A DNA stretch of 43,773 nt from a virus. Positions 1 through 43,773 of the stretch are shown one piece after another. Where the stretch lies: IMG/VR virus record IMGVR_UViG_3300043409_001031, positions 1 to 43,773 of that record; one strand, given 5' to 3'. Within the stretch, counting starts at the first letter, position 1. Every line of letters starts with the position of its first letter. Below the pieces are notes generated by a model that saw only the letters and a list, made by a program, of their open reading frames with translations, ran no database searches and was not told where the DNA came from. The position numbers and the translations under genes are program-made.

Positions 1-991
1 CGCTTGTCACCGGCCTACACCCCGTGGATGTGAGCGGCACCTATAGCAAGGTGCTCGTTACGTCGCCCCAGTTTATATCGCTGTACGATGCCGCATCCGA
101 CACCATAAGCTACCTGCGTAGCCTCAATTCGTCCACCAATAACCGATGGACGCACGATGCGCTCAACGGCATTACCGTGTTGGTTAACGATGGGCAGGAC
201 AACTATCGCTACGATACGACCAACGGACTTTCGGTACTGTCTCCGTCTACCTTCTCTGGTGGCACCATCGGCACCACGCCAGGCGCAACACCTGACGGCG
301 GGGCGGGCACCTATTCCTATGTGCTTCGGTGGCGCAACTCGCTCACGGGCGATGAGGGCGCAATAGGTAGCGTGTTGACGCAAGCGTCCGGTGCTGCATC
401 CATCCTTATCTCTGCCATACCAACCTCGACAGAGCTTGGCGTGGACAAGGTTCGTATCTATCGCACCACCGTTGGCGGTAGCGCATTCTACTTCCTTGCC
501 GATATAAACAACGGCACCGCTTCCTATACAGACAATGGGACTGTGCTCTCCAGCACGCTCTACGACGAACGCTATGGCAAGGCACCGGCTGCTGCGTGTG
601 TTGCCAACTTCAACAACATGATACTATTGGGAGACGACAGCACGGTCTACGCATCAGAAATTGGAAGCACGGGGAGGCACTATGCGTTCAATACGATCAC
701 GCTCGGCAATGGCGACGGCGGTAAGATTTCTGCTTGCATCGCGGTATCTGGTGTGTGCGTATTCTTCAAGACCAACGGAATCTACGCAGTCAATGGCTAC
801 TCCCCCACCGGACTTTCAGCGCAGAAGCTCTTTGCGGGACAGGGTGCAGTCCATGCGTCAGCGGTGTGCGCTTCAGATGAAGCGGTCTACTACCTTACGC
901 AAACGGGTATTTGCAGGCTTCCACTCCCGGCTGGCCGTGGCGCGCCTGAAGAAATAACCGTACAGTCCCATCGCTCCCTGTTTGAGTCCTT
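1..991. repeat. Diverged terminal overlap, left copy
   Basis: Every position p here aligns with p+42782 with no gap. I counted about 90 mismatches in 991 bases, nearly all at third codon positions. The first 127 bases are identical, while about 180-320 is strongly diverged. It lies inside the nozzle gene. It marks the contig as circularly permuted or concatemeric, but the two copies come from different sequence variants. Confidence 0.95.
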
Positions 992-1784
992 TACGAACGC
1001 CAACCGGAAGCAATGCAGCCTAGAGTTTGACATGCGCAACCGCCGCCTGTACGCATCGTTCGTTTCAGGCAGCGAGCCGGTAACGCTTTGCTACAACGAA
1101 AAGACGGGCGCATGGTCCCGCCAAGACCTGCCTGCCGACTCCCTTCGTTACTTCGCACTGAACGGCGCGGTGCCATCAATGTACATGGGATGGCGTGGAT
1201 ACTTCTGCAAGCTCGACACGGGCGATAGCGACGGTGTGCAGGTAGGCAGTAGCAGCTACGCTACGTCAGGCACCACGACCAGTAGCGGTTCGTCCAAGGT
1301 AAACGACAGCGGTGCGTCCTTCCCCATTACTGGGTCGGGGCTGGCTGGTTGCACCTTGTCGCTAATAGACCTTTCAGGCGCTTACACCGACTACACCATA
1401 AGATCCAACACCGCAACCCAACTGACGATAACGCCATCGGTTTCAGTGGCGAGTGGTAGGCAATATAAGATTGGGCGCATCAACGCATACTGGAACTCAC
1501 CTAAGATCCTCGTCAACGGCAAGGGCGACGGCAAGGCAGCGCTACACCGCATGAACGTGTGGCAGAGGGCGCAGGCCGTCAGTAAAACACTCACTGTTAC
1601 TTCTGAGTTCGACGGGGATGGTACAGTAGCTACGGAAAGCGCGCCAACCAACGCGACCTTAACTACAACCATAATCCCAAACTCAGGACATCGCGTGTCT
1701 GTTAAGTTCCAGAACCAGAACCCTGACGAGCCGTTTGAGATTGAAGGGTTCCAGTTCCTCATGCGGGAGGCAAGCACGCGATGA
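1..1784 (+). CDS. Tail nozzle / DNA-stabilisation-like protein, 3' part
   Basis: This is an open frame without a start in the window; codons run from base 3. It is the continuation of the gene that begins at 41945, because bases 1-991 match 42783-43773 in the same frame. The protein is beta-rich, with short repeated strand patterns and Gly/Asn turns, as in propeller-type podovirus nozzle proteins (P22 gp10 or T7 gp12 role: closing the tail tube below the adaptors). Roughly bases 1251-1482 encode a separate small beta domain that resembles segments in the terminase and the second adaptor. The stop overlaps the next start (ATGA, 1781-1784). The role rests on gene order and general fold appearance; no residue-level family match was possible. 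Confidence 0.7.
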   Translation, partial: LVTGLHPVDVSGTYSKVLVTSPQFISLYDAASDTISYLRSLNSSTNNRWTHDALNGITVLVNDGQDNYRYDTTNGLSVLSPSTFSGGTIGTTPGATPDGGAGTYSYVLRWRNSLTGDEGAIGSVLTQASGAASILISAIPTSTELGVDKVRIYRTTVGGSAFYFLADINNGTASYTDNGTVLSSTLYDERYGKAPAAACVANFNNMILLGDDSTVYASEIGSTGRHYAFNTITLGNGDGGKISACIAVSGVCVFFKTNGIYAVNGYSPTGLSAQKLFAGQGAVHASAVCASDEAVYYLTQTGICRLPLPAGRGAPEEITVQSHRSLFESFTNANRKQCSLEFDMRNRRLYASFVSGSEPVTLCYNEKTGAWSRQDLPADSLRYFALNGAVPSMYMGWRGYFCKLDTGDSDGVQVGSSSYATSGTTTSSGSSKVNDSGASFPITGSGLAGCTLSLIDLSGAYTDYTIRSNTATQLTITPSVSVASGRQYKIGRINAYWNSPKILVNGKGDGKAALHRMNVWQRAQAVSKTLTVTSEFDGDGTVATESAPTNATLTTTIIPNSGHRVSVKFQNQNPDEPFEIEGFQFLMREASTR

Positions 1785-2101
1785 CGGCTATTACGCAAAG
1801 ATGGCGTACCGGATTCGGGGAGGAGTGGACGGCGACATACGAACAGTTCGCCCGCGACAGGGCTGTTCGGCGCAGGGAGCGAATAGAGATAGCAGACACG
1901 GGTTCCGTAGCAACCGTCAACACAATAAGACACAGCCTCGGATATGTACCGAGCGGTGTTTTAATCATAAACCAAGTTACATCTCCTGCCGCTGGCACTG
2001 TGGGGTGGTACCGTGAAACAACCGACAGCGATTGGACAGACAGCACCATCACGCTGAGATTCGACAACAATAACGCTCGCGTTCTTCTGGAGGTATTCTA
2101 A
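1781..2101 (+). CDS. Small beta-rich virion-associated protein
   Basis: This 106-residue protein sits between the nozzle gene and the Gln-rich gene and overlaps both (ATGA at 1781; its TAA shares an A with the next ATG at 2101). After a charged helical start (about residues 1-40) the sequence turns beta-rich, with a HSLGYVPSGV segment followed by GTVGWYRETTDSDWTDSTI. That layout (histidine-rich turn, then a short beta module) is common in small phage tail or head accessory proteins. No catalytic motif is visible. It is probably a minor tail component by position; function unknown. Confidence 0.7.
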   Translation: MTAITQRWRTGFGEEWTATYEQFARDRAVRRRERIEIADTGSVATVNTIRHSLGYVPSGVLIINQVTSPAAGTVGWYRETTDSDWTDSTITLRFDNNNARVLLEVF

Positions 2102-4344
2102 TGGGCCTTGACATTCTCGACACACTCAACGTGGCCGGTGGCCTGTTCCCCACCATTCAGGGCGCTGGACAGTCGTTCCGCATGCGCAACGATCCGCTGC
2201 TAAACCAGACGCTTGACCAGCGACTCCAGCAGTACAACACCAATATGCGTGGCGGTGGCCCGTTTGCTGACTACATGGGTGGGTATGGACAGTTTGGTCA
2301 GTTTGGTAACGGACAGAATATCAGTCCGTTCCAAGCACAGTTCATGAACACGACCAACATGCTGAACAACCCGAACAACCCTGCGGCCATGTACCAGCAG
2401 AACCTTATGGGTATGGGGCAACAGCAACAGCCGGGGATCATGGACACTACGCAGGGTTTGTCTGCGTTCATGGGCAGGGGTGGTGGACCGGGTGGCTACC
2501 AGCCGCAGAATCAGCAGATGAACCCGTCCTTTATGGGGGGTGGCAGTAATCCGTTGCAACAGTCTGGACCTATGCAGCAGTCCGGCAATCCTAACTTTAC
2601 CCCGCTATCGAGAGATGGAAGCCCGCTTGGGCAATGGGCACAGGACATGGGTGGCCGCCTCGGCCTCAACGGACAGATGGGCCAACCACAGAACGCCGGC
2701 ATGCAGCAGGCCGGCGGGCCTCGTATGCCTGACAATGCTGGTATGCAGATTCGTGGCGGGCAAGGGCAACAGCAACAGCAGCAGTCGCCATTCCAGCAAC
2801 TCATGGGCAACCCCACGGGCGGACAGGGCGGTGTGACTCAGGGCGCGCTCGCCAATCCGCAGGGCGGCCCTGCAAACGTCACCGCCCAGCAGCTACAGAA
2901 CCCATCGCTACCCGGTGGCACGAACATCCAGAACGCGCTACAGAACCCGACAGGACAGACGACCGGGTTGATGGGCAATATTACGTCGATAGGGGCACAA
3001 GGGACGCCACAGGCCACTCAGAACGCATTGTCGCAACAGAACGCCGGGACCACCGGACTACAGAACACCTTGCAGCAGCGGGCGCTGGGGCAAGACCCTA
3101 GCCTGACGCAGCAGTTGGTATCGAATCCGCGTGGACAGACCACGGGGCAGATGTCTGGAATCAGCCAGATGGCAGGTCAAGGGCCAGGCGCACTCGCCCA
3201 ACAGATTGGCGCACAACCTACCTCGATGGGACAGAACGTGCAGGACGCCATGTACAACCGTGGCGCGGCTGACATTGGACGACAGACTCAAGACCTTCAG
3301 CGCCAACTTGCGGAGCAGGCCAACGCCAGCGGTCGATTCAATGGCGGCGGACTAGACAAAGCCATGCTGGACACCGGCATGAATCGCATCCAGCAAAATG
3401 CCAACCTTCGCCAGAACATCGGTATCGAGGCGGCAAAGACCAACTTCAACGATCTACTCAATGCTAACAATGCACAGCAAGGCGACCTTCAGCGCCAGTT
3501 CAGCAACCGCATGGGCGCTGGACAGTTTGAACAGAACACCCTGCAAAACCAACAGAACAACCTGATGGGCGCGGCGGGGTTGCAGCAACAGAGTGGACAG
3601 AATCAATTCGGCAACCTGATGGGTGCGGCCAACTTTGGGCAGAATACTCTTAACAGCCTGTTCAACCAGAACCAGCAAAGCGGACAGCTTGGCTTGCAGG
3701 CACAGCAACAGCAACTACAGAATGCCCTTGGTGCCGGTGGTTTTCAGCAAAACCAGATGAACAACCAGTTCCAACAGAACCAGCAGACGGCAGGACTGGA
3801 ACAGTCCGAGCTTGCCCGTCGCTTTGGTCAAGGCATGCAGTCGGCAGGACTGGAGCAACAGAACCTCCAGCGTCTATTTGGCAACAACATGCAGTCGGCG
3901 GGCCTTGAGCAGAGCGACATGCAGCGACAGTTTAGCAACCTGCTCGGCGCGAACCAGTTCCAGTTGGGCGCTGAGGGGCAGCTTGCAAACCAACAGCTTC
4001 AACAGAACCAACAGAATCTCGGTGCGTACCAACAGAACTTTGGGAACCAAATGGGCCTCGCGGGGCAGATGTTCAACGCTGGCAACGCGGGCGAGCAGCG
4101 TAGCCTTGGGCTGTGGGGCAATCTTGCAGGGCAGGCAGGTCAAGGAATGAACTATAATGACCAGCTTCTACAGCAGCTTATCGCTCAGCGTCAGGGACAG
4201 ATTGCCCCGATGGTAGCGCCAAGCCCAACACAGTTCACACAGGTTGGTGGTGGCGGCGGCGGTGGCGGCGGCGGAGGTGGAGGCGGTAACAGTTGGTTGC
4301 CGCAATTAGCACAAGTAGCCGGTCAATTCATGGGAGGAATGTAA
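2101..4344 (+). CDS. Gln/Asn/Gly-rich structural protein with 18-residue repeats
   Basis: This 747-residue protein is dominated by Gln, Asn, Gly and Met. Residues about 461-622 form nine consecutive, near in-register 18-residue units, with the best copies reading like SELARRFGQGMQSAGLEQ. Because 18 residues make exactly five alpha-helical turns, this should give a long amphipathic helix. Near the C-terminus there is a run of about 15 glycines followed by a short amphipathic tail. It lies in the tail/ejection gene block, directly before three ejection-like proteins, so a virion role (tail or internal protein) is likely. The composition is prion-like and defeats family assignment. The start is supported by a ggaggt ribosome site overlapping the previous gene. 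Confidence 0.75.
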   Translation: MGLDILDTLNVAGGLFPTIQGAGQSFRMRNDPLLNQTLDQRLQQYNTNMRGGGPFADYMGGYGQFGQFGNGQNISPFQAQFMNTTNMLNNPNNPAAMYQQNLMGMGQQQQPGIMDTTQGLSAFMGRGGGPGGYQPQNQQMNPSFMGGGSNPLQQSGPMQQSGNPNFTPLSRDGSPLGQWAQDMGGRLGLNGQMGQPQNAGMQQAGGPRMPDNAGMQIRGGQGQQQQQQSPFQQLMGNPTGGQGGVTQGALANPQGGPANVTAQQLQNPSLPGGTNIQNALQNPTGQTTGLMGNITSIGAQGTPQATQNALSQQNAGTTGLQNTLQQRALGQDPSLTQQLVSNPRGQTTGQMSGISQMAGQGPGALAQQIGAQPTSMGQNVQDAMYNRGAADIGRQTQDLQRQLAEQANASGRFNGGGLDKAMLDTGMNRIQQNANLRQNIGIEAAKTNFNDLLNANNAQQGDLQRQFSNRMGAGQFEQNTLQNQQNNLMGAAGLQQQSGQNQFGNLMGAANFGQNTLNSLFNQNQQSGQLGLQAQQQQLQNALGAGGFQQNQMNNQFQQNQQTAGLEQSELARRFGQGMQSAGLEQQNLQRLFGNNMQSAGLEQSDMQRQFSNLLGANQFQLGAEGQLANQQLQQNQQNLGAYQQNFGNQMGLAGQMFNAGNAGEQRSLGLWGNLAGQAGQGMNYNDQLLQQLIAQRQGQIAPMVAPSPTQFTQVGGGGGGGGGGGGGGNSWLPQLAQVAGQFMGGM
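3481..3966 (+). repeat. Nine 54-bp coding repeats (18-residue units)
   Basis: Within the Gln-rich gene, nine consecutive segments begin at 3481 and every 54 bases after that. They share a consensus of a polar dipeptide, L/M-Q-R-x-F, N/G, M/L, and a final GLEQ or similar. Copies starting at 3805, 3859 and 3913 are the most alike. One unit is 19 and the next 17 residues long, so the register is restored. The DNA is less conserved than the protein, so these are old repeats. Confidence 0.8.
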
Positions 4345-4345
4345 A

Positions 4346-5122
4346 ATGGATCCATACCTAAGCCCGAACTTGATGCCCAGTCCCTACGAGCAGGTGAATG
4401 GACAGCCGAGCATTGACGATATTATCAAGCAACTCCAAGCACGCATGAGGGGCGGACAGCCGATGTCTGGAGGCACGGGGACTATGGGTACCGGCGCTAT
4501 GTCTGGCATGCTCGGTGCAGGCCCGACCCCCTCGGCTACCGCTTTGTCTGAGCCGTTCGCAGGCAAGGCACCATCGCCGCTGGAGATGCGACAGTACCTT
4601 CAGGATGCACGAAAGAACCCCAATGCGGACATGCTGTACGGTATGAACCCAAACAACCTTAATGCCCACGCCACGCCGGGACTGACTATGGACCAGCGCA
4701 TGGCGCAAGACCCGAACTACCGTGGCATGCGTATGTCTATGGCGTCTGGTCGCGGGCTGGGTGAGTCGCTGAAAGAATTGCCTTACGACCTGAAGCGCGG
4801 ATTCAAAGGCACGAACGCCATTGGTACCGCAGTCGGCGCTGGTATGGGCATGCTGGCAGGTAAGGGCGGCAATCAAACCGAGCAAGCCCTTGCCACTACA
4901 GGCGGAACCATCGGCGCAGCACTCGGCACCATGATACCGATTCCCTTTGTTGGACAGGCGCTCGGTGGGGCCATCGGGTCTGCGGCGGGCAAGGTGCTGG
5001 GTGGGCTGTTTGGTGGCGACGAGGATGAGGCACGGAAGAAGGCTGAGAAGGACGCAAAGATAAACTCGCTGCGGGGCAACCTTGACCGTATCGCAGCCAT
5101 GTACCGTGGAGGGCGACAGTAA
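4346..5122 (+). CDS. Ejection protein with glycine-zipper membrane segments (gp14-like role)
   Basis: The protein has 258 residues. The first 120 are Gly/Met/Pro-rich and polar. Residues about 155-173 and 182-224 are two hydrophobic stretches with repeated small residues (for example GTAVGAGMGMLAG and GGAIGSAAGKVLGGLFGG), a glycine-zipper pattern found in proteins that insert into bacterial membranes. The C-terminus is charged. It is the first and smallest of three consecutive proteins whose order resembles T7 gp14, gp15 and gp16, which build a channel through the cell envelope during DNA ejection. That function is inferred from context and membrane character, not from sequence identity. Confidence 0.65.
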   Translation: MDPYLSPNLMPSPYEQVNGQPSIDDIIKQLQARMRGGQPMSGGTGTMGTGAMSGMLGAGPTPSATALSEPFAGKAPSPLEMRQYLQDARKNPNADMLYGMNPNNLNAHATPGLTMDQRMAQDPNYRGMRMSMASGRGLGESLKELPYDLKRGFKGTNAIGTAVGAGMGMLAGKGGNQTEQALATTGGTIGAALGTMIPIPFVGQALGGAIGSAAGKVLGGLFGGDEDEARKKAEKDAKINSLRGNLDRIAAMYRGGRQ

Positions 5123-6711
5123 TGGCGAACGGTAACGACATAGGCGCGGCTTTGGCTGCGTTCGGCATGGGGTACATGGGGGCGAAGAAGGAGAAGAAGG
5201 AGCAGAAGCGCGAGGATGACAAATGGCAATCCCAGCTTGCCATATCCATCGCCAATCTTCGGCTTTCCCAGCAGCAGGAAGCCCGGCAGCGCGAGCAGTT
5301 CAATGCGGAGGTAAAGGCGAAGAAGGAGACGATTGCACGACAAGGACAGGAGGACGCCAACAAGGGCTACATGTCCCTGCTTGAGGACCACCAAGACCCC
5401 GTTACTGCCTACCAGATTACGCAGCGCACCCACGGCTACGCCCCTATCATGTCACCTGAAGAAGGCGCGATGTGGCAGTCGCAGTTGCTTGCTGGCAAGA
5501 TACAAGAAAAGAAGGCCATGAGCGCCATTGAGAGCGCATCGGCTGGAAACGCTGCGGCAAGGGCAGCAGCGGCGCAAGAGGCAGTAATGAAAAGAGGTGC
5601 AGTACAGGCTGTTGGGCTTAATGCCCTGATGAAGTTAGCAGAACAGGGCAAGCTCCCGTTCTCTGCACTGCCGGAACTGTCGAAGCAATTCTCGGACGGA
5701 ACATTGCCTCCAGATGTGTCAATCCTTATAGATAGCACGTTCAGCACGGCGGAGATAGGCAAGGATTTTGATGCTGCACCCGTGCAGAATTTGGTTGGTG
5801 ATGGCGTTCTTTCGCCAGCCCAAGGCGCGGCAGCAATTGCTGCATACAAGGCAGGGACTATGCCGCCTGAGAGGGACGCCGAGATTAGTTCGTTGATAAA
5901 CAAGAACAAGGAGACGGTGCGCATCCGTGCAGCGGCGGAGGAGTTGATGAAGAACGCCGACGTTCCTTCACAGGTCCGTGCAGCCATTGCCGCCGATAAG
6001 ACCGGCATGCAGGCTAAGGCATTTGTAGAGCACGCGGCAGAGTACGGATTGAAGCCTCCCGTGGATTCTTCGGTCGTGTCCAATGCCCTCAATCTGCGCG
6101 AGCTTGGTGCGGACCCGAACGCTGCACTCGGTGGCCCCGGCGCAACCGTGGCTGCCATCGCGGGCGCGCCGCAACAACGAGATCCGTCACTCGCTAAAGA
6201 CCTCTTTAACCTCGGCGCTGCGCCAGAGGCTATACAACAAGGCTCGGCCAATCCGAACGCCTTCACGGACGCGCTAGGCGCATTGACGGGAAAGCGTGAC
6301 GCCACCGAGGGTACGAACCAGTGGCAGAAGGCGGCTGAGTTCCTGAACCTTTCCCCGCAACAGAAGGCCAGCGGTATGGCTGGGCCGGGATACCAGCAGC
6401 AGGCCATTGCGGCCACGGCGGCAGGGTTCACCACACCCAAGGAATCTAAGCAAGGTAGCGACGCCATAAAGGATGCGGCTACGAAGTCTCGGGAGATTGA
6501 GCAGCTACGCAAGAACTACATCAACCCGAGCTTTGTCGAGATGACGGTAGAGACAGACCCACTCACCGGCAAGAAGGTTATTACGCCAGTGCTAGACATG
6601 AACGGCGACTACACATGGAAGCCCGGTGCTGAAGCAGCCAGAGCGAACTACGACCGCCTCTACAAGGAAACCGTGGGTATGTCCAACGACATCGCTACAG
6701 GATTGCGCTAA
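5122..6711 (+). CDS. Internal virion / ejection protein (gp15-like role)
   Basis: This 529-residue protein is mostly alpha-helical and Ala-rich. Residues about 20-75 are strongly charged (Lys/Glu/Arg/Gln) and likely coiled-coil. No enzyme motif or membrane segment is visible. Its start overlaps the previous stop (TAATG) and its stop overlaps the next start in the same way, so the three ejection-type genes are translationally coupled. Position between a small glycine-zipper protein and a very large protein suggests the middle subunit of an ejection complex. An alternative is a generic structural protein of the inner core. Confidence 0.6.
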   Translation: MANGNDIGAALAAFGMGYMGAKKEKKEQKREDDKWQSQLAISIANLRLSQQQEARQREQFNAEVKAKKETIARQGQEDANKGYMSLLEDHQDPVTAYQITQRTHGYAPIMSPEEGAMWQSQLLAGKIQEKKAMSAIESASAGNAAARAAAAQEAVMKRGAVQAVGLNALMKLAEQGKLPFSALPELSKQFSDGTLPPDVSILIDSTFSTAEIGKDFDAAPVQNLVGDGVLSPAQGAAAIAAYKAGTMPPERDAEISSLINKNKETVRIRAAAEELMKNADVPSQVRAAIAADKTGMQAKAFVEHAAEYGLKPPVDSSVVSNALNLRELGADPNAALGGPGATVAAIAGAPQQRDPSLAKDLFNLGAAPEAIQQGSANPNAFTDALGALTGKRDATEGTNQWQKAAEFLNLSPQQKASGMAGPGYQQQAIAATAAGFTTPKESKQGSDAIKDAATKSREIEQLRKNYINPSFVEMTVETDPLTGKKVITPVLDMNGDYTWKPGAEAARANYDRLYKETVGMSNDIATGLR

Positions 6712-9700
6712 TGCCAGAGAACAACGGCGTCATGGGGCTTTCTACCGTAAGCCCTGAATCTCAAGCGGCAACCGATGCCATGTTCGCTGGCGTGGATGCC
6801 GCGAGTAACAGCCCTGTCATGTCAACCACAAAGAACGAGGACGAGCGCAAGCGGTTCGACGCCGGTATTGCCAAGCTATCTGGCCCGTTCGGCACCATCC
6901 TTAATGTAGTGAATCGTCCGTTCAGTGCTGTCATGGGTGCAATTGATCCATTGGATGCGTGGGCCGTCCGCAACGTCGTGCCGTTTATGGAGGCCGATGG
7001 ACAGAAAGCACCTACAGCGCTCCAGGTTCCGGGACAGATGCTCAGTAACGTCAAGGATGCCCTATGGAACGGCAAGCCATTCGGCGTAAAGGAAGTGCTG
7101 GATCGTCGCGACTTGCCTCTGGTGGATGCGCCAAAGTCATTCGTTACTCTTGCGGCTATGGCGGGCGACATCGGCATCGGTTTGTTTGCTGATCCTATTG
7201 GAAAAGTGAAGCTGCTAGGTGAACTGGATGACGGGGCACGGGTACTAATGAGTGTGGCTAACAAGAGCGTGCTGCCGTCAAAGGTGGATAACGTGCTGGG
7301 CGCGATTGGCAATAAGGCTAAGGAGGTGATTAACGCCATTCCCGGCTACCGCACCGCCGTGGACTTCGTGGCAGACACCTACCGGACGCAGCGACAGACC
7401 GAGGATAAGTACGCCGGGTTCTTTAACGATCTCAAGTCGGCGGCGTTCGATCTCGACAAGGGACTGCAAGAGAAGCAGGCTGCATTGGAAGCCCTTGCCG
7501 GTATGTATAAGGGCAAGGGGATACCGGACAACCTGTTCGACTTCGCTTATGCCGCGCTGGAAAATCCCAACATCATCAACGATGGAGCAACCATCAAGCG
7601 AGTGATCGGCAAGAAGTCAGACGATGCCATCCAGCAGTTCACCCGCGATCTGCTCACTAATCGAGTTGCGGAGATCGACTCAACACTGGAAGACCTGAAC
7701 AAGGGGTTGTTTTTTAAAGCCACGCCGCCCACCCCCACCGCTGTGGACGACCTTGTTGTGAAGTTTGATAAGGTGAAGGTGGACTCGATTGCAGCCAGCG
7801 CCACACGACAAGAGGAAATCGAGAGCAAACTGCGCTCCCGCCTGTGGGATTCGGTACAGAAGAAGGCAAATGGTGTGCAAGGGCTTGACTCGGACATTGC
7901 CTATCTGCAACGGCAGAACGACGCACTCGATGCCATGCGACCAGTACCGGGCGACGAGCCTACCCAGTACGTCCAGAACGCCCTGCGGCTGCGCCTTCTG
8001 GATGAGCGGGTATCGCTGGCGGATGTGTTCAAAGGTGGTGACGCAAGCAAGATAGGCGCAACGGCAACTTCCTTGCTAGACCGCGCTGGCATACAAAATT
8101 TCTTCGACACCGAGGAAGTTCTGGCGGTGGATATATTCGGCAAGGAAGTCGTGCAGTCCAAGGAAGCCAAAGAACTAATCGCCACACTGTTGCCGTGGCA
8201 GAAGCACGCTCGCTCTCTGTATGACGAGGCCCATACCATCGCTGGTGCAGACCTTCCTAAGCTACCGTTTGATAACTACATGAAACACATGCGGGTAGAC
8301 GGGGCTGTATCGATCTTCCCGAAGTCGTGGAACAAGAAGCAGCGGTTCGATGACGTAGTAGCCGACTACAAGCGCTCCTTTGTGGCAAGCGGCATTGAAC
8401 CAGTGGTGGCGGAGAGCCTGGCGTCCACAGCAGCAAAGAAGCTGTTCCAGTCCGACTCAGGCAAGGCAAGTAAGCTGTCTGGTGCTGAGCGACGAGGTAT
8501 CTTTGAACCAATGCTGGGCCGCAAGATTGACCTTGACGGCGTAGAGATCAACGCCAGCGACGCCATCAACTACAAGGTGAACATGAACGCGGTGGACGTT
8601 ACCAACCGCATGGTGCAGGACGCCGAGCGATTCAAGTACGCCACGGGTGTATTCAAGCAGGCGGTGGACCAGCACGGCATAGACGATGTGGCATTTGAGG
8701 CGTTGTCCGACGCGCAGAAGAAGCAGTTCGTGCCGGTGGAGTTTCGACTGAAGTTCCTGCCAGAGAAGTCTGTAGACCCATTCGCTGGCAAGTTCATCCC
8801 GAAGGACATGATGGAGGCTATCAACGACAACCTCGGTGTGTTTAAAAGCATTACGGACCACAAAGGCACCGGCATGCTGGTAGACTTTCTAGACAATCTT
8901 CGGCGGTCCTACTCTATGACCACGCTGGCTGTGTTCCCCGGTAAGTACACCCGCGACTTTACTGGCGCATACATCAACGGCGCGCTTGGCGGAACTATGC
9001 TGCATACGCCTACCGGCAAGATGGCCTATGGCACTGCGATCAACCTGTACGGCAAGTCCTTTGATACCCATGTGTCCAAGCTGGTAGATACCGAACAGGC
9101 CACACAGGACGCCTTTGCCCATATCAACAAGCTATTCCCTGACGCCAACATGGACACCGAGAAGATGCGCAAGATGTTGTACATCTCGGACCTTACCGGA
9201 CAGGCACAGTTCAGAGACATCGGTATGGCTAAGGCTGCTACGGCTGCGATAGGCCAGCCGCAAAGCTCAGTGGATGGTATGTTCAAGAAGTTCGCCAAGG
9301 ACATGATGGCCGATGTTAACCCTATGAACGCTGGCGATATGACTCGTAGCGGCGTGGCTCGCGGCGTCAACCCGGTGAACTACTTCCTGCCGTCGCGCTT
9401 CGATACAAACCCGACCTACAACTTCTTTATGAACGAGGTGGCGCGGCCTGTTGAGGATATACCGCGTGCCGCTGTTTATATGGACCACCTGATGCGCAAT
9501 GGCGAGCGCGGCCTGTCGTTCGCAGAAGCCAACACCCGCGCAGTCAGGGCTGCGCGCCATTACATAGGCGACCCTACAGCCAAGAACCTGAGTGGCTTTG
9601 AGCGCAACATCGTGCCGCTCGGTGCCCCGTTCTACAAGTGGAGCAGACACAACATACCTCTACAGATACAGACACTCGCACAGGAGCCGGGCAAGTACGG

Positions 9701-10499
9701 CACGCTGGCTCGCTCGTACCGTAATCAATACGACCAGTACGAGGAAGATATCGACCCCGAGAACAGCCTGAAGTTTATCAAAGACAATGTAGGTGTGCCG
9801 ACAAGGATGATGGAGAATAAGGACGGCGACAAGGTTATGGCGTTCGGCCTTTTGGCTGGATGGATTCCTGCCGCTGACATAGGCCAGATAGCCAACATGC
9901 TCAATCCTGACGACCAGACTGGCGTGGCTCGTGGTTTTTTTGATTACACCATGTCACAGACGAACGGATGGATTCGTGCGTCGTTTGAGGAACTGCTGGA
10001 CTACGACTCACGCATGCGAGAGAAGATCAGTGATGGTAATACCAAGGAAATGTTCGGAGTGGAGGTGTCGCCTTCAACTGCGCATGCCCTTCGCCAGATA
10101 CGATTCCTGAATGAGGTGGACAGACTAAACCCCGGCAATGCCTTTACCCACCTCGGGCACTTCTTTGGCACATTTGAAGGAGATAGGCCAGCCCGTAACG
10201 AGGTAGAGCAGAGCCAGCGATTCCTTCGCGTCATCACGGGTCTTACGTCCTTTGAGAACGACGAGGAAAAGGTGTTGCGTTCAGAGTTCTTCAACTTGCG
10301 CGAGGACATGCTCAAGAGCAGGAGCCAAGGACGCGGCGCAGCCAAACAAGATTTCACCTCGGGGCTAAACACGGCCCGAGGTGAAATAGATGAGACGGCT
10401 AAAAAACTTGTAGATTGGCGCAAGCGATGGAGCGAACTACAGGAGCGCCAGAACGCACAACGCAAGCAAAAGGCCATAGAGCAGAAGGCGAAGAGCTAG
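6711..10499 (+). CDS. Very large internal virion protein (gp16-like role)
   Basis: At 1262 residues this is the largest protein of the window and the last rightward gene. It is mostly helical. A conserved-looking segment near residue 970 (NIVPLGAPFYKWSRHNIPL) resembles segments seen in large phage inner-core proteins. The last 80 residues are charged and coiled-coil-like. I see no transglycosylase, protease or polymerase motif. Size and place recall T7 gp16, the large ejection protein. Its TAG stop lies in the same CTAG tetranucleotide as the stop of the converging gene on the other strand, and its 3' end contains a 13-bp inverted repeat that may end leftward transcription. Confidence 0.65.
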   Translation: MPENNGVMGLSTVSPESQAATDAMFAGVDAASNSPVMSTTKNEDERKRFDAGIAKLSGPFGTILNVVNRPFSAVMGAIDPLDAWAVRNVVPFMEADGQKAPTALQVPGQMLSNVKDALWNGKPFGVKEVLDRRDLPLVDAPKSFVTLAAMAGDIGIGLFADPIGKVKLLGELDDGARVLMSVANKSVLPSKVDNVLGAIGNKAKEVINAIPGYRTAVDFVADTYRTQRQTEDKYAGFFNDLKSAAFDLDKGLQEKQAALEALAGMYKGKGIPDNLFDFAYAALENPNIINDGATIKRVIGKKSDDAIQQFTRDLLTNRVAEIDSTLEDLNKGLFFKATPPTPTAVDDLVVKFDKVKVDSIAASATRQEEIESKLRSRLWDSVQKKANGVQGLDSDIAYLQRQNDALDAMRPVPGDEPTQYVQNALRLRLLDERVSLADVFKGGDASKIGATATSLLDRAGIQNFFDTEEVLAVDIFGKEVVQSKEAKELIATLLPWQKHARSLYDEAHTIAGADLPKLPFDNYMKHMRVDGAVSIFPKSWNKKQRFDDVVADYKRSFVASGIEPVVAESLASTAAKKLFQSDSGKASKLSGAERRGIFEPMLGRKIDLDGVEINASDAINYKVNMNAVDVTNRMVQDAERFKYATGVFKQAVDQHGIDDVAFEALSDAQKKQFVPVEFRLKFLPEKSVDPFAGKFIPKDMMEAINDNLGVFKSITDHKGTGMLVDFLDNLRRSYSMTTLAVFPGKYTRDFTGAYINGALGGTMLHTPTGKMAYGTAINLYGKSFDTHVSKLVDTEQATQDAFAHINKLFPDANMDTEKMRKMLYISDLTGQAQFRDIGMAKAATAAIGQPQSSVDGMFKKFAKDMMADVNPMNAGDMTRSGVARGVNPVNYFLPSRFDTNPTYNFFMNEVARPVEDIPRAAVYMDHLMRNGERGLSFAEANTRAVRAARHYIGDPTAKNLSGFERNIVPLGAPFYKWSRHNIPLQIQTLAQEPGKYGTLARSYRNQYDQYEEDIDPENSLKFIKDNVGVPTRMMENKDGDKVMAFGLLAGWIPAADIGQIANMLNPDDQTGVARGFFDYTMSQTNGWIRASFEELLDYDSRMREKISDGNTKEMFGVEVSPSTAHALRQIRFLNEVDRLNPGNAFTHLGHFFGTFEGDRPARNEVEQSQRFLRVITGLTSFENDEEKVLRSEFFNLREDMLKSRSQGRGAAKQDFTSGLNTARGEIDETAKKLVDWRKRWSELQERQNAQRKQKAIEQKAKS
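10351..10387 (-). terminator. Candidate leftward terminator inside the late gene 3' end
   Basis: Bases 10351-10363 and 10375-10387 form a perfect 13-bp inverted repeat with an 11-base loop. Read leftward, the hairpin is followed by a T-rich stretch (CTTGTTTGG). It sits about 110 bases beyond the end of the leftward operon but within the coding sequence of the rightward gene, so it could stop leftward readthrough. Confidence 0.55.
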
Positions 10500-10630
10500 G
10501 CTTTCGGTGTCAGATACCACGCTACTGCGAAGGTCGCTACCGCAGCAAGTTGCGAGAAATGCCACAGTGCCGCGCATGCCAGTAGAGCAACAGCCATCCG
10601 CTTGACGTTTGATGCGCTCACATATTCCAT
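10496..10630 (-). CDS. 44-residue single-helix membrane protein
   Basis: The frame starts with ATG at 10630, overlapping the TAA of the upstream gene by one base, and ends in a TAG at 10496-10498. The product has a hydrophobic core (AVALLACAALWHF and AAVATFAVAW), so one long or two short membrane helices are expected, with a Lys/Arg pair before the core. It is the last gene of the leftward operon. Tiny membrane proteins in phage operons often act in lysis or superinfection control, but nothing here fixes the role. Confidence 0.6.
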   Translation of the reverse strand: MEYVSASNVKRMAVALLACAALWHFSQLAAVATFAVAWYLTPKA

Positions 10631-11175
10631 TACGAACCCTCCCCGAAGCTCATGCTGGCGGGCATCCTGAAGCCCGTGTCGCGCACCGGGATGTCGTCAT
10701 CGTCGCCACGGATACCGGGCGGTGGAACTACATTTGTCGGGGCGAAGTCGGCTGGAGACGGGCGTCCACTGTCGGCTGGTTTAGCCTTCTGTTTGCGCAC
10801 GACTGGCTGCGCCGTGATTACCTGCGACTGTGCCTGAATCGTAGCGATAGCCTGGCTCATTGCCCCGCGCAGCGCCTCTACCTCCTTGCGCAACTGGACC
10901 ACATCGTCCGCTTCTGGCGGTGCCGTCAGGGCGCGACGGGCGCGAGCAGTAGCTACCTCAAACTGCTCGTTCGTTTCGTTGCGGGTGTCGCGCACAACAT
11001 GGGCGAGGACAGCAACGGTATTGCTAATCTCGCCAATGGTGCCGACCACCGACTGCTCGATTCCCTGTACTCGCTGGTACAGCCCACCCAGCAGCTTGTC
11101 AAGTTCTGCGACCTTGGCGGTCAGGGTGGTCCACGCCAACGCCTCTTGTGGGTTCGTCTGTTTGCTGTCGCTCAT
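10630..11175 (-). CDS. Hypothetical protein with central coiled coil
   Basis: This is a 181-residue protein with an alpha-helical region from about residue 10 to 125 containing heptad-like spacing, then a Lys/Pro-rich linker and a disordered acidic tail (GDDDDIPVRD). No enzymatic motif is present. It overlaps the ribbon-helix-helix gene upstream by four bases, so it is read from the same leftward message. A multimeric scaffold-like or partner-binding role is possible. I do not recognise the family. Confidence 0.75.
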   Translation of the reverse strand: MSDSKQTNPQEALAWTTLTAKVAELDKLLGGLYQRVQGIEQSVVGTIGEISNTVAVLAHVVRDTRNETNEQFEVATARARRALTAPPEADDVVQLRKEVEALRGAMSQAIATIQAQSQVITAQPVVRKQKAKPADSGRPSPADFAPTNVVPPPGIRGDDDDIPVRDTGFRMPASMSFGEGS

Positions 11176-11492
11176 GCTTCACCTCTTTGATTGAGAGTGT
11201 CCGTTATTAGATACTCTGCGTATGTGGTTGTGGTGCAACTACTGGGGCGGTTGCGGTTGATACGGTCCATCAGTCCGGGCGACAAGGTAATGGCAGTACC
11301 CTCCTGTGTTACCAATCGCCGCACAATCTCGGACATTGTAACACCTTGTTGCTGCGCCATAAAGGCAAGGGCAGAGCGGGCCTCCAGTCCTATGTCTACC
11401 TTTACATCGCCAGACTGGTACTGAGGGGACAGTGGGGATCGCGGCACCCGCTTGCCGTACTTGCGGCGTTGAACCTTGGGTGTGTCCGTCAT
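11172..11492 (-). CDS. Ribbon-helix-helix-like DNA-binding protein
   Basis: The start at 11492 is chosen because GGAGGT lies at the proper distance and the ATG overlaps the upstream TGA (ATGA); a longer frame to 11654 would run across the resolvase gene. The 106-residue product has a basic N-terminus (RRKYGKRVPR) followed by VDIGLEARSALAFMAQQQG and TMSEIVRRLV. This is the strand-helix-helix pattern of Arc/CopG-type repressors. It may regulate phage promoters. The assignment is by pattern only. Confidence 0.65.
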   Translation of the reverse strand: MTDTPKVQRRKYGKRVPRSPLSPQYQSGDVKVDIGLEARSALAFMAQQQGVTMSEIVRRLVTQEGTAITLSPGLMDRINRNRPSSCTTTTYAEYLITDTLNQRGEA

Positions 11493-11944
11493 CGCGCACC
11501 TCCATTCCCTTTTGCGTAGTGGTATATGGCGAGCGCATCGGCGGTCTTGAGGGTGATGTGTAAGTTGGGGTAAAGCTCCTGCATGCGCTTCTTGATGGCG
11601 TTCTTCCGCTCCTTCTTTTCCTTGGGTACTGCGCCCAGCACAGCCTTCATCCACTTATTCGGTAGTACCTGTTCTTGTGATACACCCAGCGCTATCAAGG
11701 CGTACTCGATACCGCCACAGTGGCGGGCAAACGTGGCGGCTGACGGCCCGCTGTTGCCAGGCATGTAGGTTCCTGTCCGCTCCCATACACACACGGCGTT
11801 GTGGCCGATGGGTTGCGCGAGCTTGGCTGATACAAGCTGGTTCACGATGTCGCCGGGCGTGTCGCCCATCGGCCACAGCTTGATGTTACCTTCACGGTCG
11901 TCAAATACGATTGCGCCTGATGCGCCAGGGTCGATGGCTATCAT
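11489..11944 (-). CDS. RuvC-like Holliday junction resolvase
   Basis: The 151-residue protein begins MIAIDPGASGAI, the first acidic strand of the RuvC/RNase H-like fold (Asp5). It continues with VCVWERTGTYMPGNSG (Glu55) and ends in LKTADALAIYHYA (Asp136), giving the acidic set expected for metal-dependent cleavage of branched DNA. Length fits phage RuvC-type enzymes. It would resolve recombination intermediates or trim branched concatemers before packaging. It is coupled to its neighbours by ATGA overlaps at both ends and belongs functionally with the ATPase and SSB-like genes further upstream. Confidence 0.85.
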   Translation of the reverse strand: MIAIDPGASGAIVFDDREGNIKLWPMGDTPGDIVNQLVSAKLAQPIGHNAVCVWERTGTYMPGNSGPSAATFARHCGGIEYALIALGVSQEQVLPNKWMKAVLGAVPKEKKERKNAIKKRMQELYPNLHITLKTADALAIYHYAKGNGGAR

Positions 11945-12180
11945 ATCAGCTCTCCCATTGTTTCGCTTCCATCCAACTCAAACCCACCCCCACCGCGCCC
12001 ATACAGAGCGTCGATGGTGCATCCAAGCGCATCGGCTATCATGGGTAGCGATACCGACCGTGGCATGCGTGCGCCTGATTCGTACTGACAGACCACGTTG
12101 AACGACAGACCGACGCGGCGGGCGAGCTCTGCCTGTGTGATGCATACCTGCTCGCGCAGTGGGCGAAGGCCGGTCAGCAT
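11941..12180 (-). CDS. XRE-family helix-turn-helix regulator
   Basis: The product has 79 residues from the ATG at 12180, which lies within the end of the upstream frame. Residues about 5-60 form a standard XRE/Cro-type five-helix domain: LRPLREQVCITQAELARRVG, then SFNVVCQYESGARMP and LPMIADALGCTIDALYGRG. A short Gly-rich tail follows. It has no protease or dimerisation domain, so it is a small Cro-like regulator rather than a full CI repressor. It lies deep in the leftward operon, so it may provide late feedback on the early promoters. Confidence 0.85.
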   Translation of the reverse strand: MLTGLRPLREQVCITQAELARRVGLSFNVVCQYESGARMPRSVSLPMIADALGCTIDALYGRGGGGFELDGSETMGELI

Positions 12181-12503
12181 GGGCGCGCCTCCGTCGTCGC
12201 GATTACGGCGTCTGCTTGCCCAATCGTGATTGGATTGAATCCATCCAGCATCGCGGCAATGTCGGTCTTGCCCCGGCGCTTGTACCACTTGAGCACGATG
12301 AAGCTGCCTGAGTCTGGGTATGGCAGAAGCGCGGCATATTCATCCTCGCAGTAAACGGCATGGATGTCAGCAATTTTCCTTAACACATTCATCGTGGCAC
12401 AGTTCCAGTTGTCGCCGGTAAATACGCCGTCTGGAAAGGCACACTTAGGGTCGGACCCTTGCCATGTCTTGCCGCGCGTTGCGCAGCGCGGGCACATACT
12501 CAT
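12174..12503 (-). CDS. Zinc-ribbon-containing hypothetical protein
   Basis: The protein has 109 residues. The N-terminus MSMCPRCATRGKTW plus later cysteines (PKCAF, DNWNCATM) suggests a four-cysteine zinc site. The middle is mixed alpha/beta. The first ATG at 12503 has AAAGGAG at good distance and overlaps the preceding TGA, which fixes the start. Similar short proteins with CPRC...KCAF...NWNC occur in other phage accessory regions, but their role is unknown to me. Confidence 0.7.
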   Translation of the reverse strand: MSMCPRCATRGKTWQGSDPKCAFPDGVFTGDNWNCATMNVLRKIADIHAVYCEDEYAALLPYPDSGSFIVLKWYKRRGKTDIAAMLDGFNPITIGQADAVIATTEARPC

Positions 12504-12841
12504 GATTGCTCCTTTCCCGTGGCTACTACCGCCTCATACGCCGCCGTGAGCGTGTCGAGTTGCGCGGCGGTGAGTAGGTTGACAAACTCGCGCGTCTTGT
12601 CGTATCGGACACGGGCGTTTCGCTTGGCTCGTGCCTCTGCGATGTCGGCAAGGCGTTCGGGTGTCGGTTCGTGAATGTACACGAAGCGCCACCCACCACC
12701 ACCGGCCATCAGGCCGTTTTTCTTATGGTACTTTTCGCCATTCACTGTGACGTGAATCTTACCAACCTTTTCTACGGTACCAATGCGCTCGTGGTCAATC
12801 ACCACCGTATCGCCTACCTTGAGGTTATCCATCCAGTTCAT
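12500..12841 (-). CDS. Hypothetical protein with N-terminal beta barrel-like part
   Basis: This 113-residue protein starts at 12841, where ATG overlaps the upstream TGA and AAGGAGCAATCGCA supplies the ribosome site. Residues about 5-60 (VGDTVVIDHERIGTVEKVGK, then HVTVNGEKYHKKNG) look like a small SH3-like barrel. The second half is helical and charged (PERLADIAEARAKRNARVRY). Such folds often bind nucleic acid or proteins. No specific function can be given. Confidence 0.7.
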   Translation of the reverse strand: MNWMDNLKVGDTVVIDHERIGTVEKVGKIHVTVNGEKYHKKNGLMAGGGGWRFVYIHEPTPERLADIAEARAKRNARVRYDKTREFVNLLTAAQLDTLTAAYEAVVATGKEQS

Positions 12842-13185
12842 TGCGATTGCTCCTTTGGTTGCGTCGCGACGACGGCCTCGCATATGGCGCGGGCGAAGTC
12901 TGGAGCCTCTGCAAGCGCAGTAGAGCCGAGCATTCCGTCTGCAAAGACCGAAGTGTTTGCGCTGTTTGCGACAATCCAGCACCCTCTCGCACACAGCACC
13001 GTCAGCAGGTCTTGCGCGCACGCGCCAGGGTCGCGCGGATAGTCGGGGCCGATGTAGTGCGGCGTGGGTGCAGTGCCGTCCTCCTCGAACCAGTACACGT
13101 CTGGCCCGTCGCTGTCGATGCCCACCTTCGGGTGCTCAGGCCCAAGCCCCGCCGCGCGGGCGATCTGTTCGGGGGTTAGGCTCAT
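12838..13185 (-). CDS. Hypothetical protein, phage ABA-sandwich-like
   Basis: The 115-residue frame starts at 13185 with GGAGAAG upstream. It begins MSLTPEQIARAAGLGPEH and later shows PHYIGPDYPRDPGACAQDLL and DFARAICEAVVA. The pattern of a helix starting P-x-Y...D, a beta hairpin and a closing AIC-x-A helix is typical of small phage proteins with the ABA sandwich fold, whose role is unknown. The family assignment is by eye and moderate. Confidence 0.65.
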   Translation of the reverse strand: MSLTPEQIARAAGLGPEHPKVGIDSDGPDVYWFEEDGTAPTPHYIGPDYPRDPGACAQDLLTVLCARGCWIVANSANTSVFADGMLGSTALAEAPDFARAICEAVVATQPKEQSQ

Positions 13186-13328
13186 GGCATCTTCTCCACG
13201 TATGCGCGCAGCAAGGAGATAAGCGCGGGCGCGTAGCAGAACAGGGTGGCGGCGATAATCATAGCTGCACAGCCGCAGCCGCTCAGGTCTACGCTGTGGC
13301 GCGTGGTTGATTCTCGGGTTACGTCCAT
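13182..13328 (-). CDS. 48-residue membrane protein
   Basis: This short frame begins with ATG at 13328, preceded by TTGGAGCGCAACATC, and ends at 13182 in an ATGA overlap with the next gene. The hydrophobic stretch CAAMIIAATLFCYAPALISLL forms one membrane helix, preceded by a polar N-terminus and followed by a short charged tail. The operon fit and ribosome site support it as a real gene. Function unknown. Confidence 0.55.
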   Translation of the reverse strand: MDVTRESTTRHSVDLSGCGCAAMIIAATLFCYAPALISLLRAYVEKMP

Positions 13329-13489
13329 GATGTTGCGCTCCAATCGGCTGGCTTCGTGGCGGTCCCATGGACAGGCAGGGGCTGCACCCAGTCTGGCGTC
13401 TTGGGGTCCAAGTACGTACAGATCAGGCCCGGCCCGTTAATGATGGCCAGCGGGTATATGCTGACTATTCCGGGGGTGTGGTCAGGCAT
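13319..13489 (-). CDS. 56-residue hypothetical protein
   Basis: The start at 13489 is supported by GGGAGCACGACTG just before the ATG and by a one-base overlap with the upstream stop (TGATG). The product begins MPDHTPGIVSIYPLAIINGP and is rich in Pro and Trp, with no obvious domain. It overlaps the following membrane-protein gene by ten bases. I do not recognise it. Confidence 0.5.
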   Translation of the reverse strand: MPDHTPGIVSIYPLAIINGPGLICTYLDPKTPDWVQPLPVHGTATKPADWSATSWT

Positions 13490-13635
13490 CAGTCGTGCTC
13501 CCAATGGCCATCGGCCATGTTGTACCAAACGTCTACACAGCGCCATTCGCCGCTTTCTGCGAAGTCGATAAGCGCATCGGTGGGTGGCTTCACCTTGCGC
13601 ATGAACTTGCCGCAGCATTTACATTTGGGTGTCAT
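13489..13635 (-). CDS. 48-residue cysteine-cluster protein
   Basis: The frame starts at 13635 with GGAGAGAAGAA upstream and an ATGA overlap with the previous gene. The N-terminus MTPKCKCCGKFMRKVKPP carries a Cys cluster that resembles half of a zinc knuckle. The rest (ESGEWRCVDVWYNMADGHWE) is Trp-rich and acidic. It may bind metal as a dimer. Its small size and the tight operon spacing fit a phage accessory protein of unknown role. Confidence 0.55.
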   Translation of the reverse strand: MTPKCKCCGKFMRKVKPPTDALIDFAESGEWRCVDVWYNMADGHWEHD

Positions 13636-13832
13636 TTCTTCTCTCCGTGCGTCGGGTACTTTGGGTCACGCGATTCGATGCTGCTATGGCGCTTGCGCAT
13701 GCCGTTCACCACGCCCATGTTCCATGCTATCCACTGGTTGCGCTTCTCTTGCTCTGGCAGGAAGCACCCCTTGTCTGCGACGCCGTACAGGCCATAGTTG
13801 TAGCCGTGTTGGTAGGCTTTGCGCTGGTTCAT
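13632..13832 (-). CDS. 66-residue hypothetical protein
   Basis: The ATG at 13832 follows AAGGAGTGTCA and overlaps the upstream TGA. The product begins MNQRKAYQHGYNYGLYGV and contains FLPEQEKRNQWIAWNMGVVN, suggesting a compact helical fold. The tail is basic. The N-terminal A-Y-x-x-G-Y-x-x-G pattern recurs in small proteins that pack repeated helices. No function is visible. Confidence 0.6.
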   Translation of the reverse strand: MNQRKAYQHGYNYGLYGVADKGCFLPEQEKRNQWIAWNMGVVNGMRKRHSSIESRDPKYPTHGEKK

Positions 13833-14029
13833 TGACACTCCTTCATCCGCCACTGGCGGGTGTTGTTTGTCGTCGAGGTAATAGGCTCGTGGTACTGACA
13901 CCCCGCACCCTCTAGGTAGTAGCTTGTCAGTGATTGTTTTGCGTAGTATGAATTCGCGTCTTTACATCGCCCATATGGAGAGATCAGTATGTTGGTGCTC
14001 CATTTGGCGCAGTTACCATCGTTATCCAC
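13829..14029 (-). CDS. Small cysteine-containing protein, GTG start
   Basis: The best start is the GTG at 14029. A strong GGGAGGTGCAGC site lies directly before it, and GTGGATAA overlaps the stop of the upstream gene. A longer frame to 14095 lacks such support. The 66-residue product has three cysteines and many Tyr/Ser/Thr residues (KDANSYYAKQSLTSYYLEG). No domain is recognised. Confidence 0.55.
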   Translation of the reverse strand: MDNDGNCAKWSTNILISPYGRCKDANSYYAKQSLTSYYLEGAGCQYHEPITSTTNNTRQWRMKECQ

Positions 14030-14399
14030 GCTGCACCTCCCCTGCGATGCACAGCGCGGCCTCGGCTGCGGCCATGAGGGCTTCGTGGGGGTCAATGCAA
14101 CGGATCAATGCACTGCAAAGCACTTTGTCGGGCAGTATCGCACGGCACACGTCCCACAGGTCCGCAAGGTGCTCGCGGTCGAGGAGGTCGGGCGGGTTGC
14201 AGACGACAAGGCTTCGAGTCTTACACCCAGTCAGCGACCACATGACTGGATTGCCACAGTGAAACCATTGTCTGTACGCCTCACTGAAATATTCGTTTCG
14301 GGTCAACCACCACTCCGCCTTGCTCGCCCTGAACTCAGGCGAGCGCGCGGCCAGGGCCTCAACGACGGCGCGGGAGCGGGCGAGGTTATCGTTGCTCAT
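14022..14399 (-). CDS. Hypothetical helical protein
   Basis: This 125-residue protein starts at 14399, where the ATG overlaps the upstream TGA; the nearest AGGAAGG lies somewhat far upstream. The sequence alternates helices with Trp/Cys-containing segments (AEWWLTRNEYFSEAYRQW, then LLDREHLADLWDVCRAIL) and ends in an Ala-rich helix. It looks like a soluble single-domain protein. I do not recognise the family. Confidence 0.6.
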   Translation of the reverse strand: MSNDNLARSRAVVEALAARSPEFRASKAEWWLTRNEYFSEAYRQWFHCGNPVMWSLTGCKTRSLVVCNPPDLLDREHLADLWDVCRAILPDKVLCSALIRCIDPHEALMAAAEAALCIAGEVQRG

Positions 14400-14545
14400 G
14401 TTGTTTTCGCCTTCCTGTACGGAGTGATAAGCTGTCCGTTTTTCATATACCACCCAAGTCTGCGCAGCCCAATTTCCTCTTTGTGTAATCGATCCACGTA
14501 GGCGCGACGGCGCACTCGCACTCTATATTTATGTTTAGTGCTCAT
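14396..14545 (-). CDS. 49-residue highly basic protein
   Basis: The ATG at 14545 is preceded by GGAAGGAGATGAAGGG and overlaps the upstream TGA; the stop overlaps the next ATG, so it fits the operon exactly. The product starts MSTKHKYRVRVRRRAYVDRL and carries many Arg/Lys residues, so it may bind nucleic acid or act on host machinery. It is too short for domain assignment. Confidence 0.6.
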   Translation of the reverse strand: MSTKHKYRVRVRRRAYVDRLHKEEIGLRRLGWYMKNGQLITPYRKAKTT

Positions 14546-14930
14546 CCCTTCATCTCCTTCCATGCGGCGTAGAGGGCTAGGTGTAGCTGATCCGCAAAGA
14601 AGTCCTTGTGCTCAACCACGACGTGCCACCAGCCGCTACCATCAACCCATATAGAATCAATCTTTGCACGCATCGCATTCGCCAGTGCCGCCGCGAACAG
14701 CCCCGCGCCGGGCATCCCGCTGTCGGGCAAGGGCCAGAGGCAGCCGATGGGTTCTTCGCCTTGATTCATGCACCACGCGCAGTCGTATTGTTGGTTGATG
14801 CACTTGCAGCGCGAGCAGCCCAGCACCCCGGCGCGTTCAGCGGTATGGCGAGGGCGTGGGCGAGGTCGGTGGAGGTCATTGGTACTGGCGCGAGCGTGTG
14901 AGGTGCCCCTGTGGTCGTGTGGTCATTCAT
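14542..14930 (-). CDS. Zinc-ribbon protein with apparent -1 frameshift
   Basis: Two frames overlap here. The upstream frame starts with ATG at 14930, has AGAGGAGTTATAGCA before it and begins MNDHTTTGAPHTLAPVPMTS, but its normal reading ends at 14766 in low-quality sequence. The body frame, 14542-14826, has no good start of its own (only a GTG with no clear ribosome site) yet encodes a convincing protein with LGCSRCKCINQQYDCAWC, a four-cysteine zinc site, and a helical C-terminus. Changing the GGGG run at about 14827-14830 to five G joins them into one product of about 130 residues. The cause may be a sequencing indel, a mutation or programmed slippage. Confidence 0.5.
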
Positions 14931-14932
14931 TG

Positions 14933-15439
14933 CTATAACTCCTCTGCCCTACGGCCCATGCTGTCATGTGTTTGCTTCCCATCGCCCACGCCCTCCTTCA
15001 CCACACGGCGAACGGAATAGACAGACTCCATTAGCCCATTTGCGTGCCGAATCTCTATGCACTCCACAGGCCCCAGCCGCGCCACCTCGGCGCGCAGGGC
15101 GTCGCGCTCTGCTTCTGCGGCTATCCGCTTTTGTTGCTCCGCCATGCTGTCCTCTGCCGCGAGTTTTCGCACACGATCCATCGCCTCGGCCTGGGTGCGT
15201 ACGAGGGCGAGCAGGTCGCGGATGTCGGTGGGGGCGTTGGCGATGAGGGCAAGGTTATCCGCCATGTCTTGCGGCGATACCCATTGGCCATTCATCTGCG
15301 GGCCTGTGGTGCGACCGTTAGCGATCGGCAAACCCTGTCCGTTGCGTACCTCGCTGCTACCGTGCAGCTTCCACGGTTCCGGCGTTGCCGCCTCCAGCCG
15401 CGCCTCGATCTCCGTCAGTCGGTCGTAGTCGATGCTCAT
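14933..15439 (-). CDS. Ead/Ea22-like protein
   Basis: This 168-residue protein starts at 15439 after GAGGAAATCTAAT. The N-terminal part reads IEARLEAATPEPWKLHGS, then a segment ending DMADNLALIANAPTDIRDLL, followed by a long charged helix with RDALRAEVARL. This combination is characteristic of the Ea22/ead-like proteins of lambdoid and other phages, which lie in early accessory operons and whose role is not known. The C-terminal part beyond the coiled coil is variable in this group. Confidence 0.75.
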   Translation of the reverse strand: MSIDYDRLTEIEARLEAATPEPWKLHGSSEVRNGQGLPIANGRTTGPQMNGQWVSPQDMADNLALIANAPTDIRDLLALVRTQAEAMDRVRKLAAEDSMAEQQKRIAAEAERDALRAEVARLGPVECIEIRHANGLMESVYSVRRVVKEGVGDGKQTHDSMGRRAEEL

Positions 15440-15440
15440 A

Positions 15441-15605
15441 TTAGATTTCCTCATGTGTGGCGCATTGGTAATCCTTGCGCTCGCGCTTGCTATATTCGCT
15501 CCAGCACTCCTTGCAAAGCACTGGGTGCCCGTGTGGGTGTTTGAAGTACGCCATGCAGCCCGAGCAGCAATGACCCTCGTAGTAATCCTCGGCAATCTCA
15601 CCCAT
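15441..15605 (-). CDS. 54-residue zinc-finger protein
   Basis: The start at 15605 has GGAAGGAGCCTCCA upstream. The product contains HCCSGCMAYFKHPHGHPVLC followed by KECW: two Cys pairs about 18 residues apart, as in treble-clef or ribbon zinc sites. The C-terminus is charged (YSKRERKDY). Its stop lies one base before the next ATG. It belongs to a group of several mini zinc proteins in this operon. Confidence 0.65.
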   Translation of the reverse strand: MGEIAEDYYEGHCCSGCMAYFKHPHGHPVLCKECWSEYSKRERKDYQCATHEEI

Positions 15606-15669
15606 TGGAGGCTCCTTCCGTCGCGGCCAAGTAGGCGCGTCCGCGCGCGCGGGGTTCTGTGTCGCTCAT
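15598..15669 (-). CDS. Possible 23-residue peptide
   Basis: A very short frame with GGGAGATTGTGAA before its ATG at 15669 overlaps the upstream stop (ATGA) and runs a few bases into the next gene. The peptide, MSDTEPRARGRAYLAATEGA and a short tail, is polar. The spacing fits translational coupling. It may be only a linker that carries ribosomes between genes rather than a functional protein. Confidence 0.35.
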   Translation of the reverse strand: MSDTEPRARGRAYLAATEGASNG

Positions 15670-16136
15670 TTCACAATCTCCCTCGTTTCGGTTGTGGTGC
15701 CATCGGCCCGCTCCATCGCCGCGTCGAGCGCGGGGTCTGCGGCGCGCATGGCCGCGATGATGGCTTGGACGGGCGACAGCGCATCGTAGAACTCGCAATT
15801 CGGCGCATCGCACGCTTGGTAATGCCTGCCGTCGTCTTTCCAGTAGACTTGCAGTTGGTTGAAGCACGACCACCCCACCAGCGCGCCCAGCCACACCAGC
15901 GCATCAGTGTGGTCGCTCAGCGGGTCGGGTGTGGAAAGGTAAATCCTTGTGTGTTTTTCGTAGACAGATGAGCAGTTTGGACAAATAGCGTTTTTGCCAC
16001 GAAACGTGCTGGGGCTCGACGTTGTGTGCTTGCATGCGCTGCAAAAATGGACGCTGCGCCTCCTGTACAGCCACGGCGCTTTGTCATAGCTAGCGGCGTC
16101 GCCAAGGTGTTTAGCAAGGGTTTCGGCGCGGGTCAT
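15666..16136 (-). CDS. Hypothetical zinc-ribbon protein
   Basis: The 156-residue product starts at the ATG at 16136, seven bases after AAAGGAG; a GTG two codons upstream is too close to that site. It has two Cys pairs (HFCSACKHT and AICPNCSSVY) forming a likely zinc ribbon at residues about 30-60, a Trp-rich middle (ALVWLGALVGWSCFNQLQVY) and a helical end (PVQAIIAAMRAADPALDAAM). It may bind nucleic acid. Function unknown. Confidence 0.65.
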   Translation of the reverse strand: MTRAETLAKHLGDAASYDKAPWLYRRRSVHFCSACKHTTSSPSTFRGKNAICPNCSSVYEKHTRIYLSTPDPLSDHTDALVWLGALVGWSCFNQLQVYWKDDGRHYQACDAPNCEFYDALSPVQAIIAAMRAADPALDAAMERADGTTTETREIVK

Positions 16137-16138
16137 AC

Positions 16139-16399
16139 TCACACTCCTTTCGCGTCGTGGTATGCCGCGTCGGCCATTGCTTCGCGCCGGGTATCGGCTG
16201 AGTACGGGCGCAACGGATTCGGCTCGTCGAGGTAGTCAGGTGTCTCGCTGCTGGTGCGGCATCGCTTCCTGTCGCACAGCATGTCATCGTCTAGGTCGTC
16301 GCGCATGGCAGACTCGCCACACCGGGCGCACTCGGTCATGTAGTCGTCCATGCTGCTGTCGTAGGCGCTCTCGGGCGCGCCGAAGGGGATGGGGTTCAT
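16139..16399 (-). CDS. Small acidic zinc-ribbon-like protein
   Basis: This 86-residue protein starts at 16399, overlapping the upstream stop as ATGA, with AAGGAGAAGTACGT upstream. It has TECARCGESAMRDDLDDDML then CDRKRC, consistent with a four-cysteine metal site flanked by acidic residues. The ends are disordered. It shares the style of the neighbouring mini zinc proteins. No function can be assigned. Confidence 0.6.
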   Translation of the reverse strand: MNPIPFGAPESAYDSSMDDYMTECARCGESAMRDDLDDDMLCDRKRCRTSSETPDYLDEPNPLRPYSADTRREAMADAAYHDAKGV

Positions 16400-16836
16400 A
16401 CGTACTTCTCCTTTGGCGTCCGCTTGATGAGCGGGAACTCGGTGTTCGGGCAGCCTTTGCGCACCCAATCCTTGAACGGCGGCGTTTCCTTGAAGTGCAT
16501 CTTCTGCGCCTCGGTAAGCCGGTCGAATGCCCAGCGCTCGGCATCGCTCAACTTGTCGCGATCCACCATGATGCGGGTAACTTCCTCCACGGGCATGTTC
16601 CTTTTGGTTCGCAGGAACGCCTCAAATCTCAGGCGCTCACTGGCGGGTATATATTTGAGTTGTGATACGACTGTTGCAGGGTCGGCCTTGCGGCGAACCG
16701 CCAGCTCGATCTCGTTGCGAACAAGGGCTTCGTAGCCAGCCTGTATGAGCAGGTTGGTCGGTATTTCGATATCATCCATGTCAGGCATTTCAACATCGAA
16801 ACCGTGCGACCTGAAGCAGTAGATGCAACCACTCAC
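16396..16836 (-). CDS. Hypothetical protein, GTG start
   Basis: The likely start is the GTG at 16836, which follows GGGAGGGGCGGTC and overlaps the endolysin stop as GTGA; this gives 146 residues. The protein opens with a CIYC pair, then is helical and charged (for example RLRFEAFLRTKRNMPVEEV and DAERWAFDRLTEAQKMHF) and ends basic. It follows the endolysin gene directly, but no membrane segment or signal peptide supports a holin or spanin role. Function unknown. Confidence 0.65.
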   Translation of the reverse strand: MSGCIYCFRSHGFDVEMPDMDDIEIPTNLLIQAGYEALVRNEIELAVRRKADPATVVSQLKYIPASERLRFEAFLRTKRNMPVEEVTRIMVDRDKLSDAERWAFDRLTEAQKMHFKETPPFKDWVRKGCPNTEFPLIKRTPKEKYV

Positions 16837-17315
16837 GACCGCCCCTCCCACAGCGCCACCTCGCGCTCCCTGCGGTTCGCCAGCCCTTGCACCCGCACGC
16901 CGTTGTCATGTACCCAACGGCGCATCTGTGCGGGTACGCTGTCGTATTGCCCAGCGTTCAGCACACGGCGTAAGGTGCTCGCTGCGAGCGCGCCACTGCC
17001 AATGTTGAAGGCAAACGACACCAGCGCGTCGAACTGGTGCTGAGCGAGCGGCACCGACACGAGGCGGTTTACGTCGCGCTCGGTCTTGGCGAGGTCGCTC
17101 TTGAGCAGCAGTACGACATCGTGATCGGCCAGCCCTGCGCTGTACTTGACAGGCTTACCCGCAATCCACACCTTGCCGCTGGCGCGCTCGCTCTTGTTGA
17201 GCAGGTGTCCGACGCCGATGGTCCAGGCCTTGCCGCTGTCGAGGTAGGCATGGCTGCGGACACCTTCAAGCTCCTTGATGAGCGCGATGCCCTTGTCACT
17301 GATAGTCATGGTCAT
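16833..17315 (-). CDS. Endolysin, GH24 lysozyme (muramidase)
   Basis: The 160-residue protein from the ATG at 17315 has the T4/P22-type lysozyme triad: Glu17 in KELEGVRSHAYLD, Asp26, and Thr32 in WTIGVGH, with E-x8-D-x5-T spacing. The later segments FDALVSFAFNIGSGALAAST and RRVLNAGQYDSVP are standard GH24 features. It cleaves the glycan strand of peptidoglycan at lysis. There is no signal peptide or SAR anchor, so a holin is needed for release; the best holin candidate is far away at 29726. It is unusual to find it inside a leftward accessory operon rather than with a holin. Confidence 0.9.
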   Translation of the reverse strand: MTMTISDKGIALIKELEGVRSHAYLDSGKAWTIGVGHLLNKSERASGKVWIAGKPVKYSAGLADHDVVLLLKSDLAKTERDVNRLVSVPLAQHQFDALVSFAFNIGSGALAASTLRRVLNAGQYDSVPAQMRRWVHDNGVRVQGLANRREREVALWEGRS

Positions 17316-17349
17316 AGTAAATCCCTCGTTGTTGGTTGGAGTGCGATGA

Positions 17350-18114
17350 TTAGCCGAACGGAATGTAATCCCATGTCGCCGCCGCCTCGGCAAGCGGTGC
17401 CCAGTCAGTCACCTTGCTGGCATCCGGGTGGCCCTGCTCGCGAAGGAACGTATCCCAAGCCGAGCCGTGCATGTCCTTGGGTACGTTCTGCTTTACCAGC
17501 TGCTGCTCCACGATGCCCCATACGCTCTCGATGGTGTGCTGGGGTGCGGACGTCGGGACAGGCGGGACGGACGGCGTAGCGGTCGCTACAGGCGTACTGG
17601 CGGGCACGGGACGAGGTGCGGAGGAGCCAACACTACGCGGCAAGGCGGGACCAGCCGAACCGAGTAGGGCGCGAATCTTGGAGCCGATAGCCTTCTGGAC
17701 CGACGCGGCCTTGCTGGAGTCGAACTCCTTGCGGGCGGGACCGTCGCCGTCGTCAATGTGGTTCAGCCACGAAACCTCGGTGCGCACCTTGCCCTTGTAC
17801 TCGCGCTCCTCCACGGTGATCTTAACGTGCTTACCAACAAACCCATCAACCGTCATCAGGTCGCCGTTCCAGTCGAACACCTTGGCGAGCAGGCGAATCT
17901 TGCCCTCGTTAACCCCGCCGTCCTTCTGTTCAAGGTACTGGTCGGCGGTGATACCCCAGCCGGTTTGGTCCATCGTCTCGTAGTCGCCGTTGTCGTTCTT
18001 GAACTCGTACCCCTCAAGGTACAAGGAGATCGCACTAAGGTCGTTCTGTCCAAGGCGGTCCACAATGGCGGATTTCACGATGGCCTTATAGCGGCCCTTC
18101 GGTAGCAATGGCAT
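17350..18114 (-). CDS. Probable single-stranded DNA-binding protein
   Basis: This 254-residue protein has a beta-rich N-terminal half starting MPLLPKGRYKAIVKSAIV and including GKIRLLAKVFDWNGDLM and GKHVKITVEEREYKGK, in the style of phage DUF669-like SSBs. A Pro/Ala/Val-rich linker follows at about residues 155-190, then a small helical C-terminal domain. It lies directly downstream of the RecA-like ATPase on the same message. That pairing of an SSB-like protein with a Sak4-type ATPase is common in phage recombination modules. The OB-fold role is inferred from context and composition. Confidence 0.55.
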   Translation of the reverse strand: MPLLPKGRYKAIVKSAIVDRLGQNDLSAISLYLEGYEFKNDNGDYETMDQTGWGITADQYLEQKDGGVNEGKIRLLAKVFDWNGDLMTVDGFVGKHVKITVEEREYKGKVRTEVSWLNHIDDGDGPARKEFDSSKAASVQKAIGSKIRALLGSAGPALPRSVGSSAPRPVPASTPVATATPSVPPVPTSAPQHTIESVWGIVEQQLVKQNVPKDMHGSAWDTFLREQGHPDASKVTDWAPLAEAAATWDYIPFG

Positions 18115-18138
18115 GGTATTGATTCCTTTTGAGTCTGG

Positions 18139-18993
18139 TTACTTGTTGAACAGCGCGCGCCACAAGGCATCGTCGCCGTAGTCGTACGGGATCGGGTCGG
18201 ACAGGCTGCGCGACTTCGCCCAGCAGGTAGCGGTTTCGGTCGGGTAGATGGTACGAGAGCCAGAGCCGGTGGCCTTGCCGTGCTTTTCCTTGCTTCCCTT
18301 CTTGGCTTCTACGTCATAGCCGATATACAACAGGTGGTCGCACCATTCTTTGATAAACCGGCGAATCGATACGGACTTGTCCTGATATAGACGCGGCTCA
18401 TACCTGATCCAATCGGCTCCTTCGGGGTTCGGCACGCTCGCTACGCTGTCGTGCATCAGTACGATGACGTTGCGGCCCTTGGCGACATGCACGTTAAGCT
18501 CGTTGCGCAGGTCGTAGAAGGTATCCTGAAGGTAGCGGTAGCCCTTGCCGTAGCCGTAGCTCTCGATAGATGTGACATGCTCTCCTTTCTCCATTGGCAC
18601 CGTTTCGACAACGTGGTTGATAGCCATTGTCTCAGCCTCGGTCATGGTATCGATCGCGATGGTGTTGACACCTGCGAAGATGTCGCTGTCGCCGTCCGTT
18701 ACCGTCAGCAATTCGCCCCATGTTTGGATGCCCTGTACCGACTGCGGCGACAGGCCAAGCTCGTTCAAGCGCGGCATCAGGATGCCAAGACTGTCCTCAA
18801 TATCCACAAACCCTACAGGGCCGGCGGTGTGCTCGATAAGGGCCGCAAGGGTTGTTTTGCCGGTGCCGCCTGCGCCGTAGATGCCGATCTTCTGGCCGCG
18901 TGGCACGGGAGGGCCGATACTGAACGTTTTGGTGGGCGTGCGGCTCGGCACGGATGCGCCGGGACGCGACGTTGCGGTGGGTGGCATGCCCAT
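18139..18993 (-). CDS. Sak4/RecA-like AAA ATPase (recombination)
   Basis: The 284-residue protein carries a Walker A motif, GAGGTGKTTLA, at residues 40-50 and a Walker B strand ending TIAIDTM around Asp115. A later strand NVIVLMHDSVASVP resembles the sensor region of RecA-type phage ATPases. These Sak4-like enzymes promote single-strand annealing or exchange with an SSB partner, which lies next downstream. The first 25 residues are disordered. Start: GAAGGAGAGCGAATAAC before the ATG at 18993. Confidence 0.8.
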   Translation of the reverse strand: MGMPPTATSRPGASVPSRTPTKTFSIGPPVPRGQKIGIYGAGGTGKTTLAALIEHTAGPVGFVDIEDSLGILMPRLNELGLSPQSVQGIQTWGELLTVTDGDSDIFAGVNTIAIDTMTEAETMAINHVVETVPMEKGEHVTSIESYGYGKGYRYLQDTFYDLRNELNVHVAKGRNVIVLMHDSVASVPNPEGADWIRYEPRLYQDKSVSIRRFIKEWCDHLLYIGYDVEAKKGSKEKHGKATGSGSRTIYPTETATCWAKSRSLSDPIPYDYGDDALWRALFNK

Positions 18994-18994
18994 G

Positions 18995-19180
18995 TTATTC
19001 GCTCTCCTTCGCTGGTTCGATCATCTTGTTGTGTTCCATCTTGCCGATTACAAACGGTCCAATGGTGTCGTAATTCAGGGGACTCGGGCTATCCGGCTCC
19101 CACCGCTTGCCCTCGCCAAAGGCGTACATGCAGGCGCATCGTATTAGGTGCCGCACCTCGCTATCTGTGTAGGTGGTCAT
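18995..19180 (-). CDS. 61-residue hypothetical protein
   Basis: The frame starts at 19180 after GAGGGAATAAACG and ends two bases before the ATPase gene. The product MTTYTDSEVRHLIRCACMYA... is helical at the N-terminus and polar at the end (MEHNKMIEPAKESE). No domain is recognised. Tight spacing to the ATPase suggests cotranslation. Confidence 0.6.
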   Translation of the reverse strand: MTTYTDSEVRHLIRCACMYAFGEGKRWEPDSPSPLNYDTIGPFVIGKMEHNKMIEPAKESE

Positions 19181-19204
19181 CGTTTATTCCCTCGTTGATT
19201 GTTG

Positions 19205-19288
19205 TTACAGACTGCCCACCACCACCACAGCGGCCCATATGGTAGCTGCGGCAAGGGCGGCGAACAGACAGGAGCTGATAGTCCTCAT
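19205..19288 (-). CDS. 27-residue hydrophobic micro-protein
   Basis: A micro-frame starts at 19288, overlapping the TGA of the zinc-ribbon gene (ATGA), with GGAGAATGAGCG upstream. The peptide MRTISSCLFAALAAATIWAA plus VVVVGSL is almost one continuous membrane helix. Length, spacing and ribosome site favour a real gene. It might modulate the host membrane or lysis timing. Confidence 0.5.
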   Translation of the reverse strand: MRTISSCLFAALAAATIWAAVVVVGSL

Positions 19289-19398
19289 CGCTCATTCTCC
19301 ACGATACAGGAGACGCACAGTCCGTCCTCGGCGTCCTTTGGGTTGAGTGGCTTGCCGCACTGCTGACAGGTGCCTTCGGGAAAGCGTTCGTTGTGCAT
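19285..19398 (-). CDS. 37-residue zinc-ribbon peptide
   Basis: The product starting at 19398 contains GTCQQCGKPLNPKDAEDGLC followed by VSC: CxxC, 14 residues, CxxC, a complete zinc ribbon with little else. Its stop overlaps the next start. The upstream stop codon shares one base with its start region. The ribosome site is weak, so translation is probably coupled to the upstream gene. Confidence 0.55.
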   Translation of the reverse strand: MHNERFPEGTCQQCGKPLNPKDAEDGLCVSCIVENER

Positions 19399-19817
19399 TA
19401 GTCGATCCAGCCAGCCTTACGGGCGGCGGCGATGTTCTCTGGACCATTGGTTGATTCGCAGTCGCCAAGCTCGCGAGCGAGCCAACACCCAAGATTCGTA
19501 AGTTCAGCGCTGCCGTCGTCCACATTCCATCGCCGCACGAAGTCCGCCATGCACATGCTCAGCCGCACGGCGTTGGCGAACTCGGCGGGGTCGATGCCTT
19601 GCGCGTGACAATCTTTGGAGTAGATGCGTGCCACTGAATCGCCGGGGCCACTTCCGGGTGAAAAGAAGTGCTCCTTGGTGTCAAACGTGTCCAGCGCCCG
19701 CACGAACGGCTTGGGCTTGTCGAGTTGCGCCTGGAGGTCGGCGATGCGCTGGGTGGCGCGCTCTTGGTCTGCGCGGGCGGCGGCGAGCGCGGCGCGGATG
19801 TCGGGGGTAGTACTCAT
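19398..19817 (-). CDS. Hypothetical protein with N-terminal coiled coil
   Basis: This 139-residue protein starts at 19817 after GGAGCAACAGTC and overlaps the upstream stop as ATGA. Residues 5-35 (ALAAARADQERATQRIADLQ) form a short coiled coil. The remainder is mixed, with CHAQGIDPAEFANAVRL and a C-terminal ENIAAARKAGWID. The style matches phage accessory proteins of the Ea22-like operons. No function is apparent. Confidence 0.65.
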   Translation of the reverse strand: MSTTPDIRAALAAARADQERATQRIADLQAQLDKPKPFVRALDTFDTKEHFFSPGSGPGDSVARIYSKDCHAQGIDPAEFANAVRLSMCMADFVRRWNVDDGSAELTNLGCWLARELGDCESTNGPENIAAARKAGWID

Positions 19818-19936
19818 GACTGTTGCTCCAGCCAGCCGTCTGGCACCTGCTTCACTTGCTTGCCGTTATCGCGGTAGAAATCGGCCAGCGACTCGCGAAT
19901 CTCTTCCCATTTGCCATCGAAGTTACATACGTACAT
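19814..19936 (-). CDS. 40-residue hypothetical protein
   Basis: The frame from 19936 begins MYVCNFDGKWEEIRESLADF, has GAGGGAATAGTAG upstream and stops in an ATGA overlap with the coiled-coil gene. It is soluble and charged. A longer minus frame covering 19852-20034 in another register has no ribosome site and was rejected in its favour. Confidence 0.5.
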   Translation of the reverse strand: MYVCNFDGKWEEIRESLADFYRDNGKQVKQVPDGWLEQQS

Positions 19937-19973
19937 CTACTATTCCCTCTGCGCTCTCGCGCGTTGTGTGTGG

Positions 19974-20043
19974 TGCTGGCCGGTGGCGACTTGCCGCGCA
20001 TGCGCCTTATAAGTACCAAGCAGTGGACGCACACCGGCCAGCA
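19974..20043. repeat. 12-bp inverted repeat around a short spacer
   Basis: Bases 19974-19985 (TGCTGGCCGGTG) and 20032-20043 form a perfect 12-bp inverted repeat with 46 bases between, which themselves contain the palindrome GCGCATGCGC (19996-20005). The element fills most of the 118-bp gap between two leftward genes. It could fold in RNA as a long hairpin or be a protein-binding site. No T-run follows, so it is not a clear terminator. Confidence 0.6.
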
Positions 20044-20054
20044 AAATCGTTGTG

Positions 20055-20219
20055 TTACTCAGGCACCCACGCCTTGCCCATGTTCGTCGGGCTGTGCGGC
20101 TGCCGGTCGGGGTCGAAGGCGGGGTCGTTCAGCGCCGCCCATGCGCCGCCGAAAAGCACGTAGGCGACTATCAGGACGCACACGAGGCCCATCAGGAACG
20201 ATTCCATTGCGTTGCTCAT
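20055..20219 (-). CDS. 54-residue membrane protein
   Basis: The frame starts at 20219, overlapping the upstream TGA, and ends in TAA at 20055. The N-terminal MSNAMESFLMGLVCVLIVAY and following VLFGGAWAAL make a membrane helix. The C-terminal 28 residues are polar and Pro-rich (NDPAFDPDRQPHSPTNMG). One helix with a soluble tail could fit an antiholin, a small spanin-like partner or a superinfection protein; none is proven. Confidence 0.6.
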   Translation of the reverse strand: MSNAMESFLMGLVCVLIVAYVLFGGAWAALNDPAFDPDRQPHSPTNMGKAWVPE

Positions 20220-20461
20220 GCCGCACCTACTATGCGCGACGCGGAGCGCATGAAGCCCTCGGCATAGTTGCGCAGGTGGTGCATGGGCGCATCGGGCGGC
20301 ACAATCTCGTTAAGGGTGCGCAGTCGCTTGCGCAGGGTGCCCATAGCGGATGGGCTGGGCGTGTCGCATGGGAGGAGGGCGAGCGCGACCGGGCGGTCTG
20401 TGTTGGTGTCTTGCCTCATCAGGGCAAGTTCGCGAGACGATGGGAAATACTGAATAAACAT
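20216..20461 (-). CDS. Hypothetical 81-residue protein under its own promoter
   Basis: The ATG at 20461 lies six bases after GGAG, better than the GTG four codons upstream. The product starts MFIQYFPSSRELALMRQDTN and is otherwise helical and basic (TLRKRLRTLNEIVPPDAPMH). It is the first gene after the consensus-like leftward promoter at 20508-20536, so it begins a transcription unit covering the downstream operon. Function unknown. Confidence 0.65.
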   Translation of the reverse strand: MFIQYFPSSRELALMRQDTNTDRPVALALLPCDTPSPSAMGTLRKRLRTLNEIVPPDAPMHHLRNYAEGFMRSASRIVGAA

Positions 20462-20507
20462 TTTATTCTCCACGGTTTAGCCCGCGCACTATGCGCCGAC
20501 TGAATGC

Positions 20508-20536
20508 AGTATATCAGGCTTGGTTTGCTTTGTCAA
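20508..20536 (-). promoter_or_regulatory. Leftward sigma70-like promoter
   Basis: Read leftward: TTGACA (20536-20531), a 17-base spacer, then TATACT (20513-20508). The -35 box is a perfect match and the -10 box matches 5 of 6. It overlaps the 3' end of the 20514-20750 gene, whose TGA stop sits right beside the -10 box. The start point would be near 20501, giving a leader of about 40 bases. Confidence 0.75.
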
Positions 20537-20750
20537 CAAGATTATTTATCTGCTCCACCGCCCATAACGCCGCCCGTTTGCGGCCAGCCCATGCCGTGCT
20601 GTCGTCGCCCTTGATACAAACGCCTTTTAAGGCACCTGTGACAGCCGCCACGGCCTTTTGCGGGTCCGCCCCGCCTAGACCCGCGTAGGCGAGTACCTGG
20701 CCCTTATGGAGCACGCAGATGCAGTTACGGGCGGTGAGGTGTGCGGTCAT
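20514..20750 (-). CDS. Hypothetical 78-residue protein
   Basis: The product starts MTAHLTARNCICVLHKGQVL and has a beta hairpin followed by helices (DPQKAVAAVTGALKGVCIKG, then KRAALWAVEQINNLVDKANQ). The start overlaps the HNH gene stop (ATGA), so both are read together from the HNH promoter. The 3' end contains the next leftward promoter. The family is not recognised. Confidence 0.6.
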   Translation of the reverse strand: MTAHLTARNCICVLHKGQVLAYAGLGGADPQKAVAAVTGALKGVCIKGDDSTAWAGRKRAALWAVEQINNLVDKANQA

Positions 20751-21292
20751 GATGCGCTGCTTTTTTGTGCGTGCATGGCTATCACCTTGGGCCTTTTCTC
20801 GACATATGGCGCAAATCCCTTTTGTTGTCGAGCCATAGCTCTAGTGCTGCTCCTTCTTGCGGTAGCACGGGCCACATCGGCGTCGTAACAGGTTTTACAC
20901 CTTCGATGTCCACACGGGCGAATGTATGTGTTTTCAGGGGTGAATTCATGTCCACGCTTACAATGCGTTTCGCTTGACCTGTTGCGCTTTCCTTTCTTGC
21001 TCATTCGACCCTTCTGTACCGCATCGGCCATATTGTCCGAGTGAGTTCCAAGCCAAAGATGATGCGGGTTTACGCAATTAGGGTTGTCGCATGTATGGCA
21101 TATACACAAATCCGGTGGCGGTGGTGTTCCGTGGTATATCCAATAAGAAATACGGTATACATACATATAGCTACCGAAAACACTAATCCTGCCTCTGTTT
21201 TGACTTACGACACAGCCGGTCCAAGGCCAGCACTCGTCCCTGCCTAAAACCTTTACCTTAGACCACATCCTGTGTTCCAGTGAGTTTGACAT
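20747..21292 (-). CDS. HNH homing endonuclease-like protein
   Basis: The 181-residue protein starts at 21292 with GGAGGCGCAT before ATG. Residues about 8-60 (HRMWSKVKVLGRDECWPWTG, then YRISYWIYHG) are the usual HNH-3 type lead-in. The core is ICHTCDNPNCVNPHHLWLGT with SDNMAD after it (His66, His77/78, Asn87). A second Cys/His cluster at about 111-135 (HCKRGHEF and CGHRRCKTC) is likely a zinc-binding DNA-recognition tail. It nicks or cuts DNA, probably as a selfish free-standing nuclease. It has its own promoter and a structured leader. No split gene is evident on either side. Confidence 0.9.
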   Translation of the reverse strand: MSNSLEHRMWSKVKVLGRDECWPWTGCVVSQNRGRISVFGSYMYVYRISYWIYHGTPPPPDLCICHTCDNPNCVNPHHLWLGTHSDNMADAVQKGRMSKKGKRNRSSETHCKRGHEFTPENTYIRPCGHRRCKTCYDADVARATARRSSTRAMARQQKGFAPYVEKRPKVIAMHAQKSSAS

Positions 21293-21310
21293 ATGCGCCT
21301 CCAAAATAGA

Positions 21311-21406
21311 CGCCCCGGAATGCGCTTGCAACAGCTTGCCGTAAAGGCGTGCATTCCGGGGCGAGGTTGGCATATTTCAAGATCCTATACGGCTAGTAGC
21401 TGTTGC
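21311..21406 (-). promoter_or_regulatory. Structured leader RNA of the HNH gene, pseudoknot-capable
   Basis: Bases 21311-21323 and 21351-21363 form a perfect 13-bp stem. The loop of that stem includes 21328-21336 (GCAACAGCT), which is the exact reverse complement of 21398-21406, the predicted 5' end of the transcript. Together they could make a loop-to-5'-end pseudoknot. The hairpin is followed by TCTATTTT and then the ribosome site of the HNH gene, so it could attenuate transcription or hide the start. Confidence 0.6.
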
Positions 21407-21412
21407 GTTGTA

Positions 21413-21441
21413 ATACTAACACGTTTGTCGGTGGATGTCAA
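21413..21441 (-). promoter_or_regulatory. Leftward promoter of the HNH gene
   Basis: Read leftward: TTGACA (21441-21436), 17-base spacer, TAGTAT (21418-21413). The -35 hexamer contains the TGA stop of the gene at 21438-21617. The expected start point near 21406 coincides with the first base of the GCAACAGCT element that can pair with the leader hairpin loop. Confidence 0.6.
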
Positions 21442-21617
21442 TCCGAAATCTGGTCGGCAAGCCAAGTGTATAGGCGGGCGCGGGTTTCGGTTGACAACTT
21501 GGGATTGTTGCTGCTGATTATCATCCCAATTTCAAAGGCGTTTTTCTGGTCGGGCGTCTGCCGCTCAATGGAGGCGCGGATAAGGCGCTCATATGCTACC
21601 GCTGCTTGGATGCTCAT
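21438..21617 (-). CDS. Hypothetical 59-residue helical protein
   Basis: The start at 21617 overlaps the upstream TGA as ATGA. The product MSIQAAVAYERLIRASIERQ... is all-helical (QKNAFEIGMIISSN, ETRARLYTWLADQISD). A much longer frame upstream would cross the neighbouring gene and was not used. Function unknown. Confidence 0.6.
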   Translation of the reverse strand: MSIQAAVAYERLIRASIERQTPDQKNAFEIGMIISSNNPKLSTETRARLYTWLADQISD

Positions 21618-21943
21618 GCCGCACCGCCCAGCGCCGCGAGGGCTTGGCAGGCAATGTCGTTCACTGTACGGAGTCGGCGGGCCATTGCTCCGGGCGTCTC
21701 TTGGTGTTGGAGACAGTGGGCGCTCTCCTCGGTGACGCAGGCCGTCAGCGCCTCGCGCGCCTGTTGCAGGGCTGCGGCGGGGTCCGGGATGCCAGCGCAG
21801 GCGTTCAGGGCCGCGCATACCTTAATGGCGTCGCTGTCGCGGGTTTGCTGATATCCCGCCTCCATTGCACAAATACGCCCCCGTGCCGACACGATACAGG
21901 GCGCGCCGCCGGTGTTCTCTATCCAGTATTTTGGCTTGTTCAT
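21614..21943 (-). CDS. Conserved-type phage hypothetical protein
   Basis: The 109-residue product from the ATG at 21943 (after AAGGAGAAGTTA) begins MNKPKYWIENTGGAPCIVSA and contains CAALNACAGIPDPAAALQQA. The string L-N-A-C-A-G-I is a hallmark of short, uncharacterised phage and prophage proteins. The remainder is an Ala-rich helix bundle (REALTACVTEESAHCLQH). No function is known to me. Confidence 0.65.
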   Translation of the reverse strand: MNKPKYWIENTGGAPCIVSARGRICAMEAGYQQTRDSDAIKVCAALNACAGIPDPAAALQQAREALTACVTEESAHCLQHQETPGAMARRLRTVNDIACQALAALGGAA

Positions 21944-21990
21944 TAACTTCTCCTTCTGCGCGTGTAGCATGCGCGCCCCGCGTTTGTGGG

Positions 21991-22272
21991 TTAAGTGTTG
22001 GGGGTCTGCATTTCCGCAACAGTAATCATGGCCCGGATTTGTTGGTAAACTTCGCGCTTGGTACCATACCCTGAGGTGAGGGTGCGAATACCGCCGCCCT
22101 CGTTGCTCATTTCATGCACCTGCACGCCGCCATACGCACCGGACAGATGAATGTTGCCGATATTGGCCGTCATTTTCCCGCCGTCGTGATTCCACGGCTC
22201 AACTGGACGCCCTAGTAGTGTGTTAAGCCGCTTTAGTGATCCTTCAAGGTCTACCATTGTGATACGCTGCAT
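21991..22272 (-). CDS. Conserved phage protein of unknown function
   Basis: The 93-residue protein starts MQRITMVDLEGSLKRLNTLL, continues with GNIHLSGAYGGVQVHEMSNE and GGGIRTLTSGYGTKREVYQQ, and ends in a helix. This helix-strand-strand-helix layout with GAYGG and a closing K-R-E-x-Y helix is shared by many short phage proteins near recombination or accessory genes. The role is not known. Ribosome site: AAGGAAAATGGAAA. Confidence 0.7.
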   Translation of the reverse strand: MQRITMVDLEGSLKRLNTLLGRPVEPWNHDGGKMTANIGNIHLSGAYGGVQVHEMSNEGGGIRTLTSGYGTKREVYQQIRAMITVAEMQTPNT

Positions 22273-22327
22273 TTTCCATTTTCCTTCACTTTACCGCCGC
22301 GCCCCATGCGCAACGTTTCGGGCTTCC

Positions 22328-22395
22328 GCCCATGTCCGCCCCCGTCGCGCGGGAACAGGCATGGGCGCCGGGCATTTGGACAGCCGCCCGGCGGC
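22328..22395 (-). other. GC-rich hairpin cluster in a gene-free gap
   Basis: The 137-bp gap between 22273 and 22409 holds no convincing frame. It contains a 7-bp inverted repeat (GCCCATG at 22328-22334 with its complement at 22360-22366) and a GCCGCC/GGCGGC hairpin at 22383-22395 just downstream of a leftward gene stop. The second may be a weak pause or processing site; no T-run follows. Confidence 0.4.
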
Positions 22396-22409
22396 CTGTA
22401 TGGGATGGA

Positions 22410-22562
22410 CTATGCGCCCAGTCGGGCACGGGTTGCGGCCTGAAGCTCACGAAGCTTGGCATCGTATGCGCCGCCTCTCTCGCTGTCCAGGCCTTGCGCC
22501 TTCATGGTGTCAAGCTCGCGGAAAAGAGCGTTACACTTCTGATCGTGTTCTTTGTGTGTCAT
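22410..22562 (-). CDS. 50-residue hypothetical helical protein
   Basis: The ATG at 22562 follows AGAAGGATCGCACC. The product MTHKEHDQKCNALFRELDTM... and AKLRELQAATRARLGA is a charged helical pair, likely a small coiled coil. It is too short for the supplied long-frame scan but has a good ribosome site. Function unknown. Confidence 0.55.
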   Translation of the reverse strand: MTHKEHDQKCNALFRELDTMKAQGLDSERGGAYDAKLRELQAATRARLGA

Positions 22563-22607
22563 GGTGCGATCCTTCTAGGTTGCGGCCTTGGCGATGGCGG
22601 TGCGGGC

Positions 22608-22889
22608 TTAGGCGTGCGCTAGTTGTGCCTCTACAGCGTCAAGGTACGCTTGGGCGGTTTGCTCCAATCGTGTCAATTCGCGACATTCACCCATAGCGTT
22701 CAATTCGTCGTATACCGCTTGCGCGTCCGTGTCGGGTTCCGGTCCGTTCTCGCTCCGTGCTGGGGTATAGCCCAGTGCGCACGAAATACGATATAGATCG
22801 CTCCATTGTCCGCCATGCCAGTGTACGCATGCCCAGTACAGGCCTTGCGCCACGTCGGAATAGTTTTCCTTGGTTACTTTCGTTTCCAT
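22608..22889 (-). CDS. Hypothetical 93-residue protein
   Basis: The start at 22889 has GAGGAGATCGCAAA upstream. The product begins METKVTKENYSDVAQGLYWA and includes VHWHGGQWSDLYRISCALGY and a C-terminal helix (RELTRLEQTAQAYLDAVEAQ). It looks like a soluble alpha/beta accessory protein. I do not recognise the family. Confidence 0.65.
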   Translation of the reverse strand: METKVTKENYSDVAQGLYWACVHWHGGQWSDLYRISCALGYTPARSENGPEPDTDAQAVYDELNAMGECRELTRLEQTAQAYLDAVEAQLAHA

Positions 22890-22992
22890 TTTGCGATCTC
22901 CTCGTTACTCAATTAGCCGTCTGCACTATGCAAACGTTTCTAGCGGCCCCGCGTAGAGGACTGAGTGTGCCGCCGTGCCCATTTTGTACCTG

Positions 22993-23013
22993 ACGGGCTA
23001 ACAGGGTGAAAGC
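22993..23013. repeat. 21-bp element after a stop codon, copy 1
   Basis: The sequence ACGGGC, three variable bases, then CAGGGTGAAAGC occurs here and again at 23299-23319. In both cases it lies immediately downstream of the stop codon of a leftward gene. On the transcript it reads GCTTTCACCCTG then GCCCGT. It may be a processing or regulatory site. Confidence 0.55.
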
Positions 23014-23249
23014 TAGTCCAGCGAGTCAACCAAGACCCATTCCCCCTTGCGCAAGAAATAACATGTACCGGAATTGCTAAAGCACGCGCAATATACACGC
23101 TTCCAACGATTATTGTCCTTCACTTGATACTGAGTTGGTATCTTGCGCCCGTATCCGCTTGCCGTATAGGACAGGCCCTTTTCCTGCCACCAAAGGGGCT
23201 TGGTGCGGGTTTCGATTGGGGTATAGTCGGGCTTAATGGCGAGTTGCAT
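23013..23249 (-). CDS. Hypothetical 78-residue protein
   Basis: The product starts MQLAIKPDYTPIETRTKPLW and is beta-rich (LSYTASGYGRKIPTQYQVKD, RVYCACFSNSGTCYFLRKGE). Ribosome site AAGGGATTCACGCT precedes the ATG at 23249. It is one of the promoter-proximal, probably early genes of the leftward operon. Nothing identifies its target. Confidence 0.65.
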   Translation of the reverse strand: MQLAIKPDYTPIETRTKPLWWQEKGLSYTASGYGRKIPTQYQVKDNNRWKRVYCACFSNSGTCYFLRKGEWVLVDSLD

Positions 23250-23298
23250 AGCGTGAATCCCTTTAGTGTTAGTGGTGAAACCCGGCGGTTAGCCTGTC

Positions 23299-23319
23299 AC
23301 GGGCGTGCAGGGTGAAAGC
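23299..23319. repeat. 21-bp element after a stop codon, copy 2
   Basis: This is the second copy of the ACGGGC-NNN-CAGGGTGAAAGC element, with GTG as the variable bases. It lies directly beyond the stop of the 23321-23542 gene. Confidence 0.55.
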
Positions 23320-23320
23320 G

Positions 23321-23542
23321 CTAGGCTAATCGCACGTGCGCGCAACCTGTAAGCATGGAAGTGCACACATTTAGGTTGAAAAGAACATCGGAGATCGCAT
23401 CTTCGCGATCTTCGCACCATGTCTTGGTTTCGGGATACCCTTCCAGCCAAGCATAGAACCCGTCAATCGTTCCGTGTTCCAGTGTAGCTTCCGTCAACAC
23501 TGCGGGCGTGTTACCGCTTGCGATTGATTCCAGTATCTGCAT
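23321..23542 (-). CDS. Hypothetical 73-residue protein
   Basis: The ATG at 23542 follows AAAGGATTCTAATC. The product MQILESIASGNTPAVLTEAT... with GFYAWLEGYPETKTWCEDRE and DAISDVLFNLNVC is mainly helical and acidic. It sits among the early leftward genes. No family is recognised. Confidence 0.6.
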   Translation of the reverse strand: MQILESIASGNTPAVLTEATLEHGTIDGFYAWLEGYPETKTWCEDREDAISDVLFNLNVCTSMLTGCAHVRLA

Positions 23543-23572
23543 GATTAGAATCCTTTGGCGTGGCGTTGCGAG

Positions 23573-24031
23573 TTAGACGCAGGCCCAAAGCTCTACACCA
23601 TCGGCGGAATAGAGCGTAGCGTTCCCGTGGTCGTTGACCAAAAGGAAAGGCTTGTCGTGCGGGAAGTCTGGCAAGTCTTCGCCGCTATCCAATTCAGGAT
23701 CGCTTCCCAGTCGCGCCTCTTTGATAAAATCCCAACACGGCCAATAGCCGTAATCCGCGCCATCGCCTTCATTCGCACCAAAGTAACAGTAATCGGGCGC
23801 ATACTCGCCGAGGAGGTCAAACAGTGCATTAACAGCGTCGGCGTAAAACTCGTCTAGCGCATCCTGATCGAACGTATCCAAATCCTCGTCTGTTTCAGGC
23901 ACGATCCATTCTGCATCGAATTCCATAGCGCGCGCAGGGTCAATATAGCGCAGTTCGGAAGTAAAGGAGTCATAGAGATCTTCCGGGCGCATGGTGCCAC
24001 TAGAGACCGAACCGATAGATACCTTATTCAT
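23573..24031 (-). CDS. Acidic hypothetical protein
   Basis: This 152-residue protein is rich in Asp/Glu (VPETDEDLDTFDQDALDEFY and SDPELDSGEDLPDFPHDKPF). It contains DYCYFGANEGDGADYGYWPC, a pattern seen in uncharacterised phage proteins with S/T-M-R-P-E-D-L at the N-terminus, as here (TMRPEDLYDSFTSELR). The acidity allows a DNA-mimic or host-inhibitor role, but this is a guess. Its leader shares a 13-base block with the leader of the next upstream gene. Confidence 0.7.
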   Translation of the reverse strand: MNKVSIGSVSSGTMRPEDLYDSFTSELRYIDPARAMEFDAEWIVPETDEDLDTFDQDALDEFYADAVNALFDLLGEYAPDYCYFGANEGDGADYGYWPCWDFIKEARLGSDPELDSGEDLPDFPHDKPFLLVNDHGNATLYSADGVELWACV

Positions 24032-24033
24032 TA

Positions 24034-24046
24034 TCCTACCCTTTCA
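24034..24046 (-). repeat. 13-bp leader block shared by two early genes
   Basis: Leftward, TGAAAGGGTAGGA lies just before the ATG of the 23573-24031 gene. The identical 13 bases occur at 24230-24242 before the 24036-24230 gene. It contains the ribosome site and may tune early translation. Confidence 0.5.
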
Positions 24047-24230
24047 TTTCGCGGGCCACGCGGGCCGCATGCACAGAAGTGGAGACGAACGGGTATTCAT
24101 CTTGCGCGCTCGCAATGGCGTCTGCCAGCGTAGGGAACGCTGGGGAAGTGCGGGCCGCAAGGGAGTAGTAGAAGAACCCCCCGCGTTTATCGGCGTGCTT
24201 AACTTCCACGTGGTCAATCGTTGTCATCAT
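24036..24230 (-). CDS. First gene of the leftward operon, hypothetical
   Basis: The 64-residue product MMTTIDHVEVKHADKRGGFF... ends in a helix (FVSTSVHAARVAREMKG). Its ATG lies about 55 bases from the predicted start of the leftward promoter at 24284-24312, so it is the first early gene. Two ATGs in tandem leave the exact start open by one codon. The family is unknown. Confidence 0.65.
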   Translation of the reverse strand: MMTTIDHVEVKHADKRGGFFYYSLAARTSPAFPTLADAIASAQDEYPFVSTSVHAARVAREMKG

Positions 24231-24283
24231 CCTACCCTTTCACTGGTAGTTTGGCTGGAGGTCAATCCCCTTGCCACGTCCAA

Positions 24284-24312
24284 ACCATACCACACGATAT
24301 ACCCCTTGTCAA
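24284..24312 (-). promoter_or_regulatory. Main leftward promoter, extended -10
   Basis: Read leftward: perfect TTGACA (24312-24307), 17-base spacer, TATGGT (24289-24284) preceded by TGG, an extended -10. It points into the leftward operon of small genes and has no gene between it and 24230. Confidence 0.75.
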
Positions 24313-24315
24313 TAG

Positions 24316-24329
24316 TGAATGTTTATTCA
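24316..24329. promoter_or_regulatory. Operator-like dyad beside the leftward promoter
   Basis: TGAATGTTTATTCA (5-bp arms, 4-base centre) lies four bases upstream of the -35 box. The size and symmetry suit a binding site for a small HTH protein such as the XRE or triple-HTH protein of this phage. Only one copy was noticed. Confidence 0.4.
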
Positions 24330-24444
24330 GTGGTAGCAGACAGGAACTCCTCGCCCTTGCGCGCGCGTATATAGTGGGAAGCCCATACCTACCAATCCTT
24401 ATCAGTTTAGTAAGGTATCCCCAGGCGTCACAACGGGATAGCGA

Positions 24445-24489
24445 GAGGGGCAGGAGGTGGAGGGGAAAGGGGAGGAGGTGGGAGGAGGT
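24445..24489 (+). other. G-tract block with quadruplex potential
   Basis: About 45 bases contain at least four runs of three or four G on the plus strand (GGGGCAGGAGG, GAGGGGAAAGGGGAGG, GTGGGAGG) and almost no C. This meets the usual G-quadruplex pattern with loops up to 12 bases. Confidence 0.6.
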
Positions 24490-24696
24490 GCCCGACCTCC
24501 TTCACCCATCGCCCCATCGCCCCTACCTTGCCCTTCCATTACCCCACGCCATGCAGGCAAGGGGCTGTAGGGGCATACGGGCCGCCGGGCGCAAGGGCAA
24601 AGGGTACCCGGCACACCCGGCGAGCGAATGGAGGTGGGGGAGTACCCCTCGCTTTCTACTGCCAAAAAATTTTGGACCACCTGCCTGCCAGCAGAA

Positions 24697-24726
24697 AGCC
24701 CGCCGGGCGTATGTGCCTGACGGGCT
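24697..24726 (-). terminator. Terminator candidate after the regulator genes
   Basis: Leftward, AGCCCG (24726-24721) pairs with CGGGCT (24702-24697), with an additional GC-rich inner part, and TTTCTGC follows. It is about 70 bases beyond the stop of the 24793-25386 gene and would separate the regulator pair from the G-tract region. Confidence 0.45.
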
Positions 24727-24792
24727 GTAAGGGGTGTTTAAGAGGCGCAAAAGGCGTGGGTCCAGATCTTCCTCTTCTCTTTATCCGGTCCT

Positions 24793-25386
24793 CTAAGATC
24801 CTCTGTCTGGTGGAAGATTGATGGAGAAGCGGTCGGCGTGGGCTTGTGAGGGTAGTTTGTGGCGGGTAATTAGGCCGTTCTTCTCAAGGGCCTTCAGGGT
24901 GAGCGCGATGGTGTCCTTGCCAGCCTTCAGGTACCGGCCGAGGGTGCGGACCGAGCAGTAGACACGGCCGTCAGTGTCTGGTGGTAGATATTGGAATAGG
25001 CCATACACCTCACAGGCGAGCCTTCTCTGTGCCCTGGTGCTGTATCGGCCGGTTGCCCGCTTACCGCCTGACCATCGGTACCGCATCAGTGCCCACTCGG
25101 CCGGATGCCACCCTTCGGCCGTAACGACTAACCGCCACGACGCCGCCGTAAAGTCGGCCGTACCGGGCGTCGCCGTACCGCAATGGTCGCGTAAGTTCGC
25201 CTCGATTCTTCGGCCGACGGTGTGTGGTGGTACCGTGAACGGGTCCACGCCGTGCTGACCCATGAGTCCCTGCGCTGTACGGGCAAGGCAAAAGCCGTCA
25301 TGGTACGGATCGCCCGTGGGCGAGAACTCCATGACGGCCTGCTCTATGGCGAGCCATACCGGGACTAGGTCGGGCTTTTTCAGCAA
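24793..25386 (-). CDS. Winged-helix DNA-binding protein
   Basis: The 197-residue protein appears to begin at TTG 25386, overlapping the upstream stop (TTGCTGA) with AGGG ahead; no better start exists. Its C-terminal part, CSVRTLGRYLKAGKDTIALT followed by LKALEKNGLITRHK, is a clear winged helix-turn-helix in the style of replication or transcription regulators. The N-terminal 120 residues are mixed alpha/beta without a known domain. It is cotranscribed with the triple-HTH gene and may act on the nearby promoters or an origin. Confidence 0.7.
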   Translation of the reverse strand: MLKKPDLVPVWLAIEQAVMEFSPTGDPYHDGFCLARTAQGLMGQHGVDPFTVPPHTVGRRIEANLRDHCGTATPGTADFTAASWRLVVTAEGWHPAEWALMRYRWSGGKRATGRYSTRAQRRLACEVYGLFQYLPPDTDGRVYCSVRTLGRYLKAGKDTIALTLKALEKNGLITRHKLPSQAHADRFSINLPPDRGS

Positions 25387-25874
25387 GGCAAGCCCTGATT
25401 CCGCTTCTTCTCCCGCTCTGCCTTAGTGCGCCCGTCGTGCTGCATCTTGATGCCCATGTGCTTTCGCTCACGGAACGCCACCATGACGCTGCAACCAACC
25501 AGCTTCGCCATAGCCTTGTCGGACATCGTGCCCATAAGGGCGTAATGCTCCTCGGTAAACTTCGTCTTGCGGCTATCAGGGGCTGTAGGGACGCCGTGGT
25601 CCCTGCGGTACTTCAGCACCGTGTGGTAGCTACACCCTGCCTGTAGGCCCACCTGCTTGTCACTGGCAGTACCGGCAAGGCGCGCGATAGTCTCGTGGAC
25701 CTCGGGCGGTAGCTGCGGCTTGCCCCGCTTTCGCAAGTCCTCACCAATAGGGATGTTGCGCGCATAACGTACCTGCCTCACACGCTCCCGACTGCACCCG
25801 GCGAGCTTGGCGATTGCACTGTCGCCGGTATTACCCAGCAAGTGCATGTATGGATCGAGCTTTGATTTTGCCAT
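25380..25874 (-). CDS. Regulator with three tandem HTH repeats, leaderless
   Basis: The 164-residue protein contains three copies of a helix-turn-helix unit of about 45 residues. Each has a pattern like sD-x-x-iAklaGcS-x-x-V-x-x-R-x-x-GIP: DSAIAKLAGCSRERVRQVRY, SDKQVGLQAGCSYHTVLKYR and SDKAMAKLVGCSVMVAFRER. Multiple HTH units suggest binding to extended or repeated sites. The ATG lies only five bases from the -10 box of a perfect promoter, so the message should be leaderless or nearly so, as lambda cI is from PRM. It is the likely master regulator of the region. Confidence 0.75.
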   Translation of the reverse strand: MAKSKLDPYMHLLGNTGDSAIAKLAGCSRERVRQVRYARNIPIGEDLRKRGKPQLPPEVHETIARLAGTASDKQVGLQAGCSYHTVLKYRRDHGVPTAPDSRKTKFTEEHYALMGTMSDKAMAKLVGCSVMVAFRERKHMGIKMQHDGRTKAEREKKRNQGLPC

Positions 25875-25889
25875 GCGCTATTATATACT
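25862..25889 (+). promoter_or_regulatory. Possible divergent rightward promoter
   Basis: TTGATT (25862-25867), 16-base spacer and TATACT (25884-25889) precede the 25930 gene. The -10 box overlaps that of the leftward promoter, so the two would compete for polymerase. Confidence 0.4.
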
Positions 25890-25909
25890 GGATTGGCGTA
25901 TCGTGTCAA
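25880..25909 (-). promoter_or_regulatory. Perfect-consensus leftward promoter for the triple-HTH gene
   Basis: Leftward TTGACA (25909-25904), 18-base spacer, TATAAT (25885-25880): both hexamers match consensus exactly. The ATG at 25874 lies five bases beyond the -10 box, at the expected transcription start. Confidence 0.85.
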
Positions 25910-25929
25910 GGCCTAAAAGGAGCAGCGTT

Positions 25930-26067
25930 ATGTTGAAACCCGCCCGCCGCGTCGTCGGTACCTTCTGGTTCCAGTTCGCCAACCAGATGGCCGCACAGCA
26001 CTTCACGAAAATTATGTGGTTCCTCAGCCTCTTGGCCGCTGGGGTGCTGGGCTGGGTGATGGGATAA
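25930..26067 (+). CDS. 45-residue membrane protein
   Basis: The ATG at 25930 follows AAAAGGAGCAGCGTT. The product begins MLKPARRVVGTFWFQFANQM and ends in a membrane helix (IMWFLSLLAAGVLGWVMG). The basic N-terminus before a C-terminal anchor suggests the soluble part faces the cytoplasm. It stands alone between the regulator and the replication promoter. Role unknown; host-membrane or superinfection effects are possible. Confidence 0.6.
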   Translation: MLKPARRVVGTFWFQFANQMAAQHFTKIMWFLSLLAAGVLGWVMG

Positions 26068-26075
26068 GAAAGTGC

Positions 26076-26104
26076 TTGACAGGATAGAAAGTTTGTGGTA
26101 AGAT
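26076..26104 (+). promoter_or_regulatory. Main rightward early promoter
   Basis: Perfect TTGACA (26076-26081), 17-base spacer and TAAGAT (26099-26104) preceded by TGG (extended -10), very like the main leftward promoter. The start point should lie near 26111, at the first base of the structured leader. Confidence 0.75.
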
Positions 26105-26109
26105 CTGGT

Positions 26110-26157
26110 TGTCGAGGCGGTAATGGCTGGGAGGCCGGTAGCCGCAAATACTCGACA
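26110..26157 (+). ncRNA. Structured 5' leader of the replication operon
   Basis: TGTCGAG (26110-26116) pairs with CTCGACA (26151-26157). Inside it, GCGG/CCGC and GGCT/AGCC can pair further. The element starts at the predicted transcript 5' end, and a strong terminator-like hairpin follows. This arrangement recalls cis-acting antitermination RNAs such as HK022 put, or a riboswitch-type sensor, but I see no sequence match to a named class. Confidence 0.5.
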
Positions 26158-26168
26158 GAAGGCAAGCT

Positions 26169-26276
26169 ATGATACCCTCTAAACCGAAACCCGCCGTGAG
26201 CTATTGCGTTAAGTCCTTCGCGCAACCCAGCTTCTCCCCTCGGCGGGTTTCTTCTTTTTGGAGGTATGATGGCTGA
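26169..26276 (+). CDS. Possible 35-residue leader peptide
   Basis: A frame starts with ATG at 26169, a few bases after AAGG, and reads through the whole attenuator hairpin. It stops at 26276, eleven bases into the replication gene. It begins MIPSKPKPAVSYCVKSFAQP. Translation would melt the hairpin and could couple attenuation to ribosome movement. It may also be fortuitous. Confidence 0.35.
   Translation: MIPSKPKPAVSYCVKSFAQPSFSPRRVSSFWRYDG
26186..26259 (+). terminator. Attenuator-like terminator before the replication genes
   Basis: GAAACCCGCCG (26186-26196) pairs perfectly with CGGCGGGTTTC (26241-26251), and the loop folds further (TTGCG/CGCAA, AGCT/AGCT). TTCTTTTT follows immediately. 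It lies between the rightward promoter and the first gene, whose GGAGGT ribosome site begins at the end of the T-run. Confidence 0.75.
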
Positions 26277-27126
26277 CTCACACCGCGAGGACGCTAGACC
26301 GTCCTTTCAGTTCTACCCAAAGGACTGGCTGTCCGACACCGAGCTACGGATGTGCAGTCTTGCCACCCGTGGACTCTGGATAGACCTGCTCTGTATCATG
26401 TGGAACGCGCCCGTCCGAGGCACACTCATGTTCTCACCTGATGGAATTTGCCATAGCAAACTGGATGGCAAACGCTTGGCAAGGACTTTAGGTTGCCATG
26501 AGGATGCTATAGCTGAGGCCACCGCAGAACTCCTTGAATGTGGTGTTGCGAGCCTTGACGAGGAAGGTTTTCTTTACTCTCGCCGCATGAAGCGAGAGCA
26601 CGGCCTTTCCGAAATACGCTCTAAAGCAGGTAAGGCGGGGGCAGAAAAGCGCTGGAATGCCAATGAAAATGGCAAACAGGATTTTGCTATGGCAAAACCG
26701 ATGGCAAAACATGGCCCTCCTTCTTCTCTTGCTTCTTCTTCTCCTACTGCAATTAAAGATCAAGATAGCTCCGAGCCGCCTTCCGGCGACTCAAAGCCGC
26801 CAGCCGGTGTTCCTGTATGGCACCCGACCGAGGCACAGAAGTTCCTAACTCATCCAGGGCCGTACGAGGTAGATGACGCCGACATCGCTACATGGCTACC
26901 GGCTGTCGCCTGTAACGACGAGCGAGGATGGCCCCTGACACGACTTCACCTCAAAAGCCTACTCGATGCCTACCAACCGGCCTTGAGCGCCGTGGCGGCT
27001 GCCACAGAGGTCAAGAAAGCGAAGGCGTGGCTGGAGAACAACCCGTCCAACCGCAAGACGCCGTTGGGTATGCCCAAGTTCCTGAACAACTGGCTGTCGA
27101 AGGCCGTGAATGGCGGTAAGCGATGA
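26266..27126 (+). CDS. Phage replication initiator / helicase-loader-like protein
   Basis: The 286-residue protein starts at either of two adjacent ATGs after TTTGGAGGT. The N-terminal domain, SFQFYPKDWLSDTELRMCSL followed by ATRGLWIDLL, is the winged-helix type found in phage replication proteins next to DnaB. A disordered Ser/Pro-rich linker (about residues 150-185) leads to a C-terminal helical part ending KTPLGMPKFLNNWLSKAVNG. Such proteins bind the origin or recruit the helicase. The next gene is dnaB, overlapping by four bases. Role by homologous layout and context. Confidence 0.75.
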   Translation: MMADSHREDARPSFQFYPKDWLSDTELRMCSLATRGLWIDLLCIMWNAPVRGTLMFSPDGICHSKLDGKRLARTLGCHEDAIAEATAELLECGVASLDEEGFLYSRRMKREHGLSEIRSKAGKAGAEKRWNANENGKQDFAMAKPMAKHGPPSSLASSSPTAIKDQDSSEPPSGDSKPPAGVPVWHPTEAQKFLTHPGPYEVDDADIATWLPAVACNDERGWPLTRLHLKSLLDAYQPALSAVAAATEVKKAKAWLENNPSNRKTPLGMPKFLNNWLSKAVNGGKR

Positions 27127-28511
27127 ACACACTATCCGACACCATTGCCGAGCAGTCCGTGCTTGGCGCTATGCTGCTCAATGAGCAATGCCACGCCGAG
27201 GTGTTGGCGATCCTCGGGCAGTCCCCTACGGTATTCCACGACGCCCCTAACGCCGCCATCTATGGCCGCATGCTTGACATGGTAGGGTTGGGTCGGGCTA
27301 TCGACCCCTCCGCTCTCTTGTCCCATACCATCCACACTGGATGGCTTGACAGGTGCGGCGGCGCGTCCTACATGGCCTCGCTGGCGTCAGTGACCCCGAC
27401 CAGCGCCAACGCCGAGCAGTACGCCCGTACCGTCAGGAGGATGTACGAGTTACGGGAAATCGCCACCACGGCACAGCGACTACAGGAATCCGTAGCTAAG
27501 CCGGGCGCAGACCCTGCTGACATCCTTTCCGCGCTCAACAAGGACGCGGTACGGATTTGTGGCATCCGTGAGGACGAGGGGCTTGTGTGTGTCGCTGACG
27601 ACCTCGAAGCGGCGGTGTCGGACATTGTGAACCTTTACGAGTCCGGGACGACTGGCGGGCTTCTGACGGGTATCCACGGGCTTGACAACATCCTGAACGG
27701 ACTGGAAGATGGTAACCTCATCATCCTTGCCGCCCGGCCCGGCATTGGCAAGAGCGCCATCGGCCTAAACATCGCGGCCAACGTGGCGGAAACCGGCAAG
27801 AAGGTTTTATTCTTCACACTGGAAATGCAGCGCAAGGAAAACCTGCACCGACTGCTGTACATGAAGGGTGCTATCAGCAAACGCAAGGTGCTGGGTAAAT
27901 TCATCTCGAAACCTGACCTAGCAGGTAAGCTATCGAAAGCTGCCCAGTCAAACTGCATGAACAACCTGTGGGTGGACGGGTCGTCCCGCAACACCCCACT
28001 ACAGATTCGCGCCAAGTGCATGCGCGCTGCGGCCCGTGGCCCTGTGTCGCTAATCGTAGTAGACTACCTACAGATCGTATCGCCGTCCGACAGCCGCGCA
28101 CCCCGAGAGGTACAGGTGGCCGAGATTAGCCGGTCACTAAAAATCCTTGCTGGCGAAATGAACTGCCCGGTGATTGCGATGGCCCAGTTGAACCGTGACG
28201 CACCCAAGAGCGAGCGCCCCGGCCTGCACCACCTTCGCGAGTCCGGCTCCATCGAGCAGGATGCCAACGTGGTGGCTATGCTGTGGGCGGGCGAGCAGTC
28301 GGTTGTCCATGTGTCGGTGGAGAAGAACCGCAACGGGCCTACGGGTGAGTTCGCTGTGGTGTTCGATAAGGAAACGCAATCGTTCAGAGAGTACGCGGGC
28401 GGATATACCGCACCGAAGAAGCAGAGCGGTATCGACGCAGCAATGGCGGCGCTGGCACCGGCAAGCGAAAACACCTACGAAGAGGAGGACGATGAATGGG
28501 ATCGATTCTAA
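27123..28511 (+). CDS. dnaB: Replicative DNA helicase DnaB
   Basis: The 462-residue protein has the N-terminal helical DnaB domain (QSVLGAMLLNEQCHAEVLAI) and the RecA-like ATPase domain, with Walker A ARPGIGKS at residues 204-211, the catalytic Glu in FFTLEMQ (Glu233) and Walker B in SLIVVDYLQIV. GSIEQDANVVAMLW is the usual C-terminal helicase motif. It is a full-length hexameric 5'-3' helicase for the phage fork. The phage has no visible polymerase or primase, so it must hijack the host's. The last 45 residues are variable and acidic. Confidence 0.95.
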   Translation: MNTLSDTIAEQSVLGAMLLNEQCHAEVLAILGQSPTVFHDAPNAAIYGRMLDMVGLGRAIDPSALLSHTIHTGWLDRCGGASYMASLASVTPTSANAEQYARTVRRMYELREIATTAQRLQESVAKPGADPADILSALNKDAVRICGIREDEGLVCVADDLEAAVSDIVNLYESGTTGGLLTGIHGLDNILNGLEDGNLIILAARPGIGKSAIGLNIAANVAETGKKVLFFTLEMQRKENLHRLLYMKGAISKRKVLGKFISKPDLAGKLSKAAQSNCMNNLWVDGSSRNTPLQIRAKCMRAAARGPVSLIVVDYLQIVSPSDSRAPREVQVAEISRSLKILAGEMNCPVIAMAQLNRDAPKSERPGLHHLRESGSIEQDANVVAMLWAGEQSVVHVSVEKNRNGPTGEFAVVFDKETQSFREYAGGYTAPKKQSGIDAAMAALAPASENTYEEEDDEWDRF

Positions 28512-28738
28512 CGGCGAGTGATTTACTGGAGTTCAAACTCGATGGACTACCCGACATCCGTGACGACCTCGACAGCGGCAACATGGTCGTGAGTGCAGCC
28601 AAGGTGAAGCGCCTGCTGTCCGCGTTCGATTACGTGGAGCAACTCCATCGCAGCGACCCGCCCGCTACCGTCTACACACAAATCACGCCCGGATCGGCGG
28701 TCTACCGCAAGGCACACGGAGCTAACGACAATGGCTGA
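28496..28738 (+). CDS. Hypothetical 80-residue protein
   Basis: The start at 28496 lies after GAAGAGGAGGACG inside the end of the helicase gene. The product begins MGSILTASDLLEFKLDGLPD and has a helical middle (AAKVKRLLSAFDYVEQLHRS). It is cotranslated with dnaB and may be a replication accessory protein. No family is recognised. Confidence 0.65.
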   Translation: MGSILTASDLLEFKLDGLPDIRDDLDSGNMVVSAAKVKRLLSAFDYVEQLHRSDPPATVYTQITPGSAVYRKAHGANDNG

Positions 28739-28940
28739 GTCACATAAGCGCTGCGAGCGCTGCCAGAAGAACCTTGCATGGTTCCAGATACTTGAGTCGG
28801 TACTGGAAGGCGAAAGCGACAATGACCCGTATGTCACCCTGTGCTGCGACTGCCTAACGCCGAACGAGAAGGCCGCTATCGACCGTGGTCGCGTACTGTA
28901 TCAAGAAGCACAGGTGGCGCTGACAGGAGAATTGGTATGA
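28731..28940 (+). CDS. Small zinc-ribbon protein
   Basis: The 69-residue product contains KRCERCQKNLAWFQILESVL and later TLCCDCLTPNEK: two Cys pairs about 29 residues apart, a likely zinc ribbon. The last part is a charged helix. It overlaps the genes on both sides by a few bases. Such proteins near dnaB may bind DNA or regulate transcription; nothing more can be said. Confidence 0.65.
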   Translation: MAESHKRCERCQKNLAWFQILESVLEGESDNDPYVTLCCDCLTPNEKAAIDRGRVLYQEAQVALTGELV

Positions 28941-29245
28941 GCGCAGCCAAGCACGACACCGCCAAGCCACGCCTGTCGCTTGTGCCGCCCCACTCACTCA
29001 ATGCCGTCATAGACGTCATGGAGTACGGCGCGACAAAGTACGAAGCGCACAACTGGAAGGGCGGCATGGAATATTCCCGCTGCTTCAATAGTGCGTTCCG
29101 CCACATGTGGGCATGGTGGCGCGGCGAGTACAGCGATCCAGAGAGTGGGTTGCCGCACTTGGCGCATGCGATATGCGGCCTAATGTTTCTGTTGGACTGG
29201 CAGAAGATGGGGGTTGGAACTGACGACCGAGATAAGGTATCCTGA
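28937..29245 (+). CDS. MazZ/MazG-type dATP/dGTP diphosphohydrolase-like protein
   Basis: The 102-residue protein from the ATG at 28937 reads KHDTAKPRLSLVPPHSLNAV, then MEYGATKYEAHNWKGGMEYS, RHMWAWWRGEYSDPESGLPH and LAHAICGLMFLLDWQ. This is the pattern of the dATP/dGTP diphosphohydrolase N-terminal family (formerly DUF5664), an all-alpha NTP-PPase fold with acidic metal ligands on adjacent helices. In cyanophage S-2L a related enzyme (MazZ) helps make the 2-aminoadenine genome. Here no PurZ-like or DpoZ-like gene is visible, so a nucleotide-pool role is more likely. Confidence 0.8.
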   Translation: MSAAKHDTAKPRLSLVPPHSLNAVIDVMEYGATKYEAHNWKGGMEYSRCFNSAFRHMWAWWRGEYSDPESGLPHLAHAICGLMFLLDWQKMGVGTDDRDKVS

Positions 29246-29249
29246 TGGT

Positions 29250-29298
29250 CCCTCGTTAGGGGGCGCGTCCTGCGTTCGCTGGCTCACCCCGCTAGGGG
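29250..29298 (+). terminator. Two small hairpins before the late promoter
   Basis: CCCTCGTTAGGG (29250-29261) and CCCCGCTAGGGG (29287-29298) are short GC hairpins between the early and late blocks. The region can also fold through the G and C runs of both. No long T-run is present, so it is a weak terminator candidate. Confidence 0.35.
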
Positions 29299-29327
29299 TT
29301 GACCTATAGGTGCAACCGTGCTACCAT
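29299..29327 (+). promoter_or_regulatory. Rightward promoter of the virion block
   Basis: TTGACC (29299-29304), 17-base spacer, TACCAT (29322-29327). It lies in the only sizeable gap of the rightward half, directly before the first virion-type gene (ribosome site AAGGAGGCCAA). Confidence 0.6.
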
Positions 29328-29354
29328 GCGGTCAGTTAAACACAAGGAGGCCAA

Positions 29355-29702
29355 ATGCAATACATTTCGCAGACCGTAAACGTGAATGCTTCTGGCGCGG
29401 GTAGCTACCTAAGCCCTATCCTTAACGGGAAGCTGTGGGGTTATCAAGTTGGGCGCGGCTCCAATCGCGCAGGCAACCTTGCCATTATGGCAATGAAGCC
29501 GTCATGGGCATTCCTCGTCAAAGACCAATGGCCCCTTGACCTGTCGCCTGCCAAGCCGGTTAAGATGCCCGTTGTTGATGACACGGGCGCGGTCGTTACT
29601 GGGCAGTACGAACAGTGCTTGCTTGTGGATGACACCATCGCCGTCAATCTCGTCGGCGGAACACCCAATACCAGTTTCACTATTGAGCTTTGGATTGACT
29701 AA
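29355..29702 (+). CDS. Beta-rich hypothetical protein
   Basis: The 115-residue protein begins MQYISQTVNVNASGAGSYLS and is beta-rich throughout, ending NTSFTIELWID. Its start has an ideal ribosome site. First in the late unit, it could be a decoration or fibre-associated protein, but position alone supports this. No cysteine or catalytic motif is seen. Confidence 0.65.
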   Translation: MQYISQTVNVNASGAGSYLSPILNGKLWGYQVGRGSNRAGNLAIMAMKPSWAFLVKDQWPLDLSPAKPVKMPVVDDTGAVVTGQYEQCLLVDDTIAVNLVGGTPNTSFTIELWID

Positions 29703-29725
29703 AGGCTGAACTAGGGAGTCGCCGC

Positions 29726-29929
29726 GTGAACGCATACGAACCACTTATCTCTGCGCAAAAAGGCGCGGCAGAAGGCATTATCAGCGCTTCTGTGTTTTCT
29801 TCCATTGGCACCCTTGCGGGTATGCCATTGGACCAGTCAGCCGCCCTAGGGGTGGTTGGTGGTGCCATCATCGGTATTGTGAAGGCGTTCAGGAACCGTC
29901 GCAAGCAGCGCAGAAAGCGCGGGCTGTAG
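29726..29929 (+). CDS. Holin candidate, GTG start
   Basis: The 67-residue protein starts at GTG 29726 after TAGGGAGTCGCCGC. It has two hydrophobic segments rich in Gly, Ala and Ile (GIISASVFSSIGTLAG and SAALGVVGGAIIGIVKAF) and a strongly basic tail (RNRRKQRRKRGL). This is the size and topology of class II holins, which open the inner membrane to release the endolysin. The endolysin itself lies on the other strand at 16833. A phage membrane protein of another kind remains possible. Confidence 0.65.
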   Translation: MNAYEPLISAQKGAAEGIISASVFSSIGTLAGMPLDQSAALGVVGGAIIGIVKAFRNRRKQRRKRGL

Positions 29930-29930
29930 G

Positions 29931-30182
29931 ATGGGTGGCCCAACATTTACGCTCGACATAGGCACGCTCGCGGTACTACTACTGAACACGGTGGGTCTTG
30001 CTGGTGCGTACTACAGCCTCACTACGGCAATTTCTCTTGTCAAGTCGGCTATAGCAGCCATCCACAACGATCTTGTCGAGATCAAGAAGAACGCACAGGA
30101 CCGAGGGAAGCAGCTAGATCGAGTCGATAAGGCTGTGGCTATTCTCAGCGATAGAAGTGACCACGAACTCAAGGCTGGATAG
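29931..30182 (+). CDS. Membrane-anchored coiled-coil protein
   Basis: The 83-residue product has one N-terminal membrane helix (LAVLLLNTVGLAGAYYSL) followed by a charged helix with heptad character (HNDLVEIKKNAQDRGKQLDR). It lies directly after the holin candidate. One helix plus coiled coil fits an inner-membrane spanin subunit, but it is short for that and no lipoprotein partner is seen. It may be a second holin-related protein. Confidence 0.6.
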   Translation: MGGPTFTLDIGTLAVLLLNTVGLAGAYYSLTTAISLVKSAIAAIHNDLVEIKKNAQDRGKQLDRVDKAVAILSDRSDHELKAG

Positions 30183-30184
30183 CC

Positions 30185-30625
30185 ATGCCATTCTTCCGTA
30201 ACTTCATATCAGGTACCCCGACGCTGGTCGCTGGACTGAGCGCAGGTACGGCCACAGTGGACTTTGGCGCATTCCCCGGCAAGAGCGACGCATCGGTGGT
30301 GGTGACTGGACAGACTGGAATACTTGCAACTTCTAGGGTGACTGCGTGTATAGTAGCTACGGCGACGGACGACCATAGCGCCGATGAGCACTGGGTAGAG
30401 TCGATTCAGGTAACGCCGGGCAGCATCGTTCCGGGTGAAGGATTCACAATTTACGCACGCAACACGAGCGAGATTAGCGAACCCGGCCCATTCAGAATGG
30501 ACCAATACTCACAGGTTGCCGCAGCGGGCAAGGGCGGTTCAGGTGTTACATCCTTCAGGCCGACACACGAACCCAAGGGCACACGGCTCTACGGGAAATT
30601 CACAGTCCACTGGCAGTGGGTTTAG
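30185..30625 (+). CDS. Beta-rich conserved phage virion-type protein
   Basis: The 146-residue protein contains TGQTGILATSRVTACIVATA followed by TDDHSADEHWVESIQ and GEGFTIYAR. This arrangement (alternating strands, A-T-x-D-H-S-x-D-E-H) recurs in uncharacterised proteins of the late regions of many phages. Beta-rich content and gene position suggest a small fibre or decoration protein. Overlap-free start after the preceding stop. Confidence 0.65.
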   Translation: MPFFRNFISGTPTLVAGLSAGTATVDFGAFPGKSDASVVVTGQTGILATSRVTACIVATATDDHSADEHWVESIQVTPGSIVPGEGFTIYARNTSEISEPGPFRMDQYSQVAAAGKGGSGVTSFRPTHEPKGTRLYGKFTVHWQWV

Positions 30626-30634
30626 GAGCAGTAA

Positions 30635-31282
30635 ATGGCGGTTCAAGTTCAAGGCAACTCAGGTACGGTAGCAGAGGTAGACACAACCTCTCGCGCCCTT
30701 CGCGTCAGTCCGCGCACTGTGGATGTGGGATCTCTCGGCTCATATCGCATATCGCACTTGTCTGGCACGATGGCTGCGGGCCTTGCGGGTAACTCCGAGA
30801 TCCTTCAGTTCCGCTGGTCCGACGCAACCCGCCTGTGTGTCGTTCACTCCGTGACGCTGGATGGGCTTAGCGGGTCCGCCACGGCGTTTGCGGCAGGGTT
30901 CGGCAAGGTGGATATGCTTATCGCTAGAAGTTGGACTGTGGACGGTAGCGGTGGCACAGCCGCCACAATCACGACGAACAACGGCAAGATGCGCACATCG
31001 CATGGCACCACGCTGCTTGGCGCTGTCCGTGGCGCATCCACCACCAACCTTACTGTCGGAACCAAGACGCTGGACGCACAGGCGGTGGGTCAGATTTCGC
31101 TGTCGTTCGGCACAGCAGCCAGCGTACAGTACGCGAACATCATCTCGCTTTTCGACGACAACAACAAGCACCCCATAATCCTCGCACAAAACGAAGGCTT
31201 CGTCCTGCGCGCAACCGTACCCGCCACTGGAACGTGGCAGTTTGGTGCGACTGTTACGTGGTCCGAGGTTGCGGCGTACTAA
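30635..31282 (+). CDS. Beta-rich virion protein, possibly fibre-associated
   Basis: The 215-residue protein is beta-rich. It includes AGLAGNSEILQFRWSDATRL near its middle and ends HPIILAQNEGFVLRATVPAT followed by GTWQFGATVTW. This set of features is common in phage structural proteins of unknown place that occur close to fibre genes. No enzymatic motif is present. It is probably a component of the tail fibre or head surface. Confidence 0.65.
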   Translation: MAVQVQGNSGTVAEVDTTSRALRVSPRTVDVGSLGSYRISHLSGTMAAGLAGNSEILQFRWSDATRLCVVHSVTLDGLSGSATAFAAGFGKVDMLIARSWTVDGSGGTAATITTNNGKMRTSHGTTLLGAVRGASTTNLTVGTKTLDAQAVGQISLSFGTAASVQYANIISLFDDNNKHPIILAQNEGFVLRATVPATGTWQFGATVTWSEVAAY

Positions 31283-31297
31283 ACAGGAGCACGAATC

Positions 31298-31633
31298 ATG
31301 GCAAACTCAGACACGAACACCGAGGGGTTGGTACCGGGCGGTGCAGTAGCAGTCCATACGGCAACCCTTACGGCACAGAACACCTTTACCACGCCCGCAA
31401 TCCTGCACGGCGACAACAACCTTGTTATTAGCGGCACGCTTGCCGCGTCAACGGTTGTAGCTCAGCGCAGCTTTGACGGAGGCACCACATGGATTGATGT
31501 GCCCGGCATGTCGTTCACGGCGGCAGAGCAGGGCATCATCAGCGAAGTCGAACCCAACGTATATTGGCGAGTTGGAATCAAGACGGGTGGCTACGGCGGC
31601 TCCGATTCGGTTGATATCCGAATCAGTAAGTAA
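31298..31633 (+). CDS. Small beta-sandwich virion-type protein
   Basis: The 111-residue protein begins MANSDTNTEGLVPGGAVAVH and shows alternating strands with SFDGGTTWIDVPGMSF, a pattern of beta-sandwich modules carried by phage surface proteins. Ribosome site AACAGGAGCACGAATC. Decoration or fibre part by context. Confidence 0.6.
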   Translation: MANSDTNTEGLVPGGAVAVHTATLTAQNTFTTPAILHGDNNLVISGTLAASTVVAQRSFDGGTTWIDVPGMSFTAAEQGIISEVEPNVYWRVGIKTGGYGGSDSVDIRISK

Positions 31634-31643
31634 GGGGGCAACC

Positions 31644-32444
31644 ATGAGCGTATACAGAAAACTCTACACGAGTAGCCGAAATAGCGGCGGTGGTACCCTG
31701 TCCGAGCCGCTTGAGCTTGAGCAGACAGCCACCTCAAAGGTTGGCTTTCAGGCGGGTGTTGACTCCGAGAACGGCACAAAACAGGCGCTTGGCGGCGCGT
31801 TTGAGGCGTTCGCGCAGAGCGCCGATGGTAGCGACCGTGGTTCATCTGTGTTTCAAAAACTACAGAACGCTGTTGGCGACGCCTTCAAGGCATACCATCG
31901 CACAGCCGCTCTGTTGCGGACGACCTACTTCGACACGCCTGACCCCGGCAACTCGCAGGCGTACATGGCGTTTGGCAAGATGCTCGGCACCATCACGGGG
32001 CCATACACCTTCAACGGCAATACGGGTGGCGCTACCGCCGAGACGACCATTCTGACAGGTACCTTGCCGGCCAACACGGCAGCGCCGGGGCACAAGGTGG
32101 AGATTGCTGGATCTATAAACCTAGCCACCGTCAACGGCGCGGACACGCTTACGATCAAGGTTAAGCGCGGCGCTACCACACTCGCGACTGCTGCGGTTGT
32201 GGCTGGCGACGTTGGGCCTGTCGGTATTACCTTGAGTGACCTCTTTCAGTCTATTGGCGCAAGCGGAAACGCTTACAATCAGACCGGAATTGCAGGCAGC
32301 GCCACAAGCGATTCCGCATCTGGCTCCTTCTCCTTCGATACCACCACATCCAAGGCGTACACCGTCACGGCCCAGTGGTCTAGTAGCAATGCTGGCAATA
32401 CCGCCGTGTTCAGCTTCCTACACATCAACTACAAGCTGGCGTAG
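31644..32444 (+). CDS. Tail fibre or spike-like virion protein
   Basis: The start is the ATG at 31644 after AAGGGGGCAACC; the longer frame from 31473 covers the previous gene. The 266-residue protein is low in charge and rich in Gly, Ala, Ser and Thr, with a C-terminal beta-rich half (TLTIKVKRGATTLATAAVVA, then SGSFSFDTTTSKAYTVTAQW). It lies just before the terminase genes and could bind the host receptor or join the virion surface. No collagen-like, protease or depolymerase motif is seen. Confidence 0.55.
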   Translation: MSVYRKLYTSSRNSGGGTLSEPLELEQTATSKVGFQAGVDSENGTKQALGGAFEAFAQSADGSDRGSSVFQKLQNAVGDAFKAYHRTAALLRTTYFDTPDPGNSQAYMAFGKMLGTITGPYTFNGNTGGATAETTILTGTLPANTAAPGHKVEIAGSINLATVNGADTLTIKVKRGATTLATAAVVAGDVGPVGITLSDLFQSIGASGNAYNQTGIAGSATSDSASGSFSFDTTTSKAYTVTAQWSSSNAGNTAVFSFLHINYKLA

Positions 32445-32459
32445 GCCGCAAGGAATCCA

Positions 32460-32963
32460 ATGCTTCACTGGCGCGAGTACGAGTTTTGTAAGCGTATTGC
32501 ATCTGGCGAGGACCAGATTGATGCCATGAAGGCCGCGTTCGTAATCTCTAAGAAAGAGTCACGGGAGCGGTTGTCAGGGCTTATGTCTCGGGCAGACGTA
32601 CAGGCCATGCTCGATTTCCTTACGGGCGAGATGGGTAAGTACGACGACGACGCCACGCGCCTTGTGCGGTTGCGCCAGTCCGCATATGACCTTGCATGCA
32701 ACGAGGAACTGAAGCCGTCTGAGCGCGCATCCATGATGAAGGAATTCTCTCGGCTAACCAACGAGATTAAGAAGCAGCAGTCACGCGATGAGGAGGCCAA
32801 CGAGAACGTTGACGCCCTTATCCGCGACCTAAAAGGTGCCAAGCGTGCCATAGAAAGTAAGGAGACTACCGATGAAGAAAGCGACCAAGACGACGAAGAA
32901 GAGCGGCAAAGGGAAGGGGAAGGGGTGCTAGGGGAATCCCTGCTAGACTCCATGTTCAAATGA
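32460..32963 (+). CDS. Terminase small subunit
   Basis: The 167-residue protein sits directly before, and overlaps, the large terminase gene. The N-terminal half is helical with an HTH-like part (EYEFCKRIASGEDQIDAMKA, then SRADVQAMLDFLTGEMGKY). The rest is a long charged helix ending in a very acidic tail and a short GESLLDSMFK end. This is the usual plan of TerS: DNA binding, oligomerisation and a tail that contacts TerL. Assignment rests on plan and location. Confidence 0.75.
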   Translation: MLHWREYEFCKRIASGEDQIDAMKAAFVISKKESRERLSGLMSRADVQAMLDFLTGEMGKYDDDATRLVRLRQSAYDLACNEELKPSERASMMKEFSRLTNEIKKQQSRDEEANENVDALIRDLKGAKRAIESKETTDEESDQDDEEERQREGEGVLGESLLDSMFK

Positions 32964-34990
32964 ACGAGCGACAGAAGCGGGCATATGAGTTCGTTGAGTC
33001 CTTTGAGGCGCTGAGTAAGGCAGACTTCCAGCGCCTTCCTTTACGTCGTCGCGACAAGATGATCGACGAGTACCTTACACAGAAGTGCATTACCGACTTC
33101 TGGACGTTCCTGCGCTACGTCTACCGCGATGCCATCCAGCACTACTGGCCCGCCCTCCACGGGCCTGCTGGCCTGTCTGGCTACCTCCAGAACTGGGATA
33201 AGCTAGACAGGCACGGGAGTCGTGTGTCGGTCGGCGTTAAGTTCATTGTGGTGTCCCGTGAATACTGTAAGACGCAGACCGGCATCGCATGGGATGTCTG
33301 GCAATGGGTGAACGACCCTAACAAGCGCGGCCTTGTGCGTGCCTACAACGACGAGAAGGCGGGCGAGATAGCCCGTACCTGCCGTAACATGATCGGCAAG
33401 GAATGGTTCCAGCGCCGGTTCCCGTGGGTGAAGCCCGCACTCGACAAGGGCAAGCCGGTCCTATGGAAGAACAACCAGTTCCTGCTCCAGCGTGAGGACA
33501 TGCTACGCACCCCGTCAATGGAAGCGTGCGGCATGAAAACCGACCCTACCGGCGGTCACTTTGACTTCGGTCACGCCGACGACTTTGAGGTCCGCGAGAA
33601 CACCAGCTACTTCGCAGACCGTGAGCGCATGGTCAAAACATGGCGTTCGGACGGCAACCTGTTCGTCGCTGGCTCCCGGCGCATCATGTGCGGTACGCCG
33701 TGGCACTCCTATGGCCTCATCAACGCGGTGTCGCAGCGACTCAACATCGAGGACATACCAGAGGGTGGCGACTTCCGCAACCATGAGTACGACCTATTCT
33801 GGCAACCGTGCTGCATTCCGCAGGAGTGGGCACCTATCGACATTCCAGAGCCGAAGCTGTATGACGACCGCAAGACTTTGCGTATTACCGGCGTTGAGCT
33901 ACCGACCGACATACAAACCTGCCAAGCCAAGCTGACGTTCATTGACCCTATAGTCCACGATACCACCGTGGAGATTCGTGAGATTGTCCACAACGACCCA
34001 TACACCCTGCGACTCAACCGCCCGATACCGGCGTACCTCGGTCAACCCCTCCACCTGTTCATAGGCAACGAGAAGCCTGCCGCGCCCAACCGTGTGACGC
34101 TGGATGTTACAGACTTGACACCTACCATTACCCATGAGAAGCCTAAGGTGCTTGCGGGGTACGACATATCGCGGTCGTCACTCCCAAAGAAGGAGCGGGA
34201 CCAAGGGCCAATTATGTTCTCAGGGCAGATGAAGCTGAAGCCCATGTCTGCCGACTCGCTCATATTTAACGCAGACGACATTGAGCGCATCGACCTCAGC
34301 GAATTGCCAGATGGCCTAGATTACCGCGCCTGTGACTTTGCGACAGCCAGCAAGACAGCCGCCAGTAGCGTCATAAGCTATGGCCGCTGGACCAATCGAG
34401 ACTTCGTTATCACCAAGGTGGTACGAAAGAACAAGATGTCCAATGCGGACAAGATCCTTGAGTTGGTACTGGGCGCAAGGAAGGCAATGCGCGACGGCAA
34501 CCCGCTGCGCATGACGTTCTTTGAGAAGGCACAGATTGAGCGCACCCTGATGGACTACATTGATCAGGCGTGCCGCGACCCGCATGCCTACTTCAAGGCG
34601 CTGGGTGGCATATACGCGCGCATAGCTGACGCCGAGTTTTCGGACTCAGGCCCAATTATGTTCATGCGCCGTATCCTGCCTCGCTCGACAAGCTCCACAA
34701 AGAACATGCGTATCGCTGAGACTCAGCCGTTCGTAAAGGCTGGTTGTCTGAAGATTGTTAAGGGGTGCGAAGGCGAGGAGGCGTTCTTTGACGAGGTAGG
34801 CAGATTCACGATTGATAGCAACGACACGTTTGACACACTCGACACAATACGAGATATGGTGTCAGAAGGTAGACCTGTGGCACAATACGTTACGCAAGAA
34901 CAAAGATCGCGTGGAACCGCATCCTATGATGATGCGCAGACAAGGGCGTTCAGCAACATGAATCCGACCGGCTATCGCGGGGGTGCATAA
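32960..34990 (+). CDS. Terminase large subunit with inserted beta domain
   Basis: The 676-residue protein has a packaging ATPase domain with an unusual Walker A-like loop, SREYCKTQT (residues 99-107), a probable Walker B at FDFGHADDFE (201-210) and the coupling motif GTPWH (245-249). The nuclease domain begins near YRACDFATA with Asp459. Between them, residues about 305-370 form a beta-rich insertion (VEIREIVHNDPYTLRLNRPI) that resembles domains in the adaptor and nozzle proteins. It translocates and cuts DNA at the portal. The Lys of Walker A is kept, but the loop departs from the common form. Confidence 0.9.
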   Translation: MNERQKRAYEFVESFEALSKADFQRLPLRRRDKMIDEYLTQKCITDFWTFLRYVYRDAIQHYWPALHGPAGLSGYLQNWDKLDRHGSRVSVGVKFIVVSREYCKTQTGIAWDVWQWVNDPNKRGLVRAYNDEKAGEIARTCRNMIGKEWFQRRFPWVKPALDKGKPVLWKNNQFLLQREDMLRTPSMEACGMKTDPTGGHFDFGHADDFEVRENTSYFADRERMVKTWRSDGNLFVAGSRRIMCGTPWHSYGLINAVSQRLNIEDIPEGGDFRNHEYDLFWQPCCIPQEWAPIDIPEPKLYDDRKTLRITGVELPTDIQTCQAKLTFIDPIVHDTTVEIREIVHNDPYTLRLNRPIPAYLGQPLHLFIGNEKPAAPNRVTLDVTDLTPTITHEKPKVLAGYDISRSSLPKKERDQGPIMFSGQMKLKPMSADSLIFNADDIERIDLSELPDGLDYRACDFATASKTAASSVISYGRWTNRDFVITKVVRKNKMSNADKILELVLGARKAMRDGNPLRMTFFEKAQIERTLMDYIDQACRDPHAYFKALGGIYARIADAEFSDSGPIMFMRRILPRSTSSTKNMRIAETQPFVKAGCLKIVKGCEGEEAFFDEVGRFTIDSNDTFDTLDTIRDMVSEGRPVAQYVTQEQRSRGTASYDDAQTRAFSNMNPTGYRGGA

Positions 34991-37065
34991 TGGGCAAAAG
35001 CAAACTGACACCAAATCAAGTGGGACGACTTCAGGCCGAATGCCAGCAGGCCAAGGAGAACATGTCCACACGCCACGACATGTGGCGCACGGTACTGGAT
35101 GAATACGGAATGCGCAACTACGGCGCACTTCGCAACGCCTTCAGCAACATGGCTGCATTTGACGACGCTGAGTTCATGGCATCCAACGCCCGTGTTCCCT
35201 ACGTCAATCTGTATGTACGCAAAATGCTTGGCATGGTGGCACAGCGGAACAATGAGTACCTTTTGGACCCACGCAAGCCAGACCAAGAGAACATTGCTTC
35301 AGTGCTGGAGTTTGGGCTTGAGAAGGTCGTGGACAATATCGGCCTTGAGGACAAGATGGTGGAGGTGTGCTTGTGGGGCTTGCTGTTTGGCACCGGCATA
35401 GGCAAGGTGGGGTACGGTAGCGAGATGGTGTACGGACAAGTAGCGTGGTCGGACAAGAAGCCAGTTGGCGATGTGTCGGAGGACGACAAGGACCAGCCAT
35501 ACCGCGCCACCACAGAGCGAAATACCGCAATGTCTGAAGGCAACCCGACCATGAAGGTCATACCGACCTTTGATTACTTCAAGGACCAATCATCCCGCAG
35601 CGACGACGACCTACGCCGCGAGTACGTTCGGTATCGCCGTCTTCTCATGGATGCACGCATGGACCCTCGTTATAGCGAGAAGGGCCGCGAGGCGCTGGTG
35701 GGGTTCAGGACGCCAGACAACGAGTACCTTGGCGACGACTGGCGTGCAGACATGGACGACAACAACAACGACGAAGATGCCATGTACTGCTATGTGTGGG
35801 AGATCGTTGATATACCGTCTGGTATGTGGTGTGTAGTGGGCGAGAACGGGGAAGACCCACTTATCGACTGGACCCCGCTGAATCTACCCAAGGGCATGCG
35901 TAGCCCGTTCATCAAGTGCCGACTTATCCCATCTCCTGCTAGTTTTTGGGGCTTGTCGTATGCGGCACTGATGCTGCCGAGCGCCATGTCCATGAATGTC
36001 GTTAAAGCCCAAACCATCGCGCAGGTGTCTCGCGACGGTAAGAAGATTATCGGGTACAACCCGAACGCAGCCAACGATGCCGACACGTTCCGAAACATAT
36101 TCCAGACAGCCAAGCACATGCAAGCCATTCCCATCAACAACCTTGGTGAAACGCCTGGCGCTCCATACAACATCATCGACTTCGGCGGTGTAAACCCTGA
36201 ACTTGTGCGACTCCAGACCATGTTTGCCAATGACCTTGCACAAATCAGCCAGCTTACCGACCAAGCCCGTAACGCTAACGGCAGCGAACAGACCGCCACG
36301 GAAGCCAACATCCGCAATTCTCAGCAGCAGATCGGCGTGTCCGACCTGCGCTCCAGCTTCCAGAAGTTCCACAAAGATGTGGTTCGCGCCATCTGTCGCA
36401 TCATGCTCAAGGAGTGGCCGCAGTCTAAGATGGTCAAGGTGATGGGGGTAGACCCTCGCGTCTACTTCTGGCTAAACCTCGACCGAAGCAACGTGTCGGA
36501 CGAGTTCGACATCAAGATTGTCATGGGCACATCCGAACAGTCGGACCGCGTACTGATGCGACGTCAGCTTGGTGAGCTTGCGCCGACACTCCTCCAGATT
36601 ACAGACCGCATCGAGCAGCAGAAGCAGCAGCAGGCCGCACAACAGCAACCGCCGCAGCAGGGTATGTCGCCACAACAGGCCGCTCCACAGTCTACAGTGA
36701 ACCTTGAAGGGTTCCTTGAACTCCTGCTGGATCAGTACGACCCGAAGTTTAAGAACAAGATTCTGCGAAAGAAAGACCCGTTACAGATGGTCGTCGAGCT
36801 TGTTCAGGAACATGGCATGCAGAACATCAGAATGTCGCCCATGCTCCAAAAGCAGGTTGAAGCCTATATACAGTCATCCAACATGGGCATGCTTCAAGCC
36901 GAGGCGTCTGCGCAGGGCGGGGTGACACCGCAGGACAATGGAACCATGAACAATAATGACGGCCAGCCGTTCCAGAAGGCACCGAGTCCACAGTATGCGG
37001 GCATGCCGATGGCCGACAGTCAAGCGTTCCAGACGGGGCGCGCAGCAAGCGAGGCTAGTCAGTAA
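34990..37065 (+). CDS. Portal protein
   Basis: The 691-residue protein follows TerL with a TAATG overlap. Its length, a helical N-terminus, a central VPYVNLYVRKMLGMVAQRNN segment, LINPA-like mixed alpha/beta wing sections and a Gln-rich C-terminal helix (QQKQQQAAQQQPPQQGM) match podovirus portals of the P22 type. It forms the dodecameric ring through which DNA is packed and ejected and to which the adaptors bind. The C-terminal Gln-rich part may reach into the head as a barrel. Confidence 0.85.
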   Translation: MGKSKLTPNQVGRLQAECQQAKENMSTRHDMWRTVLDEYGMRNYGALRNAFSNMAAFDDAEFMASNARVPYVNLYVRKMLGMVAQRNNEYLLDPRKPDQENIASVLEFGLEKVVDNIGLEDKMVEVCLWGLLFGTGIGKVGYGSEMVYGQVAWSDKKPVGDVSEDDKDQPYRATTERNTAMSEGNPTMKVIPTFDYFKDQSSRSDDDLRREYVRYRRLLMDARMDPRYSEKGREALVGFRTPDNEYLGDDWRADMDDNNNDEDAMYCYVWEIVDIPSGMWCVVGENGEDPLIDWTPLNLPKGMRSPFIKCRLIPSPASFWGLSYAALMLPSAMSMNVVKAQTIAQVSRDGKKIIGYNPNAANDADTFRNIFQTAKHMQAIPINNLGETPGAPYNIIDFGGVNPELVRLQTMFANDLAQISQLTDQARNANGSEQTATEANIRNSQQQIGVSDLRSSFQKFHKDVVRAICRIMLKEWPQSKMVKVMGVDPRVYFWLNLDRSNVSDEFDIKIVMGTSEQSDRVLMRRQLGELAPTLLQITDRIEQQKQQQAAQQQPPQQGMSPQQAAPQSTVNLEGFLELLLDQYDPKFKNKILRKKDPLQMVVELVQEHGMQNIRMSPMLQKQVEAYIQSSNMGMLQAEASAQGGVTPQDNGTMNNNDGQPFQKAPSPQYAGMPMADSQAFQTGRAASEASQ

Positions 37066-37397
37066 TGCCACTCTATACCTTTCAGTGTGATGCGTGCGAC
37101 GAGCAGTTTGAGGAGTTCTGCACAAGCAAGGATATAGGCAAAGCCGTCATTCCGTGTTCTGCCTGCGGGGCAAAGAAGGCTAAGCGGACGTACCACGGGA
37201 GGCGGGGTGTTGCGGTTGTACAGAATAGTCTTGACTACGACAAACACATGTGTGTTAGAATCAAGTCTGACAGGTGGCCCAAGGATAAGTATGGAAGGCC
37301 CGTAGTGAGCAGCCGCACAGATGAACGAGCGGTGCTTAGGCAGGTCAACATCGAGTCTAACGGGGCATCTAATCCGATTTCGCCATACGACCACTGA
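37065..37397 (+). CDS. FmdB-like zinc-ribbon protein
   Basis: The 110-residue protein begins MPLYTFQCDACDEQFEEFCT and has a second pair in VIPCSACGAKK: Cys8/Cys11 and Cys31/Cys34, the FmdB-type zinc ribbon. The rest is basic and polar. It overlaps the portal stop (TAATG). In several phages a short zinc-ribbon gene lies between portal and scaffold; its role is unknown. Confidence 0.75.
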   Translation: MPLYTFQCDACDEQFEEFCTSKDIGKAVIPCSACGAKKAKRTYHGRRGVAVVQNSLDYDKHMCVRIKSDRWPKDKYGRPVVSSRTDERAVLRQVNIESNGASNPISPYDH

Positions 37398-37487
37398 TGG
37401 CATTCTTAGCCGACACGCGGGATTCCACAACGGAACAACCTTAGCGAGAAGGCAGAGAACAAGCAATGTGGAGACGAGGAACGAGTC

Positions 37488-38303
37488 ATGTCTGAACAGT
37501 TTAATCAGCCGTCAGAAGACAGTAACTACGCGCCAGAAGCAGGCGATACCGGGTTCTTGGCAGAAGGCGGCACACAGCAAGCAACAGGCGATCTGTACGA
37601 AACCCTGTCGGCTTATGGTGTGCCCGATGATGTCAGGGAGCAGGTAAAGTCCGCAGCGCTTCGCCAAGACGACTACACACGCAAGACGCAGGAACTCGCA
37701 GACACACGCCGCGCACTTGAAGCCCAGCAGATGCAGCTTAATCAGCTTGCAACGTGGGCACTCCAGCAGAATAGTGCTGGACAGCAAGGCCAGTCATACG
37801 AGAGCAACTTCGACCGTGCGTGGAAGGACATGGTGAAGGATGGCAACGAGGAGCAGGCCAAGCCGATTCGTGCATTGTTTGACGCAAAAGACGCCGACGC
37901 AGTCGCACGCATCCGCCCACTGGAATTGCAACTCGCTCAGTATCAGGCCAAGGAGGCGTTTCAGCAGGAGTACGAGACTACGGTGAAGCCGTATTTCGGA
38001 ACCCATCTGGACACCTTGTGGAGAGATGCTGAGGCCGTATCGATGCAACAGCTTCAGCAAGGTCGTGTGGTAACTCCTATGGCGGTGATCTCCCAACTCG
38101 CACCAGAAAAGCTACTGGAGGCGGCCAAGAAGGCCGCAGCCGGGCAGCGAAACACTGGATTGCCTTCCGAGGGGATGGTCAACTACCGCCAAGAACAGCC
38201 CGTGGTGGGCGCAGTCGGCAAGCCGCAAGGCGACCCGAGTTCCACCGCAAACATCTTGAAGGAAGTGCAGGCCATGATGAACCGAGGAAGGCCGTCCGCA
38301 TAA
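37488..38303 (+). CDS. Scaffolding protein
   Basis: The 271-residue protein is acidic at the N-terminus and helical with coiled coils (RKTQELADTRRALEAQQMQL, then FQQEYETTVKPYFGTHLDTL). It has a short basic C-terminal helix (ILKEVQAMMNRGRPSA) of the type that binds coat protein. It lies directly before the major capsid gene. It should assemble the procapsid and leave before maturation. A 90-bp gap before it holds only the ribosome site GACGAGGAACGAGTC. Confidence 0.8.
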   Translation: MSEQFNQPSEDSNYAPEAGDTGFLAEGGTQQATGDLYETLSAYGVPDDVREQVKSAALRQDDYTRKTQELADTRRALEAQQMQLNQLATWALQQNSAGQQGQSYESNFDRAWKDMVKDGNEEQAKPIRALFDAKDADAVARIRPLELQLAQYQAKEAFQQEYETTVKPYFGTHLDTLWRDAEAVSMQQLQQGRVVTPMAVISQLAPEKLLEAAKKAAAGQRNTGLPSEGMVNYRQEQPVVGAVGKPQGDPSSTANILKEVQAMMNRGRPSA

Positions 38304-38315
38304 GGATGACCAATC

Positions 38316-39425
38316 ATGGCAGCACCCGCAATCAAGGACACGACGCTGACTCAGTTCGTGTCCAACGTCCAACGGGCGTACTGGAAGAAGAAGCCGGAAG
38401 ACTTCGTTACTCCCAAGCGCCCGCTCTGGAAGATGTTCAAAGACAAAGGCCGCATCATCACGGAGCCTACCGGCTTCGGTCCTGAGCGTACCTTCATCAC
38501 CGAGACGCCGACCAACATGATCTTCATGTCGCAGTCGGACCGCATCGGCACCTACGCGGAGACGCCGTTCGACGCCAAGACCACTTCCCAGTGGGACTGG
38601 ATCTACGGCATCAACTCGTACACCATCGACAACTACACGAAGAACAACAGCCGTGGCGAGTATGCCCTTGTGAACTACATCAAGGAGCAGATGGACCAGA
38701 CGGCTGAGGGCGTTCGTGGCGTTCTCGAAAACGACCTGTGGTACGGTCGCACCAAGGGTTCCCACACCATGTGGGGCTTGCGCCAGCAGCTTGCGTTCGA
38801 CCCGACCCTGAACCCGACCACTGTTGGAAACCCCAGCGTGGCGACGACCGGGCAGGTCGGTCGTGTGGACCGCAGCAATGCGACCTACGCGATTGCGCGC
38901 AACCAGGCCACCAACTTCAATGCGGCCTACCGCACTGTGGAGTATGGCGGACAGTACACCACCATGTTCGATGAGGGCGAAAACTCCCTACTTGAGCAAT
39001 GGTGGGACTGCACCAACACCGGCGACGGTGAAGCGCCTGATGTCATTGTGGGCAACCGCTTCTTCTTCCGCTACTGCCACCGCCTGGCGAGCGAGAACAA
39101 GGGCACCGTCTACTACGATACCGCCAAGACGCATGAGCTTGGCGTTGAAACCTTCACGTTCATGGGTGCGCCGATCATCCGCGACGACAAGGTTCCTGAC
39201 GACCCGAACAACAGCGGCTATGGCGTTGCCATGCTTCTGAATACGGGCACTTGGGAATGGGTCTACGCGAATGGCCTTCAGGGTAAGTGGAGCGAGCCTG
39301 TTCCTGTGTCGAGTGGTCAGACGGCGGTGCGCTCGGACTATGAAGTCCAGTACACGCTTATCTGTAAGCACCCGCGCAAGAACGGCATCTTCTACGGCGT
39401 CCAGAACCAGTCCAAGAACCCGTAA
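38316..39425 (+). CDS. Major capsid protein
   Basis: The 369-residue protein follows the scaffold gene. It has a helical N-terminus, a TFITETPTNMIFMSQSDRIG strand region, a long central helix with AEGVRGVLENDLWYGRTKG and beta-rich C-terminal strands, the order of an HK97-fold coat protein. By eye it also shows the codon-biased, GC-rich coding expected of a highly expressed gene (CGC, AAG, CTG). No N-terminal delta domain is obvious, which fits a separate scaffold. Confidence 0.85.
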   Translation: MAAPAIKDTTLTQFVSNVQRAYWKKKPEDFVTPKRPLWKMFKDKGRIITEPTGFGPERTFITETPTNMIFMSQSDRIGTYAETPFDAKTTSQWDWIYGINSYTIDNYTKNNSRGEYALVNYIKEQMDQTAEGVRGVLENDLWYGRTKGSHTMWGLRQQLAFDPTLNPTTVGNPSVATTGQVGRVDRSNATYAIARNQATNFNAAYRTVEYGGQYTTMFDEGENSLLEQWWDCTNTGDGEAPDVIVGNRFFFRYCHRLASENKGTVYYDTAKTHELGVETFTFMGAPIIRDDKVPDDPNNSGYGVAMLLNTGTWEWVYANGLQGKWSEPVPVSSGQTAVRSDYEVQYTLICKHPRKNGIFYGVQNQSKNP

Positions 39426-39439
39426 GGAGAACCTGACCA

Positions 39440-40414
39440 ATGAAGAAGATCATCTCTGGCGATGTAGCTGGCAACCAGCTTACCACCGTCTACAACTCCA
39501 CCGCTGCGGAAATCGGTCAGGGCATCCCTGTCCAGGTCGACTTCTCCAGCACGAACGTACTGGGGGTCAAGCCGTGTGCGGCCCCTGGCGCGCTTGCCGA
39601 TTTCATCGGCGTGACGCAGAACTCCATCGCCGTTGGCAAGGTGAGCGATCAGGTCGTGTGTGCCGGGTATACCAGTGCGGTTGTGCTGGCTACGGCGACC
39701 ACCACGGTTGGTTCGTTCCTCTACCCGGTAACGGTTTCTGGCAACACCTACCTCAAGGAATCCAAAACCCGCACGAACATCACTCTGCGCGAGAACATCA
39801 CCGCGTCGAGTGGTAGTCGCTTGCTGGCGAATGTGTTCATTGCTGGTGGTGAAACCGACCGTCAGACGGAGCGCCTTCGCCACGATGTGTGGCCGAATCC
39901 TGCGGTTGCCACCGTGGCGGCGGTCCATGCTGCCAATGCGAGCAGCGGATCTGTTGTGACTACGGTAACGACTGGGTTCACGAACCCTGACTTCCCGCGC
40001 AACCTTTCCGTTACGCCTGCGGGCACCACGGCAGACGTTGCGGCCATGAGCGTGACTGTCACTGGAACCGATGTCTACGGCGCTGCGCTTAGCGAGGACT
40101 TCGCGTTCTCCGCCAACGCCGCCACGGCGACGGTCGGCAGCAAGGCGTTCAAGACCGTGACCGGCATGTCGATTCCCGTACAGGACGGCAACGGCGCTAC
40201 GTTCTCTGTGGACACCGGCAGCAAGCTGGGCCTCTATGACCCCATCCAGCACACCACTCTCTGCAAGGCAGCTTTCAGGGACGGCACGCTGGAGGGCACG
40301 CTTCCGACCCTCACGGGTTCGACTGCGGGCGCGGCATCGCTGGTTGCGACCAGCACGGCCTTGCTCAATTCGGCCCTCAACAGCACGCAGGTGGACGTTT
40401 ACTACGTCGCCTAG
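39440..40414 (+). CDS. Head decoration-like protein fused to a beta domain
   Basis: The 324-residue protein directly follows the capsid gene (AAGGAGAACCTGACCA before ATG). Residues 1-130 are beta-rich with PVQVDFSSTNVLGVKPCAAP and DFIGVTQNSIAVGKVSDQVV, as in small trimeric decoration proteins of the DUF2190-like type. The second half has DFPRNLSVTPAGTTADVAAM and AFKTVTGMSIPVQDGNGATF, a second beta module seen in separate phage proteins. It may be a fused decoration/stabilising protein on the capsid. Confidence 0.65.
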   Translation: MKKIISGDVAGNQLTTVYNSTAAEIGQGIPVQVDFSSTNVLGVKPCAAPGALADFIGVTQNSIAVGKVSDQVVCAGYTSAVVLATATTTVGSFLYPVTVSGNTYLKESKTRTNITLRENITASSGSRLLANVFIAGGETDRQTERLRHDVWPNPAVATVAAVHAANASSGSVVTTVTTGFTNPDFPRNLSVTPAGTTADVAAMSVTVTGTDVYGAALSEDFAFSANAATATVGSKAFKTVTGMSIPVQDGNGATFSVDTGSKLGLYDPIQHTTLCKAAFRDGTLEGTLPTLTGSTAGAASLVATSTALLNSALNSTQVDVYYVA

Positions 40415-40423
40415 TTGAAACGC

Positions 40424-40451
40424 GGGCGGGGTGCCTTCGGGTGCCCCGCCC
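40424..40451 (+). terminator. 12-bp hairpin with UUCG loop between late genes
   Basis: Bases 40424-40435 pair with 40440-40451 (including two G-U pairs) around a TTCG tetraloop, an extremely stable RNA hairpin. No T-run follows, so it may slow polymerase or protect the capsid/decoration message end rather than terminate fully. Confidence 0.6.
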
Positions 40452-40476
40452 AACCTAAACTCTGTGGGGAAGCCCT

Positions 40477-41109
40477 ATGGCAGCCGTAGACGACACAGCC
40501 GCAATGATCGACTATCTGGTCGTTCGATGGAAGAAAAGCGACGCCACGGCCCGTGCAACCCTGTTGAAATGGCTTCAGGACGCAGAGGACAACACATGGA
40601 ACGCCGATGACTGGTGGTTCTCTCGCGATGAGGCTGCCCTTACATGGGTCAGCGGCACCGCAACACTAGTCTCTCCGTCTGGCACCGCCGCCATTATCCA
40701 CATTGTAGACCATAACGGCGCGGCCCTCGACCACGTTCCGTTTCCGACTTTTACTTCCTTGTACCGAAGCGATACCACTACCACCGGCATCCCGCAGGTC
40801 TGGACGGTGGACTTTCGCACAGCGGCTACGGGCGTGTTCACCATGCGGTTCTGGCCCAAGCCCGACAGTAACTATGCGGGCAAGGTGACGCGCAAGATCG
40901 CACAGCAGACGCTTGTGGATTCTAGCGGCAATACCAGTTACGTCCCGCGTGAGTACCGCAATGCCCACATGTACTACGCCCAATGGCTTATGGCTGAGGA
41001 TGAGGGCCAAGCCAACGAGGCGCAGCTATGGAAGGGTCGGTACGATGAAGTGCTTAATGCAATGCGCATGGAGAACATGCGGCAACGTGGCGAGGTAGCG
41101 ATCCGATGA
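40477..41109 (+). CDS. Head-tail adaptor protein
   Basis: The 210-residue protein has a helical start (ATARATLLKWLQDAEDNTWN), a central beta sandwich and a helical end (EYRNAHMYYAQWLMAEDEGQ, then WKGRYDEVLNAMR), the plan of adaptor rings below the portal (T7 gp11 or P22 gp4 role). It precedes a second protein of similar plan. Ring-forming adaptor by position and architecture; which of the two binds the portal is unknown. Confidence 0.7.
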   Translation: MAAVDDTAAMIDYLVVRWKKSDATARATLLKWLQDAEDNTWNADDWWFSRDEAALTWVSGTATLVSPSGTAAIIHIVDHNGAALDHVPFPTFTSLYRSDTTTTGIPQVWTVDFRTAATGVFTMRFWPKPDSNYAGKVTRKIAQQTLVDSSGNTSYVPREYRNAHMYYAQWLMAEDEGQANEAQLWKGRYDEVLNAMRMENMRQRGEVAIR

Positions 41110-41978
41110 GTACATTGAATGACCATCTGAGAAATCTGCTCGACGAAGTGCCGGGGGTCTCTGCGCGTGACTTCCTGAAGTCATGGAATCGCGAGGTCAG
41201 ATCCGTATGCCAAGAGCGCAGGTGGCGCGACCTTCGTACGCAGCGACAGTTCCAGATCGGCGCAAACACCTTTCAGGGGACCGGCATAACCGGCTTGCCC
41301 TACAGTACGGGGACTGTTGCTGGCACATACGCAACTACATCCTTGACGGGCGCAGGCGGGGCCAACTTCCTTGGTGAGTGGAACGGCCTTAACTCCCTTC
41401 AGATTCTTATTAACGGCAAAGACATCTACGATGTAGTTTCAGTCAATAGCGCAACAGAGACACTTACCGTCTGGCCCGCACTCAGAACGACCTACACCGG
41501 AAATCAGTACCAGATATACTGGGTTTCGTCTGCTCCGCTACCCACAGACATGATGGGTATTCGATGGATTGGCAAGCTGTCTGACTCTGGCCGTAGCGAA
41601 TTGCGACTGGAGCAGCCACGCGACTATATCATGGACCGTGTTGTTTCAGGTCAGCCATTCATCCAGATGACAGATTCAACCGCGTCGGGTGAGTATGTTG
41701 TCCATTACTACCGAGATCCAATAGCGGCGACAGGGATGGGCGACACGCTCGACCTCCCAGAATATGTACAAGACCTTGTTTACTGTAGACTACTGCTTCG
41801 CTATATCGACCGAGCCAGCATGGATCAGGGCATTAAATCCTACATGCACGCCGAGGCCAAAGATCGTATTGCCCGTGCCAAAAAAGCCGCTATCTCCTAC
41901 GACGAAACGCAGGAGCGGGATGAAGGGATTAACGAGAGTACGCTATGGACCCGAAGCCAATTTCGCACGCTGAGGTAA
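41106..41978 (+). CDS. Second head-tail adaptor-like protein with inserted beta domain
   Basis: The 290-residue protein has the same plan as its upstream neighbour: helical start with SWNREVRSVCQERRWRDLRT, beta sandwich, then LPEYVQDLVYCRLLLRYIDR and a basic helical end. Residues about 74-140 form an extra beta unit (IYDVVSVNSATETLTVWPAL) like those in TerL and the nozzle. It overlaps the neighbour by ATGA. It is probably a paralogue or a stacked tail-tube ring. Confidence 0.65.
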   Translation: MSTLNDHLRNLLDEVPGVSARDFLKSWNREVRSVCQERRWRDLRTQRQFQIGANTFQGTGITGLPYSTGTVAGTYATTSLTGAGGANFLGEWNGLNSLQILINGKDIYDVVSVNSATETLTVWPALRTTYTGNQYQIYWVSSAPLPTDMMGIRWIGKLSDSGRSELRLEQPRDYIMDRVVSGQPFIQMTDSTASGEYVVHYYRDPIAATGMGDTLDLPEYVQDLVYCRLLLRYIDRASMDQGIKSYMHAEAKDRIARAKKAAISYDETQERDEGINESTLWTRSQFRTLR

Positions 41979-43773
41979 TCGCTGGGTTCAAGGGCGAGAA
42001 CACGGTACTATCCGATCTTGTCCTTGCACCCACTGTATCGCCTGATGCACGTAACATTGACTACCGCGACGGAACCATCCGTAAGCGGAAGGGTTTTGCA
42101 CGGGTGAATGAGAACGCATTCCTTCCCGGTTCCCTTCTGTGCGACGATGCTACCGGAATGAGTCATACGAAGATTGCGGCATACAACTTTGCAGGCGCGT
42201 GGCGTATCGATTTCCTTCTAAAAATCCTTGAATTGCCACCTGCGGAATCAGTGATACTCGACGCTACCAACGGAACAACTGGGTTCAAGATAGCCATTAA
42301 CTCTGGCGGCAGCTTCAAGTTCTACATTCGCGACGGCGTAGGGACCAACGTCACGCAGACTGGTGTGGTCGGCATTGCACAGCTAAACGGGTTCCACTGG
42401 TGCAGCTTTTATTACGACCCTGCACAGGTAGGGTTTGAAGCAGGATTCTCTGTCATTCGTTCTGGCGCTTCAGACCAGAGCACATCCAACTGCACCGGGC
42501 ACACCATCAGTACCCGCGCTACTTGGAACTGGTACGCCAGTCCTGACGGCAAGTGGCTTGTGGACGAGATTCGTATATGGGCTGGGTATGGCGTCTCTGC
42601 GCCAGAGAATATCCAAACCACAACCTCTGGCATAGACCCCACCACTGCCGGACTTGTTGGCTACTACAAGTTCGACACGGTAGCGAGCGCGGGTGCTGAT
42701 AGCGATAGCAACGCCAATACCGGCACCGTGGCGGCACGCTCGTATGACCTCTCCGGCGCATATAGCTACGCCTCATACAACCCGCTTGTCACCGGCCTAC
42801 ACCCCGTGGATGTGAGCGGCACCTATAGCAAGGTGCTCGTTACGTCGCCCCAGTTTATATCGCTGTACGATGCCGCATCCGACACCATAAGCTACCTGCG
42901 TAGCCTCAACTCGTCCACCAATAACCGATGGACCCACGACGCACTCAACGGCATTACCGTGCTGGTTAACGACGGGCAGGACAACTACCGTTATGACCCA
43001 ACCAATGGGCTTGCGGTGCTATCTCCGTCTACCTTCTCTGGTGGCACTATAGGAACAACCGCTGGTGCCACACCTGATGGTGGTGCCGGTACCTATTCCT
43101 ATGTGCTTCGGTGGCGCAACTCGCTCACAGGCGACGAGGGCGCAATAGGGAGCGTGTTGACACAAGCGTCGGGCGCTGCATCCATCCTTATCTCTGCCAT
43201 ACCAACCTCCACAGAGCTTGGCGTGGATAAGGTTCGCATCTATCGCACAACCGTGGGTGGCAGCGCATTCTACTTCCTTGCTGATATAAACAACGGCACC
43301 ACGTCCTACACAGACAACGGCACCGCGCTGTCCAGTACTTTGTACGACGAGCGGTACGGCAAAGCCCCTGCCGCCTCGTGTGTTGCCAACTTCAACAACA
43401 TGATACTCTTGGGAGACGAAAGCACGGTCTACGCATCAGAAATTGGAAGCACAGGGAGGCACTATGCGTTCAATACGATCACACTCGGCAATGGCGACGG
43501 CGGTAAGATTTCTGCTTGCATCGCGGTATCTGGTGTGTGCGTATTCTTCAAGACCAACGGTATCTACGCAGTCAATGGCTACTCCCCCACCGGACTGTCG
43601 GCACAGAAACTCTTTGCTGGACAGGGCGCGGTCCATGCGTCTGCGGTATGCGCCTCAGATGAAGCGGTCTACTACCTCACGCAAACGGGTATTTGTAGAC
43701 TTCCTCTCCCTGTTGGCCAGGGCGCGCCTGAAGAAATAACCGTACAGTCCCATCGCTCCCTGTTTGAATCCTT
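41945..43773 (+). CDS. Tail nozzle protein, 5' part with LamG-like domain
   Basis: The ATG at 41945 lies inside the end of the previous gene. The first 60 residues contain SPDARNIDYRDGTIRKRKGF, typical of nozzle/DNA-stabilisation proteins. Residues about 80-260 look like a LamG/concanavalin-type beta domain (DGKWLVDEIRIWAGYGV with GLVGYYKFDTV), which may bind sugar or another virion part. From about residue 280 the sequence matches the start of the window and continues in the same frame to the stop at 1784; combined length is about 870 residues. The window ends in mid-gene. Confidence 0.75.
   Translation, partial: MDPKPISHAEVIAGFKGENTVLSDLVLAPTVSPDARNIDYRDGTIRKRKGFARVNENAFLPGSLLCDDATGMSHTKIAAYNFAGAWRIDFLLKILELPPAESVILDATNGTTGFKIAINSGGSFKFYIRDGVGTNVTQTGVVGIAQLNGFHWCSFYYDPAQVGFEAGFSVIRSGASDQSTSNCTGHTISTRATWNWYASPDGKWLVDEIRIWAGYGVSAPENIQTTTSGIDPTTAGLVGYYKFDTVASAGADSDSNANTGTVAARSYDLSGAYSYASYNPLVTGLHPVDVSGTYSKVLVTSPQFISLYDAASDTISYLRSLNSSTNNRWTHDALNGITVLVNDGQDNYRYDPTNGLAVLSPSTFSGGTIGTTAGATPDGGAGTYSYVLRWRNSLTGDEGAIGSVLTQASGAASILISAIPTSTELGVDKVRIYRTTVGGSAFYFLADINNGTTSYTDNGTALSSTLYDERYGKAPAASCVANFNNMILLGDESTVYASEIGSTGRHYAFNTITLGNGDGGKISACIAVSGVCVFFKTNGIYAVNGYSPTGLSAQKLFAGQGAVHASAVCASDEAVYYLTQTGICRLPLPVGQGAPEEITVQSHRSLFES
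42783..43773. repeat. Diverged terminal overlap, right copy
   Basis: These 991 bases align without gaps to the first 991 of the window, at about 91 percent identity by my count. About nine amino acid changes were noted among roughly 330 residues. Confidence 0.95.

Follow-up and report, generated by a model that had tools for sequence, protein, structure and literature searches.

The stretch 26076–26276 of the virus genome studied here appears, on balance and judged by its sequence, to be a leader attenuator in front of the replication operon, most probably a leader terminator of a conditional or partial type and as such an element of a known kind. The window, i.e. the complete virus record of 43,773 bases that was analyzed, carries podovirus-like virion genes and host-type promoters. 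According to the proposed mechanism, host-type RNA polymerase would start at about position 26110, the short transcript would fold into a stable hairpin at its 5′ end, and much of this RNA, about 145 nt long, would be released at an intrinsic terminator (26186–26259) located just 5′ of the first replication gene. The replisome organizer and the DnaB helicase would then be expressed by read-through polymerases only, which would also transcribe across a candidate origin within the first gene. Extension of the hairpin over the Shine-Dalgarno sequence (SD) and the start codon in the read-through RNA would perhaps hold down translation, too. The same layout occurs once more in the phage, in front of an HNH endonuclease gene. 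The analysis established the sequences of promoter, hairpin, and tail, their improbability, their association, and the second site; from these, we infer the occurrence of termination, its regulation, and its opener.

Promoter, 5′ hairpin, and terminator hairpin of the replication leader

Leftward genes begin at 25874 and rightward genes at 26266. The first rightward gene (26266–27126, + strand) encodes a replisome-organizer-like protein (PHROG 13246, E = 1.2e-8; 39% identity to relative L001) and is followed by a DnaB-like replicative helicase gene (27123–28511, + strand; PF03796, E = 4e-65). As start codon of the first gene, ATG 26266, which is only 1 nt from the SD, or ATG 26269 can be considered, the latter being more likely going by the SD spacing. 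On the opposite strand, the leftward promoter at 25909–25874 shows a perfect 12/12 sigma70 match with an 18-nt spacer, and its predicted start site coincides with the ATG at which the leftward genes begin, which suggests that the first of them has a leaderless mRNA. Between the divergent promoters, there is a 44-amino-acid open reading frame (25933–26067, + strand) with a good SD and a hydrophobic C-terminal half, for which no family match was obtained.

The extended −10 promoter that had been predicted at the start of the leader could be read directly from the sequence. It is of the sigma70 type (26076–26104, + strand) and consists of TTGACA (26076–26081), a 17-nt spacer, and TAAGAT within an extended −10 element (TG-G-TAAGAT, ending at 26104), corresponding to 10/12 consensus positions plus the TG. 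In the whole window, it is the only promoter on the + strand reaching at least 10/12; polymerase can therefore reach the replication genes only across the terminator hairpin, unless a weak promoter match downstream of it (26370–26399) is used. Dependence of the entire rightward genome on this one promoter was considered, but is made less likely by a further candidate promoter at 29299–29327 (+ strand; TTGACC-17-TACCAT with extended −10), which is located in the gap upstream of the gene at 29355 and from which late transcription may start. As in leader attenuators in general, a promoter lies upstream and a coding gene downstream of the hairpin, with no other strong promoter between them.

At the predicted 5′ end of the transcript, where a folded element had been proposed for 26110–26157, an imperfect hairpin is present at 26109–26158 (+ strand) with a stability of about −24 kcal/mol; an equally stable fold was obtained in only one of 2000 dinucleotide shuffles. 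Effects on mRNA stability, pausing, or an action on RNA polymerase are possible roles of this hairpin.

The terminator hairpin itself (26186–26251, + strand) is formed by 11 perfect outer base pairs, eight of them G-C, between the arms 26186–26196 and 26241–26251. The stem encloses 44 nt, which are partly self-paired in an inner hairpin. It is directly followed by the interrupted U-rich tract TTCTTTTT (26252–26259), which abuts the SD GGAGG (26260–26264). Direct reading thereby bore out the 11-bp perfect hairpin with a T-rich tail ending at the ribosome binding site of the first replication gene. Calling the attenuator "strong" was overstated, given the enclosed 44 nt and the interruption of the U-tract. 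Because of the enclosed 44 nt, a standard terminator scan misses the hairpin, and our own implementation of the d'Aubenton-Carafa score gives it a negative value (about −7 to −11), chiefly on account of the hairpin length. For these reasons, we accept a terminator-like hairpin without the attribute strong; the long enclosed loop and the interrupted U-tract may result in weak termination.

Although one formula scores it below zero, the combination of a G+C-rich stem and a U-tract is beyond chance expectation. In third-order Markov versions of the window, about 0.03 hairpins with a stem of at least 10 bp and a tail of at least six T in eight positions are expected. With a stem of at least 11 perfect pairs and at least six T in the next eight positions, none was found in 60 third-order Markov runs, compared with three in the real window. 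Furthermore, among 75 SD-preceded starts, upstream folding is most significant at 26269 (z = −5.3).

A second site in the genome and the situation in relatives

An equivalent of the replication leader, absent from the original prediction, is located at 21441–21292 on the − strand. There, a promoter (21441–21413; TTGACA-17-TAGTAT, extended −10) is followed by ATG 21373, a terminator hairpin with 13 perfect base pairs (21311–21363), TCTATTTT, GGAGG, and ATG 21292 of the HNH endonuclease gene (20747–21292; PHROG 826, E = 1e-35). At both sites, the terminator is immediately succeeded by a GGAGG SD and the start ATG of the downstream gene. The HNH start is also among the top five of the 75 SD-preceded starts with regard to upstream folding (z = −3.5). 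A third apparently structured start at 16836 was rejected, as it is located inside the endolysin coding sequence and reached only z = −1.85 on refolding.

Of the three strongest long-stem terminators of the window, two follow one of its five best promoters within 150 nt (P = 0.000175, by a test devised after the sites had been seen), and the other three of the five promoters have no such terminator. The third hairpin with at least 11 bp (10386–10352, − strand) is located past the last listed leftward gene and resembles a usual terminator at the end of an operon. The association of promoters and terminators is the best computational argument for both leaders being functional attenuators. Together with the improbability of the hairpin and the second site, it supports the predicted succession of promoter, leader, and terminator in front of the replication genes; the specific openers named along with it are not supported (see below). 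Since none of 71 checked HNH relatives has an upstream terminator, the second site is not a trait of the HNH gene family.

No close relatives were found by DNA comparison in the phage and plasmid collections searched, by the replisome protein, DnaB, portal, capsid, terminase, or the DNA pattern of the 5′ element in IMG/VR, or in genome contigs. In the phage collection, terminase, portal, and capsid have no relatives beyond about 25% identity. According to these searches in IMG/VR (pattern search; terminase, portal, capsid, and DnaB) and in the phage collection, the phage represents an orphan lineage. Only distant homologues of the replisome organizer were found, to which a family alignment added 80 more loci, and nearly all of them are without such a leader. 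A terminator-like hairpin precedes two of 79 distant loci, which is equal to background, and these two (L141 and L170) are near-identical (96.6%). The distant homologous genes are mostly located inside operons, with a median gap of −4 nt to the upstream gene. This single case is notable: in L141 (2392–2544), which belongs to another phage, and likewise in L170, an 18-bp terminator hairpin with TTTTTCTTGGAG is joined directly to the SD, and the replisome-organizer gene is overlapped by a frame of 18 codons. In both loci, this gene carries six GAAAGCAA repeats.

Candidate openers and alternative explanations

The proposed leader frame of 35 codons exists as predicted (26169–26276, + strand); it reads from ATG 26169 through the hairpin to TGA 26276 and overlaps the start of the first gene by 11 nt, while the frame at the second site (ATG 21373) is in phase with the HNH gene. 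At both sites, the upstream ATG lies 10–17 nt before the hairpin and the frame is open through it. The chance of such a frame is about 17% per site. The codon-usage score of the 26169 frame is −0.28, wrong frames scoring about −0.3 and real genes 0.186 ± 0.125; at both sites, the codon usage resembles that of wrong frames and does not look coding. Regarding translation of the first replication gene, the SD and the start codon are nearly all paired with sequence upstream of the hairpin in the predicted read-through RNA, the SD with 26172–26183. When flanks were shuffled, 17/2000 gave pairing as good with a wide flank and 607/2000 with a narrow flank; at the second site, the number was 393/2000, which is not significant. 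Masking of the SD by the extended hairpin is therefore only suggestive.

A ribosome-gated attenuator is a tentative possibility, in which a ribosome starting at ATG 26169, or at ATG 21373 at the HNH site, would cross the nascent hairpin region, block its folding, let the polymerase pass, and be handed on to the next gene at its overlapping start. The geometry of both leaders allows the ribosome movement proposed originally, and a passing ribosome would relieve the terminator and the SD pairing alike; the chance frequency of the frames, their non-coding-like codon usage, and the weak SD of the first frame (AAGG) speak against it. Bacterial leaders in which an upstream open reading frame is combined with premature termination in the 5′ leader are known from mdtU-mdtJI (PMC7815308) and from vmlR, where transcription and translation attenuation are combined (PMC9226507). 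mdtJI uses Rho (PMC7815308), whereas the phage leader has an intrinsic hairpin as stop signal and a frame whose translation is putative. We give a somewhat lower probability to an antitermination factor that the phage would encode among its leftward early genes and that, similar in function to lambda Q or Xp10 p7, would let polymerase pass both leader terminators, so that the genes behind them become delayed genes. Two promoters with a brake that is absent from the other three strong ones would fit such a factor, as would the many small leftward genes without family match. In the late gate PR′-tR′-Q of phage lambda, an intrinsic terminator less than 200 nt downstream of a strong promoter gates an operon, and the succession of promoter, short leader, and terminator in the phage leader resembles PR′-tR′. 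In contrast to lambda, the leader sits before replication genes, by inspection neither a −10-like pause element just after either start nor boxA/boxB was seen, and no antiterminator gene of the lambda Q or N type or of another known family was recognized among the non-structural proteins scanned, though a new type could escape such a scan.

It is rather unlikely that the leader is a fixed partial terminator with low constant read-through and/or a small-RNA gene, the RNA 26110–26258 itself being stable and perhaps acting in trans. Such a fixed brake would also fit, and a 5′ hairpin together with a 3′ terminator hairpin is typical of stable short RNAs, but convincing complementarity to other phage RNAs was not found, and no Rfam covariance model, including those of riboswitches and P4/P1-type antisense RNAs, matched the leader at the gathering score (best E 3.6 at a permissive setting). 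Premature termination in a leader also controls the replication operon of satellite phage P4 via the CI RNA, a likeness that does not extend to an Rfam family match or to matching complementary segments in our leader. The closest documented anatomy is that of IsrK of the Gifsy-1 prophage: in the isrK-orf45-anrP leader, a promoter gives a short RNA up to an intrinsic terminator with partial read-through, and an upstream open reading frame overlaps the start of the target gene on a locked mRNA (PMC4825925), as predicted for the read-through mRNA of the phage leader. IsrK differs in that an antirepressor instead of replication genes is controlled and in that there is no sequence or Rfam match; its action in trans on its own read-through mRNA is demonstrated (PMC4825925), while such an action of the phage leader is conjectural. 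Very improbable is a put-type element, i.e. that the hairpin 26109–26158 binds RNA polymerase so that the terminator is ignored, as in HK022, whose put RNA depends on the zinc-binding domain of the beta′ subunit of RNA polymerase. An unusually stable structure at the extreme 5′ end of the transcript resembles putL at the 5′ end of an early HK022 transcript, but putL/putR have two stem-loops within about 70 nt (PMC9378689) compared with one 50-nt stem-loop here, 26159–26185 being essentially unpaired in the leader fold. The similarity to putL/putR was at the shuffled level (score 20, shuffled mean 20.4; HK022 27000–33000, 6 kb compared at this sensitivity), and there is no counterpart at the second site. 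The proposal of a ligand-sensing fold is likewise not supported, with no Rfam match and no structure competing with the terminator, which in constrained folding had a probability of about 1 even with the 5′ hairpin forbidden; an attenuator opened by a protein or a ribosome would not need such a mutually exclusive structure. Antiterminator pairing of the 5′ element with the terminator reached only marginal values (29 and 49 of 1000 shuffles); it was lost on constrained folding. Finally, we regard it as improbable that the hairpin is an inverted repeat that arose by chance or has no regulatory role. The searches gave no evidence of conservation and one formula scores the terminator as weak, which would fit this explanation; the absence from the 60 simulated windows, the second like site, and the association with promoters speak against it.

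Concerning the opener of the attenuator, we rank leader translation first as a tentative choice, followed by antitermination at both sites through a factor of the phage or the host, then by no opener at all, the leader being a fixed partial brake or a small-RNA source, and, as an unlikely case, by a put-like or ligand-sensing RNA. With two like sites in a single genome, the opener becomes accessible to testing. A common opener of both would have to act on features shared by them, which speaks against the 5′ hairpin alone.

A candidate origin in the first gene and possible consequences for phage replication

Just downstream of the leader terminator, the first gene contains a candidate replication origin (26447–26746, + strand), composed of five ATGGCAAA copies (26447–26708) and a subsequent pyrimidine tract (26717–26746). 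The lambda O gene is a precedent for an origin inside a replication gene, and by analogy the iteron-like ATGGCAAA repeats and the pyrimidine tract are candidates for such an origin. The eight copies of ATGGCAAA in the window and the five in the gene were reached by 0/100 shuffled windows and 0/100 shuffled genes, respectively. Repeats on the protein level (MAKPMAKH, Ser-rich linker) may explain part of the ATGGCAAA repetition. If the origin is true, the attenuator would also control transcription across it.

If termination is confirmed, the leader would represent a gate that acts at the RNA level, depends on the host polymerase, and controls the replication operon of a phage whose lineage has neither close sequenced relatives nor a recognizable antiterminator. 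A more far-reaching and doubtful version is a paired, reusable "double lock", in which the terminator, joined to SD and start codon, would keep transcription as well as translation shut off until opened by a moving ribosome or by a factor of the phage. At the replication operon, this lock would also gate transcription across the origin in the first gene. Should this apply, a single RNA switch would set initiator supply and origin activation together.
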